From Crystallibacter degradans (GTDB lineage: Bacteria; Actinomycetota; Actinomycetes; Actinomycetales; Micrococcaceae), in assembly GCF_012952295.1 (NCBI RefSeq), contig NZ_JABBCH010000001.1, positions 727,480 to 791,479 on the forward strand: 64,000 bases of DNA. The letters are read 5' to 3'. Positions 1-64,000 of this stretch are shown in pieces; position 1 is the first letter of the stretch; each line of letters opens with the position of its first letter. Under the pieces are notes generated by a model. It worked only from the letters and a program-made list of their open reading frames with translations. It ran no database searches and was not told the origin of the DNA. Both the position numbers and the translations under genes were made by a program.

Positions 1-2193
1 GTCCTCACCCAGGTGCAGCAAGACATTGACGACGCCGGGCTGCAGGTTGAGTGGTCGACCGACGGATTGGCGTCTGCCCGCAAGCAGGCTGCGGCCGCCG
101 TCGAAGAGCTCACCGCCGAGGCCGCAGCCGCCAAGACCCTCGAATATGAGGCCGTTGCCGCAAGCATCAACGCCAAGGACCGGGAGAAGAAGCTCCGCGC
201 CGAGATCGCGTCCTACGCCCGGCGGGGCAACAACATCGACGGCGCCAGCGCAGCCGCCCGGCGGCAGATCAGCGCCGAAACCGGCATCGCACCTGAGGAC
301 ATGCCGTTCGCCGGCGAGCTGGTGGACATCGCCCCGGAGCACCTGCCGTGGCGGCCTGCCGCCGAGAAGGCCCTGCGGTCGCTGGCCACCACGCTTCTGA
401 TCCGCGGTGACGATATCCGAACGGTGACGAAGGCAATCGATGCGCTGGACAGCCATGGCAAGCTGCGCTGGATCAATATCGCCACTCCCCCGCGCCCGGG
501 AACCGCCGGAGACCGTGATTTGGTCGGCAAACTCGAATTCAAGAACTCGGAGGCCGGCGACTGGTTGAAGCAGAAAATCACCAGTGATTACGCCTTCACC
601 TGCGTGGACTCCGACGCCGAGCTGCATCACGAGGACAAGGCGATCAGCCTCGCAGGCACCCTCAAGCTGAACAAGAACACCTTCGAACGGGACACCCGGA
701 AGGTTAATCCGGGCGACTACCTGCTCGGCTTCAACAACACGGACAAGATCGCCCTGCTCGAAGCGCAGGCGGAGCGCATTCTGCGGGAGCATGCGGACGC
801 CACCGAACTGGCCGACCAGCGGAGCAAGGCCAAGGACGTGCTCGCCGGGCGGCTGGACGCGCTCCATCGTGTCGCCTCCGATACCCGTCCATGGTCCGAC
901 GTCGACAGCAGCGCCCAGCGCGAAGTGCTGGAAGGCCTGCAGGACCGGCTGCGCGAAGCGGTGGACAGCAGCGCCACCCTCGCGGAAATCCACGCCGAGC
1001 TCAAGGCTGCCAAGTCCGAGCTGGAGGCCAGTGTTGGCCGGCTCGCAGTGCTGCGCCACGACCTCCAGGAGCTGGACAAGCAGTTCCGCAATGCCGAGTC
1101 CGCTTGGCACAACACCGTCCGCCGGGCCGAAGAAAACCCGCCGGCGGAGTGGGCTGCCGAGGCCATCGGCCGCTACCTGGAACCGCTGGGCGAACCGACG
1201 GGGCTGGAGGAACTGGAAACCGCCTTCCACCGGCTGGCCCTGGAGCTCAAGGACGCCGCTGCCACCCTCAGCGATGAGCTCCACAAAACGGAGACGGCGC
1301 TGACGGATACCTTCAAATTCTTTGCCCGCGACTGGGGCGAGCATCTGAGCGCTTCCTTTGGCACCGGCGTCGAAAGCGCCGCGCAGTATGAGCAGCTGTA
1401 CCACGACATCATTTCCGAAGGCCTGCCGCAGCGCGAAGAGGAGTTCCGGGAGTATTTCAACAACCGCTCCTACGAGCGCTTTTCGGACCTGCTGCAGATG
1501 CTGGAGGAGGAACGCCGTGCCATCGAGGAGCGCATCCTGCCGCTGAACCAGATTCTGGACGACGTCCCCTTCGACAACGGCAGCCACCTCAAGCTCGAGG
1601 TCCGGACCAGCGTTCCGGAGGAAGCCCGCACCTTCCGCACAGATCTGAAAAACGCGCTGGGCAATGCCTACGTCAAGCAGACTCCGGAGCAGATGGCCGC
1701 CAGCTATAAGGCGTTGGAACGCTTGGTGGACGCGCTGAACGATCCGGCGAAACAGCACTGGCGGGACACCGTCCTGGATGTGCGCCAGCATGTCACCATC
1801 AGCTGCAACGAGCACCACCCCAACGGGGAGATCGAAACCGGGCTGGAACCCGGCACGCTCTCCGGCGGCGAAGGCCAGCGCTTCACCTCGTTCATCATGG
1901 GCGCCGCGCTGGCGTACCAGCTCGGCATTGCCAGCCAGGGTTACAGCACCTACGGCACGGTGATGATCGATGAGGCCTTCATCCAAGCGAACTCCGAATA
2001 CGCCGGCGCCGGCATCAACGCGCTGCAGGAATTCGGCTTCCAGCTGCTGCTGGCCGCACCGGAGGACAAGGTGGATCTGTCCCGGCATCTGGGCTCCATC
2101 ACCGACATCATCAAGCATCCGGACGCTAACGTTTCCGGTTTTGTGGAAACGGGGGCATCGCCGGCAACGGCCACGGCGATCGTGCTGCGCTGA
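1..2193 (+). CDS. jetC: SMC-like ATPase of a Wadjet/MksBEF-type system (JetC), 3' part
   Basis: The frame is open from base 1, so the gene starts upstream; about 730 C-terminal residues are visible and the N-terminal Walker A is outside the window. Seen: long charged helical stretches typical of SMC coiled-coil arms around a globular middle region, then near the C-terminus an ABC signature LSGGEGQRF (about 1858-1884) and a Walker B VMIDEAF (about 1960-1980), followed by a D-loop-like region. This C-terminus matches the SbcC/MukB-like ATPases called JetC, MksB or EptC, which with a kleisin, a WH-domain protein and the JetD nuclease form Wadjet complexes that extrude and cut small circular plasmids. 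Downstream is an unrelated hydrolase, not jetD, so partner genes must lie upstream, as in the order D-A-B-C. Family assignment is firm to moderate; system assignment rests on partners I cannot see. Confidence 0.8.
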   Translation, partial: VLTQVQQDIDDAGLQVEWSTDGLASARKQAAAAVEELTAEAAAAKTLEYEAVAASINAKDREKKLRAEIASYARRGNNIDGASAAARRQISAETGIAPEDMPFAGELVDIAPEHLPWRPAAEKALRSLATTLLIRGDDIRTVTKAIDALDSHGKLRWINIATPPRPGTAGDRDLVGKLEFKNSEAGDWLKQKITSDYAFTCVDSDAELHHEDKAISLAGTLKLNKNTFERDTRKVNPGDYLLGFNNTDKIALLEAQAERILREHADATELADQRSKAKDVLAGRLDALHRVASDTRPWSDVDSSAQREVLEGLQDRLREAVDSSATLAEIHAELKAAKSELEASVGRLAVLRHDLQELDKQFRNAESAWHNTVRRAEENPPAEWAAEAIGRYLEPLGEPTGLEELETAFHRLALELKDAAATLSDELHKTETALTDTFKFFARDWGEHLSASFGTGVESAAQYEQLYHDIISEGLPQREEEFREYFNNRSYERFSDLLQMLEEERRAIEERILPLNQILDDVPFDNGSHLKLEVRTSVPEEARTFRTDLKNALGNAYVKQTPEQMAASYKALERLVDALNDPAKQHWRDTVLDVRQHVTISCNEHHPNGEIETGLEPGTLSGGEGQRFTSFIMGAALAYQLGIASQGYSTYGTVMIDEAFIQANSEYAGAGINALQEFGFQLLLAAPEDKVDLSRHLGSITDIIKHPDANVSGFVETGASPATATAIVLR

Positions 2194-2195
2194 CC

Positions 2196-2207
2196 TAGAC
2201 TGGTCGG
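2196..2207 (+). promoter_or_regulatory. Leaderless-type promoter of the MBL-fold gene
   Basis: A -10-like TAGACT (2196-2201) is followed by exactly six bases and then the ATG at 2208, with no Shine-Dalgarno sequence. This TANNNT-N6-ATG layout is the usual signature of actinobacterial leaderless mRNAs. Confidence 0.5.
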
Positions 2208-3272
2208 ATGCCAGAAGAACCAGTCATCACCGTCACCGGCCGCGAGCAGTACCGGGCGTGGCACGCCAAGGAATTCCCGCCGGTGGAACAGCTGCGTTCC
2301 AACGTCTGGTCCATTCCGGTGCCATTCCCGGGCAATCCGCTGCGGTACACGATCAGCTACCTGCTGCTCGGCACCGGAGCGTCCGTGTTGATTGATCCGG
2401 GTTGGGACAGCGACGACGGCTGGCAGCATCTGGTGGACGGGCTGGAGCAAGCCGGCATAACCCCCGGGGACCTGACCGGTATTGTGGTCACCCACTATCA
2501 TCCGGACCACCATGGCATGACCGGCCGGCTGAAGGACGCATCGGGCGCCTGGCTGGCGATGGACGGGGATGAATGGATTCCGGATCCGTCCCGCGAGGTG
2601 GACGAAGTACGGAAGGCGGACATGTTCCGGCTCGGCCACTGGGGTGTGCCGCAGGACCGGCTGGAAGAGCTGACTTTTTCCCGCCGCGCCAACCGCCCCC
2701 GACTGCTGTCGCCTGATCTCCCGCTGGCCTCCGGCGAAATGCTTCCCGTCGCCGGGCTGAACGTCCGCGCCGTCTCCACTCCGGGGCATACTCCGGGCCA
2801 CCTCTGCCTGGTCGATGAAGACAACGGGCTGGTTTTCAGCGGCGACCACGTCCTGCCGCGGATTTCCCCGCACATCTCCCTCGAACACGAGGGCCTGCCA
2901 AACCCCCTGGCCGATTACTTCGACTCCCTCGCCGCCATCGATCTGGGCGGCGACGTCGAGGTCTGCCCGGCGCACGAGTACCGCTTTACCGGTTTGTCCC
3001 GCCGGGTGGCCCAACTGGCACGCCACAACCAGGCCCGCTCGGATGAAGTACTGCTGGTCCTGCGTGAGCAGGCTCCCGGCTCGGTCTGGGAGGTTGCGCG
3101 CGAGCTGACCTGGTCCCGCGGCTGGGCATCCCTGAACGGGTTCTCGTTGCGGCTCGCGCTGGCGGAAACCGCCAGCCACCTGGTGTATCTGGAGTCGCTC
3201 GGGCACGAGGTGGATGTCGCGGTTGATTTCCCCAAACCGGTCACGGCCATCGCTGCCGATAGCGTCCGCTGA
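2208..3272 (+). CDS. MBL-fold metallo-hydrolase
   Basis: 354-residue metallo-beta-lactamase-fold hydrolase. The metal-binding signature THYHPDHHG lies near residues 94-102, a further His (STPGHTPGH) follows near residue 190, and FSGDHVL near residue 210 supplies the bridging Asp. The C-terminal third has a winged-helix-like character, as in the RNase Z/glyoxalase II-like MBL proteins of actinobacteria that often hydrolyse thioesters. The ATG is supported by a leaderless -10 box six bases upstream. The gene begins 14 bp after jetC but has its own promoter, so it is probably not part of that system. The substrate cannot be told from sequence. Confidence 0.85.
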   Translation: MPEEPVITVTGREQYRAWHAKEFPPVEQLRSNVWSIPVPFPGNPLRYTISYLLLGTGASVLIDPGWDSDDGWQHLVDGLEQAGITPGDLTGIVVTHYHPDHHGMTGRLKDASGAWLAMDGDEWIPDPSREVDEVRKADMFRLGHWGVPQDRLEELTFSRRANRPRLLSPDLPLASGEMLPVAGLNVRAVSTPGHTPGHLCLVDEDNGLVFSGDHVLPRISPHISLEHEGLPNPLADYFDSLAAIDLGGDVEVCPAHEYRFTGLSRRVAQLARHNQARSDEVLLVLREQAPGSVWEVARELTWSRGWASLNGFSLRLALAETASHLVYLESLGHEVDVAVDFPKPVTAIAADSVR

Positions 3273-3317
3273 CAGCCAGACGGCATAGCAGGCGCCGGGA
3301 CGCGCCTCGTGGACCGC

Positions 3318-3653
3318 TTAGCCCTGCTTCGCAGACCGCTTCTGCCGCCGGTCCCGCTCCTTGGCCGCGTCCAGTTCCCGTTGCAGCGCGGCGTTGACCT
3401 CCTCCAGCCGCAGCACTTTGTCGACGCCGGCCAGGTTCAGTCCGTCGTCCACTAGTTCGCCGATCCGGCGCAGCCGCTCGACATCGTTTTCGCTGTAGCG
3501 GCGCGTGCCGCCCTCGGTTCTCCCGGGTTCCACCAGGCCCTTGCGCTCGTATAGCCGCAGTGTCTGCTGACCCACGCCCACCAGGTCCGCGGCCACCGAG
3601 ATGCCATAGACGCCTTGCTCTGCCCGCAGCCGCCGCTCGTCGTCGTTGCCCAA
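3318..3653 (-). CDS. MerR-family regulator (HspR-like)
   Basis: About 111 residues with an N-terminal winged HTH of the MerR type (GISVAADLVGVGQQTLRLYERKG) and a C-terminal coiled coil rich in Glu, Arg and Gln. I place the start at TTG 3653 because a perfect GGAGGAAG Shine-Dalgarno ends six bases before it; an in-frame TTG at 3677 lacks one. The gene is divergent from an Hsp20 gene 110 bp away, the arrangement of HspR-type repressors controlling small heat-shock genes. Only a weak inverted repeat (ATCT/AGAT, about 3701-3719) is visible between them, not a canonical HAIR (CTTGAGT-N7-ACTCAAG). Regulation of the neighbour is inferred. Confidence 0.85.
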   Translation of the reverse strand: MGNDDERRLRAEQGVYGISVAADLVGVGQQTLRLYERKGLVEPGRTEGGTRRYSENDVERLRRIGELVDDGLNLAGVDKVLRLEEVNAALQRELDAAKERDRRQKRSAKQG

Positions 3654-3763
3654 TTTCTTCCTCCGCACTTCTTGCAAATATTGTAGCGCAGCGTCATAAT
3701 ATCTGTGTCAGCAGAGATAGATAATCTGCCCGACTAACAAGAGAAGAACTGAAGGAGGCAACC

Positions 3764-4186
3764 ATGTTGATGCGAACTGATCCGTTCCGGGAGCTCGACC
3801 GGCTGACCCAGCAGGTCTTCGGATCCCAGACCCGTCCCGCCGCCATGCCCATGGACGCTTGGCGCGAAGGCGACGAGTTCGTGGTAGAACTCGACCTGCC
3901 CGGCGTGGATCCCGCAACGATTGATCTGGATGTCGAGCGCAACGTCCTTACCGTAGCCGCCGAGCGCAAGTCCCGGCTGGATGACGAGAAAGAAGTAGTG
4001 GCCGCGGAACGGCCCACCGGCACCTTCAGCCGGCAGCTCGTCCTTGGCGACACCCTGGACACGGACAAGGTCACAGCAAATTACGACGCCGGGGTGCTGG
4101 CTCTGCGGATCCCGATCCGTGAGCAGGCCAAGCCTCGCAAGATCGAAATCAACAGCAGCGACACCCAGCAGCAGATCAACGCCTAA
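3764..4186 (+). CDS. Hsp20/alpha-crystallin family small heat-shock protein
   Basis: 140-residue small heat-shock protein, an ATP-independent holdase that keeps unfolding proteins soluble. It has a short N-terminal arm ([19 protein letters not shown]), an alpha-crystallin domain from about residue 30 ([19 protein letters not shown]) to about 128, with GVLALRIPI as the conserved A-x-x-x-n-G-v-L signature, and a short C-terminal tail lacking a clear I-x-I motif. An AGGAGG sequence sits seven bases before the ATG. The divergent MerR gene likely controls it, and a J-domain gene follows at 4344. Confidence 0.93.
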
Positions 4187-4343
4187 CCCGAAGGAGAACG
4201 GAAGGACGCACAAGGAGGCTGATATTCGGCGGGATTTCGCGGTTGCCCTGTCTGGCTGCAGGGCAACCGCCCCTGCCATGATCACTTTCGGTGCATCCGT
4301 AGCCGTGCCCTGTGCGGACGGAAGACTGCAGAGGAGAACCGAG

Positions 4344-4772
4344 ATGGAAGAGCAGGATCTCTACGCGGTCCTTGAGGTGGATCGCGACGCGGACCAGGAA
4401 CAGATCCGCCGCGCCTATCGTCTGCTGCTGCGCCGGCATCACCCCGACCTCCAGCTCTCGGCAGATCCGGAAACCGCCCGGGCTGCGGCACGCACGATGG
4501 CCCGCATCCTGGATGCCTACACCGTGCTGGGCGATCCCCGGCGCCGGGCCGCCTATGACAACCGCGGACAGCATCGCGCGGCGTCGGTTCCGGATGCCCG
4601 GCCGAGGTCCCGCGCACGCCATGTGGCCCTGGATGTGCAGGATTCGGAGCCGGTAATACTGGGCTGGACGGCGCTGCCCGAAGATACGGTCTGGCTGTTT
4701 CCTCCGGTCTCGCCCCTGCGCCCGCCGCGGGACGTGTTTGATCTGCTGGTCCGGCGATGGTTCCTGGGCTAG
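4344..4772 (+). CDS. J-domain (DnaJ-like) protein
   Basis: 142-residue protein with an N-terminal J domain (DLYAVLEVDRDADQEQIRRAYRLL) carrying the HPD tripeptide that stimulates Hsp70 ATPase (RRHHPDLQL). There is no Gly/Phe region, zinc-finger or canonical C-terminal substrate domain, so it is a small type III J protein. The C-terminal 60 residues are unlike DnaJ. ATG 4344 follows GAGGAGAA with good spacing; longer readings would run back into the Hsp20 gene. Its place after hsp20 suggests joint heat-stress expression and delivery of Hsp20-held clients to DnaK, which is inference. Confidence 0.85.
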   Translation: MEEQDLYAVLEVDRDADQEQIRRAYRLLLRRHHPDLQLSADPETARAAARTMARILDAYTVLGDPRRRAAYDNRGQHRAASVPDARPRSRARHVALDVQDSEPVILGWTALPEDTVWLFPPVSPLRPPRDVFDLLVRRWFLG

Positions 4773-4805
4773 CCTGACCCGAATATCACGAGAAAGGACC
4801 GCAAA

Positions 4806-5204
4806 GTGTCAAACTGGCGGCGCTACGATTCAACCCTATTTCCCATCTTCCACGAGCGCTTCGAGGAACGCTGGGGCGAGGGCACAGCCCCGTTCCTGAA
4901 TCCCAGTGTGTTCGACGAGGACCAGCCACGTCCCCGCGCCCAGTGGATCAATGTGGACACCGGCGCAAGCGTCGCCGTCGTCCCTATATGGGAGGATGAC
5001 CGGAAGCACCGGTCCTTCGCCGTTTTCTATCTGCCACCCGCTGGCGGCATCTGGGTTCTGCGGCCCGGTTTCACGCAGTACATCGAAGCGGAAACCCAGG
5101 ACGACGCCGCACAGCTTGCCCTTCGCAATGATTCCTTCAAGAAGGCCGTGGCCCATGCCGAGGAGTTCATCTTCGGGCCCGAAGGGAAGCAGCCGCCGTC
5201 GTAA
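4806..5204 (+). CDS. Hypothetical protein, 132 aa
   Basis: A soluble protein of unknown function starting with GTG after AGAAAGGACC. It is Trp-, Phe- and Tyr-rich in the centre (VAVVPIWEDDRKHRSFAVFYLPPAGGIWVLRPGF) with an amphipathic C-terminal half. There is no signal peptide, membrane segment or catalytic motif I recognise. It lies 33 bp after the J-domain gene on the same strand and could share its transcript. Base composition and codon use match the neighbours. Its last codons contain one copy of the CCGCCGTCGT decamer described in the findings. Confidence 0.7.
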   Translation: MSNWRRYDSTLFPIFHERFEERWGEGTAPFLNPSVFDEDQPRPRAQWINVDTGASVAVVPIWEDDRKHRSFAVFYLPPAGGIWVLRPGFTQYIEAETQDDAAQLALRNDSFKKAVAHAEEFIFGPEGKQPPS

Positions 5205-5302
5205 ATAATTTCCTCCGAAACTGAACCTTCAACGGGGTCTCTGCGTCTCATGCAGTAACTGGCGCGCGCCTTGCGCACCATCGGAAGCAAGAGGAGACTC
5301 TG

Positions 5303-5650
5303 ATGCCTGCCGTTCGCGATGACCCCACGCATTCCCAGTTCATCATTTTCTCGGACGGAACCGTCGCCGGGACCCTGACCTACCGCATCAAGGGTGCAGA
5401 AATCTGGTTCCTCAAAACCACCATCGACCGCGGCTTCAGAAACAAGCAGCTGGACACTTTCCTGATTATCAGCGCCCTGGACTTCGTCCACCGCCGCCAA
5501 CTGATGGTGCGGCCCATGGACCCGCTGGTGAAGAAGACCATGTATGAGCATCCCGAGTACTTGCACCTGCTGCCGCACCGCCCGCATCCACCGGTCCGGC
5601 GTGGCCGTCATCCCGTCGTGAACCAGACGGCCCGCCATCCGGTTGCTTAG
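5303..5650 (+). CDS. Small GNAT-like acetyltransferase (YidJ/GtnA type)
   Basis: 115 residues. The order of segments (FIIFSDGTVAGTLTYRI, then IWFLKTTIDRGFRNKQLDTFLIISALDFVHRRQLMVRP) matches the minimal N-acetyltransferase fold of about 95 residues: beta hairpin, acceptor strand, then the acetyl-CoA loop (here RGFRNKQLD rather than a strict Q/RxxGxG/A) and a helix. The divergent loop leaves catalytic activity uncertain. AAGAGGAGA precedes the ATG. The C-terminal 25 residues are His/Pro/Arg rich and probably disordered. A short hairpin follows at 5686. Confidence 0.65.
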   Translation: MPAVRDDPTHSQFIIFSDGTVAGTLTYRIKGAEIWFLKTTIDRGFRNKQLDTFLIISALDFVHRRQLMVRPMDPLVKKTMYEHPEYLHLLPHRPHPPVRRGRHPVVNQTARHPVA

Positions 5651-5685
5651 TCGGGAGGCGTCCCCAGCTGGTGAGCTAGTACGTC

Positions 5686-5712
5686 CGTTTTACCGCCGAG
5701 CGAGGTAAAACG
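5686..5712. terminator. Short hairpin after the GNAT-like gene
   Basis: Perfect nine-base inverted repeat CGTTTTACC / GGTAAAACG around a nine-base loop. There is no T-run after it on the plus strand, so intrinsic termination is only possible. Confidence 0.35.
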
Positions 5713-5801
5713 CGCGTCCGCTACTGCCTCAGTCAGCCACGCATTCCGGCGAGGTGGGCAATGCGGTGCAAAATGAACGCTATCTGGTCGGGGGCGGGTC
5801 C

Positions 5802-5813
5802 TACGCTGAAAGC
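5802..5813 (+). promoter_or_regulatory. Leaderless-type promoter
   Basis: TACGCT (5802-5807), six bases, then ATG 5814, with no ribosome-binding site. This decides the start of the next gene over an in-frame start at 5754. Confidence 0.5.
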
Positions 5814-6275
5814 ATGAACAAAGATCAGCCGCCGCAGAGCCGTTGGACGAACCGGACGCGCACCGAGGGTGGAGCCGGACCGGCGGAACCGGCGGGTGAC
5901 CTGCAGGATGCAGCGGAAGTCGCACGGCTGTTTTGCGAGGCGCTGATGGACCCCGGTCATTTCCGGAACACCCTCGAAAGCCTGGTGACACCCGGTTCCC
6001 GGGCACATTGGGGAGATTTCAGCGCCGCGGCGCGGGAGCTGCAGCAGGTTCCGGTTTGGGACGTTGCCGCGGTGGCCGAGCCCGCGGAGGAAGATCCCAA
6101 AGTGGCCTACGTCGGGATCTTCCCGACGGCCGCAGCAGGAACCACGCCAGGCAGCAGCCGTCCGGCAGACGGCGCTACCGTTGTCACCCTGGTCTGGCGG
6201 GATCAGCTTGGTGCGTGGCTGGTCCACGCCTTCGGCCAGCCGGTTGATCCGGCAACGGCCGGGGGAACCGCGTGA
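5814..6275 (+). CDS. Hypothetical protein, 153 aa
   Basis: A soluble protein of unknown function. The first 35 residues are polar and probably disordered. A compact domain follows (DLQDAAEVARLFCEALMDPGHFRNTLESLVTPGSRAHWGDF) and ends in beta strands (VAYVGIFPT, GATVVTLVWRDQLGAWLVHAFG). The alternation of a helical start and late strands with VTLVWRD..WLVHAFG resembles SnoaL/NTF2-like folds, but no catalytic residue supports a call. The start is chosen from the TANNNT-N6-ATG layout. It is convergent with the deacetylase-fold gene downstream, with 55 bp between stops. Confidence 0.65.
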   Translation: MNKDQPPQSRWTNRTRTEGGAGPAEPAGDLQDAAEVARLFCEALMDPGHFRNTLESLVTPGSRAHWGDFSAAARELQQVPVWDVAAVAEPAEEDPKVAYVGIFPTAAAGTTPGSSRPADGATVVTLVWRDQLGAWLVHAFGQPVDPATAGGTA

Positions 6276-6330
6276 CTTCGCTGCCAGCCGCTGCCAGCCG
6301 TTACTTCGCCTCCGGTCGCCACTTCGCCCG

Positions 6331-7212
6331 TTACTTCGACCGTGGGCTGCGCGCCTTGAAATCCTCCGCAATGGTGTGGAAGTCCGCCCACCTGACACCG
6401 TCGTGGCCACTGATGTGTTCGATCAGCCGCTCCAGCATGAGCAGCACCTGCGGCCGGCCCGAAACATCCGGGTGGATGGTCATGGTGAAAGCGGCGTAGT
6501 CGCGCTCCCGGTAGACCCAGTCGAACTGGTCGCGCCACATTTCCTCCAGCTGGCGCGGATTGACGAATCCATGGCTGTTGGGGCTGGATTTGATGAACAT
6601 CATCGGCGGCAGATCATCCAGGTACCAGTTGGCCGGAATTTCCACCAGATCGGTTTCCTCGCCCCGGACCAGCGGCTTCATCCAGGTCTTGGCCGGCTGG
6701 TCGTAGTCGATCTTCGTCCAGCTGTCGCCCACGCGCACGTAGTACGGCTCGAAATCGCGGTGCATCAGTGAATGGTCATACGCGATGCCGCGCTCCAGCA
6801 GCAGTTCGTTGGTGACCTTGGAAAATTCCCACCACGGCGCCACATAGCCAGTCGGACGCTTGCCGGACTTCCGCTCGATCAGGTCGATGCAGTAGTCCAG
6901 GATCTCGGTCTCCTGTTCCCTGCTCATCGCGATCGGGTTCTCATGGCTGTAGCCGTGGACGCCGATCTCGTGTCCGGCCGCAATAACTTCGTCGAACTGT
7001 TGGGGAAAGGTCTCGATGGAGTGGCCGGGCCAGAACCAGGTGGCCGGGAGCTCATACTTGGCCAGCAGCGCGTTCAGCCGCGGAACGCCTACTTCACCGG
7101 CGAAAACACCGCGCGAAATGTCATCAGGCGAGTCCTCTCCCCCGTAGGAACCGAGCCAACCGCCCACCGCATCAACATCAATTCCAAAAGCGACGAAGAT
7201 TTCCTTTGCCAT
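6331..7212 (-). CDS. Polysaccharide deacetylase-fold hydrolase (HpPgdA/cyclic imidase-like)
   Basis: 293-residue NodB-homology (CE4-fold) protein. Seen: [13 protein letters not shown] with the metal-binding Asp near residue 12, [23 protein letters not shown] with the His pair near residues 85-89, VAPWWEFS and a C-terminal [13 protein letters not shown]. There is no signal peptide, so it is cytoplasmic. Family members of this sort include Helicobacter PgdA and bacterial cyclic imide hydrolases related to allantoinase-like PuuE, which open ring amides rather than deacetylating peptidoglycan. It lies 12 bp after an asparaginase gene, which favours a small amide substrate and a shared operon. The AGGAAGGAAA ribosome site supports ATG 7212. 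Exact substrate unknown. Confidence 0.82.
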
Positions 7213-7224
7213 GTCTTTCCTTCC

Positions 7225-8196
7225 TCAGAGGTACGGCTCCAGCAGTTGTGCTTCGGGCCGCCGCTCGCCGGAGATCAGCAACGCCAGCAGGATGCGCGCC
7301 TGGAACAGCGGCAGCGAGCCCAGTGGAACGGCCCCTACCCGTACAAGATCGGCGCCACCGCCATTGCCGTAGTACGGAACCACCGGCCCTTCCGCCACAC
7401 GAGTGGAAAGCCCAACAACGACGCCGGACCGCACCGCTTCTTCCGCCCAGGCACACAGCGCGTGATTGCCATTGCCCACCCCGGTGCCCGCAATAACGAC
7501 GGCGGCAGCACCGGCTTGCACAGCGGCGGCCGCGAGCGCGGCATCGGCTCCGGGGTAAGCGCTGACTACGTCCACCCGGGTGCTGTCAAAGGCCGGCGTC
7601 GGCCGGGCCAACGCGGGTGCCCGAAGCGGTTGCATCGCCAAGCGGACGTATGTCCCGTCGGTGCGGCCGATCGGACCGCCGTCGGCCGTTTGGAACGGAG
7701 CCGGGGCCACGGTATGGGCCTTGCCGGTGCCCCGTGCGGCAAAAATCTGTCCGGCGAAGGAGATCAGCACGCCGTGTCCGCGGGCCTCGGAAGCCGCCGC
7801 AACGGCAACTGCTTCGCGAAGATTTACCGGACCGTCAGTATCAGCGGCATCGGCCGGCCGCTGGGCACCGGTGAACACCACGGGCTTGGGACTGTCATGC
7901 ACCAGGTCCAGCAGGTAGGCCGTTTCTTCCATGGTGTCCGTACCGTGGGTGACTACGATCCCGTCAACCTCAGGCCGGGCCAACTCCTCGGCGACGGCTT
8001 CGGCGATGAGGCGCAGATGGCGGTGTGCCAACAAATAGGATCCGAGCTGGAGCACATCCCGCGCTTCCACCGCTACGTCCCCAGCCCCGAGCCCCGACAC
8101 GAGGTCCTGCACGCCCCGGCTTGCTACCGATGCGCCATCGGCACCCTTGCTCGACGCGATGGTCCCGCCGGTTGCCAGTACAGCCACTCGGAGCAT
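7225..8196 (-). CDS. Asparaginase (type I/II L-asparaginase family)
   Basis: 323-residue asparaginase, hydrolysing L-asparagine or related amides to the acid plus ammonia. Both catalytic Thr motifs are present: VLATGGTIASS at the N-terminus and GIVVTHGTDTMEETAYLL near residues 80-97. Other family blocks follow (PVVFTGAQRP, DGPVNLREAV). There is no signal peptide, so it is cytoplasmic. I chose ATG 8196 because GGAAGGG lies eight bases before it; a GTG nine bases upstream is also in frame. It is first gene of a two-gene unit with the deacetylase-fold hydrolase, suggesting paired amide hydrolysis. The family is certain; substrate preference is not. Confidence 0.92.
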   Translation of the reverse strand: MLRVAVLATGGTIASSKGADGASVASRGVQDLVSGLGAGDVAVEARDVLQLGSYLLAHRHLRLIAEAVAEELARPEVDGIVVTHGTDTMEETAYLLDLVHDSPKPVVFTGAQRPADAADTDGPVNLREAVAVAAASEARGHGVLISFAGQIFAARGTGKAHTVAPAPFQTADGGPIGRTDGTYVRLAMQPLRAPALARPTPAFDSTRVDVVSAYPGADAALAAAAVQAGAAAVVIAGTGVGNGNHALCAWAEEAVRSGVVVGLSTRVAEGPVVPYYGNGGGADLVRVGAVPLGSLPLFQARILLALLISGERRPEAQLLEPYL

Positions 8197-8370
8197 TGGG
8201 TGCACCCTTCCGAGGAAGTCTGTTCCTCGTTCTGCCAGGAGACATTATGTTCGCCTGTCGGTACTGCCAGCATGGTGGACGCTCTGTCTTAGTTCAAGGG
8301 CAAGCCCATGTCTGGCCTCCGGCGGGCGACGGGTTACGGTTTTTCCCTCCATCCATCTGACGGATCCGCC

Positions 8371-9483
8371 TCACTCCCGGCCACCGGATGTTTCATCAGC
8401 TAATTTCCGCCGTTCCTGTTGTCGTCTGCTGTAGGTTGCTTCCCGGATGGATTCGTCGCTGTCGAAACTGGACCCCAGCGCGCCGGCAAAGGTGCCGAGG
8501 GAACTGGCGAGCCACGCCAGCCGCGCGTAATCGATGGGGCTGACGGGATGCTTCAGCTGTGACTGCAGGTAGTCCCCGGAAATCACCGCCAAGGACCCCA
8601 GGAACAGCACCGCGAACAGAATCAGGTACATCGCTGCAACGCTGAGGACCACGGTGATGGCCGTAGCGACGTTATCCATGCCTGCGCGGCCGGCCAGTCC
8701 GTGGAGCCGGCGCCGGTCCCACAGTCCGTTGTACCCGATCAGCCATGCTGTCATCGAGACAACGGCAAGGACACTGATTCCTGCCAAGCGGAGGGGGCTG
8801 GAAGAATCGGCCATGTTCCAGATGGACGCGTAGAAGATGCCGAAGGCGCCGGTGCCGATTGCGGCAGCGGTGGCGCTGGACAGTGATGGCAGGAGCCGGC
8901 CCGGTTGGTTGCTGCGGATCATTCCCAACATCAGCCGTAGCCGTCCGCGCAGTCCCGACAGGTACGAGTATTTCCCGTCATCTCTGGCAGAGGAGAAAAC
9001 GCCATGCACCGGGGCGAGCCGGTCCGCATTTTCATCGTCGGCCGGCTCTTCTGCGGAAGACGCTTCGATCATATGCGCTACCGCATGCAGCACCGCCTGC
9101 AAAGTGCGGCGCCGGACCCGTGGCCAGCCCAGGGCGGGCAACGAGATCAGGCAGACACCTTGGGCCACGTTGACGTCGCTGACCAGGGGCTCGTTTCCGA
9201 CGTAGCGGGGCAAGTCCGTCACATAGACCAAAAGGTCCCAGTGATGGCGCTGTTTCAGATCCTTCGAATACCGCTCCAGTTGGACATCGCCGTCCGCGTC
9301 GAGCGGGAGGGTCTCACGGATGACGGAAACCTCCCACCGCACCGCGGCGTCGATATTTTCGGACAACTTGCCCGGCAGTGTGTCTCCCAATCGTGTGGCC
9401 ACGAGCTCCGGCAGCCCGGGATCGGCCATCAGGCCCAGGACGATGGTCCGACTCTCGCGCTCGTCCCCTCCGGATGGTGCCAT
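8371..9483 (-). CDS. Hypothetical protein with C-terminal membrane domain, 370 aa
   Basis: No function recognised. The first 165 residues are soluble (GLMADPGLPELVATRLGDTLP and a mixed alpha/beta segment with WDLLVYVTDLPRY). The C-terminal half has about four hydrophobic segments: LSSATAAAIGTGAFGIFYASIW, LAGISVLAVVSMTAWLIGY, ATAITVVLSVAAMYLILFAVLFL and a weaker LAWLASSLGTFAGALG. The protein ends in a charged cytoplasmic tail. A strong GGGAGGGGAG precedes ATG 9483. The gene stands alone, with its promoter region facing the DUF421 gene. A soluble sensor-like head on a membrane anchor is the visible architecture. Confidence 0.75.
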   Translation of the reverse strand: MAPSGGDERESRTIVLGLMADPGLPELVATRLGDTLPGKLSENIDAAVRWEVSVIRETLPLDADGDVQLERYSKDLKQRHHWDLLVYVTDLPRYVGNEPLVSDVNVAQGVCLISLPALGWPRVRRRTLQAVLHAVAHMIEASSAEEPADDENADRLAPVHGVFSSARDDGKYSYLSGLRGRLRLMLGMIRSNQPGRLLPSLSSATAAAIGTGAFGIFYASIWNMADSSSPLRLAGISVLAVVSMTAWLIGYNGLWDRRRLHGLAGRAGMDNVATAITVVLSVAAMYLILFAVLFLGSLAVISGDYLQSQLKHPVSPIDYARLAWLASSLGTFAGALGSSFDSDESIREATYSRRQQERRKLADETSGGRE

Positions 9484-9691
9484 AAACTCCCCTCCCGGCT
9501 GTGGTAGCTCGACCGCTTGTACGCTCGCCTATCGGTGCCATCGGAAACCGCACTGCGATCAGCGACTTGGCCCGAAATCCAATCTTATAAGTATACTTAC
9601 TTATTCTGGACGGCCAGGGCTGCGCTGCTCCCCGATCCCCCGATCGAGGCGGGGAATGCGCCGCCATCGTGGGTTCGCAGGAGGTATTTCG

Positions 9692-10210
9692 ATGGACTGG
9701 GCTTCAATTCTTGATCCGTCCCTTCCCGTGGCCGAATTGGTTGTGCAGGGCAGCTTGCTGTTTCTGGGGCTGACCTTCATCCTCCGGCTGACGGGGCAAC
9801 GGGAGTCAGGCTCGTTGGCGCTAACGGACCTCCTGGTCGTTGTCCTGCTCGCGGAAGCCGTCTCCCACGCGTTCGCCCCCGATTCCACATCCGTCACGGA
9901 CGGTTTGATCCTGGTGGTGACGATCTTGGCCTGGAGCGTTGTTCTCGATGCAGTAGCCTACAAGTTTCCATCGGTCAGAAAGATCCTTAAGCCGAGCAAG
10001 AGGTCACTGATCGAGAACGGGCAGTTGAACAAACACCTCATGAGGAGGGAGTTTATGGGCCGTGAGGAAATCGAGGCCCAACTGCGCCTGCAGGGTATTG
10101 AAAATCTGGATCAAGTGAAATACGCCTTTATGGAACCAAATGGAATGATCAGCACATTCCGGAAGGACGGCGGCGAGGCCGACCCTACTCCACAGCCGCC
10201 AGCCAGCTAA
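9692..10210 (+). CDS. DUF421 (YetF-like) membrane protein
   Basis: 172-residue YetF-family protein. Three N-terminal membrane segments (VQGSLLFLGLTFILRLTG, LALTDLLVVVLLAEAVSHAF, LILVVTILAWSVVLDAVAY) precede the DUF421 cytoplasmic domain (LIENGQLNKHLMRREFMGREEIEAQLRLQGIENLDQVKYAFMEPNGMIS). Bacillus relatives are linked to spore and phosphatidylserine-related functions, but no enzymatic role is established here. CAGGAGG lies eight bases upstream of ATG 9692, deciding the start over longer readings. It is convergent with mgtE, with 25 bp between stop codons. Confidence 0.88.
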   Translation: MDWASILDPSLPVAELVVQGSLLFLGLTFILRLTGQRESGSLALTDLLVVVLLAEAVSHAFAPDSTSVTDGLILVVTILAWSVVLDAVAYKFPSVRKILKPSKRSLIENGQLNKHLMRREFMGREEIEAQLRLQGIENLDQVKYAFMEPNGMISTFRKDGGEADPTPQPPAS

Positions 10211-10235
10211 CCTGTGAACGTCGCGCTGGGGCTCG

Positions 10236-11585
10236 TCATAGATTCAGGACCGTCCGGGCGATCAGGAAGTACATCACCAAGCCGGTAGCGTCGCAGAAGG
10301 TTGAAATGAACGGATTGGAAAAAACGGCCGGATCGACCCGGATGGACTTGCCGATCAGGGGCATAGCCCCGCCGACCGTCGCTGCCATGGTGCACACGCT
10401 CAGCAATGTCAGCCCGATGACAAGTCCCACCCCTGCGCCGTAGAAGATCGAAGCCAGGGCAAAGCCCAGTCCACCGAGCATGACGCCCAGGGCCGCTCCT
10501 ACCCGTACTTCCCGCAGGAGAACTTTCCCCATGTCCCGGATCCGCACATCCCCGAGCGCCAAAGCACGGGTCACGGTCGTGGCGGCCTGGTTTCCGGTGT
10601 TTCCGCCGGTTCCGGTGAGCAGCGGGATGAACAGGGCCAGGACCACCATCTGCTCCAACGTCGCCTCAAAGATTTCCAGGACTTGGACCGTCAGGATCGC
10701 CGATACGGCCAGCATCAGCAGCCACACCACCCTGGATCGCACCAGGCGCATCACCGGCGTCGCGAGATAGGGCCTGCGCAGCGGTTCGCTGCCGCCAGCA
10801 CGTGCCGTATCCTCGGATTCTGCGTCTTCCAGAATGCGCAACGCGTCGGCAACCGTCAGACTCCCGACAAGTCGGCCTGCCTCGTCAACGACGGGCACAG
10901 CCAGCAGTTTCAAGTCCGCGCAACGCCTGGCCGCCTCCTCAGCCGGGATGTCCACGCGTACAGACTCGGGCGTCCGCATGATGTCGGCGATATGGGTCTC
11001 CGGGTTGGTGCCGATAACATCGGGCAGGGTGACCACACCGATGAGCCGGCCGGCTGCATCGGCCACCGGCAGGATACAGAGCGTGTCGACCTTGTCTGTG
11101 GAATCCCGGACCAGTCCCAGCGCCTGGGCAGCCGTCAGCTCCGGGTGCAGGGACAACGGGTCCGACCTCATCCAGTGCCCTATGGTCCCTCTGGGGTAGC
11201 GCAGCAGTGCGGAGGTGATTTCCTGCTGGGCGGGCGGGAGTCCGGCGAGTAAACGCTCGGCGGTCCGGGCGGGAGTGATATCGAGGAGGCGCGCGCGGTC
11301 CTCAGGCCGAAGCGTGGCGAAGATCGCTGCTGCCTCGGAGGCCTCCAGCCGGAGGATCAGTTCGCGCTGCAGCTCCGGATCCAGCCGCTCGAACACCAGA
11401 GGCGCTGCCTCTTTGCTCAGCAATAGGAAGACCGTCACCCGCCGTTTGGCATTCAGCCGTTCCAGCAGCTGGACGGCCTCAACCGGGCCCAGCCCGGAGA
11501 GGATGTTGGCCACTCGGCGCTGATCTGCCTCCCGGACACCGCGTTCGACCTCGACTGTCGTTGTCTCCAGATCCACTGCGTGCAC
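10236..11585 (-). CDS. mgtE: Magnesium transporter MgtE
   Basis: 449-residue Mg2+ channel of the MgtE family. Domains in order: N-terminal superhelical domain (residues about 15-130), paired CBS domains (IGHWMRSDPLSLHPELTAAQAL..., then DIMRTPESVRVDIPAEEAARRCADL...) that sense cytosolic Mg2+, a plug helix, and five membrane helices including the conserved pore signature PLLTGTGGNTGNQAATT. Usual length is about 450. The start is GTG; GTG 11576, three codons on, has better spacing to the GGAAGGGG ribosome site and may be the true one. The gene is monocistronic and convergent with the DUF421 gene. Confidence 0.95.
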   Translation of the reverse strand: MHAVDLETTTVEVERGVREADQRRVANILSGLGPVEAVQLLERLNAKRRVTVFLLLSKEAAPLVFERLDPELQRELILRLEASEAAAIFATLRPEDRARLLDITPARTAERLLAGLPPAQQEITSALLRYPRGTIGHWMRSDPLSLHPELTAAQALGLVRDSTDKVDTLCILPVADAAGRLIGVVTLPDVIGTNPETHIADIMRTPESVRVDIPAEEAARRCADLKLLAVPVVDEAGRLVGSLTVADALRILEDAESEDTARAGGSEPLRRPYLATPVMRLVRSRVVWLLMLAVSAILTVQVLEIFEATLEQMVVLALFIPLLTGTGGNTGNQAATTVTRALALGDVRIRDMGKVLLREVRVGAALGVMLGGLGFALASIFYGAGVGLVIGLTLLSVCTMAATVGGAMPLIGKSIRVDPAVFSNPFISTFCDATGLVMYFLIARTVLNL

Positions 11586-11736
11586 CCCTTCCGTCGGAGC
11601 ATTCCGGCGCTTCGGTACCCCGGCATGCTTCGTCCACTCCTATTAACTCAGATCAATCATCCGTGACTTTCTCGATCACGGTTCTGCCGCACAGGCTGTC
11701 GCCAGCGCGGCCCTTGCCCTCCCACTGATGACGGCC

Positions 11737-11748
11737 TACAGTCTGGGC
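11737..11748 (+). promoter_or_regulatory. Leaderless-type promoter
   Basis: TACAGT (11737-11742), six bases, then ATG 11749; no ribosome-binding site. It favours 11749 over an in-frame ATG at 11728. Confidence 0.45.
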
Positions 11749-11931
11749 ATGGACAAGTCTGCCGAAAGTGGCCCGGGCAAGACCCGAAAAATTGACACAG
11801 GCGAGGTACCGGAGAAACAGCTGCACCGGTGGAAGGGCGAAGGCGGCGCGTTGCCTCCCGAACCAGAGACAGACCCGGACCCGGAAGCTGGGTCCGGGTC
11901 CGAATCACGCCCGGAGACGGACGACGCCTGA
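11749..11931 (+). CDS. Small hydrophilic protein, 60 aa
   Basis: Unknown function. The N-terminal half is basic and the C-terminal half is acidic with Pro/Glu/Asp repeats (PPEPETDPDPEAGSGSESRPETDD), with no hydrophobic core, so it is probably disordered. The start rests on the leaderless -10 box. It belongs to a set of short, hydrophilic, low-complexity proteins scattered through this window. It lies just before the decayed transporter gene and shows no sign of belonging to it. Confidence 0.5.
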   Translation: MDKSAESGPGKTRKIDTGEVPEKQLHRWKGEGGALPPEPETDPDPEAGSGSESRPETDDA

Positions 11932-11953
11932 GACGAAATAACCCGGCCTCCGC

Positions 11954-12590
11954 CTCATTATCGCCCACGCCCTGAAAAATGCCGCCGATCAGGTAGTCAA
12001 CGCCTCGACGGTACTGGTCTGGCTGATCGCCTCCATCGGCGTTCCGTCATGGATTATCGGGCTCTCCTCGTACCGGTCCGCGAGTCGGGCAGCGGAAGCG
12101 GTCTGGATCACCGGGGCGGCCGGACATGCAGCCCCGGTGACCTTCGCCTGCGTTGTTAAGGAACTGGCTGGCGTCCCCGCAGAAAATAACGACGACGGTG
12201 GTTGGCTCGCGCGGTCCTGGAGCCTGCTGCGGGAAGAACAGCCCTTCCGCAGATTCGTTGGGGCGCGCGTACTGCTGCTGGTATCCGTCCTGAGCCCGCC
12301 GTTCATTGTCGCCATGGCGGAAGAACGCGGCACCGGCGGTTTGAGCGGGCTGGGACCGTTCTTCATTGCCTCCGGGCTGGCAGGAATCCTTGGAGGCCGG
12401 CTGGCAGGGCGCCTGGCCGTGGCGTCCGGGTCGCGCGAAAGACCTATGTCGTGGACATGGCGACGGGAGACCAGCGCACGGAATACGTCACCGTCTCGAT
12501 TACCGCTATGGGCGTCCTGCTCCTGGTAACAGCGGGATCAGCAGCGCCCCCGCGCAACCCGGCACGGGCGCGGCGCTGCTGTTTCTTGCC
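11954..12590 (+). pseudogene. Remnant of an MFS transporter gene
   Basis: Pieces of one major facilitator protein lie in order but in different frames and with sections missing. Frame 2 from 11954 reads LIIAHALKNAADQVV then NASTVLVWLIASIG, typical of TM1. A one-base shift near 12060 then gives ALLVPVRESGS, the loop before TM2. Frame 2 resumes with GGWLARSWSLLREEQPFRRF and GLSGLGPFFIASGLAGILGGRLAGRLA (12195-12425). Then frame 1 gives RKTYVVDMATGDQRTEYV and TVSITAMGVLLLV (12430-12530). The expected 150 or so residues between the first and second blocks, and others later, are gone. No frame spans it and no start codon is evident. A possible last block runs into the 3' end of ureD. It is dead; its substrate is unknown. 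Confidence 0.8.
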
Positions 12591-12605
12591 AGGCCGGCCC
12601 CGGTT

Positions 12606-13433
12606 TCATACCTGTACGTGGCCGGCTTGCTGCTGGCGTGCATATTGGGCCAGACCAGCGTCGAGTTGCCGGGTCAGCATGATCGAGTCCTCGGCGAGGC
12701 TCGAAATCAATAGCGTCTTCGCGTCCAGCTGCATCAAGGCTGTATCCGGGATTCCGTCCGGCAGAGACTGGACGACGTTGGTCTGCCCCTCTGTTTCCGC
12801 ATCCACGACCAGCAACGATCCCAACGCCCTGCGGCCGCCCGTAACGGCGGAGCTGTCCCAGCCGGTCATGCCGTCGCCGACCGCGAGTTCCTGGTCGTAG
12901 AGGGCAACGCCGTCGTAGGAGACGCGCAGGCGTTGGCGCACCGCTCCCGGGCTCTCGCCGTGACGGCCGAGCACGAGTTCCTCGCGTGCGAACAGCCGGG
13001 CGCCGTCGTCCATGTCAATACGGGTGCCTGCCTCATGGCGGCAGCGCTCCGCCAGGATCTGCCTTCCCGGCAGCCAGACGAGCGTCCCGCCTGAGGCGAC
13101 TTTGATATTGATCTCGCTTCGGGATTCCAGGCCATGCGGCCCGGGCAGTACCAAGGTGGCGGCAACGGCGCGGACAATCAAGACCGCCCCCTCCCTGACC
13201 TCAATATCGAGCCGGAAGTGGTCTCCGCCCAGCGGACCGGCAGCGCCGGCAACCAGGCTGACGCCGGCACTGTGATCCGTGTTCAGCCGCCAATGGTGCA
13301 GCGCCGCCGGCGGTTGTTGGCGGGTAGGTCGCAGAATCAACGGCGCCTGGGACCGCATGCGCAGGATGCGCGCGGACTGTCTTCCCGTCGTGCCGGATGG
13401 GTTGTCCGCGATAAGACGCGCGTGGGCCAGCAT
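12606..13433 (-). CDS. ureD: Urease accessory protein UreD
   Basis: 275-residue UreD/UreH-family chaperone, which binds apo-urease and forms the activation complex with UreF and UreG for nickel delivery. Family-like features are a beta-rich body, GPLGGDHFRLDIEVREGAVLIVRAVAATLVLPG, a WLPGRQILAERC segment and LFAREELVLGRHGE. Length is normal (about 260-290). It overlaps the ureC stop by one base, so it is translationally coupled. Odd: it follows ureC directly, with ureE, ureF and ureG missing between, and its 3' end touches the MFS pseudogene, suggesting a rearrangement at this junction. Confidence 0.88.
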   Translation of the reverse strand: MLAHARLIADNPSGTTGRQSARILRMRSQAPLILRPTRQQPPAALHHWRLNTDHSAGVSLVAGAAGPLGGDHFRLDIEVREGAVLIVRAVAATLVLPGPHGLESRSEINIKVASGGTLVWLPGRQILAERCRHEAGTRIDMDDGARLFAREELVLGRHGESPGAVRQRLRVSYDGVALYDQELAVGDGMTGWDSSAVTGGRRALGSLLVVDAETEGQTNVVQSLPDGIPDTALMQLDAKTLLISSLAEDSIMLTRQLDAGLAQYARQQQAGHVQV

Positions 13434-15142
13434 TAGAACAGGAAGTATCTCTGTGCCATGGGCAGTTCGGTGGCCGGTTCGTGCTCGATCAGTTCTCCGT
13501 CGATTTTGACGCCGTAGGTATTCGGATCGACTTCGATGTGCGGCATCGCGGTGTTTTCGGGCATGTCTGCCTTGCCGCGGCCGCGGACGTTGCCGACCGG
13601 GACGAGCGGGCGGTTGATCGAGAGCCGGTCTGCGAGTCCGTCTTCGATCGCCGCGGGAGCGACGAACGCCACCGAGGTGGAAGCGGCAGCGCGGGAGAAG
13701 GCGCTGAAGCCGAGGCGTTCCATGACCGGTTGCGGCGTGGGTACGGACGCGTTGGGATCTCCCAGCGCTGCCACGGCGGCGACCCCGCCCTTGAACACGG
13801 CTGTCGGCCGGATGCCGAACAGTGCCGGCTGCCAGAGCACCATGTCCGCCAGTTTGCCCGGCTCGATGGACCCGATTTCGTGTTCGAGTCCGTGCGCGAC
13901 GGCGGGGCAGATCGTGTACTTCGCGACGTACCGGCGGGCACGGTGGTTATCGGCCCGGTCATCCCCGGGCAGGGAACCGCGCAGGCGCTTCATCCGGTGC
14001 GCGGTCTGCCAGGTCCGCATCACGACTTCGCCGATGCGGCCCATCGCCTGCGCATCCGAGGACATGATCGAGAGCGCACCCATGTCCTGCAGCACATCCT
14101 CGGCCGCGATCGTTCCTTCACGCACCCGGCTCTCGGCGAAGGCAAGGTCGTTGGGGACCTGCGGATTCAGGTGGTGCGCGACCATGACCATGTCCAGGTG
14201 CTCGTCGATGGTGTTGCGGGTAAAGGGCCGCGTCGGGTTCGTCGAGGCCGGCAGCACGTAGGATTCGCTGGCGATCCTGATGATGTCCGGGGCGTGCCCG
14301 CCGCCGGCGCCTTCGGTATGGAAAGCATGGAACGTGCGCCCGTTGACCGCCTCGAGGAGGTCCTCGACGAAACCGGATTCGTTCAGGGTGTCGCTGTGGA
14401 TGGCGATCTGGACCCCGGAGTCATCGGCGACCTGCAGGGCCGCGTCGATGACCGCCGGCGTGGCACCCCAGTCCTCGTGGACCTTGAACCCGCCGGCCCC
14501 GCCGCGCAACTGTTCCCACATGGCCTCGTGCGACGTCGTGTTGCCCCGGCCCAGGAAGAGCACGTTCAGCGGCCAGGGCTCCAGGCCCTCGAGCATCCGC
14601 TCGATCCACCACGAACCCGGCGTCGCCAGGGTCGCCTTCGACCCCTCCGTGGGGCCGGTGCCGCCGCCGACCACCGTGGTCGTGCCCGTTTGCAGGGCCA
14701 TGGCCAGCATGTCCGGGCCGACGAGATGGACGTGCGTGTCCACGGTCCCGGCGGTCAGGATCAGGCCGTTGCCGGACATCACTTCCGTGGACGGGCCGAT
14801 GACCAGGTCCGGGTGGATCCCGTCCATGGTGTCCGGGTTGCCCGCCTTGCCCAGCGCCACGATCCGGCCGCCGCGGACACCGACATCGGCCTTGATGATG
14901 CCCCAGTGGTCCAGGACCACCGCCCCGGTGATGACCAGGTCCGGGGTGCCCTCGGCCCGGGTCGCCGATGACTGGCCCATGGACTCGCGGATCGACTTGC
15001 CGCCGCCGAAAACCGCCTCGTCCCCGCCCCGGCACCGGTCCTCCTCAACCTCGATGAGGATGTTGGTATCGGCCAGGCGGATCCGGTCCCCCGTCGTCGG
15101 ACCGAACGAGGCAACATACTCCGAACGCCGGATCTCACCCAT
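13433..15142 (-). CDS. ureC: Urease alpha subunit UreC
   Basis: 569-residue catalytic subunit, hydrolysing urea to ammonia and carbamate at a di-nickel site. Visible motifs: [12 protein letters not shown] (Ni-binding His pair), [16 protein letters not shown] (Lys that is carbamylated to bridge the nickels), [32 protein letters not shown] and the flap region MVAHHLNP. All look intact. ATG 15142 ([20 protein letters not shown]) gives the standard length and follows AGGGGA; longer readings are not supported. It overlaps the end of ureB by eight bases and is followed by ureD. Confidence 0.97.
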
Positions 15143-15680
15143 CGAGGTTCCCCTTGCACAGACCCCTGAGGCCAAGGACGATCCTGGCCCCCCGGATCGG
15201 GATCAGTTCCACTTCCTCGGCCGCGCCCGGCTCGAAACGCATGGAACCGCCGGAGAGCACGTTCAGCCGCTTGCCCCACGCCGCGTCACGGTCGAACTCC
15301 AGCCCGGAGTTCACCTCGGCGAAATGGTAATGGGACCCGACCTGGACCGGCCGGTCAGCGGTGTTCTCGACCCGCAGGACCGTCACTTCCGCGCCCGCAT
15401 TGATCTCCACCGCTTCATCCCCGTACAGCACTTCACCCGGGACGATAGGCTCGTAGGCCACCACTTTCTGGCTGCTTTGCCGGGTGGGCGACTGCCGCTC
15501 GCTGGTGCCCGGACGCCGCGGCTGGCTCGTCCCCGAGGACCCGGAAGCAGGATGACGCGTCTTATGGTTATAGACAACACCGGTGTCATAGCCCGGGTTG
15601 TCACTGGGATGGCTGTAATTATCATCGGTGTCCCGGCTGGCCAGGGCCGGGTTGCTGAAAGGATTCTCAGTAATCCTCAT
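15135..15680 (-). CDS. ureB: Urease beta subunit UreB with long N-terminal extension
   Basis: 181 residues. The UreB fold starts near residue 78 ([20 protein letters not shown]) and continues through [27 protein letters not shown] and [11 protein letters not shown]; usual UreB proteins are about 100-130 residues. The first 75 residues are polar, Ser/Pro/Asp/Gln rich and without predicted structure. The start is fixed by the four-base ATGA overlap with ureA, so the extension belongs to the gene rather than to a mis-called start. Role of the extension unknown. Confidence 0.95.
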
Positions 15681-15979
15681 TGGATCGGTCCCGTGACCGT
15701 GATGAGTTTCGTTCCGTCCGGGAAGGTCGCCTCGACCTGGACCTGCGCCAGCATCTCCGGAACACCTTCCATCACCTCGTCCCGGCCAAGGACTTCACGG
15801 CCCGATTCCATCAGGTCCGCAACCGTGTCCCCGTTCCTGGCACCCTCAAGCAAATAAGAGGTGATGACCGCGGTGGCCTCGGGCAGGTTGAGCTTCAGCC
15901 CACGACCCTTCCGCTCCATCGCGAGTTTAGCGGCCGTATAGGTCATCAGGCGTTCAACTTCAAAGGTGCTCAACAACAT
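15677..15979 (-). CDS. ureA: Urease gamma subunit UreA
   Basis: 100-residue gamma subunit. Conserved blocks are [42 protein letters not shown] and [25 protein letters not shown] 15979 gives the family length and follows TTGGAG at eight bases; an in-frame start at 16021 would add 14 residues. First gene of the urease unit after the nickel permease, overlapping ureB by four bases. Confidence 0.96.
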
Positions 15980-16093
15980 CAGCGGACTCCAAGCATTCTC
16001 AAAAGACGTGCTTACCGGCAACGCGAACGCAGTACAACCTGAGTGTAACCACGCGACTCCAGCCCCGGCAATGGCCGCGGTCGTTACGGACGG

Positions 16094-17164
16094 TCAGTCC
16101 GGCACCGAATAGCGGGCCTCGACCTTGCCCAGCTTCCAATACGCGGCCGCGGACAGCCAGGCCACCGCGAACAGCCCGCAGATCACGAAACCGAAATTCT
16201 CCAGATCCACCGAAGCCACCCAGGCAAGCGGGCCGCCACGCACCGGCAATTTCTCCGCCGCCAACCCCAACAGGCCCACCCCGCCGACCAGGAAAGCCAC
16301 GATCACGGACATGCCGGTAACCATCAGGTTGTAATACACCTTCCGCACCGGCCGCGCGTACGCCCACTGGTACGCCCGGTGCATGAAAATGCCATCGAGT
16401 GTGTCGAACAACGTCATGCCCGCCGTAAACAGAACCGGCAGCACGAGAACCACGTACCACGGCGCGGCCAGCGCGGCGCTGCCGCCGATCACGAACAACC
16501 CGATCGTCGTCGCCGTGTCGAACCCCAGCCCGAACAGCACTCCGATAGGATACATCTTCCACGGCCGGTCGATCTGACGGGCCAACGGCCCCAGAATGCG
16601 ATTGATGAGGCCGCGGTTTTGCAACAGTTCCTCCATCTGCGCCTCGTTGTATTCGCCGCTCCGTAATTGGCGGAAAACGCGGGCGATCCCGATGAACGAA
16701 TACAGGTTCAGTGAGCCGATCAGCAGCAGGAACAGCCCGGAGACGATAACCCCCCAGAGCCCGGTAATGGAAGCGAGCACCGAACCGTCGTCGGAAATCT
16801 GGTCGGCCAGCAGATTCAGTCCCGCGGCCAGCAGTGCGACGGCAACGATCACAACACTCGAATGGCCCAACGCGAACCAGAACCCCACCGACACCGGCCG
16901 GCGGCCCTCCCCCACCAGCTTGCGTGTGGTGTTGTCCACGGCCGCAATATGGTCCGCGTCGAACGCGTGGCGCGCTCCGAGAATGAAAGCAGTAAAGGCC
17001 AGCCCGAGCCCAAAAGGTGCCTGGTCGGCAAGTTCATACTGCCCGGGTAATACGACGGCGAAGAACATGCCCCACCCGGCGACCAGCAGAAACGCAATCA
17101 CCACGGCCATGCCCAAGATACTGCGCCGGTTTCCTGCCGCCTGTCTCTGGAGGTCACGTTTCAC
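16094..17164 (-). CDS. Nickel/cobalt permease, HoxN/NixA (NiCoT) family
   Basis: 356-residue inner-membrane Ni2+ (or Co2+) permease with eight or so membrane segments. The family signature RHAFDADHIAAVDNTTR near residues 65-81 carries the metal-selective His and Asp residues; LGFDTATTIGLF and LFTAGMTLFDTLDGIFM are the other conserved blocks. It lies 114 bp upstream of ureA on the same strand, so it almost surely supplies nickel to urease. No nickel riboswitch or NikR site could be made out upstream. Selectivity for nickel is inferred from context. Confidence 0.93.
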   Translation of the reverse strand: MKRDLQRQAAGNRRSILGMAVVIAFLLVAGWGMFFAVVLPGQYELADQAPFGLGLAFTAFILGARHAFDADHIAAVDNTTRKLVGEGRRPVSVGFWFALGHSSVVIVAVALLAAGLNLLADQISDDGSVLASITGLWGVIVSGLFLLLIGSLNLYSFIGIARVFRQLRSGEYNEAQMEELLQNRGLINRILGPLARQIDRPWKMYPIGVLFGLGFDTATTIGLFVIGGSAALAAPWYVVLVLPVLFTAGMTLFDTLDGIFMHRAYQWAYARPVRKVYYNLMVTGMSVIVAFLVGGVGLLGLAAEKLPVRGGPLAWVASVDLENFGFVICGLFAVAWLSAAAYWKLGKVEARYSVPD

Positions 17165-17350
17165 GATTGTCCTGCCACTCTTGCCGCATGACGGCTTCGT
17201 CTATGGAACTTCAATGGAGCACGTCCGCCCAGAATGCAGAAGTCCCGTCTGCGCTGTCAATAGCAGGCCGTTCCCTCTACACAGAAACTCCCCAGACTCT
17301 TTGTCTAGGATGTGGGGCTGGAGGACTACGCATCCTGTTGAAAGGACTGC

Positions 17351-17641
17351 GTGGTGGAGAGTCAACGAAAGCAGGCATACCCCATGGCAGGATTCAGCAA
17401 GTTCGGCAAGATCGCCCAGGAGCTCGCGCGAAACCCGAAGGTCAGGCAGGCACTGCAGAACCCCAAGACGAAGCAGGCCGGCGCCAAACTGGTTGAGCGC
17501 GCTGCCAATGCCGCGGACAAAGCGACCAAGGGCAAGCACGCCGACAAGATCCAACGCGCCCGCAATGAAGCCAGGAAGCGGCTCATCGGAGGGGACAACA
17601 ACGGCAATCACGGGCTCGGCGACAATAAGCCCTCAGCGTAG
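17351..17641 (+). CDS. MT0933/Rv0909-like small basic protein
   Basis: 96 residues (or 85 from ATG 17384). It is Lys/Arg/Ala rich, with a helical body (KIAQELARNPKVRQALQNPKTKQAGAKLVE) and the stretch AADKATKGKHADKIQRARNEARK, which resembles the MT0933 family that includes Mycobacterium tuberculosis Rv0909, described as an antitoxin. GTG 17351 follows AAAGGA. No toxin gene is adjacent on either side, so an antitoxin role is doubtful here and a stress-related DNA- or membrane-associated peptide is equally possible. A -10-like TAGGAT lies near 17308. Confidence 0.65.
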   Translation: MVESQRKQAYPMAGFSKFGKIAQELARNPKVRQALQNPKTKQAGAKLVERAANAADKATKGKHADKIQRARNEARKRLIGGDNNGNHGLGDNKPSA

Positions 17642-17749
17642 TCAGGCATCGGCATAGCATATCCACAGGGACCTATTTGAGCTTGCCTTCGCCATAATAA
17701 GCATGCTTGGCTTTAGTGGTACCCAAATTTGGAAGGCACGAACGAAAGC

Positions 17750-18028
17750 ATGATTGACAGACCGAACGCAGTACCGTCGACCCTTACAGCGCCTTCACTT
17801 GCGCAGTTCCTTCCCACGGACGCATCGCTGCTACACACGATGAGAAACAGGGTGCACTGCCGCAAACCCATGCAGGTGGTCGATGCCGATCGTCCGTCCG
17901 TCTCGGAACCTCTGCTCGTCGGCGCGGAACCTTCGGGTTCCGCAGTCGGCTCCGGAGCAATAGCCGAGCCGCACCCAGTCACGACATACCGCTGCGATTG
18001 CGGCTTCACCCTTGAGGAGCCGGCATGA
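17750..18028 (+). CDS. Hypothetical protein, 92 aa, with C-terminal Cys pair
   Basis: Unknown function. Mostly polar with a C-terminal TYRCDCGFTLEEP motif that could hold half a metal site, plus single Cys (HCRKP) and His residues earlier. No membrane segment. ATG 17750 is chosen over a TTG at 17729. The stop codon overlaps the next start by four bases (ATGA), which supports expression as the first of a coupled series of short genes (17750, 18025, 18204). Confidence 0.55.
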   Translation: MIDRPNAVPSTLTAPSLAQFLPTDASLLHTMRNRVHCRKPMQVVDADRPSVSEPLLVGAEPSGSAVGSGAIAEPHPVTTYRCDCGFTLEEPA

Positions 18029-18201
18029 GCGAAAAAGACCGCCCCGATAACATCCGCGATGAGCAGCAGACCCAAGCAGGCGGCGCAGTTCCCCCAGGCT
18101 TTGTCGGCAGCGGCGACCCGGCAGCCGATCAGAAACCGGAGAATGCACTTGGCCAATCCACAGAGGAGCAGGATCCGCTGAAGCGGAACCAGCAGGACTG
18201 A
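18025..18201 (+). CDS. Small acidic hydrophilic protein, 58 aa
   Basis: Begins MSEKDRPDNIRDEQQTQ and ends with DPLKRNQQD; rich in Asp, Glu, Gln and Gly with no hydrophobic core, so probably disordered. It overlaps the preceding gene by four bases and ends two bases before the next ATG, so it sits in a translationally coupled series. Function unknown. Similar short, acidic proteins occur nearby at 20143, 21916, 22198 and 22984. Confidence 0.55.
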   Translation: MSEKDRPDNIRDEQQTQAGGAVPPGFVGSGDPAADQKPENALGQSTEEQDPLKRNQQD

Positions 18202-18203
18202 AC

Positions 18204-18569
18204 ATGCCGACTCCTGCAGCCCGTCGGAAGAATCTCGTCTCCGGGCTGCTCTTCGGGTTGGGCGTCATCGCCTTTCTGGACGAGGTGGTCTTTCACCAAC
18301 TCCTGCACTGGCATCATTTCTATGACCGGGGCACAACGGCCGCCGGACTCGTTTCCGACGGCGTGTTCCATGCCTTCAGTTGGTTCGCCACGATCGCCGG
18401 GTTGTTCCTGTTCGCCGATTTACGCCGGCGGCACGAACTGCGCCGTCGGCTGTGGGCGGGTGCAGGGCTGCTCGGGGCTGGAGCGTTCCAGCTGTATGAC
18501 GGCTTGGTGCAGCACAAACTGCTGTTCCGCGGCTGGCAAGCCCGGGACAGCCTGGCGAACGATGCATGA
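18204..18569 (+). CDS. DUF2243 membrane protein, C-terminally shortened
   Basis: 121 residues with three membrane segments (NLVSGLLFGLGVIAFLDEVVF, GVFHAFSWFATIAGLFLFADL, LWAGAGLLGAGAFQLYDGLVQHKLL). DUF2243 proteins usually run 150-170 residues and continue after QHK with a fourth segment. Here the frame changes character right after LVQHKLL and stops, and a different frame of the same DNA (SPGQPGE...) looks like the lost tail, so part of the 3' end has probably been deleted. It is usually paired with a CtaG-type gene, as here; that neighbour is also damaged. Functionality doubtful. Confidence 0.75.
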   Translation: MPTPAARRKNLVSGLLFGLGVIAFLDEVVFHQLLHWHHFYDRGTTAAGLVSDGVFHAFSWFATIAGLFLFADLRRRHELRRRLWAGAGLLGAGAFQLYDGLVQHKLLFRGWQARDSLANDA

Positions 18570-19153
18570 GCACGGCGGCTTCCTGCTCGAAGTTGCGCTC
18601 TTCCTGCCGGCGTTGGTCGCAGTCGCCGCGTATCTCTTCTCGGCCGCTTCCCCACGGGTAGCCGGCTGGCCGAAACGCCGCTCGGCCTTCTTCATTCTCG
18701 GGGCGATCGCCGCGGCATCAACCTTCGTGGGCCCTTTCGCCGCGCTCAGCCATCGGGATTTCGATGTACCGGACGGACCTTTACCAAGGTATGCAGGATG
18801 CTGTCTTTATCCACTGGCTGGTCATGGGCCATGTGCTGGCTGCCGGTTACCTTTTTACCGCGGCAATGGTGGGACGGGATCCGGCTCCGCACCGGCCGAC
18901 GCATGCCTACCGGTGCGTTGTGCTGATCGCGAGCATTGCGGCACACAACGTTTTGGCCAAGAGCCTGTGCGCCATCCCGCCAGCCGGAGTCCCTGCCGGC
19001 CAGGCAGAGACCGGAGGGCAACTGATGTACTACGCTGGCGGCGCGGTGGAACTGGCGCTCATCATCTTGCTGTGGCACCAGTGGTACCGTACCGGCGCAC
19101 GCAAGGTTCCCGCCGCCGTCGTACGCCGCCCCCGTACCGGACAGGCAGCATGA
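18562..19153 (+). pseudogene. Cytochrome c oxidase assembly protein (CtaG/Caa3_CtaG), internally deleted and frameshifted
   Basis: The N-terminal part reads from ATG 18562 (MHEHGGFLLEVALFLPALVAV, then ASTFVGPFAALSHRDF). The C-terminal part, in another frame from about 18760, reads MYRTDLYQGMQDAVFIHWLVMGH, then YLFTAAMVGRDPAPHRPTHAYR and QLMYYAGGAVELALIILLWH to the stop at 19153. CtaG proteins are normally about 260-290 residues. The 70 or more residues with the central membrane helices that should join HRDF to LYRTDLY are missing and the frame is shifted at the join. Both ends keep ATGA overlaps with neighbours, showing the gene was once part of a coupled operon. Intact copies, if any, must be elsewhere. 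Confidence 0.85.
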
Positions 19154-19980
19154 CACCCGGGCCGCACGAGCCGCCGAAGCCGACAGAGGATCGTTTTGTC
19201 GGTAGCAAGGATCTCACGCAGTGGAAGACCCCGGTGGGGCGGTTTTTCGCACGTGCGATGGAATGGGCCAGCCGCGCGCTCGGTCCGCACGCCGCGCTCG
19301 TCATCACGCTCACGGCCGGCGCCATCCTCGCCACCGCCCTGACTGCTCTTTCGGCCGAAGTCTACGAAGCCGTTGTCGAAACCGATGGCGTCGCTGTACT
19401 GGACCAACCGCTGCTCGACGCCGCCGAGACGGTACGTTCCCCGGAAGCCAACACGGCGGTCACGGCCTTCACCAATCTCGGCGGGAGCGTAGGCATGACC
19501 GTGCTGGCAGCCCTGGCACTTCTCGTGCTGACGCTTCGGCGAAGGTCATGGACACCCCTGATTCTCATGGTCGCTGCGGCCGCCGGCTCCCTGCTGATGA
19601 CCATTGCCGGGAAAGAGCTCATCGGGCGCACCCGGCCGCCGCTTTCCTCAGCGGTAGCGCCCTTCGAATATTCGCCGTCTTTTCCCAGCGGCCACTCGCT
19701 CAACTCCATCGTCATCGCTGGAATCGTCGCCTACCTGCTGGTCCTGAAGCAGCAATCGAAGCGCACGCGCACGCTGACCATCGCGGGAGCGGCGCTGTTC
19801 GCCGTCGCCATGGGCCTGAGCCGCGTCTTCCTGGGCCACCATTGGTTTACTGATGTCCTTGTCGCCTGGACGCTGGGCACTGCCTGGCTTGCCACCGTCA
19901 TCACAATCCACCGCCTGTTCCTAACCGTTAGCTACCGCAGGGCCGGCAGCCGACGGCGGGCGCAGGCAGGCCCGCCATGA
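19150..19980 (+). CDS. PAP2-family phosphatase, membrane-bound
   Basis: 276-residue phosphatidic acid phosphatase type 2 protein with about six membrane helices. All three catalytic motifs are present: KELIGRTRP, FPSGHS and SRVFLGHHWFTD (the last His and Asp forming the charge relay). The polar N-terminus (about 50 residues) is cytoplasmic. Such enzymes dephosphorylate lipid phosphates such as undecaprenyl pyrophosphate or phosphatidate. ATG 19150 overlaps the ctaG remnant stop by four bases, so translation of this gene may depend on a now broken upstream frame. Substrate not deducible. Confidence 0.88.
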   Translation: MTPGPHEPPKPTEDRFVGSKDLTQWKTPVGRFFARAMEWASRALGPHAALVITLTAGAILATALTALSAEVYEAVVETDGVAVLDQPLLDAAETVRSPEANTAVTAFTNLGGSVGMTVLAALALLVLTLRRRSWTPLILMVAAAAGSLLMTIAGKELIGRTRPPLSSAVAPFEYSPSFPSGHSLNSIVIAGIVAYLLVLKQQSKRTRTLTIAGAALFAVAMGLSRVFLGHHWFTDVLVAWTLGTAWLATVITIHRLFLTVSYRRAGSRRRAQAGPP

Positions 19981-20142
19981 GGCGAAATCCTTTCCGGCCT
20001 CCCGCCGTGTCGAGTAGGTAGCGGGCCGTGGTGGCGTGCGGAGCAGGACCAGCAGGGGTGGAACTGGCCCCGGCCCGGGGGTACCTTTGGAAGCATCAGC
20101 CCGCCTACGTGGGACGGGCGCGCCCGCTGGAGGACAGCAGCC

Positions 20143-20280
20143 ATGACAACACCAGTATTTCCGCAAGAGAACGACCGCCTGCACAGCGAGGATGCGGTGG
20201 AGGGAGAGCTGGAGCAGGTCCCGTACGTCTCCCACCCGCACTCGCAGGACGCCGCGGAGGGCCCCGATACTGACGACTAG
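20143..20280 (+). CDS. Small acidic protein, 45 aa
   Basis: Begins MTTPVFPQENDRLHSEDAVE and ends PDTDD. It is Glu/Asp rich, without hydrophobic segments, and probably disordered. GGAGGA sits eight bases before the ATG, which makes it a credible gene despite its size. Function unknown. It stands alone between a phosphatase and a peptide transporter gene. The 160 bases upstream hold only GC-rich spacer. Confidence 0.55.
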   Translation: MTTPVFPQENDRLHSEDAVEGELEQVPYVSHPHSQDAAEGPDTDD

Positions 20281-20365
20281 AAGCCGCTGATCAGGGCCTA
20301 AGCCGAAAGGCCGTTCGTGGCGGCACCCGTGACAGGTCCCACAGTGAGTGGGAGCATGGGGAAGT

Positions 20366-21832
20366 ATGGCACCGACGGAAACAAATCACAGGAATCCGAG
20401 CGGCAAGACATTCTTCGGCCAGCCGCGCATGCTGGCCAATCTGTTCAGCGTAGAGCTCTGGGAGCGCTTCTCCTTCTACGGCATGCAGGTTGTCGTCCTG
20501 CTGTACATGTATTTCGAGGTATCGGAGGGTGGCCTCGGCATTGACGAGGGCGTTGCGGCCGGCATCATCGGTGCCTACGGCGGCTCCGTCTACCTCTCCA
20601 GCATCCTCGGCGCCTGGGTAGCGGACCGCCTGCTCGGCTCCGAACGTGTGCTGTTCTACAGCGCCGTGATGATCATGTTCGGCCACATTGCCCTGGCCCT
20701 GCTGCCCGGTGTCGCCGGGCTGGCCACGGGCTTGATTCTTGTCGGGGTGGGCAGCGGCGGCTTGAAGGCGAATGCCACGGCGCTGGTGGGGTCCCTCTAT
20801 GACCGTGACGACGACCGGCGCGATGCCGGTTTCTCCATCTTCTATATGGGCGTGAACATCGGTGCGTTGTTCGGGCCGCTGCTGACCGGTCTCACCCGCG
20901 AGACGCTGGGCTTCCACTTCGCCTTTGGCCTGGCCGCGATCGGCATGGCCGTCGGCCTGATCCAGTACGGCCTGACGCGAAAGAACCTGCCCGAAGAGTC
21001 CCACATCGTCCCGGATCCGTTGCCATCTAAGAAGAAGCCGCTGATCGCGATCCTGGCGGTTGCCGCCGTCGTCGTTATTGTGGTCGCCGTCATGAGCGGC
21101 CTGATCACTCCGGCAAACCTGGATACGGTGGTCGCCGGCGTTGCCATTGCCGCAGCCATCATGTATTTCGTCGTCATTCTCAGCAGCAGAGGCGTGGACC
21201 ACACCGAACGACGGCGAGTGTACTCCTTTATCCCAATGTTCATCGCAAGCGCGGCGTTCTTTTCGCTTTTTCAGCAGCAGTTCACGGTGGTGACGCTGTA
21301 CGCGGACCAGCGGCTGGACCGCAACATTTTCGGATGGATCATGCCGATCGAATGGGTGCAGTCTTTCAACCCGATCTTCATCATCCTGCTTGCCCCGCTG
21401 TTCGCCGCCGCGTGGACCAGACTGGGCCACAAGCAGCCGGTGACGCCGCTGAAATTCGCCATCGGACTGGCGGTCATGGGGCTGGCCATCCTGGCGTTCA
21501 TCCCGCTGGCCGGCGGCGGTCCCAACAGCAGCCCGCTGCTGGCGATCGTCGGTATCCTGTTCCTGTTCACCGTGGCCGAGCTGATGATCTCGCCGGTCGG
21601 CTTGTCGCTATCCACAAAACTGGCCCCCCGGATTTTCACCACGCAGATGGTCGCCCTGAACTACCTTTCGGTGTCACTGGGCACGGCGCTGTCCGGCGTC
21701 CTCGCGGGATTCTACGATCCGACCGACGAAATACCGTACTTCGGCACGATCGGCGCCGTGGCCATTGTGATGGCCGTGGCACTGTTCCTCGCCGTCAAGC
21801 CCATCAAGAGCCTCATGTCCGGGGTCCACTAA
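20366..21832 (+). CDS. POT/PTR-family proton-dependent peptide transporter
   Basis: 488-residue di-/tripeptide:H+ symporter of the major facilitator superfamily, like DtpT and DtpA. The family's TM1 ExxERFxxYG proton-coupling motif is visible (SVELWERFSFYGMQVVVLLYMYF). Other blocks are GGSVYLSSILGAWVADRLLG, VGVGSGGLKANATALVGSLYD, FSIFYMGVNIGALFGPLL and FFSLFQQQFTVVTLYAD. Between TM6 and TM7 are two additional helices, as in prokaryotic POTs. Length is normal. ATG 20366 is taken as start; GTG 20348 is possible. A DUF3072 protein follows 83 bp on. Confidence 0.93.
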   Translation: MAPTETNHRNPSGKTFFGQPRMLANLFSVELWERFSFYGMQVVVLLYMYFEVSEGGLGIDEGVAAGIIGAYGGSVYLSSILGAWVADRLLGSERVLFYSAVMIMFGHIALALLPGVAGLATGLILVGVGSGGLKANATALVGSLYDRDDDRRDAGFSIFYMGVNIGALFGPLLTGLTRETLGFHFAFGLAAIGMAVGLIQYGLTRKNLPEESHIVPDPLPSKKKPLIAILAVAAVVVIVVAVMSGLITPANLDTVVAGVAIAAAIMYFVVILSSRGVDHTERRRVYSFIPMFIASAAFFSLFQQQFTVVTLYADQRLDRNIFGWIMPIEWVQSFNPIFIILLAPLFAAAWTRLGHKQPVTPLKFAIGLAVMGLAILAFIPLAGGGPNSSPLLAIVGILFLFTVAELMISPVGLSLSTKLAPRIFTTQMVALNYLSVSLGTALSGVLAGFYDPTDEIPYFGTIGAVAIVMAVALFLAVKPIKSLMSGVH

Positions 21833-21915
21833 CCGCAGACACCTCCCCCGCGCCCGCACCCGACCCCGGACACGACCCGAAACCCGAACCCGAACCCACG
21901 AGATTGGAGCACCCC

Positions 21916-22149
21916 ATGGCAGAAGAAACCCTCGGCAGCCCGACGCCGGAATCCGGCGGCGACATCAACAGGGACCCGGAGGAATGGGTCACCGGCGATG
22001 AACCGATGACTGACGCCCAACGCAGCTACCTGGACACGCTCGCCCGCGAGGCCGGGGAGGAACTGCCCGCCAATCTGACCAAGGCCGAAGCATCGGAACA
22101 CATTGACCGCCTGCAGAAATCAAGCAGCCGGCTCTCGAAGGACCAGTAA
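21916..22149 (+). CDS. DUF3072-domain small protein
   Basis: 77 residues with the DUF3072 signature EEWVTGDEPMTDAQRSYLDTL, continuing AREAGEELPANLTKAEAS. The second half is predicted helical and recalls SAP-like or SHOCT-like helices; the first 25 residues are polar. The family is small, actinobacterial and of unknown function, and it often lies near other stress proteins. TTGGAG supports ATG 21916. It is followed after 48 bp by another small hydrophilic gene with its own strong ribosome site. Confidence 0.82.
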   Translation: MAEETLGSPTPESGGDINRDPEEWVTGDEPMTDAQRSYLDTLAREAGEELPANLTKAEASEHIDRLQKSSSRLSKDQ

Positions 22150-22197
22150 CCCAGCAACCGGAACCCGCACAGCGGGAACCGCGACCAGGAGGACACC

Positions 22198-22374
22198 ATG
22201 ACGGCAACCGAGTCCGGCAACAATCCGCGCGAACACAGCGAGATGCCGGCCGAAGGCGAACGCCCCCAGCGGCCCACCGACTCCGGGCAGCACCCGCAGG
22301 CGCCAGCCGAAGGCGCGGATACCGAGCAAGGCCAGAAGCCGGACGAGCCGGACACGGAGTCAGCAAAAGACTGA
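22198..22374 (+). CDS. Small hydrophilic Pro/Glu-rich protein, 58 aa
   Basis: Starts MTATESGNNPREHSEMPAEG; it carries two related short runs, EMPAEGERPQ and QAPAEGADTE, and ends TESAKD. No hydrophobic residues cluster, so disordered. CAGGAGGA lies five bases before ATG 22198. The last codons and stop are part of a 17-base tandem duplication (22365-22398), so a second in-frame-looking end follows the first. Function unknown. Confidence 0.55.
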   Translation: MTATESGNNPREHSEMPAEGERPQRPTDSGQHPQAPAEGADTEQGQKPDEPDTESAKD

Positions 22375-22398
22375 CGGACGGAAAAGACTGACGGACGG
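22365..22398 (+). repeat. 17-bp perfect tandem duplication across a stop codon
   Basis: Two adjacent copies of AAAAGACTGACGGACGG; the first contains the TGA of the 22198 gene. Probably a recent replication-slippage event. Confidence 0.9.
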
Positions 22399-22422
22399 AT
22401 TCCTGAGCGAACCCGGAAGAGT

Positions 22423-22704
22423 CTACATTCTTCTTAGTTTCCTGCTGCCGGGATTCTCCGCCCAGTACAAACCTGCTGCGACGAACAGCAGGCCGACAAC
22501 GGCCGATGCGACGAAACTGGCGTAAGCCCCCCACAGCACCGCAGTGGCTCCGCAAAGCACCAGCAGCCAGCCGGCTACGAGGGTGCGGTGGGGAACGGCC
22601 GGAGCCGGAGCGAGGGACAGGGATTGTGCCAGGGCCGGATCATCCACCCTGAGCTGCTGCTCAAGCAGGAACAGCTGCTGACGCTCGTAGTCAGAAAGCG
22701 TCAT
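22423..22704 (-). CDS. DUF3040 membrane protein
   Basis: 93 residues. The N-terminus matches DUF3040 (MTLSDYERQQLFLLEQQLRVDDPAL), a cytoplasmic amphipathic segment, followed by two membrane helices (VAGWLLVLCGATAVLWGAYASF and ASAVVGLLFVAAGLYW). Start ATG 22704 follows GGAG at seven bases; an upstream in-frame start at 22725 lacks one. DUF3040 proteins are common in actinobacteria, often near cell-division genes, with no defined role. It stands alone here, convergent with the small gene ending at 22374. Confidence 0.85.
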   Translation of the reverse strand: MTLSDYERQQLFLLEQQLRVDDPALAQSLSLAPAPAVPHRTLVAGWLLVLCGATAVLWGAYASFVASAVVGLLFVAAGLYWAENPGSRKLRRM

Positions 22705-22983
22705 GGTCGTCTCCGACTTCTGCAAAGTCGAGACGCACGCATCGTTGCGTGTGGTACTTCATTGGCTTCTCTCCCATTAGAGGCCGATGACCAAGCTTTT
22801 GGTCGGAATAAGAGTACGAAAATTCGCCCCGCGGAGCAATGGGCACCGCCATGCGTCGAAGCCTCGTAACAAAACTCATTCCGGCCGGTCCCGCAAGAGC
22901 CCTTGGCAGGCTTGTTGGGCCTGCCTAGGCTGGGAGTGCAGGCCCAACCGCAGGCCGCTCAGCCGAAGGAAAGAAGGCAGAAA

Positions 22984-23205
22984 ATGTCTGAAGAAAACCC
23001 GAATACCGAGGCCCCGAACAGCGCGTCGGAAGGGACCATTGGCAACCAGGACGACACCGAAGGCGGAGCCCGCCGGCTTGAGCAGGACGAGGACCGCGCG
23101 CACGGCGGAGATCCGGAGAAGGCGGAAGAGCTGGAAAAGAAAGCCTTCGGCGATACAGACAACGACGGCGACGGGGACGCCCCCTACGTGCAGTTCCCCG
23201 GCTAG
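22984..23205 (+). CDS. Small acidic protein, 73 aa
   Basis: Begins MSEENPNTEAPNSASEGT and ends APYVQFPG. A run DTDNDGDGD near the C-terminus resembles a calcium-binding DxDxDG loop, and the rest is Glu/Asp/Gly rich and disordered-looking. GGAAAGAAGG lies upstream of ATG 22984. Function unknown. Shares style with the other short acidic proteins in this part of the window. Confidence 0.6.
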   Translation: MSEENPNTEAPNSASEGTIGNQDDTEGGARRLEQDEDRAHGGDPEKAEELEKKAFGDTDNDGDGDAPYVQFPG

Positions 23206-23219
23206 CTTCAGGCGCCTGT

Positions 23220-23264
23220 CCTAGGACGGGACATCCAGACCTGGCCTAGGAGGGGACATCCAGA
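23220..23264. repeat. Imperfect tandem duplication with 25-bp period at a gene end
   Basis: CCTAGGACGGGACATCCAGA (23220-23239) and CCTAGGAGGGGACATCCAGA (23245-23264). On the minus strand each copy encodes LDVPS and a stop, so the 3' end of the gene ending at 23246, stop codon included, has been duplicated. Confidence 0.85.
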
Positions 23265-23674
23265 ACGGACGCCGGGCCGATCCGCCGTCGTTGGTCGATC
23301 GGCCTGGCGGGACAGTCGTAGCGTTCGACCATCAGATCCTTCGTCCAGGCCCGCAGCCACATTGCTTCCACAACCGCATCGAGCAGATACACGCCGCTGA
23401 TGCGCCCAGTGCCGCCGTAGATCAGATCAACCGCGGCGAAAGTTCCCGCCGTTCCCACTCCGATGCGTCGGGCTGTGGCCAGTCCTTCCGGTGATTTCCG
23501 GGCGCGCAGCTGGGCGTAGCCGGCGCCAACAATCAGGCCGCCCACGCATTTGACCAGCCAGTCGTCCGCTTTTGGCCCTGTCACCGCTTCGAAACTGCGG
23601 TAGTGAAGTAACGGCCAGAGCCCTGCCGCCATGTTGAACAAGCCGTGGGCCACCGCCAGCCGGGATCTCCTCAT
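23246..23674 (-). CDS. Hypothetical membrane protein, 142 aa
   Basis: Unknown function. Starts MRRSRLAVAHGLFNMAAGLW and has about three weak membrane segments (HGLFNMAAGLWPLLHY, CVGGLIVGAGYAQL, ISGVYLLDAVVEAMWL) with short polar loops and a charged C-terminus. Similar proteins of this length, with AHGLFN..GLWPLLH at the start, occur in other high-GC actinobacteria without assigned role. GAAAGG precedes the ATG. Convergent with the small acidic gene at 22984. Confidence 0.7.
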   Translation of the reverse strand: MRRSRLAVAHGLFNMAAGLWPLLHYRSFEAVTGPKADDWLVKCVGGLIVGAGYAQLRARKSPEGLATARRIGVGTAGTFAAVDLIYGGTGRISGVYLLDAVVEAMWLRAWTKDLMVERYDCPARPIDQRRRIGPASVLDVPS

Positions 23675-23764
23675 GATTCACCTTTCACCGGTCAGCGAGA
23701 AGTGATGGCAGCGCCTGCAGCCCTGCCATCACTTCCGAGCCGCTCCGGTTGTTCTTCGATGGGA

Positions 23765-24229
23765 CTAAGTGCGCCTGGCTGTTGTGCGGTTGCGGGTGAG
23801 CAGGACACCGAGGGCGATCATGGCGATGCCCAGGACGAAGTGCAGCCAGTTGTCCGCGGTATTGACCGGGACGAAGTTGGCGGCGGTATCGTGTCCGATG
23901 ATCAGGCCGTACAGCCACAGGACCAGGTAAATAGCACCGCCCCAGATCAGGTAGTTGCGGGCACCTGAGACACTCTTCGCCATGGCGATCCCACCGATGC
24001 CGAAGAGCAGGTGGACGATGTTATGGAGGATGGAGACCTGGAAAACGCCTAGCAGCATGGACTCCGATTCATGCCCGGCGAAGGACATCTGGTCGTAATT
24101 AGTCGTGACGCCGGGAATGAACCCCAGGATACCGACCAAAAGGAATACTGCGCCGACGGCCATGGCGGCCTTCTGGACATTGGTTTTCTCGTTGCCGCGG
24201 GCTTCAACGCGGCCTGATGATGCGGTCAT
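23765..24229 (-). CDS. DUF4383 membrane protein (copy 1)
   Basis: 154 residues with four membrane helices: AAMAVGAVFLLVGILGFIPG, VSILHNIVHLLFGIGGIAM, YLIWGGAIYLVLWLYGLIIG and WLHFVLGIAMIALGVLL. The DUF4383 hallmark LHNIVHLLFG...AMAKS is present. Family members are small integral membrane proteins without known role. A second, clearly related copy is at 45701-46168. A perfect 17-base palindrome lies about 70 bp upstream of the start, so its promoter may be operator-controlled. Confidence 0.88.
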   Translation of the reverse strand: MTASSGRVEARGNEKTNVQKAAMAVGAVFLLVGILGFIPGVTTNYDQMSFAGHESESMLLGVFQVSILHNIVHLLFGIGGIAMAKSVSGARNYLIWGGAIYLVLWLYGLIIGHDTAANFVPVNTADNWLHFVLGIAMIALGVLLTRNRTTARRT

Positions 24230-24297
24230 TGCGTCGTTCCAATCTGTCCTGTTGCGGCCCGGTGGACCGCAATGGTTGATTCACGCGGAGCTAAGCT

Positions 24298-24335
24298 CAC
24301 ACCTAAATACTAAGGCAACTTAGTATTTAGGTGTG
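24298..24335. promoter_or_regulatory. Perfect 17-bp inverted repeat (operator-like)
   Basis: Arms CACACCTAAATACTAAG and CTTAGTATTTAGGTGTG around a GCAA loop, AT-rich against the GC-rich background and without a following T-run. A TAGTAT box inside the right arm is followed by six bases and a GTG at 24333, the same spacing as leaderless starts elsewhere here. The frame it opens runs into the end of acnA and is not a convincing gene. It looks like an operator over a promoter, with the controlled gene either DUF4383 or lost. Confidence 0.6.
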
Positions 24336-24489
24336 GAAACGACCATAACTTTCAGGGCACGGTTGGCAGGAGACCGATGCACGACGCCGGATGCAGCGTT
24401 TCATCGGCTTTTTCACCAAGTGATGAAGAAAGCCCGTGGACGGAGGAGATTCCGGGCACGTTCGGCCGGCGCCTCCGTCCACGTTGCGG

Positions 24490-27324
<2,835 letters not shown>

Positions 27325-27441
27325 TGCCTAAATTCCCTTCGACAGCGATGGGCAGACTTACAGCTAGGCTATGGCCCCTGCTCAGTTTTGTACACGGGTC
27401 GGTGACGGAAGGCGGCATCGGACCGGGCCGGTGGTTAAAAG

Positions 27442-27476
27442 GAAGCAGGGCGGGAAATTTCTTCCCGCCCTGCTTC
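27442..27476 (-). terminator. Rho-independent terminator of cspA copy 1
   Basis: Perfect 15-base stem (GAAGCAGGGCGGGAA with its complement, 27442-27456 and 27462-27476), five-base loop, followed on the minus strand by CCTTTTAA. Confidence 0.85.
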
Positions 27477-27502
27477 TGGTCCTAGGACCTCAGATTACAA
27501 AA

Positions 27503-27706
27503 TTATGCAACCTGGATGTTTACAGCCTGGGGACCCTTGGGGCCCTGCTCAGTCTCAAAGCTGACCTTCTGGTTCTCGTCGAGAGAACGGTAGCCGCCCG
27601 AGTTGATAGCGGAGAAGTGAGCGAAAACGTCGGCACTGCCGTCTTCGGGCTCGATGAAGCCGAAGCCCTTTTCAGCGTTGAACCATTTCACGGTACCTGT
27701 AGCCAT
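27503..27706 (-). CDS. cspA: Cold-shock protein CspA (copy 1)
   Basis: 67-residue single cold-shock domain, an OB-fold RNA chaperone. RNP1 (KGFGFIEP) and RNP2 (VFAHFSAI) are intact. Sequence is nearly the same as the second copy at 39714-39917 (differences near residues 19-21, 43 and at the C-terminus). It carries a long untranslated leader (27707-27865) sharing sequence blocks with the second copy, and a strong terminator 27 bp downstream. Likely post-transcriptionally controlled as in other cspA genes. Confidence 0.97.
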
Positions 27707-27866
27707 TTTTATTCATCCTTCTGAGATTGAAACTCATCCCGACTGTCGGGGAGTTTCAGTCGCGGCGTTCTTTTCCCGCTTCTACAGAAAGAGCGGCTGG
27801 CCCAGATGGGTTCGCCGCTCAGAATACAAAATGCGCAACACAACAACTTCCTCCACTGTACACGGG
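27707..27866 (-). promoter_or_regulatory. Conserved 5' leader and promoter of cspA copy 1
   Basis: On the minus strand a -10-like TACAGT preceded by TG (27855-27862 region) is followed by about 140 untranslated bases. Blocks shared with the leader at 39918-40071 include the sequence around GTTGTGTTGCGCAT, a GGCGAACC segment, TTCTGTAGAAGCGG and a hairpin (CTCCCCGACAGTCGGGATGAG on the minus strand, about 27739-27759). Two paralogous genes keeping similar leaders implies a functional RNA. Confidence 0.55.
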
Positions 27867-27955
27867 TTTGGGAGCAGTACTGACCACCCCTCCCCGGGCC
27901 CGGAAGAAAGGTGAGCCGGAAGCGTTCCCGGCCCACCGACGTCGTACGTCCGTCC

Positions 27956-28855
27956 TTACGCCAAGTGCATGCCGCCGGTCACGCCGATGATCTCGCCGGA
28001 GACGTAGCGCGCATCGTTGGAGGCGAGGAAGACAAAGGCACCGGCAACTTCGGCCGGCTGACCGGCCCGCCCCAAGGGCGTGCTGTCGCCGAAGGAAGCC
28101 AGCTTCTTCGGCGTTGTGGTCGCAGGTTGCAGCGGCGTCCAGATAGGACCTGGCGCAACCGCATTGACGCGGATCCCCTTCTCCCCCAGCAGCTCGGCCA
28201 GACTGAAAGTCAGGTTGTTCAGCGCTGCCTTCGTGGCCGCGTAGTCCATCAGGCTTGTGGAGGGATGGTGCCCCTGGATGGACGTGGTGTTGATGATGAC
28301 CGAGCCGGGCTTCAAATGCGGCAGCGCGGCCTGGATCATCCAGAACGTGCCGTAGACATTGGTTTCGAAAGTCCGGCGCAACTGGTCCGGGGTTATATCC
28401 TCGATGCCGTTGGGCTGACCGAGGTGGTAGCCGGCGTTGTTGACCAAGATGTCCAGGCCGCCCAGCTCGTCGATAGTCTCGGCCACGGCGGACTTCGCAT
28501 AGTCCTCGTCACGCACGTCGCCCGGGACGCCTAGCGCAGTGCGCCCTTCGGCCAGGATCAGGTCCAGGCAGTTCTGGCCGTCTTCTTCCTCTTCACGGAG
28601 GTAGGAAATAGCGACGTCGGCGCCTTCCCGCGCGAACGCGAGGGCAACGGCGCGGCCGATGCCCGAGTCGCCGCCGGTGATCAGCGCCTTCTTGCCCTTC
28701 AACCGGTCATTGCCCTTGTAGCTGTCTTCGCCATGGTCAGGCCGCGGCTCCATCTCCTCGGTAAACCCCGGGTACTCCTGGGTCTCGGTGGACACATCCA
28801 CGGCCGGCTCCCGCGGGTTTTCCTTGTCCAGCGTCTCCTGCGGCTCATTGCTCAT
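27956..28855 (-). CDS. SDR-family oxidoreductase
   Basis: 299-residue short-chain dehydrogenase. The Rossmann nucleotide motif ALITGGDSGIGRAVA lies near residues 58-72, the NNAG block at about 140, catalytic Ser in NTTSIQGHHP, and YAATK (catalytic Tyr and Lys) near residue 210; PGPIWTPLQP and the C-terminal GEIIGVTGGMHLA follow. The extended, acidic 50-residue N-terminus places it with the YghA/YhdF subgroup often induced by general stress. The Arg or Glu after GGDSGIG gives no firm NAD or NADP choice. Substrate unknown. Monocistronic; divergent from the MarR gene. Confidence 0.92.
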   Translation of the reverse strand: MSNEPQETLDKENPREPAVDVSTETQEYPGFTEEMEPRPDHGEDSYKGNDRLKGKKALITGGDSGIGRAVALAFAREGADVAISYLREEEEDGQNCLDLILAEGRTALGVPGDVRDEDYAKSAVAETIDELGGLDILVNNAGYHLGQPNGIEDITPDQLRRTFETNVYGTFWMIQAALPHLKPGSVIINTTSIQGHHPSTSLMDYAATKAALNNLTFSLAELLGEKGIRVNAVAPGPIWTPLQPATTTPKKLASFGDSTPLGRAGQPAEVAGAFVFLASNDARYVSGEIIGVTGGMHLA

Positions 28856-28915
28856 GCGGTCCTCCTCAACGGGTAGGCCTTCACGCTATAAGCCGGCCCG
28901 CACCCCAGCAAGGCT

Positions 28916-28943
28916 TACGACGGCGGGAGGCACCGCCGTCGTA
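28916..28943. repeat. Hairpin made of two inverted CCGCCGTCGT copies
   Basis: TACGACGGCGG and CCGCCGTCGTA form an 11-base perfect stem around a GAGGCA loop, between the divergent SDR and MarR starts. Each arm is a copy of the decamer overrepresented in this window. Confidence 0.7.
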
Positions 28944-28969
28944 CTCTTTGGGGTCTTGACGTGGCTTTG

Positions 28970-28981
28970 TATGGTGGGGAC
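28970..28981 (+). promoter_or_regulatory. Leaderless-type promoter of the MarR gene
   Basis: TATGGT (28970-28975), six bases, ATG 28982; no ribosome-binding site. Confidence 0.5.
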
Positions 28982-29401
28982 ATGGCTGCTAATCGACCCA
29001 TTGGATTCTGGCTCAGACTGGTTGACGGACTGATCAACGAGCAGTTCGACGCGACCGTTGAGGAGCACGGTGTGACCCGCCGGCAATGGCAGATCATGAA
29101 TGTGCTGGCGGAGGCCCCTGCCACGGCGGCGGAGCTGAACGAATCACTCAAGCCGTTCTTCAGCCAGACCGCCGAAGAGTCCTCGGCCGAGCATTTGGAC
29201 GAACTGCTGGAAAGTAATTGGATCACCGACGACGACGGCAAATACTCGCTGACCGAGCTGGGACGCAACAGTCTGACGCTGCTGGGCGACGTGGTGGACC
29301 GGAACCGGAAACAGGTCACCGAAGGCGTCACCGATCAGGAGTACGAGGCAACCCTTGACGTGCTGCAGCGGATGGCGCGGAACTTGGGGTGGGAAGGCTA
29401 G
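28982..29401 (+). CDS. MarR-family transcriptional regulator
   Basis: 139 residues with a winged HTH: dimerisation helix (PIGFWLRLVDGLINEQFDATV), recognition region (VTRRQWQIMNVLAEAPATAAELNESL), wing (SNWITDDDGKYSLTELGRN) and a C-terminal helix. No Cys residues, so not an OhrR-type redox sensor. Start ATG 28982 from the leaderless layout. It lies 93 bp upstream of the encapsulin operon on the same strand and might regulate it, but a divergent SDR gene is as likely a target. Confidence 0.88.
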   Translation: MAANRPIGFWLRLVDGLINEQFDATVEEHGVTRRQWQIMNVLAEAPATAAELNESLKPFFSQTAEESSAEHLDELLESNWITDDDGKYSLTELGRNSLTLLGDVVDRNRKQVTEGVTDQEYEATLDVLQRMARNLGWEG

Positions 29402-29494
29402 GCTCCGGGCAATCCCGGGGTAGTCATCGCCGGGCGGCGCCGATAGGCTGGCAAGTAAGCAACGATTCCGCAGACACTCGTCAAAGGATTGCTG

Positions 29495-29905
29495 ATGGGC
29501 TTTGACCAATACCATGAGCCGGCAGGAGAACTCTCTGCCGAGACACGCACCTTTGCCCGGATGTGCGCCAACCTGACCGAGGAAGCCGAGGCCATCGGCT
29601 GGTACGAGCAGCGTATTTCCGTGGAACCGGACGCCGCCGCCCGGAACATCATGAACAACTCCCTGACCGAGGAATTCAAGCACTTCAGCATGGAGCTTGA
29701 GTATCTTTTGCGCGCCAAACCAGTGTGGCGCGCAATTGCCCGCGGAATCCTCTTCCAGGACGGCGATATTGTCGCGAATGGCGAAGCCGCCGAAAAGGCC
29801 GGCTCCGAAGGGAGCGGAGCCAGCGCTGCGCAGTCGTCGACGGCGGCGGCCGCGGCGGCGGATCCGTCCCTGGGAATCGGCAGCTTGAAGGAGTCACGAC
29901 CATGA
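29495..29905 (+). CDS. Encapsulin cargo: ferritin-like protein (EncFtn)
   Basis: 136-residue encapsulated ferritin-like protein that oxidises Fe2+ at the interface of a paired two-helix unit inside an encapsulin shell. Seen: YHEPAGELSAETRT at the start as in the family, helix 1 with EEAEAIGWYEQR (iron-ligand Glu), helix 2 with EEFKHFSMELEYLL (Glu-x-x-His ligands), then a 35-residue Ala/Ser-rich flexible linker and the C-terminal tail SLGIGSLKESRP. The LGIGSLK tail matches the targeting peptide that docks cargo to encapsulin. AAAGGA precedes ATG 29495. Its stop overlaps the encapsulin ATG by four bases. Confidence 0.9.
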   Translation: MGFDQYHEPAGELSAETRTFARMCANLTEEAEAIGWYEQRISVEPDAAARNIMNNSLTEEFKHFSMELEYLLRAKPVWRAIARGILFQDGDIVANGEAAEKAGSEGSGASAAQSSTAAAAAADPSLGIGSLKESRP

Positions 29906-30720
29906 CGATGAACCACCTCCTGCGCGAACACGCCCCCATTACCGACGGCGGTTGGCTGCTGCTCGACACCGAGGCCAAACAGCGACTGACCGTTGCCCTG
30001 GGCGCACGGAAGCTTGTCGACTTCTTTGGGCCGCTCGGCTGGGACTATTCGGCCACCAACGTGGGCAGAACGGAGCCCCTGCCCGGCACCGATGACAATG
30101 GCATTGCTGCCCGCCGACGGCGGGTCCTGCCGTTGGTCGAAATGCGCGCGGAATTCAACGTCTCCCGCTCCGAACTGCTGGATAATGACCGCGGCGCAGT
30201 GGACGTGGATCTGAGCAGCCTGCACGAGGCTGCCCATCGAATAGCCAGTGCGGAGAACGTAGCGGTCTTCCACGGTTGGGAGCAGGCGGGTATCGAGGGG
30301 ATTACCGAAGCCAGCCCGCACCCGCCGGTTCCCCGAGTGGAAGATTTCAACGACTATCCGAAGCGCATTGCCAAGGCTGTCGCGGTGCTGCTGAAAGCAG
30401 GCATCGGCGGTCCCTTCGGCCTCGCTCTTGGCCCCGGCCACTATACGGCTGTAGTTGAGACGGCCGAGCGCGGCGGCTATCTGCTGGCCGAGCATCTTCG
30501 CCGGATCCTTGAAGGACCCATTGTGTGGGCACCCGGGGTCCGCGGTGCAGTGGTGATGAGCCTGCGCGGCGGCGACTTCCTGTTCGAGTCCGGGCAAGAC
30601 CTCTCCGTGGGCTATGACCGTCACGATGCCGATAACGTCCACCTCTATCTTGAGCAGTCCTTCAGCTTCAGGGTGGCGACGCCGGAAGCAGCCATCCATC
30701 TAAGGAGCGCCAACGACTAA
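29902..30720 (+). CDS. Family 1 encapsulin shell protein (linocin M18/CFP29-like)
   Basis: 272-residue HK97-fold shell protein that assembles into a nanocompartment, here likely holding the ferritin-like cargo encoded just upstream. Family blocks: MNHLLREHAPIT at the N-terminus, DYSATNVGRTEP, RRRVLPLVEMRAEFNVSRSELLDNDRGA, AAHRIASAENVAVFHGW, GPFGLALGPGHYTAVVET and the C-terminal FLFESGQDLSVGYDRHDADNVHLYLEQSFSFRV. Length is normal (about 265-275). GAAGGAG lies eight bases upstream, within the cargo's targeting-peptide codons, and ATGA overlap couples translation. Iron storage or detoxification under oxidative stress is the family role; no peroxidase cargo gene is adjacent. Confidence 0.96.
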   Translation: MTMNHLLREHAPITDGGWLLLDTEAKQRLTVALGARKLVDFFGPLGWDYSATNVGRTEPLPGTDDNGIAARRRRVLPLVEMRAEFNVSRSELLDNDRGAVDVDLSSLHEAAHRIASAENVAVFHGWEQAGIEGITEASPHPPVPRVEDFNDYPKRIAKAVAVLLKAGIGGPFGLALGPGHYTAVVETAERGGYLLAEHLRRILEGPIVWAPGVRGAVVMSLRGGDFLFESGQDLSVGYDRHDADNVHLYLEQSFSFRVATPEAAIHLRSAND

Positions 30721-30735
30721 CCGCTTGCCTGCTTG

Positions 30736-32391
30736 TCAGGCTGCTTGGCGGTAGATGAAGTCGATGCGGCCCAGCGCCTGCTCGAAGACTGAGAACGGCT
30801 CCACTGTCTCGTCCGGTTGTTCCGCCGCCGGTGGCGTGCCAGGCAGGGCTGGTGCGGTTGACACGTAGGTGTGTCCGGTCGGGGTGGTCGTTTCGACGGT
30901 GTGCCGCGGACCGGGGACGCTTCGGGCGTGCCAGCCGTCGGTTTCTTTCGCCAGGTTACATGCTTCACATAGCCCTTGCCCGTTGAGCTCGCTGGTCGCC
31001 CCGGCGTCGCGCCAGGGCACGACGTGGTCGTGGTGGCGGATCGGTGCGTCGCACCAAGGTGTGCGGCAGAGCTGGTCCCTGGCCTGGATCATGCGCTGCA
31101 TTCCGGACGGCATTAACCGCGCCCGCGAGTCCATGCCGAGCAGTTGTCCGGTGCCCGGCGCGGTGTACAGCCGGCGCACCCACACTTCCACCTCCGACTC
31201 ATCGGCCCCATCGCCTGAGGCTCTTCGCTCCGAGCCTGGCGGCCCGGTTGCCGTACCGGTTTCTTCGGTGTTTCCGGTGTCGGCACCTGCATCGTTGGCC
31301 GGTATGGGTTCGGCTGTGTCTGGCGGGCCGGATGCCGTAGCGCCGTCCCCGTTGCCGGCATCCGCTGTGCCGGCAACGAATTCGTCTTCCCCGGCGACGC
31401 CATTCATCGGCTTACTGTCGGCGGAGGCGTCCGTGCCGCCGTTCGCGTTGTCGTGGTCGGTGTTGCCGGTGCGGAGGAGGTCGCGGGCCCATTGGGCGGG
31501 GACGATGCCGTACCCGGCCAGACGGGCAGGTTCGGAGTCGCCTTGGAACAGGGTGCGGTCGGTCATGACCAGCTGCACCTCGATTTTTGCGGGATTCTCG
31601 GCTGGTTGGCCGGTGACGCGTTCGACGAGGATGTCGGCCATGAGCTGGCCCCGGCCTCGTTCATCGCCCTGCGCCTTCAGCCGGTCGGCTTCCTTGGCCA
31701 GGGCCGCGTGGACGGCCACGCCCTGTACCACCGGCAGCAGGCAGCTCACCTGGGCCATGGTGTCCGGCGCGGGACGGCAGGAGACATGGCGTTCGGTTTC
31801 GGCTTTCGCGGCCCGGCGGACCACCGACAGCGGATCCAGCCGCAGCGCGGCCTGCTTCGCCAGCGCCCCGATCCGCTTGTCCCCGCAGCCGCGCAGCGTC
31901 TTCGGATCAGCACACAATTCCCGGTCGACGCGGGCCCGGTCTTCCACGCTCAGGCACGCGGTTTCGCGGACCAGGATGGTCGCCCGCCACTCGTTCAGCC
32001 GGCCCTCCGCCAACGCCTTATACGAGTGCGGCATTTCCCTGATCAGCGTGGTGGCCATGCCCAGGTGCTTACCGCCCCGGTTCGGGGAGTCCTTGCGTGC
32101 CAGGCCGATCTCCTTGGCCAGGCCCCGGCCCTGCTTCTCCGCCGCGACCCCGGCCGCTGCCCGGGTTTCCCGGCGGGACGCAGCAAACGCTTCCGTCTCG
32201 CGCGCCTGCGCGGCAGCCGCGGCGGCCTTGAGTTCCTCCAGTGCGGTAATCCGGTCAATCCGCACCCCCTCGGAGGCGTCCTGGTCCATGTTCGCCAGTT
32301 CCAGGATCGCGGCGCGGATCAGTCCAGCACCAGGATCACCGGGGACCGGCTTAACCGGATCCATCTCTGCTGGAACGATTGACTCGAACAT
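30736..32391 (-). CDS. DUF222/HNH endonuclease-like protein (13E12 family)
   Basis: 551 residues. DUF222 occupies the N-terminal two thirds (LEELKAAAAAAQARETEAFAASRRET..., DSRARLMPSGMQRMIQ near its end), followed by an HNH nuclease motif with zinc Cys (CRTPWCDAPIRHHDHVVPW, then CEACNLAKE). A low-complexity segment rich in Asp, Gly, Thr and Pro (about residues 360-440) interrupts it. Start ATG 32389-32391 lies seven bases after a -10 TAGAAT. These proteins exist in many paralogous copies in actinobacterial genomes, and behave like a repeat family; cellular role unknown. A second copy ends the window. Confidence 0.9.
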   Translation of the reverse strand: MFESIVPAEMDPVKPVPGDPGAGLIRAAILELANMDQDASEGVRIDRITALEELKAAAAAAQARETEAFAASRRETRAAAGVAAEKQGRGLAKEIGLARKDSPNRGGKHLGMATTLIREMPHSYKALAEGRLNEWRATILVRETACLSVEDRARVDRELCADPKTLRGCGDKRIGALAKQAALRLDPLSVVRRAAKAETERHVSCRPAPDTMAQVSCLLPVVQGVAVHAALAKEADRLKAQGDERGRGQLMADILVERVTGQPAENPAKIEVQLVMTDRTLFQGDSEPARLAGYGIVPAQWARDLLRTGNTDHDNANGGTDASADSKPMNGVAGEDEFVAGTADAGNGDGATASGPPDTAEPIPANDAGADTGNTEETGTATGPPGSERRASGDGADESEVEVWVRRLYTAPGTGQLLGMDSRARLMPSGMQRMIQARDQLCRTPWCDAPIRHHDHVVPWRDAGATSELNGQGLCEACNLAKETDGWHARSVPGPRHTVETTTPTGHTYVSTAPALPGTPPAAEQPDETVEPFSVFEQALGRIDFIYRQAA

Positions 32392-32398
32392 ACATTCG

Positions 32399-32427
32399 AT
32401 TCTACTGCGGCGTGACGGAGCGCACAA
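32399..32427 (-). promoter_or_regulatory. Sigma-A-type leaderless promoter of the DUF222/HNH gene
   Basis: On the minus strand a -35 TTGTGC (32427-32422), a 17-base spacer and a -10 TAGAAT (32404-32399), then seven bases to the ATG. Near-consensus spacing, and no Shine-Dalgarno. Confidence 0.6.
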
Positions 32428-32497
32428 CAACGACAGGTGGCGGTGGATAACCCTCAGTCCCATTCCCATTGGATTTAGAGAAGAGGGCATGAATAAA

Positions 32498-32510
32498 TAC
32501 AATTAGAACC
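32498..32510 (+). promoter_or_regulatory. Leaderless-type promoter of the HTH regulator
   Basis: TACAAT (32498-32503), seven bases, GTG 32511; AT-rich surroundings and no ribosome-binding site. Confidence 0.5.
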
Positions 32511-33248
32511 GTGAAAAATGAACGGAACTCCACGGCGCAATTTGGGCTACACCAAGGCCCTGCGCCTGCCACTTCGGAGGGGGCACCACGCTCATTAACG
32601 AGCGCTCAATCCTTAGTCTTGCAGGCGCTGGTAAGCCATGGCGGCCCAGCCAAAATCGCTGAGCTGTCCGCCATTACGAAGCTGCATGGAAACACCGTCC
32701 GTGAACACCTGAATGCTTTGGCCAAGACTGGTCTGGTCCGGCACCGCGTGGAGGCGCCGCTCGGACGGGGGCGGCCGTCGTCGTTATTTGAAGCTGTCCG
32801 GGCTCACCAGCCAACAACTGAACTCGCTGTGGCCCTGGCAGCGGAGTTATCGGACGCAGCGTCCGATCCCGCTGCTGCTGCGGTACGGGCGGGCCGTGTT
32901 TGGGCGGCCATGGACCGTTCGGACGGGAGGGTCGGCGATACCTCCCGCCCCGCTCTTGAGCAGGTCCTGCAACGCTTGACCGAGCACGGCTTCGTGCCAC
33001 TCCCCCAAAAGGCAACGCAGGATGCCTCGTCCGGCAAGGTGGATATCCACTTGCGCGAGTGCCCGATGCTGGCGGCAGCGCGGGAGCAACCTGAAGTGGT
33101 GTGCAACGTACATTTAGGCCTGGTCCGCGGCTGGCTGGAAGACCATGGAGGCACCGCAGCAGACCTTGAGCCTTTCGCCGGATCCGGTTACTGCACGGTC
33201 AGGCTGACGGACACATTGGATTCGAGCGGAAGAGCGGATAACTCATGA
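32511..33248 (+). CDS. HTH regulator with SufR-like Cys/His metal-site region
   Basis: 245 residues. A winged HTH (LTSAQSLVLQALVSHGGPAK, then ITKLHGNTVREHLNALAKTGLV) is followed by a sensor region. Near the C-terminus Cys residues fall at ECPML, VVCNV and GYCTV, spaced C-x13-C-x13-H-x15-C if the intervening His (EDHGG) is counted. SufR-type repressors carry an Fe-S cluster on a C-x12-C-x13-C-x14-C array, so this looks like a variant with His at the third position. It overlaps the nitrite reductase fusion by four bases (ATGA) and probably regulates it, responding to NO or iron. Ligand and cluster are inferred. Confidence 0.8.
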   Translation: MKNERNSTAQFGLHQGPAPATSEGAPRSLTSAQSLVLQALVSHGGPAKIAELSAITKLHGNTVREHLNALAKTGLVRHRVEAPLGRGRPSSLFEAVRAHQPTTELAVALAAELSDAASDPAAAAVRAGRVWAAMDRSDGRVGDTSRPALEQVLQRLTEHGFVPLPQKATQDASSGKVDIHLRECPMLAAAREQPEVVCNVHLGLVRGWLEDHGGTAADLEPFAGSGYCTVRLTDTLDSSGRADNS

Positions 33249-35917
33249 CAACCCCGGCGCCGGCACAGACCTCCCGACCGGCAAGTCGGTCCTCGTGGCA
33301 CCGCAAGGCCAGCCTGCCGGTCACCGTGTGGTTCGTGCTGTTGATTGTTCTGGCGATCGTCCACCCGTTCGTCCCCGAATCGCGGTGGCTGCTGGTCCAC
33401 ATGTTCACGCTGGGCATGGTTACCAACTCCATCCTGATCTGGAGCCAGCACTTCACCGAAGCGCTGCTGAAGAACCGCTTGCCGGACACGGCGCGCGCCG
33501 TGCAACTGTGGCGCATCCGGACCTTGAACGCCGGGATTGTGGTGACCGTTGCCGGCGTTCTTTCCGGCATCTGGCTCCTGACATTGATCGGCGCCGTGGT
33601 GGTGGGCGGTTCTGTTGCCTGGCATGCCGTTCATCTGATGCTGCAACTGCGCCGCGCGTTGCCATCACGGTTCGCGACCACGGTGAAGTTCTATATAGCA
33701 GCAGCGCTGCTACTGCCGGTCGGGGCCGCTTTCGGGGCGGCGCTGGCGTACGGTTTGAGCGACGCAGCCCATGCCCGGCTCCTGCTGGCACACCAGGTGA
33801 CCAATCTGCTTGGTTTCGTGGGACTGACGGTAATCGGCACGCTCATCACCCTCTGGCCCACCATTCTGCACACCCGGATGCCCGCGGGAATGGACCTGGC
33901 AGGTTGGCGCAGTTTAATTGCGATGGCCGCCGGGCTGGCGATTTCGGTGCTCGGTGCGCTGGTCGGGCTGGCTCCGGCCGCAGCCGCCGGCGTACTGCTT
34001 TATCTGCTCGGTGTGGCCTACATTGGCGTGTATATTGTCCGCTGCGCCTTGGCCAAGCGGCCGGACGACTTTCCCGGTTTTTCGGTCGGAGCAGGGTTGG
34101 TGTGGCTGGTTGGTTCGCTGGTCGCGCTCTTCACGATGCTGATCTCCGGGCCGCTGGATCCGCATCGGCTCGGAGAACTGACCGCGCCGTTCGCTGCCGG
34201 GTTCGTGGCCCAGGTACTGCTGGGCGTCATGGGCTATCTGATGCCTGCAATTATGGGCGGAGGCCCTGCGGCGGTTAAGGCGGCCAACGCGCAGATGAGC
34301 AAATTTGCCATGCTGCGTACCGCCGTCGTGAATTTTGGTTTGCTTGTCTGCCTGCTTCCGGTACCCAGCTTGGTGCGGGTCATCGTGTCCGTGCTGGTGC
34401 TGTTGGCCTTCGCCTCGTTCCTGCCGCTGATGTTCCGGGCAGTGAAGGCATCTGTTGCGGGGCGGAAGGCGGTGCTGGCCAATGGCGGCAAGCCGCTGCC
34501 GCTGCAGGTCGAAGCTGCGCCGCGACCGAAGAACCATCTTGCCTGGGGCGCCGCAGGAGTGATCCTGGTGCTGCTCGGCGCGGCTGGAGGCGTGGCCATG
34601 GATCCTGCTGCGCTGTCCGGTTCCACCGCTCCTGCCTCCGCAGTGGAGCCCACTGGCGAAACCACTACGGTCCGGGTGTCGGCCAACAATATGCGCTTCT
34701 CGCCCGCCTCCGTGGATGTCCCCGAGGGCAACCGGCTGGTCATCGAACTGACCAACGAGGACCCCACCACGGTGCACGATCTGAGGCTGGCCACGGGGCA
34801 GGAATCCGGCCGGCTCTACCCGGGTGAATCCGCCACCATCGACGCGGGCATCATCGGCACGAACGTGGAAGGCTGGTGTACCGTGGTGGGCCACCGCAGC
34901 CAGGGCATGGGCTTTAAGATCAACGTGGCCGGCTCCGCCGAGGCCGAGAGCGCAGCGGATGCTGGAAGCCAGGCACAGGATCCGGCCGGCGGCCATGCAA
35001 ACCACCTGAACAACGACGACGGCACGGCAGCTCCCGCGGGCGCGCTGGATTTCCATGCCCGGCCGGGCGAAGACTTCGAGCCGCGTGCGGCAGAACTGTC
35101 ACCGGCGGCGTCAGGCACCACGCACAAGCTGACCCTCAACGTCGAGGAGCTGGCGCAGGAGGTGGCTCCCGGCGTCGTGCAGCAGGCCTGGACCTTCAAC
35201 GGCCGCGTCATGGGGCCCACGCTGCGGGGCAAGGTCGGCGACAGATTCGAAATCACGCTAGTCAACAACGGAACCATGGGCCATTCGGTGGATTTCCACG
35301 CCGGCGCCGTTTCCCCGGACGAGCCCATGCGGACCATTCCGCCGGGCGAATCGCTGATCTATGAGTTCACGGCAGAGCGTTCCGGCATCTGGCTTTACCA
35401 CTGCGGCACGATGCCGATGTCGGCCCACATAGCCTCGGGCCTGTTCGGGGCCGTGATCATCGATCCGGCAGACCTGCCTGAGGTAGACAAGGAGTTCCTA
35501 CTGGTCCAGTCCGAGGCCTATCTCGGCGAGCAGGCCGGGCCGGTAAACGTGGACAAGATTTCTGCCGAAGACCCCGACATCGTGATGTTCAACGGCCACG
35601 CCACGCAGTACATGCACCACCCGCTGCAGGTGAAGGCGGGTGAGCGCGTGCGCATCTGGCTGCTGGCCGCCGGTCCTTCCCGCGGCACCAGCTTCCACGT
35701 GGTGGGCGGGCAGTTCGACACGGTGTTCAAGGAAGGGGCCTACCTGCTGGAACCGGATAACGCGGAGCAGGGCGGGGCGCAGGCCCTTGACCTCGCGGCT
35801 GCGCAAGGCGGATTTGTCGAGCTCGAGTTCGCGGAGGCCGGCCGGTACACGTTCGTCAACCATGCCTTTGTGGATGCCGAGCGTGGCGCCATGGGGGTCA
35901 TCGAAGTGGTTGACTAG
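33245..35917 (+). CDS. Membrane-anchored copper nitrite reductase fusion (NirK-type)
   Basis: 890 residues in three parts. Residues 1-445: eleven or so membrane helices of NnrS-like character (LLVHMFTLGMVTNSILIW, VTNLLGFVGLTVIGTL, GFVAQVLLGVMGYLMPAI, with several His). Residues about 470-560: an extra cupredoxin with type 1 copper ligands His, Cys, His, Met (TTVHDLRLATG, GWCTVVGHRSQGM). Residues about 620-890: a two-domain NirK core with MGHSVDFHAGAVSPDE and YHCGTMPMSAHIASGLFG, ligands intact, plus FHVVGGQFDTVF. NirK reduces nitrite to NO. Classic NirK is soluble and secreted; here it is tethered by an N-terminal membrane domain, with the catalytic part facing outward. Coupled by ATGA overlap to the regulator. 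Confidence 0.85.
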   Translation: MTTPAPAQTSRPASRSSWHRKASLPVTVWFVLLIVLAIVHPFVPESRWLLVHMFTLGMVTNSILIWSQHFTEALLKNRLPDTARAVQLWRIRTLNAGIVVTVAGVLSGIWLLTLIGAVVVGGSVAWHAVHLMLQLRRALPSRFATTVKFYIAAALLLPVGAAFGAALAYGLSDAAHARLLLAHQVTNLLGFVGLTVIGTLITLWPTILHTRMPAGMDLAGWRSLIAMAAGLAISVLGALVGLAPAAAAGVLLYLLGVAYIGVYIVRCALAKRPDDFPGFSVGAGLVWLVGSLVALFTMLISGPLDPHRLGELTAPFAAGFVAQVLLGVMGYLMPAIMGGGPAAVKAANAQMSKFAMLRTAVVNFGLLVCLLPVPSLVRVIVSVLVLLAFASFLPLMFRAVKASVAGRKAVLANGGKPLPLQVEAAPRPKNHLAWGAAGVILVLLGAAGGVAMDPAALSGSTAPASAVEPTGETTTVRVSANNMRFSPASVDVPEGNRLVIELTNEDPTTVHDLRLATGQESGRLYPGESATIDAGIIGTNVEGWCTVVGHRSQGMGFKINVAGSAEAESAADAGSQAQDPAGGHANHLNNDDGTAAPAGALDFHARPGEDFEPRAAELSPAASGTTHKLTLNVEELAQEVAPGVVQQAWTFNGRVMGPTLRGKVGDRFEITLVNNGTMGHSVDFHAGAVSPDEPMRTIPPGESLIYEFTAERSGIWLYHCGTMPMSAHIASGLFGAVIIDPADLPEVDKEFLLVQSEAYLGEQAGPVNVDKISAEDPDIVMFNGHATQYMHHPLQVKAGERVRIWLLAAGPSRGTSFHVVGGQFDTVFKEGAYLLEPDNAEQGGAQALDLAAAQGGFVELEFAEAGRYTFVNHAFVDAERGAMGVIEVVD

Positions 35918-35963
35918 CGGGTCCCGCTGGTGTGTGCTGGCACTACCGGATCTAGGGGGAGCC

Positions 35964-36332
35964 ATGGACGCCAGCGACGAACTGATCGAACTGGAACAGC
36001 GCGGCTGGATAGCCCTGTCATCCGGGGGTCAGACCGCGGCCGAGTTCTACCAGGCGATGTTGGACGCGGAAGTGGTGATGCTGCTGCCCGGCGGGACGCG
36101 CCTGACGGACCGGAGCCTGACCATCGAGGCCATGAGCGGCGCGCCGTGGTCGGACTTCCGGCTCGAAGTCCCCCAGGTTTTGTGGCCCACCGCGGAGACA
36201 GGCGTCATAACCTACGGCGTTACCGCGCATCGCGACGGCCAGCCGGAATATTCGGCCCTTGTCAGCACCTTGTATGTCCGTCGCGACGACGGCTGGAAAG
36301 TGTCCTTTCACCAACAAACCCCGCGCTCATAA
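35964..36332 (+). CDS. SnoaL/DUF4440-like (NTF2-fold) protein
   Basis: 122 residues with an NTF2-like pattern: an N-terminal helix (ELIELEQRGWIALSS), the pocket strand DAEVVMLLPGGTRLTDRSLTIEAM, SDFRLEVPQVLWPTAETGVITYGVTAHRDG, and a last strand STLYVRRDDGWKVSFHQQTP. This order matches DUF4440/SnoaL-like small-molecule binders or isomerases, some acting on ketosteroids. GGGGGA precedes ATG 35964. It lies 46 bp after the nitrite reductase fusion and could share its transcript, but nothing else ties it to nitrite. A hairpin overlaps its stop codon. Confidence 0.8.
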   Translation: MDASDELIELEQRGWIALSSGGQTAAEFYQAMLDAEVVMLLPGGTRLTDRSLTIEAMSGAPWSDFRLEVPQVLWPTAETGVITYGVTAHRDGQPEYSALVSTLYVRRDDGWKVSFHQQTPRS

Positions 36333-36343
36333 GCACGGGGTTT
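36316..36343 (+). terminator. Hairpin over the stop of the SnoaL-like gene
   Basis: AAACCCCG (36316-36323) pairs with CGGGGTTT (36336-36343). The A/T ends make it a plausible intrinsic terminator in both directions between convergent genes. Confidence 0.6.
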
Positions 36344-36365
36344 GGGGTGATTCGCAGGAAGCTGT

Positions 36366-36668
36366 TTAGCCTTCGCAGTCGCGGCAGTACAGTTCGCCGT
36401 TCTTTTCACGGGCTACCTGGCTGCGGTGGCGGACCAGGAAGCAGGACGAGCAGGTGAATTCGTCTTCACGTGCCGGAACGACCTGGACAACAAGCTCTTC
36501 GCCGGAGAGATCGGCGCCGGGCAGATCAATGCCTTCGGCCGTATCCGAGTCCTCGACGTCAATGAGCGCGGTCTTTGCACCACCGGAGCGCTGGGTCTGC
36601 AGCGCTTCCAGAGACTCGTTGCTCTGGTCATCGTCCTTGTTGCGGGGTGCGTCGTAATCGGTTGCCAT
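36366..36668 (-). CDS. DUF4193 protein with zinc-ribbon-like Cys
   Basis: 100 residues. N-terminal half is acidic and polar (MATDYDAPRNKDDDQSNES), the C-terminal half has four Cys as two pairs, FTCSSCFLV and LYCRDCEG, expected to bind zinc. This is the full DUF4193 pattern, conserved across actinobacteria and found near core genes; role unknown. Monocistronic, with AT-rich upstream spacer. Confidence 0.9.
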   Translation of the reverse strand: MATDYDAPRNKDDDQSNESLEALQTQRSGGAKTALIDVEDSDTAEGIDLPGADLSGEELVVQVVPAREDEFTCSSCFLVRHRSQVAREKNGELYCRDCEG

Positions 36669-36973
36669 GCGGGTTTAGTGCTCCTGATGGTATTGGGTTT
36701 TTGACCTATATGTGAGCGCCCATTTTAGCTGTTTGAGCGAAAATTTCAACATCGCCTGCACAACGAACGGAACGCGTGAATAATTCCCGAGCATTTGAGG
36801 GCCTTTCGGGGGCCTCCGGCAGCTCCCAGAACTGCCGGACCAAGGTAGCTTATAACCCCTTACTTTCACCCCGGTCCGCTGTTAGGTTATAGGAACCTCC
36901 GCCACGGTCCTGCTTCACGGACCAGCGGCGGCGGGGAAGGATTCATTCCGGTCTCGACGAGTCAGGAGGAAGT
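36669..36973. other. Intergenic region with inverted repeat and promoter-like AT box
   Basis: About 300 bases between divergent genes. It holds an inverted repeat, TTATAACC near 36850 and GGTTATA near 36887, and further on a partly complementary GC-rich stretch around 36898-36935. The second half sites include a TTATAG that could be a -10 for the gene at 36974. No open frame worth calling. Confidence 0.4.
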
Positions 36974-37312
36974 ATGAACGACTCCCCCAAGCATGACGAA
37001 CTCCCCTTGCCCGACTATGACCATATCCCCCTCGGCACGTTGCCAACACGGATTACGGCGCTGGACGAGGAGGGTGTGAGCACCTTGCTGGCCTACGAGC
37101 GCGAGCATGGCAACCGCCTGCCGGTCACCCAGGTCCTCGAAAAACGGATCGAGGCATTGCGGAACGGCGCAGAACCCAGCGGTTCAGTGGCACAGGATCT
37201 GCCGGAAGTGACCCGGCATCAGACCGGGTCGCCCGTATCGCCGGCTACGTCCGGGCCGCCTGTCAATCCCCCGTCGCAGGGGGATCCGTCCAACCCCGCA
37301 CAGCCTCGCTGA
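36974..37312 (+). CDS. Hypothetical protein, 112 aa
   Basis: The N-terminal 60 residues form a conserved helical module (LPLPDYDHIPLGTLPTRITALDEEGVSTLLAYEREHGNRLPVTQVLEKRIEAL), a pattern I have seen at the C-terminus of lipid-droplet-associated actinobacterial proteins and in small stand-alone proteins of unknown role. The last 45 residues are Pro/Ser/Gln-rich and disordered. AGGAGGAAG supports ATG 36974. Monocistronic and convergent with the M50 protease gene. Confidence 0.7.
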   Translation: MNDSPKHDELPLPDYDHIPLGTLPTRITALDEEGVSTLLAYEREHGNRLPVTQVLEKRIEALRNGAEPSGSVAQDLPEVTRHQTGSPVSPATSGPPVNPPSQGDPSNPAQPR

Positions 37313-37396
37313 CCAATCCGGGGCCCTGGACTTTCCTAGCCGGTCAAGTAGCTGTCCGCCGGGGCGGGTGGACGGCTACTTGACCCATCACACCCA

Positions 37397-38170
37397 TCAG
37401 AAGGGCAAAGCCATCGGCCCGACGGCGGACCAAGCCGCCCCCGCCGCCACGGCGCAGGAAACGGCAATCACCAGGGCAAAACCGGCCAGCCACACACCGG
37501 ACGGAAGGCCCGTGCGCCGGGACAAAATGTAGGCATCCGAGTTGCCCAGGAGCTGGCGGCGGCGTGTGTGGACGCTCACGACGTTCAGCCAGTCGCGGAC
37601 CGCCCCGACCAACAGCGCAATCCCGATGGCCAATGTCGCATGCCCGAGGAACGCGGGCGGCGCGAAAAACACCATCAGTTCGGACACGATCGCAAGTCCG
37701 ACGGCGATGACCGCCCCTTGGACATTCCGGATGAACAACAGGGTCACCAGCAGCAGAACCGCACTCACGGACAGCGCCAGCGAGGACCAGCCATTGAAAG
37801 CAGCCCACACCAGTGCGGCCCCGACAACGGCGGGAACCGGATAGCCCCAGAACCCCGTCCAGGCCGCGGCGGCCTTCCCCGAGCCGCGGCTGATCATCGC
37901 CCCGGAATGGTCAAAGCGCAGGTGGATGCCCCTGACAATCCGCCCGGTGGTCAGCGCCGCGAACGCGTGTCCCAACTCGTGGACTACGGTGACGAACAAC
38001 CCGAAGTACCGCCACATGGGTCGCGGCACGGAAAGCATCAAGGCCGCCAACAGAATGAGAAACAGCTCTATCGCCGGCGCGTCCAGCGCGGGTCCCTGCT
38101 GGAAGCCCGCGGCGATCCTGCCCCACCATTCCGCGGCGAAACCCTGAACATTACGTGCTGTGCTGGTCAT
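37397..38170 (-). CDS. M50-family membrane metallopeptidase
   Basis: 257 residues with six to seven membrane helices. The zinc signature HELGH is in a helix (FVTVVHELGHAFAALTTG) near residue 64, and a second catalytic motif of the NxxPxxxxDG type is not obvious; the best candidate is IRNVQGAVIA or WGYPVPAVVG. M50B-like proteins of this short form are annotated widely in actinobacteria without proof of site-2 protease activity. Start ATG 38170. No regulator or anti-sigma gene adjacent. Confidence 0.85.
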   Translation of the reverse strand: MTSTARNVQGFAAEWWGRIAAGFQQGPALDAPAIELFLILLAALMLSVPRPMWRYFGLFVTVVHELGHAFAALTTGRIVRGIHLRFDHSGAMISRGSGKAAAAWTGFWGYPVPAVVGAALVWAAFNGWSSLALSVSAVLLLVTLLFIRNVQGAVIAVGLAIVSELMVFFAPPAFLGHATLAIGIALLVGAVRDWLNVVSVHTRRRQLLGNSDAYILSRRTGLPSGVWLAGFALVIAVSCAVAAGAAWSAVGPMALPF

Positions 38171-38421
38171 CTCATCCTTGGTTCTCGAACTGCATCCGAA
38201 GCGGACTGTAGCAGGGCAAGCTGGACGATGTTCGGAAACAGCCAGGACCGAACAGCGTGATTACGACGGCGGCACTGGAGCCCGGCGACCCGGGTCGACA
38301 AAGCCTGACTTGACACTTCAAGTGTTTTTCTGCCACTCTTTTATTGAAGCGTCAATCAATTGATGCTTATCGCTCGTTCCCGACGGCCGATACTTTGACC
38401 ATAAGAAACGGTGAAAACATC

Positions 38422-38856
38422 ATGAACAAAATCGCTTTGACCAATACCGCCCGCACTGTCCTCCGCGTTGTCCTCGGCTTCCTCTTTACCGCCCACGGTT
38501 GGCAGAAGTTCAACGAATGGACCATCGCCGGAACCCAGGCCTCCTTCGGCCAGATGGGCGTTCCCGCCGCCGAGATCGCAGCTCCGGTTGTTGCCACCCT
38601 CGAATTGGCCGGCGGCATCGCCCTGATCCTGGGCCTGCTGACTCGCCCGGTCGCCATCCTGCTGCTCGTAAACATGCTCGGCGCCTTGTTCCTCGTTCAC
38701 GCCCCGGCCGGTGTGTTCGCCATGGACGGCGGCTACGAACTGGTGCTCCTCCTCGGCACCGCCGCCCTGACTCTTGCCCTGGTGGGCCCGGGACGCGTTT
38801 CGGTGGATCATGCACTCTTCGGCCGCAAGGACTCCAAGCTGAGCGTCCTCGCGTAA
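38422..38856 (+). CDS. DoxX-family membrane protein
   Basis: 144 residues with four membrane helices, starting NTARTVLRVVLGFLFTAHGWQKF, then PVVATLELAGGIALILGLLTRP, ILLLVNMLGALFLVHAP and ELVLLLGTAALTLALVG. The DoxX hallmarks RxxlGxlflxHGwqKf and the GGI...G turn are intact. Relatives in mycobacteria take part in a membrane oxidoreductase complex that responds to redox stress. Monocistronic; a large hairpin follows the stop. Confidence 0.9.
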   Translation: MNKIALTNTARTVLRVVLGFLFTAHGWQKFNEWTIAGTQASFGQMGVPAAEIAAPVVATLELAGGIALILGLLTRPVAILLLVNMLGALFLVHAPAGVFAMDGGYELVLLLGTAALTLALVGPGRVSVDHALFGRKDSKLSVLA

Positions 38857-38902
38857 CCAACGCGTAACCAATATCTAGACTCAAGATCCTGCCGGACGCG
38901 TC

Positions 38903-38957
38903 CGCGGTTTTGGCTGGAATGGCATCCCAATCTGCGGCCATTCCGGCCAAAACCGCG
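38903..38957. terminator. Bidirectional terminator between doxX and the DUF488 gene
   Basis: Arms at 38903-38922 and 38938-38957 form a 20-base stem with one wobble pair and a 15-base loop; further pairing extends outward. It sits between convergent genes. Confidence 0.6.
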
Positions 38958-38997
38958 GGCGCGTTCGCGTTCGTTCATGCGCGCAGTCGAGCGGCGC

Positions 38998-39546
38998 TTA
39001 TTCGGCAGGCCCGTCCCAACGGACAATACTGCCGTTTAGCCGGGCTCCTTCTGCCACTTTGTGCGGCGTCAGCTTGCCGCCGGGCATCAAATGCAGCACT
39101 TCCACACCGTGCCGAAGGACCAGGACGTCGGAGATGAGGCGCCGGTGGCAACGCCACCAGACAGTTTCGCTGCACATCACGGTGGTCGCCTGCAACGGCG
39201 CGTACTCCAGCAACCGCTCCAGGCCTGCGTCGAATTCAGGGGTCCGGGTGTAGGCGGCGTAGGCGCGGAAGGCGGCTACCTTCCACCAGCTGTCCGGTTC
39301 AGGTTCGCCAGCAGGAATTCTTCGCCGGCCGCCCAACTGCTCTTCCCAGCGGTAGTGGATACCGGCGTCGGGAAGCCATTTAGCCAGAGCATCCTTGCCC
39401 ATGTCCGGATGCTTGCGGCTGCCCGGAAAGCGCCGCACGTCAACGAGGGCTTCGATGCCTGCCCCCGCCAGTAGTCCGGCCAGTTCATCCCGGCTGCTGG
39501 TGCCGTGGCCGACAGTGAAGATTCGCAAAGCTTTACCGGACGCCAT
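38998..39546 (-). CDS. DUF488 protein
   Basis: 182 residues. The DUF488 signatures are visible: IFTVGHGTSSRDELAGLL at the start, VDVRRFPGSRKHPDMGKDAL near residue 40, Y-R-W-E (GIHYRWEEQLGG) and the Cys block VMCSETVWWRCHRRLISDVL. The paired Cys and Arg/His suggest metal or nucleotide binding; biochemical role not known. ATG 39546 preferred over GTG 39585. Convergent with doxX. Confidence 0.88.
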   Translation of the reverse strand: MASGKALRIFTVGHGTSSRDELAGLLAGAGIEALVDVRRFPGSRKHPDMGKDALAKWLPDAGIHYRWEEQLGGRRRIPAGEPEPDSWWKVAAFRAYAAYTRTPEFDAGLERLLEYAPLQATTVMCSETVWWRCHRRLISDVLVLRHGVEVLHLMPGGKLTPHKVAEGARLNGSIVRWDGPAE

Positions 39547-39658
39547 ACCGACAGTCTGCTCGGCACCGAGGCGCCTGTCCAACACTCAGGGCGGTTCCCC
39601 GGTACGGCGGAAGTGCGCGGGTTGCTGTAAGGCGGCCACGATCCGGCTGCTTAAAACA

Positions 39659-39687
39659 GAAACAGGACGGGAAATCCGCCCTGTTTC
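39659..39687 (-). terminator. Rho-independent terminator of cspA copy 2
   Basis: Twelve-base stem (39659-39670 with 39676-39687, one G-U pair on the minus strand), five-base loop, followed on the minus strand by TGTTTTAAG. Confidence 0.75.
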
Positions 39688-39713
39688 CTGGCCCGAAAGC
39701 CTCAGATCCTTAT

Positions 39714-39917
39714 TTAGAGGACCGTGATGTTTACTGCCTGGGGTCCCTTGGGGCCCTGCTCGGTTTCGAAGCTGACCTTCTGGTTCTCTTCGAGGGACCG
39801 GTAGCCACCCGAATTGATCGCAGAAAAGTGCGCGAAAACATCTGCGCTGCCGTCGTCGGGCTGGATGAATCCGAAGCCCTTTTCAGCGTTGAACCACTTG
39901 ACGGTACCTGTTGCCAT
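39714..39917 (-). CDS. cspA: Cold-shock protein CspA (copy 2)
   Basis: 67-residue cold-shock domain protein with intact RNP1 (KGFGFIQP) and RNP2 (VFAHFSAI). It differs from the copy at 27503 at only a handful of residues, including Gln-Pro-Asp for Glu-Pro-Glu after GFI. It has its own long leader and terminator. Two near-identical genes 12 kb apart suggest a duplication retained for dosage or differential timing. Confidence 0.97.
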
Positions 39918-40071
39918 TTTTATGCATCCTTCTGTTTGAGACTGTTCCCGGCCTTCGGGAAGCCCCAGTCGCGGTGTCCATTGTCCGCTTCTACAGAAAA
40001 AACGGCTAGCCCTTTGGGTTCGCCGTTCCTAGTACATGCGCAACACTACAACTGTGACCTAGTGTACACGG
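39918..40071 (-). promoter_or_regulatory. Conserved 5' leader and promoter of cspA copy 2
   Basis: On the minus strand a TG-TACACT -10-like box near 40063-40068 is followed by about 140 untranslated bases. Shared blocks with copy 1 include GTTGCGCAT, the GGCGAACCC segment, TTCTGTAGAAGCGGAC, CGCGACTG and CAGAAGGATG before the ribosome site. Confidence 0.55.
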
Positions 40072-40099
40072 AGTCGCCCGGCGCGGACATAGCCGCTGG

Positions 40100-40582
40100 T
40101 CAGCGGAAGTTTGCTTCGCCCACGAACGGCCGCAGGCGGGACCTCTGCTCCGGCGTAACACGCAGTAACCGCTGATCCGCCTCGTGGAAGAACGCCAGCG
40201 TTGTTTCGGCCCGGACGCACTCGTCCTGCGTGACCGGATCACTAATGACATAGGCGATGGTCAGGCTGGCCGCCTTCAACGCGCTGACCCAGACCTCTAC
40301 GTGCGCCGGAATGTTCCGGTAGTTCAGCGGCCGCACATACTTGACCCGGTGCTCGGTCACCAGTGCCTGGGCTCCCTCAGGCAGGTCGGAGAAGACCGGC
40401 AGGTCCACGTCCAGCCCCGGTCCACCGGTACCCGCCGGCGGCCCGAAGGCGTGAATGCGCGCCTCCTCGAGAATGCGCAGGATCTCCACATTGTTGATGT
40501 GCCCGTAGGCATCCATGTCGCCCCAGCGCATGGGGACGTTGCAGCTCAGCCGCTTCCCGCCCGTTGCGGTGTCAGTCTTCAT
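40100..40582 (-). CDS. Acyl-CoA thioesterase (4-hydroxybenzoyl-CoA thioesterase-like)
   Basis: 160-residue hotdog-fold protein, hydrolysing acyl-CoA thioesters. The conserved start MRWGDMDAYGHINNVEILRILEEARI carries the catalytic Asp. The strands VKYVRPLNYRNIPAHVEVWV and LTIAYVISD follow. ATG 40582 overlaps the end of the upstream gene by 11 bases; an in-frame ATG at 40591 is also possible. It is co-transcribed with the pRiA4b-like gene by overlap, with no functional link apparent. Confidence 0.87.
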   Translation of the reverse strand: MKTDTATGGKRLSCNVPMRWGDMDAYGHINNVEILRILEEARIHAFGPPAGTGGPGLDVDLPVFSDLPEGAQALVTEHRVKYVRPLNYRNIPAHVEVWVSALKAASLTIAYVISDPVTQDECVRAETTLAFFHEADQRLLRVTPEQRSRLRPFVGEANFR

Positions 40583-41831
40583 GCTGTTCATTCTGCCGCC
40601 GCTGGACTTCCAACAGGAATTTGATGCCGGCCTCGCTGGGCGACGGGGAACTGCGCAAATAATCTTCCTCCTCGAAAACCCCGAGGCTGCCCAGCATGAG
40701 GCGCGATTCGTTGTACAGATACCGCCCCTCATGCTCGGGGATAGCGGCCCCGTCCGGCATCCGGAATCCGACGCTCATCAAGGTCTGCGTCACGGCTTCA
40801 GCAAGCATGTCGTAAGACGGCACGCGGTCCTCCAGCAGCCAAAGGACGAGGACCCTCCGGACCATTTTCTCCGCCGGGGTGCGCGGGTTCGCGAAACGGT
40901 CGGCGAGGTGGCTCCAGAGCCGGACGTCGTCGTCGTACGCTTTTCGCCCCGCAGGGGTCCGCACCAGCTTTCCCTTGTATTTCCGCAGCAGGCCCCATTC
41001 CTGCAGCGCCGAACGCAAGTCCAAAACCGGCAGCGTCTGCGATTCCCGATTGAACTTGCCGTACCAACGCTTTTCCCAACCGAGACTGGTCATCACTTCG
41101 GCGACCACGGCGGGCTTGAGGTAACCGTCCTTGGTCAGCTCGAGCCCGTCGGCGCCGACCCGCTGCAGCAGCCACTTTGCAGGAAGTACGACGGCGGCCA
41201 TTTCCTCAGGCGTGGGCGTCGCGTCACCGAGTTGGGGACTTAACCGCGCGAGGCTCCGGTTGCATTTCTCCAGGTCGAATTCCTGCGGATCGAACTGTGC
41301 GGCAGGCTTGTTGGTAACCCAGGAGTACCACTTGGCCAGGTCGTCATGCCGTTCGTGGTTCGGGTCCAGCAGGATCTCGCACAGCTCCCGGTGGCCACTG
41401 ATTCCGCCGGAATCCTCCACCGGACCGCGGTTGGCACCGGCAATGCAAGAGAGCTGGCCTGCGGGTGCTACCGCATGGCCGCTGATGCTGATCTCGTGCA
41501 GCCAGCTGTCGCCGAAGTCGTACTCGTAAACCAACTCGGTGCCCTTGGAGCTGAACACGTCCTCAAGGGTGAAGACCGCTGCCTGCTCGGTTTCCAGTTC
41601 CATGACTGTTTCATCGTTGCTGGCGAACCGGCGTTCCTGGCCCGCGGCATCGGTGCTTCGGAACATGTGCAGGTGCCGGTTGTCCCAGCCGAACGCCCGC
41701 TGGATGACCTTGTGCAGATCGGTGAGCGTGATGGCGGCGGGCACGCGCAGGTCGCGCCAGATCGCCGGTTCCGTTCCGGCAATAGTGATGTGCAGGTCGA
41801 GGGCTTTCTCGGCGGCTCGCATGATCGTCAT
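40572..41831 (-). CDS. Plasmid pRiA4b ORF-3-like family protein
   Basis: 419 residues. The N-terminal 175 residues match the pRiA4b ORF-3-like domain, with IAGTEPAIWRDLRVPAAITLTDLHKVIQRAFGW, DNRHLHMF and YEYDFGDSWLHEI, as well as CIAGANRGPVEDSGGISGH. The C-terminal 220 residues are helical and specific to longer actinobacterial members (DDLAKWYSWVT..., then KGKLVRTPAGRKAY). Despite its name the family is chromosomal in most hosts; role unknown. It overlaps the thioesterase gene downstream. Confidence 0.88.
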   Translation of the reverse strand: MTIMRAAEKALDLHITIAGTEPAIWRDLRVPAAITLTDLHKVIQRAFGWDNRHLHMFRSTDAAGQERRFASNDETVMELETEQAAVFTLEDVFSSKGTELVYEYDFGDSWLHEISISGHAVAPAGQLSCIAGANRGPVEDSGGISGHRELCEILLDPNHERHDDLAKWYSWVTNKPAAQFDPQEFDLEKCNRSLARLSPQLGDATPTPEEMAAVVLPAKWLLQRVGADGLELTKDGYLKPAVVAEVMTSLGWEKRWYGKFNRESQTLPVLDLRSALQEWGLLRKYKGKLVRTPAGRKAYDDDVRLWSHLADRFANPRTPAEKMVRRVLVLWLLEDRVPSYDMLAEAVTQTLMSVGFRMPDGAAIPEHEGRYLYNESRLMLGSLGVFEEEDYLRSSPSPSEAGIKFLLEVQRRQNEQHED

Positions 41832-41859
41832 TCTGCCAGTTTTGCTGACAGCCTGGCCG

Positions 41860-42507
41860 TTAACGTGCGAAGGCGCGCGCCTGGCCGTAAATCTCGGCCA
41901 GGTCCGCCGCTTTCCCTGCCTCCAGCAGGCCTACCCAGGTGTCCAGCGCGGCGCGGGCCACGGCTCCGGAAATGTCGATGGCCAGCCGCAGTTCCATCTG
42001 GTCGGCCCGCTCGGGGCCGAACTTTGCGCTCAGGGCAGCCAGCAGGTCCTCGGTCCGCTCCACCGTCTGCCGGACCTGTGCCGAACGCAGCGAGGGTTCC
42101 TTGCGGATCAGTTGGCTGACCTGCAGCATCCGCTGGGCAGCCGGTGAATCATTGTCGGTGTAGGGCAGGATGGTCAGGGCGTAAAGCCGGTCCACCTCGT
42201 CGCGAACATCGCCCTGCGGATCTACCGAGGGCAGCCCCGCGGCGATGGCTTCATGAAAGTCCTGGTGAACCGGTAAAGCAGCTTCTTCCTTGGTGGCGAA
42301 ATAGCGGAAGAAGGTCCGTGCCGAGACTCCGGCTGTGGCGGCGATATCGTCCACAGTGGTGCTGGCGACTCCGCCCTCCGCGAACAGCCGTAGTGCCGCG
42401 TCGGTGATTTCCGCCCGGGTTTGCAGCCTCCGGCGCTCTCTCAAACCAGGTGAAACGGCACTCTGATGGGCCTCTGTCGCCCGTGTTTCCGCGGTTTTGA
42501 CCTTCAT
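41860..42507 (-). CDS. TetR-family transcriptional regulator
   Basis: 215 residues. HTH at residues 30-75 (TRAEITDAALRLFAEGGVASTTVDDIAATAGVSARTFFRYFATKEE), then an all-helical ligand domain with a C-terminal AcrR-like segment. AAAGAGG precedes ATG 42507. It is divergent from a CarD-family gene, and the 134-base gap holds a regular palindromic array at 42592-42624 that is a strong candidate operator. Ligand unknown. Confidence 0.92.
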   Translation of the reverse strand: MKVKTAETRATEAHQSAVSPGLRERRRLQTRAEITDAALRLFAEGGVASTTVDDIAATAGVSARTFFRYFATKEEAALPVHQDFHEAIAAGLPSVDPQGDVRDEVDRLYALTILPYTDNDSPAAQRMLQVSQLIRKEPSLRSAQVRQTVERTEDLLAALSAKFGPERADQMELRLAIDISGAVARAALDTWVGLLEAGKAADLAEIYGQARAFAR

Positions 42508-42591
42508 TCGCCTCTTTCATCCCTTCCGGTGCCCATCCGGACTTCCCGTGGCGCTGGCCAGCTTCTAGGATATCCCACATTTGCCCACCCC

Positions 42592-42624
42592 CTGCCAATG
42601 TGGCAGTATCTGCCATAATGGCAT
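42592..42624. promoter_or_regulatory. Array of alternating half sites, candidate TetR operator
   Basis: Half sites CTGCCA (42592-42597), TGGCAG (42601-42606), CTGCCA (42610-42615) and TGGCAT (42619-42624) alternate in direction, each separated by three bases, so every neighbouring pair makes a 15-base palindrome and the period is nine. The third and fourth half sites overlap a TGC-CATAAT extended -10-like sequence upstream of carD. Confidence 0.7.
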
Positions 42625-42641
42625 GAAAGGGCATTATTCTC

Positions 42642-43184
42642 ATGAAGCTTAACGTAGGCGACAGTCTTGTCTACCCGCCGCACGGCGCAGTAACCGTAAC
42701 AGGCGTTACCAACCGCTCCTTTAACGAGTCCGACACCAAGTACGTGCAGTTCCGCGTACACCATGACGGGCTGATGATCGAGGTACCCGCCGCCAAGGCC
42801 AAGGACCTCGGCGCACGCCAGCCGATCGGCAAGAAGGGCGTGCAGAAGGTCATCAGCATCCTGCGCACCCCGGTTTCCACCGAGAAGGAAATCTGGTCCC
42901 GCCGTTTCAAGGCCAACCAGGAAAAGATCACCAACGGGGACGTTTACAAGATCAGCGAAGTTGTTCGTGATCTGACCCGCCGCCTGCAGTCCGGCGTCGC
43001 CCCTGCCGGCGAGAAGCGCCAGCTGGAACAGGCCCGGCGGATCCTGGTGTCCGAACTCGCCCTGTCCGAGAACACGGACGAGGCCGGTGCCGGTGCCATC
43101 ATCGACGACGTCCTGCGCCCGGAAGACGTGGAAGAAACACCAGCGACGACGCCGAAGCGCATCAAAGCGGCAGCCAGCGCCTAA
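42642..43184 (+). CDS. CarD-family transcriptional regulator
   Basis: 180 residues. N-terminal Tudor-like RNAP-interacting domain (VGDSLVYPPHGAVTVTGVTNRSF, VQFRVHHDGLMIEVPAAKAKDLGARQPIGKKG) and a helical DNA-binding domain (EIWSRRFKANQEKITNGDVYKISEVVRDLTRR, ARRILVSELALSENTDEAGA). CarD stabilises open complexes, especially at rRNA promoters. The sequence departs from the usual actinobacterial CarD start (VGETVVYPHHG), so it may be a second paralogue rather than the essential copy. A perfect terminator follows. Divergent TetR likely controls it. Confidence 0.9.
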   Translation: MKLNVGDSLVYPPHGAVTVTGVTNRSFNESDTKYVQFRVHHDGLMIEVPAAKAKDLGARQPIGKKGVQKVISILRTPVSTEKEIWSRRFKANQEKITNGDVYKISEVVRDLTRRLQSGVAPAGEKRQLEQARRILVSELALSENTDEAGAGAIIDDVLRPEDVEETPATTPKRIKAAASA

Positions 43185-43206
43185 CGCGCAACATAGCAGT
43201 ACCGCC

Positions 43207-43235
43207 AGCGGAGCCGGATCGATTCCGGCTCCGCT
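43207..43235. terminator. Bidirectional terminator after carD
   Basis: AGCGGAGCCGGA (43207-43218) and its perfect complement (43224-43235) around a TCGAT loop, followed by GTTGCATTCTC; it lies between convergent genes. Confidence 0.75.
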
Positions 43236-43244
43236 GTTGCATTC

Positions 43245-44309
43245 TCAGGAGCCGTTGATGATCCCGAGCTCATGCAGCTGGGCGGCGATCCCGGCACCGT
43301 CCGGAGCGTAGATCCAGTCAATGCCGGGGGTGGCGTTGACCGGCTTGGCCTGCGAGCGCCCGCCAGCCAGCACAGCCTCGCTGACGGACAGCTGGCGGAT
43401 GGCAATCGCGGCAACATGCTCCGGATAGCGCTGGGCGAAGCCCGCGTAGATGGCCTCGTCATGCTGCCCGTCGTCGCCAATGAGCAGCCATTTTACCTCG
43501 GGGAACTCGCGGGCCAGCCGCATCAGCTGGCTGGTCTTGTGCTCCATCCCGCTGCGGAACCACCGCTCGCGGGTCGGCCCCCAGTCAGTGAGCAACAGGG
43601 CGCCATCGGGGTACAGGTTCCGCGAGAGGAAGCGCGTGAGTGTCTGGGCTACGTTCCAGGCACCGGTGGAGAGGTACAGCACCGGGCTCCCCGGATGCTC
43701 CCGGGTGACGCGTTCGAGCATGACAGCCATGCCCGGGGTGGCGTTGCGGGCATGCTCGTCCAGCACAAAGGTGTTCCACGCCGCCAGGAACGGCCGCGGC
43801 AGCGCGGTGACCATGACGGTATCGTCAATGTCGGACAGGATTCCGAACTTAATGTCGGAGGGCACGATGTAGACCGCGGCCTCCACCGGGGTGGAGCCCT
43901 CGCAGCTGAGCGTCACGGTGGTCCAGCCTTCCGGCAGGTCAGCCGGCACATGCGAATCGACAACGCCGCCACGGTCTGCTGTGACTTCATGCTGCTCGCC
44001 GTTGATGCCAATGACCACTTTGGCGTTGGCGACGGGCGGACTGATGAAGTTGCGCCAGCCGCGGATGCCGTCCGCCAGAATCTGCGAGGCAACCTTCCCG
44101 TTTTCGAACGCGCCTTCCTTGGCCATCACCACGCGCCCCAGCACGCGGACCCAACCATTGGTCCCGTAGCCGGTGAACGGCAGGACGGCAACATTATCGC
44201 CACGCCCCCGGGCCCTGCGCTCACGCCAGCTCTGCCACTTGTCCTCAAGGCGCATCCCGATATGGGCGGCCTTCTCCTGGATGTCCTCGTTCTCTACGCT
44301 GGATGACAT
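43245..44309 (-). CDS. App1-family phosphatidate phosphatase (DUF2183)
   Basis: 354 residues, with an N-terminal beta-rich half (VLPFTGYGTNGWVRVLGRVVMAK...) and a HAD-like C-terminal App1 catalytic domain. The DxDxT motif DIDDTV lies near residue 162 (FGILSDIDDTVMVT), with SPVLYLSTGAWN, LTDWGPTRERWFRSG and GDDGQHDEAIYAGFA as later HAD motifs. Yeast App1 dephosphorylates phosphatidate, and bacterial relatives are inferred to. ATG 44309 preferred over GTG 44315. No signal peptide. Convergent with carD. Confidence 0.92.
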   Translation of the reverse strand: MSSSVENEDIQEKAAHIGMRLEDKWQSWRERRARGRGDNVAVLPFTGYGTNGWVRVLGRVVMAKEGAFENGKVASQILADGIRGWRNFISPPVANAKVVIGINGEQHEVTADRGGVVDSHVPADLPEGWTTVTLSCEGSTPVEAAVYIVPSDIKFGILSDIDDTVMVTALPRPFLAAWNTFVLDEHARNATPGMAVMLERVTREHPGSPVLYLSTGAWNVAQTLTRFLSRNLYPDGALLLTDWGPTRERWFRSGMEHKTSQLMRLAREFPEVKWLLIGDDGQHDEAIYAGFAQRYPEHVAAIAIRQLSVSEAVLAGGRSQAKPVNATPGIDWIYAPDGAGIAAQLHELGIINGS

Positions 44310-44405
44310 ACGCACAGTTTGCCATGCTGGTCCCGCCCCGCGGAAAGATTGCCAGCCTCAGGCCGGCAGGTGCGGATTTTACGCCCGATTTCGGGGGTCA
44401 GCGAC

Positions 44406-44417
44406 TAAGCTGACCCC
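44406..44417 (+). promoter_or_regulatory. Leaderless-type promoter of the GPP34 gene
   Basis: TAAGCT (44406-44411), six bases, ATG 44418; no ribosome-binding site. Confidence 0.5.
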
Positions 44418-45095
44418 ATGCCCCAGGAACCGGTTGCTTCCTCTCCTCTGAGCGTTCCCGAAGCCTTCCTGCTGCTTTGCCTGCGCGATGAGGACGGCAA
44501 GGCGATGCTGGACGGATCAACGCTTGGCTACGGGCTCGGCGGGGCAATCCTCAGCGAGCTGGCCCTGGCCGGCGCCATCACCATCCAGGACCGGAAGGTC
44601 GTTCCCACGCCCGGTTATGACATCGACGGTTCTGGCGCTTACAAGCCCTTCATTCAGGTCATCACCGCCGCCCGCAGACCGTATAAGACCGAGCACTGGG
44701 TGACGAAGTTCGCCAGCCGCTCCCCCAGGCAGCTGGTCGGCGACCTGCTCGCCGCCCGGAACATTGTGGCCCGCGCGGAAGGCAGGATCCTGTGGGTCTT
44801 TCCCACCGTCAGATACCCGGAAGTCGATCCGGTACCGGAGCAGCAGCTGCGCGAACGCATCGCCAACGTCCTGTCCGGTCTCCGGCCAGATGGCTTCAGC
44901 GCCAGTGTTATCGCTCTGGCGGATGCCACGAAGATCCTGGAGAAGCGTTTCGGTCCGGTCCCCAAGGAACGGGTGAAAGAAATTACCGACGGCGACTGGG
45001 CATCCAAGGCGGTCAAGGACGCCATCTCCGCCGCGATCACGGCTGCCACCACCACAACCACCATGACCGCGGTGTCCTCAGCCGGATCGAACTAG
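44418..45095 (+). CDS. GPP34 (GOLPH3/Vps74)-family phosphoprotein
   Basis: 225 residues of GOLPH3-like fold: SVPEAFLLLCLRDEDGKAML, LGYGLGGAILSELALAGAITIQ, then RRPYKTEHWVTKFASRSPRQLVGDLLAARNIV and a C-terminal Ala/Thr-rich tail ending TTTTTMTAVSSAGSN. In eukaryotes the family binds PI4P in the Golgi; in actinobacteria it is common and its role is unknown. Leaderless layout decides ATG 44418. Divergent from App1 phosphatase, a pairing worth noting because both are lipid-related. Confidence 0.9.
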   Translation: MPQEPVASSPLSVPEAFLLLCLRDEDGKAMLDGSTLGYGLGGAILSELALAGAITIQDRKVVPTPGYDIDGSGAYKPFIQVITAARRPYKTEHWVTKFASRSPRQLVGDLLAARNIVARAEGRILWVFPTVRYPEVDPVPEQQLRERIANVLSGLRPDGFSASVIALADATKILEKRFGPVPKERVKEITDGDWASKAVKDAISAAITAATTTTTMTAVSSAGSN

Positions 45096-45137
45096 CGGGC
45101 CGGGCCGAACTTCTTCAACCAGCGGGCCGGGCCGAAC
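45094..45137 (+). repeat. Direct repeat, 17 bp, 27-bp period, at a gene end
   Basis: AGCGGGCCGGGCCGAAC at 45094-45110 and 45121-45137; the first copy overlaps the stop of the GPP34 gene. Confidence 0.85.
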
Positions 45138-45173
45138 AGCGGCAGACCTGACGGGCTCCTGCCGGTGTTGACT

Positions 45174-45407
45174 TCAGGCGCGGTCCGCCACTTCCTGGTG
45201 TCCGGATTCCCCGGCACAGTGTGCACAGCAGTACATCCGCTCATCCGCCTCGACGCCGTGGCCCAGAATGCGGCAGCCGCAGTGCTCGCAGGTGGGGGCC
45301 AGAGCATGGATGGCGCATTCGAAACTGTCATAGGTGCCGGTCTTGTCGCCCTTGGTGATGGTGAAGGTCTTGTCGTACGAATTGCCGCAGGTATCGCAGG
45401 TTTCCAT
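45174..45407 (-). CDS. Cys-rich small metal-binding protein
   Basis: 77 residues. Cys-x2-Cys pairs in ETCDTCGNSYDK and CEHCGCRILGHGVE, a single Cys in DSFECAIHALAP and MYCCAHCAG near the end, so about ten Cys plus His in a pattern like a small zinc-binding or LIM-like module. The KTFTITKGDKTGTYDSFEC strand pattern is shared with short metal-binding proteins that lie near stress genes. AAAGGG 13 bases upstream favours ATG 45407 over 45413. Function unknown. Confidence 0.8.
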   Translation of the reverse strand: METCDTCGNSYDKTFTITKGDKTGTYDSFECAIHALAPTCEHCGCRILGHGVEADERMYCCAHCAGESGHQEVADRA

Positions 45408-45700
45408 GAGCATGCCCTTTCGTGCCGTTGGCGCCGGGACCCGATGCCGCGGCACTGGTAATTCTCAGCCTACTTATGGCCCATCTGGTTCGCCACCGTC
45501 TTCCAGGTGGTTGGCCACCGCCGGTGACCGGTGGAACCGTTGCCGAGCAGCCGCCGTCGTTATTGCCGACGGCAACTTTTCCATATGCTTCGCACCCCTG
45601 CAGCAGTAGAATTTAAGTGCTGGTACTCCGTCAGATACGCCCTACCAACAGCCGGGTATGCGTCCGGCGAAAATTGTTACTCACAGTTTTGGGAGGAAAA

Positions 45701-46168
45701 ATGACCACCGCTTCACCGTCTGCGCATCATGCACATGTCTCACGTGGAAATGTGCGAAACGCTGCGATGGGCTCGGGCATTGTTCTAACTGTTCTCGGCG
45801 TCCTGGGATTCATTCCAGGCATCACCATGGCTTATGACCAGCTGGCATTCGCCGCCGGTTCCGAGGCCATGCTCTTCAACGCATTCCAGATCTCCATGCT
45901 GCTGAACATCGTCTATATCGTGGTCGGTGCTGCGGGGTGGGCCATGAGCCGTACGGCCGCCGGGGCCAAGGACTTCCTGCTTGGTGCAGGCGCCTTGTAC
46001 CTGGCCATGTGGATTTATGGCCTGATTATCAATCTGGAGTCCGCGGCCAATTTCCTGTCCTTCAACATGGCGACCAACTGGCTGCACTTCATTGTCGGCG
46101 TAGTTCTGGCGGGACTGGGGGTTGCGTATATGGTCCGGCACCGTGGCGATACACGGATGAACACCTGA
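45701..46168 (+). CDS. DUF4383 membrane protein (copy 2)
   Basis: 155 residues with four membrane helices: AAMGSGIVLTVLGVLGFIPG, ISMLLNIVYIVVGAAGWAM, LLGAGALYLAMWIYGLIIN and WLHFIVGVVLAGLGVAYMV. Clearly related to the copy at 23765-24229 (GVLGFIPGI/GVTT, NWLHF). GGGAGGA nine bases upstream decides ATG 45701. A second copy in one window suggests duplication, though the family is often multicopy. Role unknown. Confidence 0.88.
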   Translation: MTTASPSAHHAHVSRGNVRNAAMGSGIVLTVLGVLGFIPGITMAYDQLAFAAGSEAMLFNAFQISMLLNIVYIVVGAAGWAMSRTAAGAKDFLLGAGALYLAMWIYGLIINLESAANFLSFNMATNWLHFIVGVVLAGLGVAYMVRHRGDTRMNT

Positions 46169-46181
46169 CCGGTTTCCCAGG

Positions 46182-46220
46182 AAAAAAGGTGCCTTGTACG
46201 CGAAACGTACAGGGCACCTT
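46182..46220 (-). terminator. Terminator with T-run on minus strand
   Basis: AAGGTGCCTTGTACG (46186-46200) pairs with 46206-46220 apart from one wobble, loop CGAAA; on the minus strand it is followed by a run of T (plus-strand A run 46182-46187). It terminates the 46242 gene and can serve the plus-strand gene in reverse. Confidence 0.8.
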
Positions 46221-46241
46221 CATATGCAGCTTCATTTCGGC

Positions 46242-46397
46242 TCAGTCCGTCTCCGGGGTGGCCTCCAGATGTCCGGTGGGCAGGTCCTCGTCGAGGGGCT
46301 GGTCACTGTCTTCGTCCGTGTCTTTGTCCGTCTCTGTTACGCCCAGAGCGTGCTCCCGGTCCCCCGGTTCCTGCTGGATCTCTTCTTTTGATGGCAT
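46242..46397 (-). CDS. Small acidic protein, 51 aa
   Basis: Reads MPSKEEIQQEPGDREHALG, with TETDKDTDEDSDQPLDEDLP in the middle and an LEATPETD end. Nearly all residues are polar or acidic, so disordered. A full AGGAGGT ribosome site sits before ATG 46397 and a strong terminator follows, so it is expressed as a small monocistron. Function unknown. Confidence 0.65.
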   Translation of the reverse strand: MPSKEEIQQEPGDREHALGVTETDKDTDEDSDQPLDEDLPTGHLEATPETD

Positions 46398-46666
46398 GAC
46401 TACCTCCTGGTGCCGCGCGCCTGGCTCCGGCTCGATCCATTCCGGCGGGCCATGACCGACGGCTGCCTGTACATCCACATTAACAGCGTCCGGGCCGAAA
46501 AATAAGGGTGTGCAGGGCGGACGCTGCGCTGTATTCGGCGGTCCGGCCGGTACGGATTGTATAGCTCGTCCACACCTGGCTTTCCGGCCGTTCCTGAATG
46601 CCGGCTGGGAGATGGATTTGCCCGGGCCTGTTACCGTCGGTGGTTAACTTGATTGGAAAGGACTTT

Positions 46667-47461
46667 ATGAGCAGCAAGAAGTGGCTTTTGGCCCTGGCCG
46701 TGGCGGGCTCGATTTCCGCCGTTACCGCATGCAGTGCCCCGGCCGGAGAAGGCGGGAACAGCGCGAGCACCCAGCAGGAAGCGCCCGCCCCAAGCGGCCA
46801 GGCCTCCGAAGGCGCGAATCCGGAGGCGCAGGAAATGCCCAAGCCGGACACCAAGGGCGTTCCTGACGTCGTGGCGGAAGTCAACGGCGAAAAGATCGCC
46901 AAGAAGGACTTTGTGGCCGCCTATGAAGGCCAGTTCCAGCAAGTTGCCATGCAGTCGCAAATGAGCGGGCAGAAGCTTGACCAAGACCAGCTCAAAGACC
47001 AGACGGTCGAAGGCATGATCAGTTCGCTCTTGCTCACGCAAGAAGCAGACAACCGCGGCCTCGAGGCACCCAAGAAAGAAGTGGATTCCACTCTGGACAA
47101 GCTGGTGAAATCGAGCCAGCTCAAGAGCAAGGACGAGTTCCTGGCTGCCATGAAGGACCAGGGCATGGACGAGAAAACAGTCATGTCCGAAATCGAGAAG
47201 CAGGTAAGAGTGGAAGCGCTCATTGCCGAAGAATCCGGGGACACCAAGCCCACGGAAGACGAGTTGAAGAAGGCCTACGACCAGGCCAAGGCCCAGCAGG
47301 AACAAATGAAGCAGCAGGGCGGCGAGGCCGGGGAGCTGCCGTCCTTTGAGGAAGCCAAGCCAGCCCTCGAAGAGCAGCTGAAGGGCCAGAAGCAGGGCGA
47401 AGCAGCGCAGGCATTGGTCAAGGACCTGCGTGCGGATGCGGACGTAAAGATCCACCTGTAA
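46667..47461 (+). CDS. Lipoprotein with SurA N-terminal domain
   Basis: 264 residues. Signal peptide WLLALAVAGSISAVTAC with a lipobox (VTAC) gives a membrane-anchored mature protein. A Gln/Ala/Pro/Glu-rich linker follows, then the SurA-N-like helical domain (VVAEVNGEKIAKKDFVAAYEGQF, TVEGMISSLLLTQEADNRGL, then KKEVDSTLDKLVKS) and a coiled C-terminus. No parvulin (PPIC) domain is present, so it is likely a chaperone for exported proteins rather than a proline isomerase. GGAAAGGA supports ATG 46667. Convergent with an FMN reductase gene across a terminator. Confidence 0.88.
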   Translation: MSSKKWLLALAVAGSISAVTACSAPAGEGGNSASTQQEAPAPSGQASEGANPEAQEMPKPDTKGVPDVVAEVNGEKIAKKDFVAAYEGQFQQVAMQSQMSGQKLDQDQLKDQTVEGMISSLLLTQEADNRGLEAPKKEVDSTLDKLVKSSQLKSKDEFLAAMKDQGMDEKTVMSEIEKQVRVEALIAEESGDTKPTEDELKKAYDQAKAQQEQMKQQGGEAGELPSFEEAKPALEEQLKGQKQGEAAQALVKDLRADADVKIHL

Positions 47462-47581
47462 CCCTCGTCCGGGACTGGTTGCCGGCCGCGCCGGCATTCA
47501 CCCTGTCGGTATCCGAAATCTTCGCGGCACGGCCCTGAAGGGGAATCACCCGAGTCTGGTCCCGCCGTCGTGCATTAAACG

Positions 47582-47622
47582 GCTCCGCCCTGCCGCGCTT
47601 CACAAGCACTGCAGGGCGGAGC
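47582..47622. terminator. Bidirectional terminator
   Basis: GCTCCGCCCTGC (47582-47593) and GCAGGGCGGAGC (47611-47622) form a perfect 12-base stem with a 17-base loop, followed by TGTTTCTGCT, between convergent genes. Confidence 0.7.
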
Positions 47623-47646
47623 TGTTTCTGCTCGGCTGGGCTTGGA

Positions 47647-48372
47647 TCAGGCGCTGACGGCCAGCAGTTCGGTGCGGATGGTGGTGAAGCCCTTGGCCCA
47701 CGGGACCAGTTGGTCGACCATGGGGGTCAGTGTGCCGGCGTTCTGTTCGGTCGGCTTGAAGTCGGCGAAGTTCTCGAAGTCGGTGAAGAGCGAGAACATC
47801 ACCTGGTTGCGGACCACGGCGATCTGCAGTTCGGCGAGCACGTTGCGCAGGTGCTCGGCGGAGCGGACGCCGCCCATGGAACCGTACGACACAATGCCGG
47901 CAGCCTTGTTATTGAACTCCACATTCAGGAAGGACAGGGCGTTGGTCAGCGCCGGCCCGACGGTGTGGTTGTATTCGCTGGCCACGAAGATGAAACCGTC
48001 AAACCCGGCGATCTTCCCGGACCAGGCCTCGGTGTGCTCGTTCTGGTAGCTCTGGTACATAGCGGGGGCCGGCTCATCCAGCAGCGGCAGGTTGAAATCC
48101 GCGATGTCCACCAGTTCGAATTCGGCGTCGGTACGGCCTTCGGTCTGCGCTAGTACCCACTCGGCCACGGAGCCGTTCACCCGGCCAGGGCGGGTGCTTC
48201 CGGTGACGATGGCGATCCTGGGCAGGCCAGCGGCGCGCTCTGCAGGCGCGGCCTCGACTACCGGAGCCGGAGCGGCAACCTCCGCTGCCTCAGGGGCGGG
48301 AGTCTGCTCAACAGGGGTTTCGGCGGAGCGACGGCCGTTGGACGAGCGGAATAGGTTCTTAAACCAGGACAT
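47647..48372 (-). CDS. NADPH-dependent FMN reductase with N-terminal extension
   Basis: 241 residues. A 50-residue Ala/Pro/Glu-rich N-terminus precedes the flavodoxin-like FMN domain: IAIVTGSTRPGRVNGSVAEWVL, DGFIFVASEYNHTVGPALTNALSFL and GIVSYGSMGGVRSAEHLRNVL. Relatives reduce FMN or quinones and azo dyes with NADPH. The extension with a Trp-Phe-Lys start (MSWFKNLFRSS) may bind membrane or another protein. AGAAGGT precedes ATG 48372. Substrate unknown. Confidence 0.9.
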   Translation of the reverse strand: MSWFKNLFRSSNGRRSAETPVEQTPAPEAAEVAAPAPVVEAAPAERAAGLPRIAIVTGSTRPGRVNGSVAEWVLAQTEGRTDAEFELVDIADFNLPLLDEPAPAMYQSYQNEHTEAWSGKIAGFDGFIFVASEYNHTVGPALTNALSFLNVEFNNKAAGIVSYGSMGGVRSAEHLRNVLAELQIAVVRNQVMFSLFTDFENFADFKPTEQNAGTLTPMVDQLVPWAKGFTTIRTELLAVSA

Positions 48373-48504
48373 GATTACCTTCTGTCGGTTGGTTGATTCT
48401 TCAACTATCTTAGAGGTGGATTCATTGACGTGTCAACAAGACCACGGGGTCGCAGTCAAAGGTGAGGCAGCACGTCGGATAGATGGCGGCGAGGGCTGGC
48501 CTGG

Positions 48505-48993
48505 TCAGGGTGCGAGGGAGCTGCCGGGCGGGCGGACGTATTCGAAGATCACCGTCGTATTGGTGCCGGCAACTTCGGGCCTGAGGCTCAGGTTGTTGGC
48601 CACGAGCTCCCGCAGCGCCTCGGAGTCGGCCACCGCGACATGGATCATGAAGTCCCGGTCCCCGGTAACAAAGAAAATGCTCTCGACGGCGGACAAGCCT
48701 GCCAGATACTTTTCAAACCTGGTCAGATTGGACCGCGCATCGGCCTGCAGCCGGATGGAGATCAGCGCCTGCAGGCCACGTCCCACGGCAGCGGGGTCCA
48801 CATCGGCATGGAAGCCGCGGATGATGCCCCGTTCCTGAAGCGAGCGGATCCGGCCGTGGCAGGTGGATGGCGCAATGCCGGCAGCAGCGGCAATGGCATT
48901 GTTGGGGGTGCGGGCATCGGCTTGCAGCAGCTGCACGATGATGCGGTCCGTTTCATCCAATACGGGGTGTCGAACGTTATTCGGCCGACGCAT
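48505..48993 (-). CDS. Lrp/AsnC-family regulator
   Basis: 162 residues. N-terminal HTH (LDETDRIIVQLLQADARTPNNAIAAAAGIAPSTCHGRIRSLQERGIIRGF) and a RAM ligand domain (ALISIRLQADARSNLTRFEKYLAG..., ESIFFVTGDRDFMIHVAV). GGAAG five bases upstream selects ATG 48993 over longer starts. Divergent from the D-amino-acid dehydrogenase gene, which it most likely controls in response to an amino acid. Two direct repeats in the gap are candidate binding sites. Confidence 0.93.
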   Translation of the reverse strand: MRRPNNVRHPVLDETDRIIVQLLQADARTPNNAIAAAAGIAPSTCHGRIRSLQERGIIRGFHADVDPAAVGRGLQALISIRLQADARSNLTRFEKYLAGLSAVESIFFVTGDRDFMIHVAVADSEALRELVANNLSLRPEVAGTNTTVIFEYVRPPGSSLAP

Positions 48994-49007
48994 GTAACTT
49001 CCGGATT

Positions 49008-49060
49008 TTGTTGAATCACTCGGCATAAAACCAGCTTCGCTCAGAATCATTGTCGAATCA
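49008..49060. promoter_or_regulatory. Paired direct repeats, candidate Lrp sites
   Basis: TTGTTGAATCA (49008-49018) and TTGTCGAATCA (49050-49060), 42 bases apart, that is four helical turns, between the divergent Lrp and dehydrogenase genes. An additional GAATCATTG lies at 49044-49052. Confidence 0.55.
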
Positions 49061-49135
49061 ATTGCGAGTTGTTTTTAGATTGTTCACACTGGAGTCAATG
49101 CCATGTGGCATGAGTCATAAGTTAGGGAGAGCAAA

Positions 49136-50383
49136 ATGTACTCACGCGCACAGTCGCCGCGCACCGCCGTCGTTGTCGGTGCTGGGATGGTTGGCCTGGC
49201 CACGGCCTGGCACCTGCAGGAACGCGGGATCGAGGTGACAATCCTGGACCGCTCCGGTGTAGCTGCCGGCGCCTCATGGGGCAACGCCGGATGGCTGACG
49301 CCCGGCATGGCCATGCCGCTGTCCGATCCGACCTTGTGGTCCTACGCCCCGAAGGCGCTTCTCGATTCCACCGCGCCGCTGCATATCCCGGCCCGACTGG
49401 ATCCGAAGCTCTGGGCGTTCCTGGCACGCTTCGGCCTGCACGCCACGGCGAAGGCGTGGGACAAGACGATGGCCGCACTGACCCCGATCGACCGTATGGC
49501 CCTGGATTCCTTCGACGAACTGACATCGAACGGCGTGGACGCGTGGACGCGGAAGGGCCCCTTTATCATCGGCTTCGAGCAGGAGAAGGAAAGCGGTCCG
49601 TTCATCCACGAGATCCAGCAGGTGGAGAAGGCCGGCCAGCGCGTGCCACTCAAGCGACTGGACAATCCGCAGGTCAAGGTACCCCAACTGTCCGCCGGAG
49701 TCTCCACCGTTTACGAAATGGAAAACCAGCGCTTCATCGAACCCGGGCCGTTCGTACAGGCGCTGGCCGACGCCGTGCAGGCCCGCGGCGCCAAGATCGT
49801 GACCGGCGGCGAGGTGCACTCGCTGCGCCACGGCCCGCAGGGAATCTCCGTGGACAGCTACGGACAGGAACCGGTGAACGCCGACGTCGTAGTGCTGGCG
49901 ACCGGCGCCTGGCTGCCGAAGTTGGCCAAGCCGCTCGGGGTAAAGACGCAGATCCAGGCCGGCCGCGGTTACTCGTTCAGTGTGGCCACCGACGATCCGG
50001 CCGAGTTCCCCATCTACTTCCCCGCCCGCCGCGTCGCCTGCACGCCATACCAGGGCCGGCTGCGCATCGCCGGCACGATGGAGTTCCGCGGTCCGGACGA
50101 GCCGCTGCAGACCGGACGCATCGACGCCATCCTCGCCTCGGTACGCCCGCTGTTTACCAACATGGACCTGGAAAACCTTGAGGACATCTGGGTTGGCGCA
50201 CGACCGGTCACCCCGGACGGACTGCCGGTGGTCGGCGCAACCCGCTCCCCCGGAGTCTACGTGGCCGGCGGCCACGGCATGTGGGGCATCGTCCTGGGCC
50301 CGGCCACCGGCAAGCTGCTGGCCGAGCAGATCGTCACCGGACATATCCCGGACGAGATCCGCCCCTTCGATCCGCTCCGGTAA
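49136..50383 (+). CDS. D-amino-acid dehydrogenase (DadA-like flavoprotein)
   Basis: 415 residues. FAD-binding Rossmann motif VVVGAGMVGLATAWHLQERG near the N-terminus, GNAGWLTPGMAMPLSDP as in DadA, and the C-terminal GARPVTPDGLPVVGATRSPGVYVAGGHGMWGIVLGPATGKLLAEQI. It oxidises D-amino acids to oxo acids and ammonia with electrons passed to the respiratory chain. GGGAGAG precedes ATG 49136. An Lrp-type regulator is divergent, as in many dad loci. No alanine racemase gene follows, so only half of the usual pathway is here. Confidence 0.92.
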   Translation: MYSRAQSPRTAVVVGAGMVGLATAWHLQERGIEVTILDRSGVAAGASWGNAGWLTPGMAMPLSDPTLWSYAPKALLDSTAPLHIPARLDPKLWAFLARFGLHATAKAWDKTMAALTPIDRMALDSFDELTSNGVDAWTRKGPFIIGFEQEKESGPFIHEIQQVEKAGQRVPLKRLDNPQVKVPQLSAGVSTVYEMENQRFIEPGPFVQALADAVQARGAKIVTGGEVHSLRHGPQGISVDSYGQEPVNADVVVLATGAWLPKLAKPLGVKTQIQAGRGYSFSVATDDPAEFPIYFPARRVACTPYQGRLRIAGTMEFRGPDEPLQTGRIDAILASVRPLFTNMDLENLEDIWVGARPVTPDGLPVVGATRSPGVYVAGGHGMWGIVLGPATGKLLAEQIVTGHIPDEIRPFDPLR

Positions 50384-50450
50384 CAACATCCGCTCCGGTG
50401 ACAGCACGGGAGGCCGGGTCTAGCATTGATGTCACACGGAAGGTGGCGTC

Positions 50451-50636
50451 ATGGATTCACTGAGCATTTCCAACCTGAGTACGCGCACCATCGAAGGCCT
50501 CCGTGTGCTGGCCGCCTGCCACGGCCGCACACTGGAGACCGAGGCGCGGGCCATTCTTGAGCAAGCTGCCCGTGGCCTGACCGAAGCGGACGAGTTTCTC
50601 GCCTCGATCGTCACCCACGACCAGCCGGCCCCTTGA
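50451..50636 (+). CDS. FitA-like ribbon-helix-helix protein (orphan antitoxin type)
   Basis: 61 residues: LSISNLSTRTIEGLRVLAACHGRTLETEARAILEQAARG, matching the FitA/VapB ribbon-helix-helix pattern (IRNLP..T...L...A..HGRS.E.EARAIL). GGAAGG upstream. FitA-type antitoxins pair with PIN-domain toxins encoded just downstream, but here a strong terminator follows at once and the next gene is on the other strand. It may be an orphan antitoxin or a stand-alone DNA-binding regulator. Confidence 0.78.
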   Translation: MDSLSISNLSTRTIEGLRVLAACHGRTLETEARAILEQAARGLTEADEFLASIVTHDQPAP

Positions 50637-50639
50637 AAA

Positions 50640-50686
50640 ACTCTGCCCTGCCGCACATGGAAGTTGCGGCAGGGCAGAGTTTTTTT
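50640..50686 (+). terminator. Strong rho-independent terminator
   Basis: ACTCTGCCCTGCCGCA (50640-50655) and its perfect complement (50665-50680), 16-base stem, nine-base loop, then a T-run to 50686. Confidence 0.9.
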
Positions 50687-50713
50687 CTCCGGGCAATACT
50701 TTTGCCCGCTGGG

Positions 50714-52024
50714 TCAGCCGCCGAAGAGCGGTGCGATGGCCTTGACCAGCTGCTGGACACCGAGGATGCCGAACAACAGGGCACAGATGCCCAGGGCGAT
50801 GTTGGTGTGCAGCTTGTTGGCCCATTCCTTGGGCACGCGCTTGCCGTTGAGCAGGCCGAGCAGAGTCAGGGCCAGGAACGGCATGAACAGCGAGCCGAGT
50901 ACGCCGTAAGCCAGGATCAGGCCGATCGGCTTGCCCAGGATGAACAGCAGCATTGGCGGGAAAGTCAGCCAGAGCACATAGAACTTGAAGTACTTGCCGC
51001 CCACACGGGTGTCCGGGTGGCCGGACTCCTTCTTGCGCATGTGGCCCCAGAAGTCGGCGAACATCAGCGACACACCGTTCCAGACGCCGATGATCGACGA
51101 GAACGATGCGGCCCAGAAACCGATCAGGAAGCCGGTGCCGACGACATCGCCATAGCGTTCGTTAAGGACGCCGGCCAGTTCCAGCAGGCCTTCGTCGCCA
51201 CCACTGATGGAGACTCCGGCGGAGCGGACAACCTCCGCACCGACAATAAGCATGGCCAGGACGAAGACACCGGTCATGATGTACGCAACCGAGTTGTCGA
51301 TCCGCATGACGCGCATCCACTTGGGCGTGTACCAGCCCTTTTCACGCAGCCAGTAGCCATAGGCAGCCAGGGTAATGGTGCCGCCGACGCCGCCGGCCAG
51401 GGCCAGCGTGGACAGGAGTCCGCCTTCGGCCGGGATCGAGGGGATCAGGCCCGTGAGCATTTCAGGGATGTTGGGAACCGCGATGACTGCCAGCCCCACA
51501 ACGGTCACAAACATGATGCCGACCAGGGCAGCGGTAATCTTTTCAAAGGTGGCGTACTTGCCGAACCAGACCATGGCGAAGCCGGCCAGGCCCATCATGA
51601 TCGCCCAGACCCAGAGCGGGAACACCGGGAACAAGGCGGCCAGAGGCAGGGCCGCCGAGGACATCGCGGTTGCACCGTAGACGAAGCCCCAGACGATGAT
51701 GTAAGGCCCGAAGTACCAAGTGGTCCAGCGGCCCAGGGAGCGCCAGCCCTCGAAGATGGTCTTGCCGGTGGCCAGAGTGTAACGGCCCGCGCCTTCAACC
51801 AGGACGATCTTCAGGATGACACCGACGATCACGGCCCAGAAGAGCTGGTAGCCGAACTGTGAACCGGCCACCAGGGTGGCCACCATGTCCGCGGCACCGA
51901 CACCGGTCGCCGCAACGACGAGCCCGGGGCCGACAATTTTCCATTTAGCAGGCTTTCCGCCGTCGTCGTCAACACGGTCGGCGTGGTTCACCGCTCCGGT
52001 TGGCGTGTTGTTGTCAGCTGACAT
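50714..52024 (-). CDS. Nramp-like divalent metal transporter without the DPGN motif
   Basis: 436 residues with about eleven membrane helices. TM1 reads GPGLVVAATGVGAADMVATLVAGSQFGYQLFWAVIVG and aligns with Nramp TM1, but the metal-binding DPGN is replaced (here ATGVGAADM). TM6, normally with an MPH motif, reads GGVGGTITLAAYGYW. So the canonical Mn/Fe site is absent, and substrate may be another cation. ATG 52024 is supported by AGGAAAA; longer readings extend into the divergent gap. It faces the siderophore operon across 374 bases. Confidence 0.85.
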   Translation of the reverse strand: MSADNNTPTGAVNHADRVDDDGGKPAKWKIVGPGLVVAATGVGAADMVATLVAGSQFGYQLFWAVIVGVILKIVLVEGAGRYTLATGKTIFEGWRSLGRWTTWYFGPYIIVWGFVYGATAMSSAALPLAALFPVFPLWVWAIMMGLAGFAMVWFGKYATFEKITAALVGIMFVTVVGLAVIAVPNIPEMLTGLIPSIPAEGGLLSTLALAGGVGGTITLAAYGYWLREKGWYTPKWMRVMRIDNSVAYIMTGVFVLAMLIVGAEVVRSAGVSISGGDEGLLELAGVLNERYGDVVGTGFLIGFWAASFSSIIGVWNGVSLMFADFWGHMRKKESGHPDTRVGGKYFKFYVLWLTFPPMLLFILGKPIGLILAYGVLGSLFMPFLALTLLGLLNGKRVPKEWANKLHTNIALGICALLFGILGVQQLVKAIAPLFGG

Positions 52025-52398
52025 CAGCCATTTTCCTATCCTTGGGGAGTTTCGTCCCGGGTCCTTGGCGGTATGCCGGCCATCACGGGAACCCGTGTAT
52101 TGTTTCACAACTTCCGACCGGGCAGTCAGTAATACGCCGCCCGCACGACGGCCGGCTCGACGGGCGGGCCAATTTTGTCGACCAGCGGATTCCGTCCGGC
52201 CTGCGGCAAACGTATTTCGCGTGCGCAAATTCTCCGCCTGTCGGGGCTCTGAGGGAAGAGCCCTGGTGGCGATTCCACGTTTAAGTCGCAAGATTTCGTC
52301 GTCGCGGCCAATTAGGGCACAAAAGTTTGACGCAAAGGTGAGCCTAAGTAAGGGTTGCCTTTGTTCCTTTATCCCCGGCTAACACAGGGAGTCTGCTG
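52025..52398. other. Divergent intergenic region between the Nramp-like gene and desA
   Basis: 374 bases with an AT-rich part near 52260-52370 (ACAAAAGTTTGACG), the iron-box-like sequence at 52334-52362 and no credible gene. An Nramp-side promoter is not clear; the TTGTCGACC at 52175-52183 is only suggestive. Confidence 0.4.
52334..52362 (+). promoter_or_regulatory. Candidate IdeR/DmdR iron box upstream of desA
   Basis: AAAGGTGAGCCTAAG followed by TAAGGGTTGCCTTT. The first 19 bases match about 11 positions of the IdeR consensus (TTAGGTTAGGCTAACCTAA) and the outer ends (CAAAGG, CCTTTG) are inverted. It ends about 36 bases before the desA ATG, as expected for iron repression. Confidence 0.6.
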
Positions 52399-53946
52399 AT
52401 GACTTTGCTGCCCCATACGGACGAGCGGGCCGACTTCGGCTCGCGGATCGAACTGGCCCTCGGCGCCAGTAACCAGCTCTTCAACGCCCGCAATTCCCCG
52501 CGCTATGTGGCCGACGTGCTGCAGGCGGTCAATCTCGTCGCCACCAAGGTCTCCCGCGTCGACCGGCCATTCACCGGGATCGCCCCGGCACAACTGGCTC
52601 CCGCGGTGGAGGCCGTCGACCTGGAAGCCCCGTTGGCGGACACTGCCGCTGCGCTGGAAGAGCTCGAAACCCTCTACCTTCGCGACGCCGTCTACTTCCA
52701 CGACAGCAAGTACGCGGCCCACCTGAACTGCCCGGTGGTCATCCCCGCGCTCGTGGGCGAGGCCGTCCTCTCGGCAGTGAACTCCTCGCTGGACACCTGG
52801 GACCAGAGCGCCGGCGCCACGCTGATGGAACGCCGGCTGATCGACTGGACGGCCGGCCGGCTGGGGCTGGGGCCTTCCGCGGACGGCGTGTTCACCAGCG
52901 GCGGCACGCAGTCCAACCTGCAGGCCCTGCTGATCGCCCGCAACCATGCGGTCAGCAAGCTCCGGCAGGATCCCGCCCTTACTTCCGAACGCCTGCCCGG
53001 GCTGCTGGACCGGCTGCGGATTTTCGCCTCCGCGGCCAGCCATTTCAGTATCGAAAAGTCCGCCTCGCTCCTGGGTCTGGGGTACGACGGCGTCATCCAA
53101 GTTGGGTGCGACGCTCACCAACGGATGGACCCGGCAGCCCTGCAAGAGGCCCTTGTGGCCAGCCGTGCCCGGGGCGAGGTCCCGCTGGCCATCGTGGCAA
53201 CGGCGGGCACCACCGACTTCGGCAGTATCGACCCGCTCGCAGCCCTGTCCACGCTGGCCGAGGAGTTCGGGGCGTGGCTCCATGTCGATGCGGCCTATGG
53301 CGGCGGACTCATCACCTCGCTGCGGTACAGGCACCTGCTTGACGGCATCGGCGCAGCGGACTCGGTCACGGTGGATTACCACAAGACGTTCTTCCAGCCC
53401 GTCAGCTCCAGTGCCATCCTCGTACGCGACGGCACCATGCTGGGGCACGTGGCCTACTACGCGGATTATCTGAACCCGCAAAGCACGGCAGGAGCCGTTT
53501 CCCTCAACCAAGTGGACAAGAGCATCCAGACCACACGCCGCTTTGATGCCCTCAAGCTGTGGCTGACCCTGCGGACCATGGGACCGGACGGTATCGGCGC
53601 CCTGCTGGATGAGTCGATCGACCTGGCCCGGCAAGCCGGCGAACTGGTGGCACAAGACCCGGACTTCGAGGTCGCCGCCCCGGCCCAGCTGAGCACCCTG
53701 GTCTTCCGCTACCTGCCGCAGGTTCCCGGCGGCCTCGGCGGCGAAACGGCTGATGCGCTGAACCTCCATATCCGCCAGGCCGTCTTCGCTTCGGGCAAAG
53801 CGGTCATCGCCGGGACCAAGGTCCGGGGCCGGCACTACCTGAAGTTCACCCTGCTGAACGCGGAGACCACGCTGGAAGACTTGCAGGAGATCCTCGCACT
53901 GGTCCGGAGCGTCGGCGCCGGCTACCTGGCGGGAGTACGTGCATGA
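52399..53946 (+). CDS. desA: PLP-dependent decarboxylase, desA-like (lysine to cadaverine)
   Basis: 515-residue group II PLP decarboxylase. The catalytic Lys lies in [16 protein letters not shown], and [18 protein letters not shown] and [11 protein letters not shown] are conserved. First gene of a four-gene hydroxamate siderophore operon; in desferrioxamine clusters this enzyme makes cadaverine from lysine. AACACAGGGAG upstream; a likely iron-repressed promoter. It overlaps the hydroxylase gene by four bases. Substrate is inferred from the operon, since family sequence alone could fit diaminobutyrate or lysine. Confidence 0.9.
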
Positions 53947-55346
53947 ACACCAAAATCCACGACTTCATTGCCATCGGCGTCGGCCCCTTTAACCTGGGCC
54001 TGGCCGCGCTGACCGAACCGATCCCCGAGCTCGACGGCCTGTTCCTCGACGCCCGCCCCGGCTTTGACTGGCATCCCGGTATGCTGCTCCAGGATGCCCA
54101 CCTGCAGGTACCGTTCCTGGCCGACCTGGTCACCCTCGCCGACCCCACGTCGTCGTACTCCTTCCTGAATTACTTGAAGGACACCGGCCGGCTGTACCCG
54201 TTCTACATCCGCGAAAATTTCTACCCCCTCCGCGCGGAATTCAACCAGTACTGTCAATGGGTGGCGGCCAAGCTACCCAACGTCCGGTTCGGCGAGCGCG
54301 TGGTCAACGTCGGCTATGACGACGGCGTTTACGAGGTCCGCTCGCGCAATGCCCGCACCGGCGGTGAAACCGTCAGCCGCGCCTGCCGGCTGGTGCTGGG
54401 AACCGGGACGGAGCCGTTTGTCCCCGAGTCCTGCCGGGGCATCCTCGATGCCGGCGGAACCGCGCTGCACAACTCGCAGTATGTGGAGCGGAAATGCGAA
54501 CTGCAGGACAGCGCCAGCATCACCATTGTCGGCAGCGGCCAGAGCGCCGCCGAGCTGTATTACGACCTGCTGCAGGACATCGATACCTGCGGGTACGAGC
54601 TGAACTGGGTCACCCGTTCGGGCCGGCTCTTCCCGCTCGAATACACCAAGCTGACGTTGGAAATGACGTCGCCGGACTATGTGGACTACTTCCACGCCCT
54701 GCCGCCGGAAACCCGGCATCGCCTCAATGCCAACCAGCACAATCTGTACAAAGGCATCGACGGCGCCCTAGTCAACGACATCTACGACTTGCTTTACACC
54801 AAGAGCCTGGCCGGTCCTGTGCCCACCCGGCTGCTGACCAACTCCGCGCTGGAGGCAGCGGAATACAACCCGGCAACCGGCCTCCACACGCTGGAACTGC
54901 ACCACCTCGAACAGGGACGGAGATTCACGGTGGCGAGCACCGCCGTCGTTCTTGGCACCGGCTATACCTACCGGGAGCCGGATTTCCTCACCGGGATCGA
55001 GCGGCGGATCCGGCGGGACGGACAGGGCGGATTCGACGTGGACCGCGGCTACAGCATCGGCGTCGGGCCCGGCGAGATTTTCGTGCAGAACGCGGAACTG
55101 CACACGCACGGTTTCGTCACGCCGGATCTGGGCATGGCCGCGTACCGGAATTCCTGCATCATCCGCGAGATGCTCGGCTGGGAGTACTACCCGGTGGAGC
55201 GGCGCATCGCGTTCCAGGAGTTCGGTGTTCCCCCGGCTGCTGCGTCCGGTGTGCAGCCAGGCGCAGCACCCGCGGAGACCTCAGTCCCAACCGCTACCCT
55301 GGCCACGGCCTTGGCCACTCCAGCGGCAGCCGAGGCGGCGCTGTGA
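53943..55346 (+). CDS. desB: Lysine/ornithine N-monooxygenase, desB-like
   Basis: 467-residue flavin-dependent N-hydroxylating monooxygenase. FAD motif [20 protein letters not shown] motif [15 protein letters not shown] and the C-terminal ATG-like [13 protein letters not shown] are present. Product: N-hydroxycadaverine in desferrioxamine pathways. A C-terminal Ala/Thr-rich tail (about 35 residues) is extra. Translation coupled to desA and desC by overlapping start/stop codons. Confidence 0.93.
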
Positions 55347-55876
55347 CCTTCACCTTTGAGCCCGTTGATCCCGCCCTGCACGCACCCCTCCTGCACAGCT
55401 GGGTCACGCAGGGATATGCACGCTTCTGGGACATGCTGGACGCTACGGTCAGCGACGTCGCCGACGAGCACGTGAAGATTGCTGCCGATCCGCACCACGA
55501 GGCGTGGCTAGGGTACGACGGCGGTGTCCCCGCCTTCCTGCTCGAATGCTACGAACCGCGGCACTCACCACTGGCGGGCCGCTACGACGTGCTGCCGGGC
55601 GACGTCGGCATGCATCTGCTGGTCGGACCGCCGGAGGTTCCGCGCACCGGCTACACCGCGGCCGTCTTCCGCAGCGTCATGCAGTTCCTCTTCGACCGGC
55701 CCGGAACCGCACGCGTGGTGGTCGAGCCGGACGTGCGTAATGCCAAGATCCTCGCCCTCAACGCCCGCATGGGTTTCCGGCAGGACCGGGTCCTCGCCCT
55801 GCCGGATAAGGACGCCCTGCTCAGTTTCTGCACCCGCGAACAATTCAGCCAAACCACCGAAGGAGTCCGATCATGA
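55343..55876 (+). CDS. desC: GNAT-type acyltransferase, desC-like
   Basis: 177 residues. Starts at GTG 55343, overlapping the desB stop (GTGA). The IucB/GNAT-type sequence [57 protein letters not shown] and [25 protein letters not shown] holds the acyl-CoA site. In the pathway it acylates N-hydroxycadaverine with succinyl- or acetyl-CoA to form the hydroxamate. Acyl donor not deducible from sequence. Confidence 0.9.
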
Positions 55877-57837
55877 CTACCGCAGCCGATTCCCGCCACG
55901 CTCCCCTGCCAACCAACAACGTCCCAACACACCGCGCCCCGACTCCTGGCGCCACTTTCCAGACCGGTGCTTGGCAGCATGCGATGGCTCCCGGGACGGT
56001 TACCGCCGAGCCTGTCCATCTGACGCCCACCCGCTGGGCCGAGGCGAACCGTCATCTGGTCCGCAAGGCCCTGGCCGAGTTCTCCCACGAGCGGATCTTC
56101 ACGCCCGAGCCCCGCGGCGGCGGCGCCTACCGGCTGGTCTCCGACAACGGCCAGGTGCAGTACCACTTCGCCGCCGAGCTGCTGGAGCTTGACCATTGGC
56201 TGATCCCCGCTGCCAGCATTCACCGCGTGATCGACGGAACCGAGCGGCCCCTCGATGCCCTCGATTTCATCACCGAATTCCGCGGGACCCTCGGCATCAA
56301 CGAGGCCATGCTCCCGGTCTATCTGGAGGAGATCAGCAGCACGCTGTCCGGACACGCCTACAAGAATCCCGGCCCGGCCGCGGATCCTACTGACGATCCG
56401 GCCGCCCCTCCGGCCGCCCCAAGTTCCATGGCGCTGGCTCAAGGCGTCACGCACGGGGCAGATCCCGCCGCGGACTTCCAGACCATCGAGCGGTCCATGT
56501 CCGAGGGACATCCCTGTTTCGTCGCAAACAACGGCCGGCTCGGTTTCGGCCTGCACGACTATCTCGCCTACGCACCCGAGACCGGCAGCGGCGTGAGGCT
56601 GGTGTGGATTGCCGTGCACCGGAACCACGCGGCTTTCCACGCGATCGGCGGACTGGGCTACCGGGCGCACATGGAGGCCGAACTCGGTGCAGCGGCCCTG
56701 GCCGTCTACGACGCCGAGCTAACCTCCCGCGGCCTGTTGCCAGAGGACTACCTGCTGATGCCCGTCCACCCCTGGCAGTGGGAGAACAAGCTGACAGTCA
56801 CCTTCGCAGCCGAGATCGCGCGGCAGCACATCATCTACCTGGGACCGGGCGAGGACCTCTATCAGGCGCAGCAGTCGATCCGAACGTTCTTCAACCGGAC
56901 TGACGGCTCCAAGTGCTACGTGAAGACGGCGTTGTCGGTCCTGAACATGGGCTTTATGCGTGGGCTCTCACCCGACTATATGGAAAGCACGCCGGCCATC
57001 AATGACTGGGCCTACGGCCTGGTCCAAGCCGACAACACCTTGCAGGACCATGGCTTCAGCATCCTGCGCGAAACCGCCGCCATCGGCTACCGCAACCGCT
57101 ATTTCGAGGCCGGTTCCCCGGCCGGCTCCGGGCACCGCAAGATGCTTTCGGCACTGTGGAGGGAAAGTCCGATGCCCTCGCTGGCACCGGGAGAACAAGT
57201 GGCCACCATGGCCTCGCTGCTGCACCTGGATGCGGACGGCCAGCCGATGGCCGCCGCCTTGATCCGCCGCTCGGGCCTGTCCGCCGCAGCCTGGCTGACC
57301 CGCTACCTGCAGGCGTACCTGGTCCCGGTCCTGCACTGCTTCTACCGCTACGAACTGGTTTTTATGCCGCACGGCGAAAACCTGATCCTGGTGCTGCAGG
57401 ACGGTGTCCCGGTGCGCGCCATCATGAAAGATATTGGCGAAGAGATCGTGCTGCTGGGCGACACGGTTCAGGTGCCGGCCGAAGCCGCACGGATTAGGGT
57501 CGAGGTGCCGGAGCAGGACAGGGTGCTCTCCATTTTCACCGACGTCTTCGACTGCTTCTTCCGCTTCCTCGGCGCGATACTGCATGAGCACGGCGAGCTG
57601 GACCAGCTTCGGTTCTGGCACACCGTCGCCGCCGTCGTGAGGGAATACCAGGAACAGCATCCCGAACTCGCGGACGCCTTCGCCCGGCACGACCTCTTCG
57701 CGCCGGAGTTCACGCTGTCCTGCCTGAACCGGCTGCAGCTGCGCAACAACCAGCAGATGCTCGACCTGGCCGACCCCTCCGGCAGCCTCCAGTTGCAGGG
57801 AACGCTGGCCAACCCGCTGGCACGTTTCCGGTCGTAG
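55873..57837 (+). CDS. desD: NRPS-independent siderophore synthetase, desD-like (IucA/IucC family)
   Basis: 654 residues. Family blocks: EGHPCFVANNGRLGFGLHDY with the conserved Arg/Asn, DYLLMPVHPWQWENKL, RTFFNRTDGSKCYVKTALSVLNMGFMRGLSPDYMES, RRSGLSAAAWLTRYLQAYLVPVLHCFYRYELVFMPHGENLILVLQDG and FYRF later. It activates succinyl-hydroxycadaverine carboxylates with ATP and couples them to give desferrioxamine. Last gene of the operon; a hairpin follows. No export or uptake gene is in the window. Confidence 0.95.
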   Translation: MTTAADSRHAPLPTNNVPTHRAPTPGATFQTGAWQHAMAPGTVTAEPVHLTPTRWAEANRHLVRKALAEFSHERIFTPEPRGGGAYRLVSDNGQVQYHFAAELLELDHWLIPAASIHRVIDGTERPLDALDFITEFRGTLGINEAMLPVYLEEISSTLSGHAYKNPGPAADPTDDPAAPPAAPSSMALAQGVTHGADPAADFQTIERSMSEGHPCFVANNGRLGFGLHDYLAYAPETGSGVRLVWIAVHRNHAAFHAIGGLGYRAHMEAELGAAALAVYDAELTSRGLLPEDYLLMPVHPWQWENKLTVTFAAEIARQHIIYLGPGEDLYQAQQSIRTFFNRTDGSKCYVKTALSVLNMGFMRGLSPDYMESTPAINDWAYGLVQADNTLQDHGFSILRETAAIGYRNRYFEAGSPAGSGHRKMLSALWRESPMPSLAPGEQVATMASLLHLDADGQPMAAALIRRSGLSAAAWLTRYLQAYLVPVLHCFYRYELVFMPHGENLILVLQDGVPVRAIMKDIGEEIVLLGDTVQVPAEAARIRVEVPEQDRVLSIFTDVFDCFFRFLGAILHEHGELDQLRFWHTVAAVVREYQEQHPELADAFARHDLFAPEFTLSCLNRLQLRNNQQMLDLADPSGSLQLQGTLANPLARFRS

Positions 57838-57852
57838 CCGCGGGCAAGCAGC

Positions 57853-57888
57853 AGCCGTCCCTCCGGGGCTTTACCCGGAAGGACGGCT
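57853..57888 (+). terminator. Hairpin after desD
   Basis: Fifteen-base stem 57853-57867 with 57874-57888, one mismatch, six-base loop; no long T-run. Confidence 0.45.
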
Positions 57889-57934
57889 ACTGCGTTGTAT
57901 GGCTAGTTTGTCTGGCCCTGTTGCCGGTTGCCCG

Positions 57935-58369
57935 TTACTCGCTGGACGACGTATCCGTGGTCAGCCCGCGGTCGTCCGGCTCCTGCCGGTCCTTTTCCGC
58001 CGCCGGACCCGTAGGTTCGCCCGCCACCGGAACCTCGATGGATTCCGGATCGGCCGATGCATCCTCGGCGGAGGCCTGCTGGGGTGCGCCGACGTCCGGC
58101 GAACGTTCCTCGTGCGCCACCGGGGCGGGCCGTCCGTCGTTCAGATCATCGGAACCACTCTCGGAAGAGCTGCTGCTGCCCGAACCACGGCCGGCAGAAC
58201 CGCTGTCCGAATGCCCGGTGTCCGCGGGAGTGGCCTCCGGGGTTTCTTCCGGTTCGAAGGTGCTTTCCTCTCCGCCGGCGCCCATGCCCACGCCGTCCTT
58301 CGTGTTGGGGATAGTCCCCTCCGGCTCGGTCGTCGGATCCTTTTGCGGATTGCTGGCGTCAGTGCTCAT
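57935..58369 (-). CDS. Acidic low-complexity protein, 144 aa
   Basis: Begins MSTDASNPQKDPTTEPEGT, with EESTFEPEETPEATPADTGH, a Ser/Gly run (GSGSSSSSESGSDD) and a C-terminal TTDTSSSE. No folded domain or membrane segment is visible; strongly acidic and disordered. AAGGAGAAGG supports ATG 58369. Same style as the smaller acidic proteins elsewhere in the window. Convergent with desD. Function unknown. Confidence 0.65.
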   Translation of the reverse strand: MSTDASNPQKDPTTEPEGTIPNTKDGVGMGAGGEESTFEPEETPEATPADTGHSDSGSAGRGSGSSSSSESGSDDLNDGRPAPVAHEERSPDVGAPQQASAEDASADPESIEVPVAGEPTGPAAEKDRQEPDDRGLTTDTSSSE

Positions 58370-58688
58370 TGGCCTTCTCCTTCTCATCCTCAGGCGGCGT
58401 TCCCAGGCTGCATTGCAGTGCCCGCGGCCGGTGATTTCCACGCTAACAGTGCTTGTCGCCAAAGGTAAGGCTCCGCCGTCGTTCGCACGGCACGGTCCCA
58501 ACCCCAACCCTCGGCCCCGTTCGGCAGCCAGGTCCCGACGAACCGGTTGGTTGCCGCAGGAACGGAACTCGAACCGGACAACAGGAGCGATGGCGAAGGC
58601 GGCGGCAGCGCCAGCAAATAGGTGCGCCGCCACCGCCGCTGTGAGCCGAGCGCGAACCCGGCGCAGCCTGTCGGCGGTGCGTGACAAG
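58370..58688. other. Intergenic region
   Basis: About 320 bases between divergent genes; holds one copy of CCGCCGTCGT (58473-58482) and no clear promoter, repeat or small gene. Confidence 0.35.
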
Positions 58689-62054
<3,366 letters not shown>

Positions 62055-62130
62055 GAGCTCCGCCTTGGGCTCCGTCGTTTTCCCCGTCGAGGGTCTGGCG
62101 TCCCGGAGGAGCGTCAATGCACTGGAGTGC

Positions 62131-62547
62131 CTACTCGAGCGACAAGGCCTCGCGGTAGACCCAGCGGCCGCCGTCGTCGCGCACAAAGGTGCTGACCTCG
62201 TGGTGCTCGTGGTCGGCGCCGTCCTGCCGGAAATGGGCTGTAAATTCGACGGTGCCCATTTTGTCCTGCGGCCCGCCCTTTCGAGTACCGAGGATCTCTA
62301 GTCCCGTCCACTTCTGTTTCGGATCCAGTTCCACTGCGGTGGGCTTGGTCTCGACGTACCAGGTTTGCAGAAGGTAGTCCTCCGCGCCGACGGCGAAAGC
62401 TGAATAGCGCGACCGCATAAGCTCCTCCGCTGTGCCCGCCGCGGCGTCACCTCGATGGAACCGGCCGCAACATTCGGCATACTCCTGCCCGCTCTGGCAG
62501 GGGCAAAGGGCTGAACTATCGTCGATCGACGAGGCGGTAGATTTCAC
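62131..62547 (-). CDS. YchJ-family protein with SEC-C zinc motif
   Basis: 138 residues. The N-terminal SEC-C-like zinc motif (CPCQSGQEYAECCGRFH) is followed by the YchJ/UPF0225 core, an NTF2-like fold (AEELMRSRYSAFAVGAEDYLLQTWY, TVEFTAHFRQDGADHEHHEVSTFVRDDGGRWVYRE). Start is GTG 62547. Role unknown; small zinc-binding proteins of this family are common. Convergent with the helicase gene. Confidence 0.9.
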   Translation of the reverse strand: MKSTASSIDDSSALCPCQSGQEYAECCGRFHRGDAAAGTAEELMRSRYSAFAVGAEDYLLQTWYVETKPTAVELDPKQKWTGLEILGTRKGGPQDKMGTVEFTAHFRQDGADHEHHEVSTFVRDDGGRWVYREALSLE

Positions 62548-62573
62548 CCGCCCATTATCCCTTCATTCAGAAG

Positions 62574-64000
62574 TCAGAATGGTGGTTCTTTTTCAGGTTC
62601 CGGTGGTGGTGGTTTTTTGCGTTTGAGGCGGTTGCGGAAGTTGTCGGGCAGGGCGTCGAGGATCCGGTCGGTGAAGGAGGGCGGTCCGGCTCCGGTGTCG
62701 CCGGGTTTGGTGGTGTAGGTCTGGTTCCCGGGCGTGGTGGTGGTGAATTCACCGGGCCTGGTCTGGGTGACTTTCCAGCCGGCGAGGGATTTGAGCCGGT
62801 GGTCCGAGCCGCAGCGCGGGCCGAGGTTGCCGAAATCGGTCCGGCCGTGGCCGCCGTTCGCATGGTAATCGATGGTGTGGTCCAGGTCGCAGTCCTTCGC
62901 CGGAACATGACAGCCCGGCGCGGTGCAGGTCGTGTCGCGGTGGCGGACGGCGCGGGCCAGATCCGCCGGCGGCCGGTACACGGTTTTGCCGTAGGAGAGG
63001 ATGGTCCCGGTCTCGGGGTGGGTCAGGATCCGGTAGAACGAGTCCGCGCCCTCGCAGAGTTTGCGGGCGGTGTCGGCGGGGATCGGCCCGTACCCGTCGA
63101 GGGTGGCCGGTTCCTCGTCCAGGCCCATCAGCGTGAACACCGGCACGGTGAGCGCGACTTCGGGCCGGATCCCGGCCGCCGGCCCGGCCTCCATGCCAGC
63201 GTGCAGCAGCAGCTCGATAAAGACATCGGCGCGCAGCTGCCCGAGCGTGCGGGTCTCGGTCTTGGTTTGCAGGCTCCGGGCGGCCTGGGTGAGGCGGTCG
63301 TACGCGGCGTACGCTTCCTCCGCCGGCAGGTACGCGCCCAGGAACGCCATGCCGTCATCCGCCGGTTCCAGGTACACGTTGCGGCACTGTTCCTGGCGTT
63401 TGCGGCGGACGGTGATGGTTTCCGGGTTCAGTTTCTCGCGCTGTTTCCGCGCCGCGTAGCGCAGCTCGCCCGGGGTTTTATCCGGCGCCTCGGTCAGCAG
63501 GGCTTGTTCGAAGCCGGGTTTCGCGTCGTCGGGCAGGGTGTCGCCCTGCCGGGTGATCACGCCCGCGCGTTCGAGGTCCAGGTCCCCGGCGGTGAGCGCG
63601 GCCAGCGTGCCCGGATAGTGTTCGCACAGCTCCTGGGCCCTCTCGTACCGGCTGCGGGCCTGGTGCTCGGTGATCCGGTACAGGCAGGCCAGTTCCTCGA
63701 CCACGGACTGCTCGGCCAGATTCTCCAGGCCGGCCCGGCCGGCCGGCGGCGTACCCGGTTCCCGCGGCGGGAGTTCCTCGACGGCGGTTTGCCCGATCCG
63801 GTGGGTCAGGCGCACCAGGCCCGCGTCCAGCCAGGCCGCCAGCCGCCGGCCCGCTACCAGCTGCTCCACCGCAGACCGATAATCCAGCTCCTCGAATCCC
63901 CGCACTCCGGCATCGGCAACCAGAACGGTACCCGCAGCGCTGGTCGCGGCCTCGGCGTTGCCGGCAGCACTGGCAGAGTTCAGCGCGTTACTGCTGGTGT
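62574..64000 (-). CDS. DUF222/HNH endonuclease-like protein, partial at window end
   Basis: At least 475 residues, open past base 64000 on the minus strand, so the N-terminus is missing. DUF222 region (VVEELACLYRITEHQARSRYERAQEL, GDLDLERAGVITRQGDTLP), then the HNH segment CTAPGCHVPAKDCDLDHTIDYHANGGHGRTDFGNLGPRCGSDHRLKSL with intact His-Asn-His and Cys pairs, and a Lys/Pro-rich tail. A GTG at 63905 is internal; upstream codons read AEAATSAAGTVLVADAG in frame. Related to, but not a close copy of, the gene at 30736. Confidence 0.88.
   Translation of the reverse strand, partial: TSSNALNSASAAGNAEAATSAAGTVLVADAGVRGFEELDYRSAVEQLVAGRRLAAWLDAGLVRLTHRIGQTAVEELPPREPGTPPAGRAGLENLAEQSVVEELACLYRITEHQARSRYERAQELCEHYPGTLAALTAGDLDLERAGVITRQGDTLPDDAKPGFEQALLTEAPDKTPGELRYAARKQREKLNPETITVRRKRQEQCRNVYLEPADDGMAFLGAYLPAEEAYAAYDRLTQAARSLQTKTETRTLGQLRADVFIELLLHAGMEAGPAAGIRPEVALTVPVFTLMGLDEEPATLDGYGPIPADTARKLCEGADSFYRILTHPETGTILSYGKTVYRPPADLARAVRHRDTTCTAPGCHVPAKDCDLDHTIDYHANGGHGRTDFGNLGPRCGSDHRLKSLAGWKVTQTRPGEFTTTTPGNQTYTTKPGDTGAGPPSFTDRILDALPDNFRNRLKRKKPPPPEPEKEPPF

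Follow-up and report, generated by a model that had tools for sequence, protein, structure and literature searches.

A predicted membrane-tethered copper nitrite reductase with a likely iron-sulphur regulator encoded upstream in an Arthrobacter-like bacterium

The window, by which we mean the whole 64,000-nucleotide stretch of Crystallibacter degradans DNA analysed here, contains a regulator gene that runs into a gene for an 890-residue protein combining a membrane domain, an extra cupredoxin and a copper nitrite reductase (NirK) core in a single chain. The host is an Arthrobacter-like bacterium. What does the membrane domain contribute to such an enzyme, and how is expression of the enzyme set? 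The original prediction had proposed an NnrS-like membrane domain from which electrons pass via an added copper centre to a NirK working outside the cell under the control of its own coupled regulator. Our analysis bears out the two open reading frames (ORFs), their overlap and the order of the domains, and it supports an outward-facing membrane NirK with a conserved regulator gene, while the NnrS assignment fails and the fourth type 1 ligand of the core is replaced. The two ORFs and the copper domains lie as follows.

32511..33248, + strand: winged-HTH regulator ORF, 245 aa, GTG start, SufR-like cysteine arrangement (ORF list, Pfam, alignment)
33245..33248, + strand: ATGA overlap between the regulator stop and the NirK-fusion start, exact in the sequence
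33245..35917, + strand: membrane-cupredoxin-NirK fusion ORF, 890 aa, ATG start (ORF list, Pfam, homologues, predicted model)
34640..34939, + strand: extra cupredoxin, residues 466-565, with type 1 ligand positions H511, C545, H550 and M555 (Pfam, alignment)
35120..35917, + strand: NirK core, residues 626-890, with type 2 positions H685, H719 and H873, D683 and H818, and type 1 positions H680, C720 and H728 (alignment to solved enzymes, Foldseek)
35441..35443, + strand: Leu733, at the axial ligand position of the type 1 site in the core, where most relatives have Met (alignment)

The three-part architecture is already known, common in actinobacteria and partly described. The NirK of Propionibacterium (Cutibacterium) acnes, of about 900 residues, is reported to carry a 400-residue transmembrane domain 'of unknown function' together with a cupredoxin (PMC4770552), and this long NirK shares with our protein the transmembrane domain of about 400 residues, the CX4HX4M cupredoxin and the NirK core. 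The window lineage differs in having Leu in place of the axial Met and in that the regulator gene directly abuts NirK; the long-NirK passages of PMC4770552 give neither the fold of the domain nor a regulator. The relevant passages of PMC8756737 concern Chloroflexi NirS fusions, and no description of the fold, the regulator or its start element was found in literature listings and abstract openings, a body of text that leaves subscription papers mostly outside. What we add is the predicted fold, relatives in which the genes are split, the likely kind of the regulator and its start element. A homologue search returned 660 matches at E ≤ 0.001, which places the arrangement far beyond chance, and full-length homologues of the 890-residue protein are found among the best 120 of these. 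In a scan of named genomes covering the best 80 of 553 relatives, ranked by whole-protein match and so favouring fused forms, all 80 loci encode the three parts in one chain, among them those of Cutibacterium porci and Acidipropionibacterium. The nearest named relatives of the source genome are Arthrobacter crystallopoietes (92%) in the homologue search and Arthrobacter sp. VKM Ac-2550 (97%) in the scan of named genomes.

Within the 890-residue protein, Pfam places Cupredoxin_1 at residues 469-533 and Cu-oxidase_3 at residues 640-741. We aligned 121 proteins, comprising the window protein and the best 120 of the 660 matches, and found the four type 1 ligand positions predicted for the extra cupredoxin (H511, C545, H550 and M555) each unvarying in 121/121, as are H680, D683, H685, H719, C720, H728, H818 and H873 of the core (121/121). 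Simple motif patterns fit 79/80 (extra cupredoxin) and 78/80 (core H-x-x-D-F-H) of the best 80 of 553 named loci. The copper-binding and catalytic roles of the core residues are those we take to hold for NirK in general, with positions assigned by alignment to solved enzymes; on this basis the three type 2 histidines (H685, H719, H873), the catalytic Asp and His (D683, H818) and the type 1 His, Cys and His (H680, C720, H728) are all present. The axial Met of the type 1 site is not: position 733 is Leu in the window and in its three nearest relatives. Of the 121 aligned proteins (window and best 120 of 660), 93 have Met there and 28 have Leu; of the best 80 of 553 named loci, 73 have Met and seven Leu. 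Leu at the axial position raises the potential of a type 1 copper site, and Leu733 would do so in this core.

Since laccases also have Leu at this position, the core might descend from NirK yet act on something other than nitrite, for instance as a copper oxidase, a reading that we consider quite improbable. Leu733 itself would fit it, as would the finding that some membrane-family relatives adjoin laccase-like oxidases and the score of 164 bits with TIGR02376, which misses the curated cut-off of 296.3. However, that cut-off may be too strict for this clade, being passed by just 5 of 396 Actinomycetota genomes; the type 2 and catalytic residues (H685, H719, H873, D683 and H818) hold in every one of the 121 proteins, and nitrite reductases come first among both the solved enzymes and the structural matches. 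The core aligns to the solved enzymes 2dv6 and AniA, and Foldseek with the predicted model returned 2dv6, 6tfd and 6tfo, then 4kns, as top matches, the best solved ones being three-domain nitrite reductases of Hyphomicrobium. HdNIR of Hyphomicrobium denitrificans (2dv6, 6tfd), the best fold match, likewise has an N-terminal cupredoxin followed by a NirK core, whereas its solved chain has no membrane domain. An electron relay through the extra copper centre is plausible; one published precedent speaks against a need for this copper, as the passages concerned report that an N-terminal cupredoxin of this kind lies too far away for electron transfer and that a mutant was more active (PMC4770552).

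The part of the chain in front of the copper domains comprises the following features.

33281..34480, + strand: membrane domain spanning residues 13-412, modelled as 12 TM helices with the fold of haem-copper oxidase subunit I
33398..33400, + strand: H52 in TM2, invariant (121/121 in the window and best 120 of 660; 30/30 including standalone relatives)
33791..33793, + strand: H183 in TM6, invariant (121/121 in the window and best 120 of 660; 30/30), an HxH being frequent here in standalone relatives
34535..34600, + strand: TM13, residues 431-452, predicted to bring the chain outside (predicted model, loop charges)

Per-residue confidence in the model of the 890-residue protein is high (mean pLDDT 90.2), with a pTM of 0.63, and the count of 12 helices plus one is a reading of the helices in this predicted model. 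Lys and Arg number 17 in the loops before odd-numbered helices and three before even-numbered ones, a positive-inside pattern by which the N-terminus is predicted to lie inside and the copper domains outside; together with the NirK-type protein and the predicted helices, this agrees with the proposal of a membrane-anchored NirK that faces outwards. In the model the membrane domain adopts the twelve-helix fold of haem-copper oxidase subunit I. NnrS likewise crosses the membrane several times and is associated with nitrogen oxides, but a sequence match was obtained in no test: PF05940 matched 0/30 members of the membrane family at E ≤ 1, hhalign to Pfam-verified NnrS gave E 0.39, and the NnrS identity was rejected. 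A PF05940 search of 100 genomes of the phylum returned no match, but as its 14 controls were equally silent this search carries no weight.

In haem-copper oxidase subunit I, six histidines serve a low-spin haem, a high-spin haem and a second metal. Three CcoN/NorB-type sequences have seven invariant histidines, whereas in the membrane family H52 and H183 are the only ones (30/30, judged by conservation and not by superposed coordinates); residue 185 is His in 16/30 members, Y150 is invariant and Q323 is found in 27/30, across standalone and fused forms. Compared with CcoN and NorB, the domain thus lacks the conserved histidine set, and a binuclear centre is not expected. It is very unlikely that NO from the NirK core is bound or reduced in the membrane domain, with N2O as the end product of the fusion, because the haem-copper reaction-centre histidines common to such enzymes are not conserved. 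A stronger, though still tentative, contender is that the domain is a degenerate oxidase relative which acts only as an anchor, a docking surface or a copper-loading factor, with NirK taking its electrons straight from another cupredoxin or from a cytochrome in the membrane. The two invariant histidines, set against seven in the three CcoN/NorB-type sequences, would suit such a role, and so would the statement in PMC4770552, in its passages on a related enzyme, that the N-terminal cupredoxin copper is not needed; yet conservation of H52, H183, Y150 and, in 27/30, Q323 in standalone and fused proteins alike is more than an anchor requires.

At the level of sequence profiles, the membrane family matched no PDB sequence at E ≤ 10. 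Using hhalign, TM6 with H183 was placed on the TM10 HxH motif of CcoN (E 0.028) and of a COX1 set (E 0.08), TM10 was placed on TM10 of the three-sequence CcoN/NorB-type set (E 0.011), all of these being weak, and one presumed NorB aligned over a short unrelated stretch only. The haem-copper oxidase fold is pseudo-symmetric. PF00115 touched three family members (G003, G001 and G028; places matched by coordinates) at 24.9-31.3 bits, under the cut-off, and a Pfam scan of two of these three did not reproduce the match; in the Pfam scan, COX1 was matched by 1/30 members (E 5e-5).

The membrane family also occurs alongside NirK outside the fused form. Searching 396 Actinomycetota genomes at E ≤ 0.001, we found the family in 53, the source genome included, at 59 places. 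Leaving aside the window itself, 58 places remain, and we examined the flanks of 34 of them; some flanking contigs are short, and the absence of neighbours there means little. One reading frame joins the domain to cupredoxin and NirK at 7/34 places, and at 27/34 it is not fused, with standalone membrane genes found in deeper Actinomycetota. Near these 27 standalone genes lie a separate NirK gene in six cases (L049, L052, L055, L056, L062 and L069; 159-338 bits with TIGR02376), a separate small cupredoxin gene in three (L055, L056 and L057; weak matches at L046 were left out of the count), a laccase-like oxidase gene in two (L045 and L050) and a regulator homologue in four (L058, L059, L066 and, as a weak 22-bit partial match, L057). 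The neighbours at L045 and L050 were rejected as NirK, their motif being the laccase-like WHCH, and at L066 the regulator gene and the membrane gene share 4 bases. The parts are hence not always encoded in unlinked genes, since the window and its relatives have them fused and a NirK gene lies close to the standalone membrane gene in 6/27. Taking at least 130 bits with TIGR02376 as a self-chosen threshold for strong NirK, which 52/396 genomes reach, 38 genomes have both, 15 the membrane family only, 14 NirK only and 329 neither; strong NirK thus accompanies the family in 38/53 genomes versus 14/343 without it (Fisher P 4e-29, with genomes treated as unrelated and no phylogenetic correction). 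Each separate NirK gene of the examined relatives encodes one N-terminal hydrophobic segment of its own, suggesting that TM13 of the fusion may be the equivalent of that anchor.

Two further features bear on the question of how expression is set.

33060..33194, + strand: predicted cluster-binding segment of the regulator, C184-x13-C198-x2-H201-x26-C228 (conservation in 57 regulators)
32498..32513, + strand: TACAAT-N7-GTG, a likely -10 element positioned for a leaderless transcript of the regulator gene, inside a conserved promoter/palindrome element (pattern count in relatives)

Pfam identifies a MarR/ArsR-type winged HTH at residues 29-81 of the regulator, and C184, C198 and H201 are found in 57/57 regulator sequences, C228 in 56/57. 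The protein therefore combines a winged HTH with three candidate cluster cysteines as SufR does, and as compared with the SufR Rv1460 the cysteine spacing is 14 and 30 instead of 13 and 28, according to the relevant passages of PMC6034842. On the other hand, the partner gene here is NirK and not suf, and the score with TIGR02702, a cyanobacterial equivalog model, is 13.8 bits, far under the cut-off of 178.8. Judged by these features, the regulator is likely an iron-sulphur regulator of SufR-like kind. For Rv1460, the same passages report C203, C216 and C244 as required for function and propose them as cluster ligands, and they state that, in a reporter strain, repression by cysteine variants equalled that of the wild type (PMC6034842), which implies that a cluster need not control DNA binding. 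A paralogue of the regulator is present in the source genome, and the ORFs around it gave no further clue.

The claim of a coupled regulator gene finds support in its conservation: among the best 80 of 553 named loci, all of which carry the fused three-part order, 37 have a homologue upstream of NirK and on its strand, and inspection by hand of L146 revealed one further upstream regulator, missed through ORF limits. The homologue is divergent in two of the 80 loci (L144 and L154) and lies downstream, with lower scores, in three (L114, L123 and L124); the examined flanks of 37/80 contain none, and in the 396-genome sample it occurs at 2/7 fused loci (L037 and L038). The regulator directly precedes NirK in the window and at L077, and by ORF limits also at L138 and L155. 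A gene for a third protein, a membrane protein of roughly 365-400 aa that Pfam leaves unmatched and whose one NCBIfam match falls far below the cut-off, precedes NirK in 43 of the best 80 of 553 loci (44 when L136 is added by hand), and in 33/37 loci it sits between the regulator and NirK; regulator stops at 20 of these 33 read ATGA, GTGA or TTGA, so that the next gene could start in a four-base overlap. A profile of this third protein, in a search run without a positive control, gave no match in the source genome.

Palindrome and k-mer counting led us to the start element of the regulator gene. Common to the relatives upstream of the regulator start is AatTTAcTACAnTnaatTCCGTGgAAAAtA (26 sites), and TACANT-N7-RTG occurs in 29/41 loci with a complete regulator gene, as against 0.15 expected from 20 mononucleotide shuffles per segment, the 41 loci being related and so not 41 independent events. 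It is in frame with the regulator at 26 loci, out of frame at three of the 29 and absent from 12/41; the pattern count was used because a start finder gave no start for 10/41 genes and some wrong picks. The window copy at 32498 reads TACAATTAGAACCGTG and its flanking palindrome arms are weaker or degenerate, while at three mycobacterial loci (L115, L125 and L128) the upstream part forms the perfect palindrome AATTTACTACAGTAAATT. Allowing up to three mismatches, the element was found once per genome in 6/6 genomes scanned, a set to which the source genome does not belong; by coordinates the single site is the regulator's own start in all six, and a reversed control element was found in none of them. 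A single site at its own start suggests that the regulator is likely a local self-regulator, and transcription of its gene is likely leaderless, from the conserved promoter/palindrome.

Our best explanation, in which we have moderate confidence, is a predicted membrane-tethered NirK with its copper domains outside that would convert nitrite to NO, with electrons likely arriving via the oxidase-fold domain and expression likely set by the iron-sulphur regulator encoded upstream. The sequence itself supplies the fusion, the complete set of type 2 residues, a complete type 1 set in the extra cupredoxin, the overlap, the regulator cysteines and the start element; the oxidase subunit I fold and the outward copper domains are predicted from the model. 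We favour this explanation because the NirK residues are unvarying (121/121, window and best 120 of 660), the model matches HdNIR (2dv6, 6tfd) and the oxidase fold goes with positive-inside loops, because standalone membrane genes lie beside NirK (6/27) and the two co-occur across genomes, and because an upstream regulator (37/80, best 80 of 553) with SufR-like cysteines has a start element unique in 6/6 genomes. The membrane domain would bind one redox cofactor, either haem b or else copper, through H52 and H183; electrons drawn from the bcc-aa3 chain or the quinol pool would travel through it in the direction of the type 1 copper of NirK. Upon exposure to NO or low iron, the regulator may lose or alter its cluster and release its own promoter, and NirK would be co-translated with it. 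NO would be the released product, since the source genome (G000) has narG, its single COX1-type gene leaves no second one as a candidate NO reductase in the Pfam COX1 search (the same model gives a presumed NorB 255.6 bits), and a profile search detected no NosZ above the cut-off.

Several observations count against this explanation. Lacking most oxidase histidines, the membrane domain may be inert, and the N-terminal cupredoxin is reported, in the passages cited above, to be too far away, with a more active mutant (PMC4770552). The regulator is absent from the examined flanks in 37/80 (best 80 of 553) and present in just 2/7 fused loci of the other sample, the start element is missing in 12/41 with degenerate arms in the window, and Rv1460 cysteine variants repress like wild type in the passages of PMC6034842. 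Likewise, TIGR02376 scores 164 versus 296.3 bits with the axial Met missing, 15/53 membrane-family genomes have no strong NirK, and 2/27 standalone loci have a laccase-like neighbour. A more far-reaching version, which we think rather unlikely, is a one-chain quinol:nitrite oxidoreductase in which an oxidase-fold subunit without an oxygen centre feeds a tethered cupredoxin and then NirK, and a dedicated NO-reading iron-sulphur regulator represses its own leaderless promoter.

Collectively, the oxidase fold, the two fixed histidines, the split genes, the iron-sulphur-type regulator and the promoter element make a domain of unknown function open to direct tests. They bear on NO production in actinobacteria, here in a genome without a detected COX1-type NO reductase, and if the quinol:nitrite oxidoreductase reading is true, the locus would encode a self-contained, self-limiting NO source at the actinobacterial cell surface.

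At residue 733 of the NirK fusion (window 33245-35917), the axial position of the core type 1 copper, 28 of the 121 aligned proteins (that of the window and the best 120 of 660 matches) have Leu, whereas the Met of the extra cupredoxin is constant throughout this same alignment (121/121).

The genes flanking the regulator and the NirK fusion in the window, and a regulator paralogue, are as follows.

Window 30736-32502, minus strand: HNH-endonuclease gene, divergent from and adjoining the regulator gene, with no evident nitrite connection
Window 35964-36332, plus strand: small DUF4440/SnoaL-like protein, directly 3' of the NirK fusion
G000:C1:161419-162090, elsewhere in the window's genome: regulator paralogue (37% identity)

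At the loci of relatives, we found a third, unnamed conserved membrane protein (L101:3874-5001, L102:392-1498, L133:3937-5028 and others). In 43 of 80 loci (the best 80 of 553 relatives), its gene lies 5' of the NirK fusion and, among these, usually directly follows the regulator gene. His 41, 266, 280 and 307 are invariant across the 13 sequences of its alignment (A5), and by hhalign (E 0.006) the protein is weakly related to the membrane domain of the fusion.

Near standalone membrane-family genes, loci L045 and L050 carry genes for a cupredoxin and a laccase-like oxidase, not NirK. A membrane protein of 452 aa that has no Pfam match (L076:3232-4590) and is encoded close to a verified NnrS gene in the pSymA region of S. 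meliloti is similar to the membrane family (hhalign E 8e-4, with second half aligned on first half).
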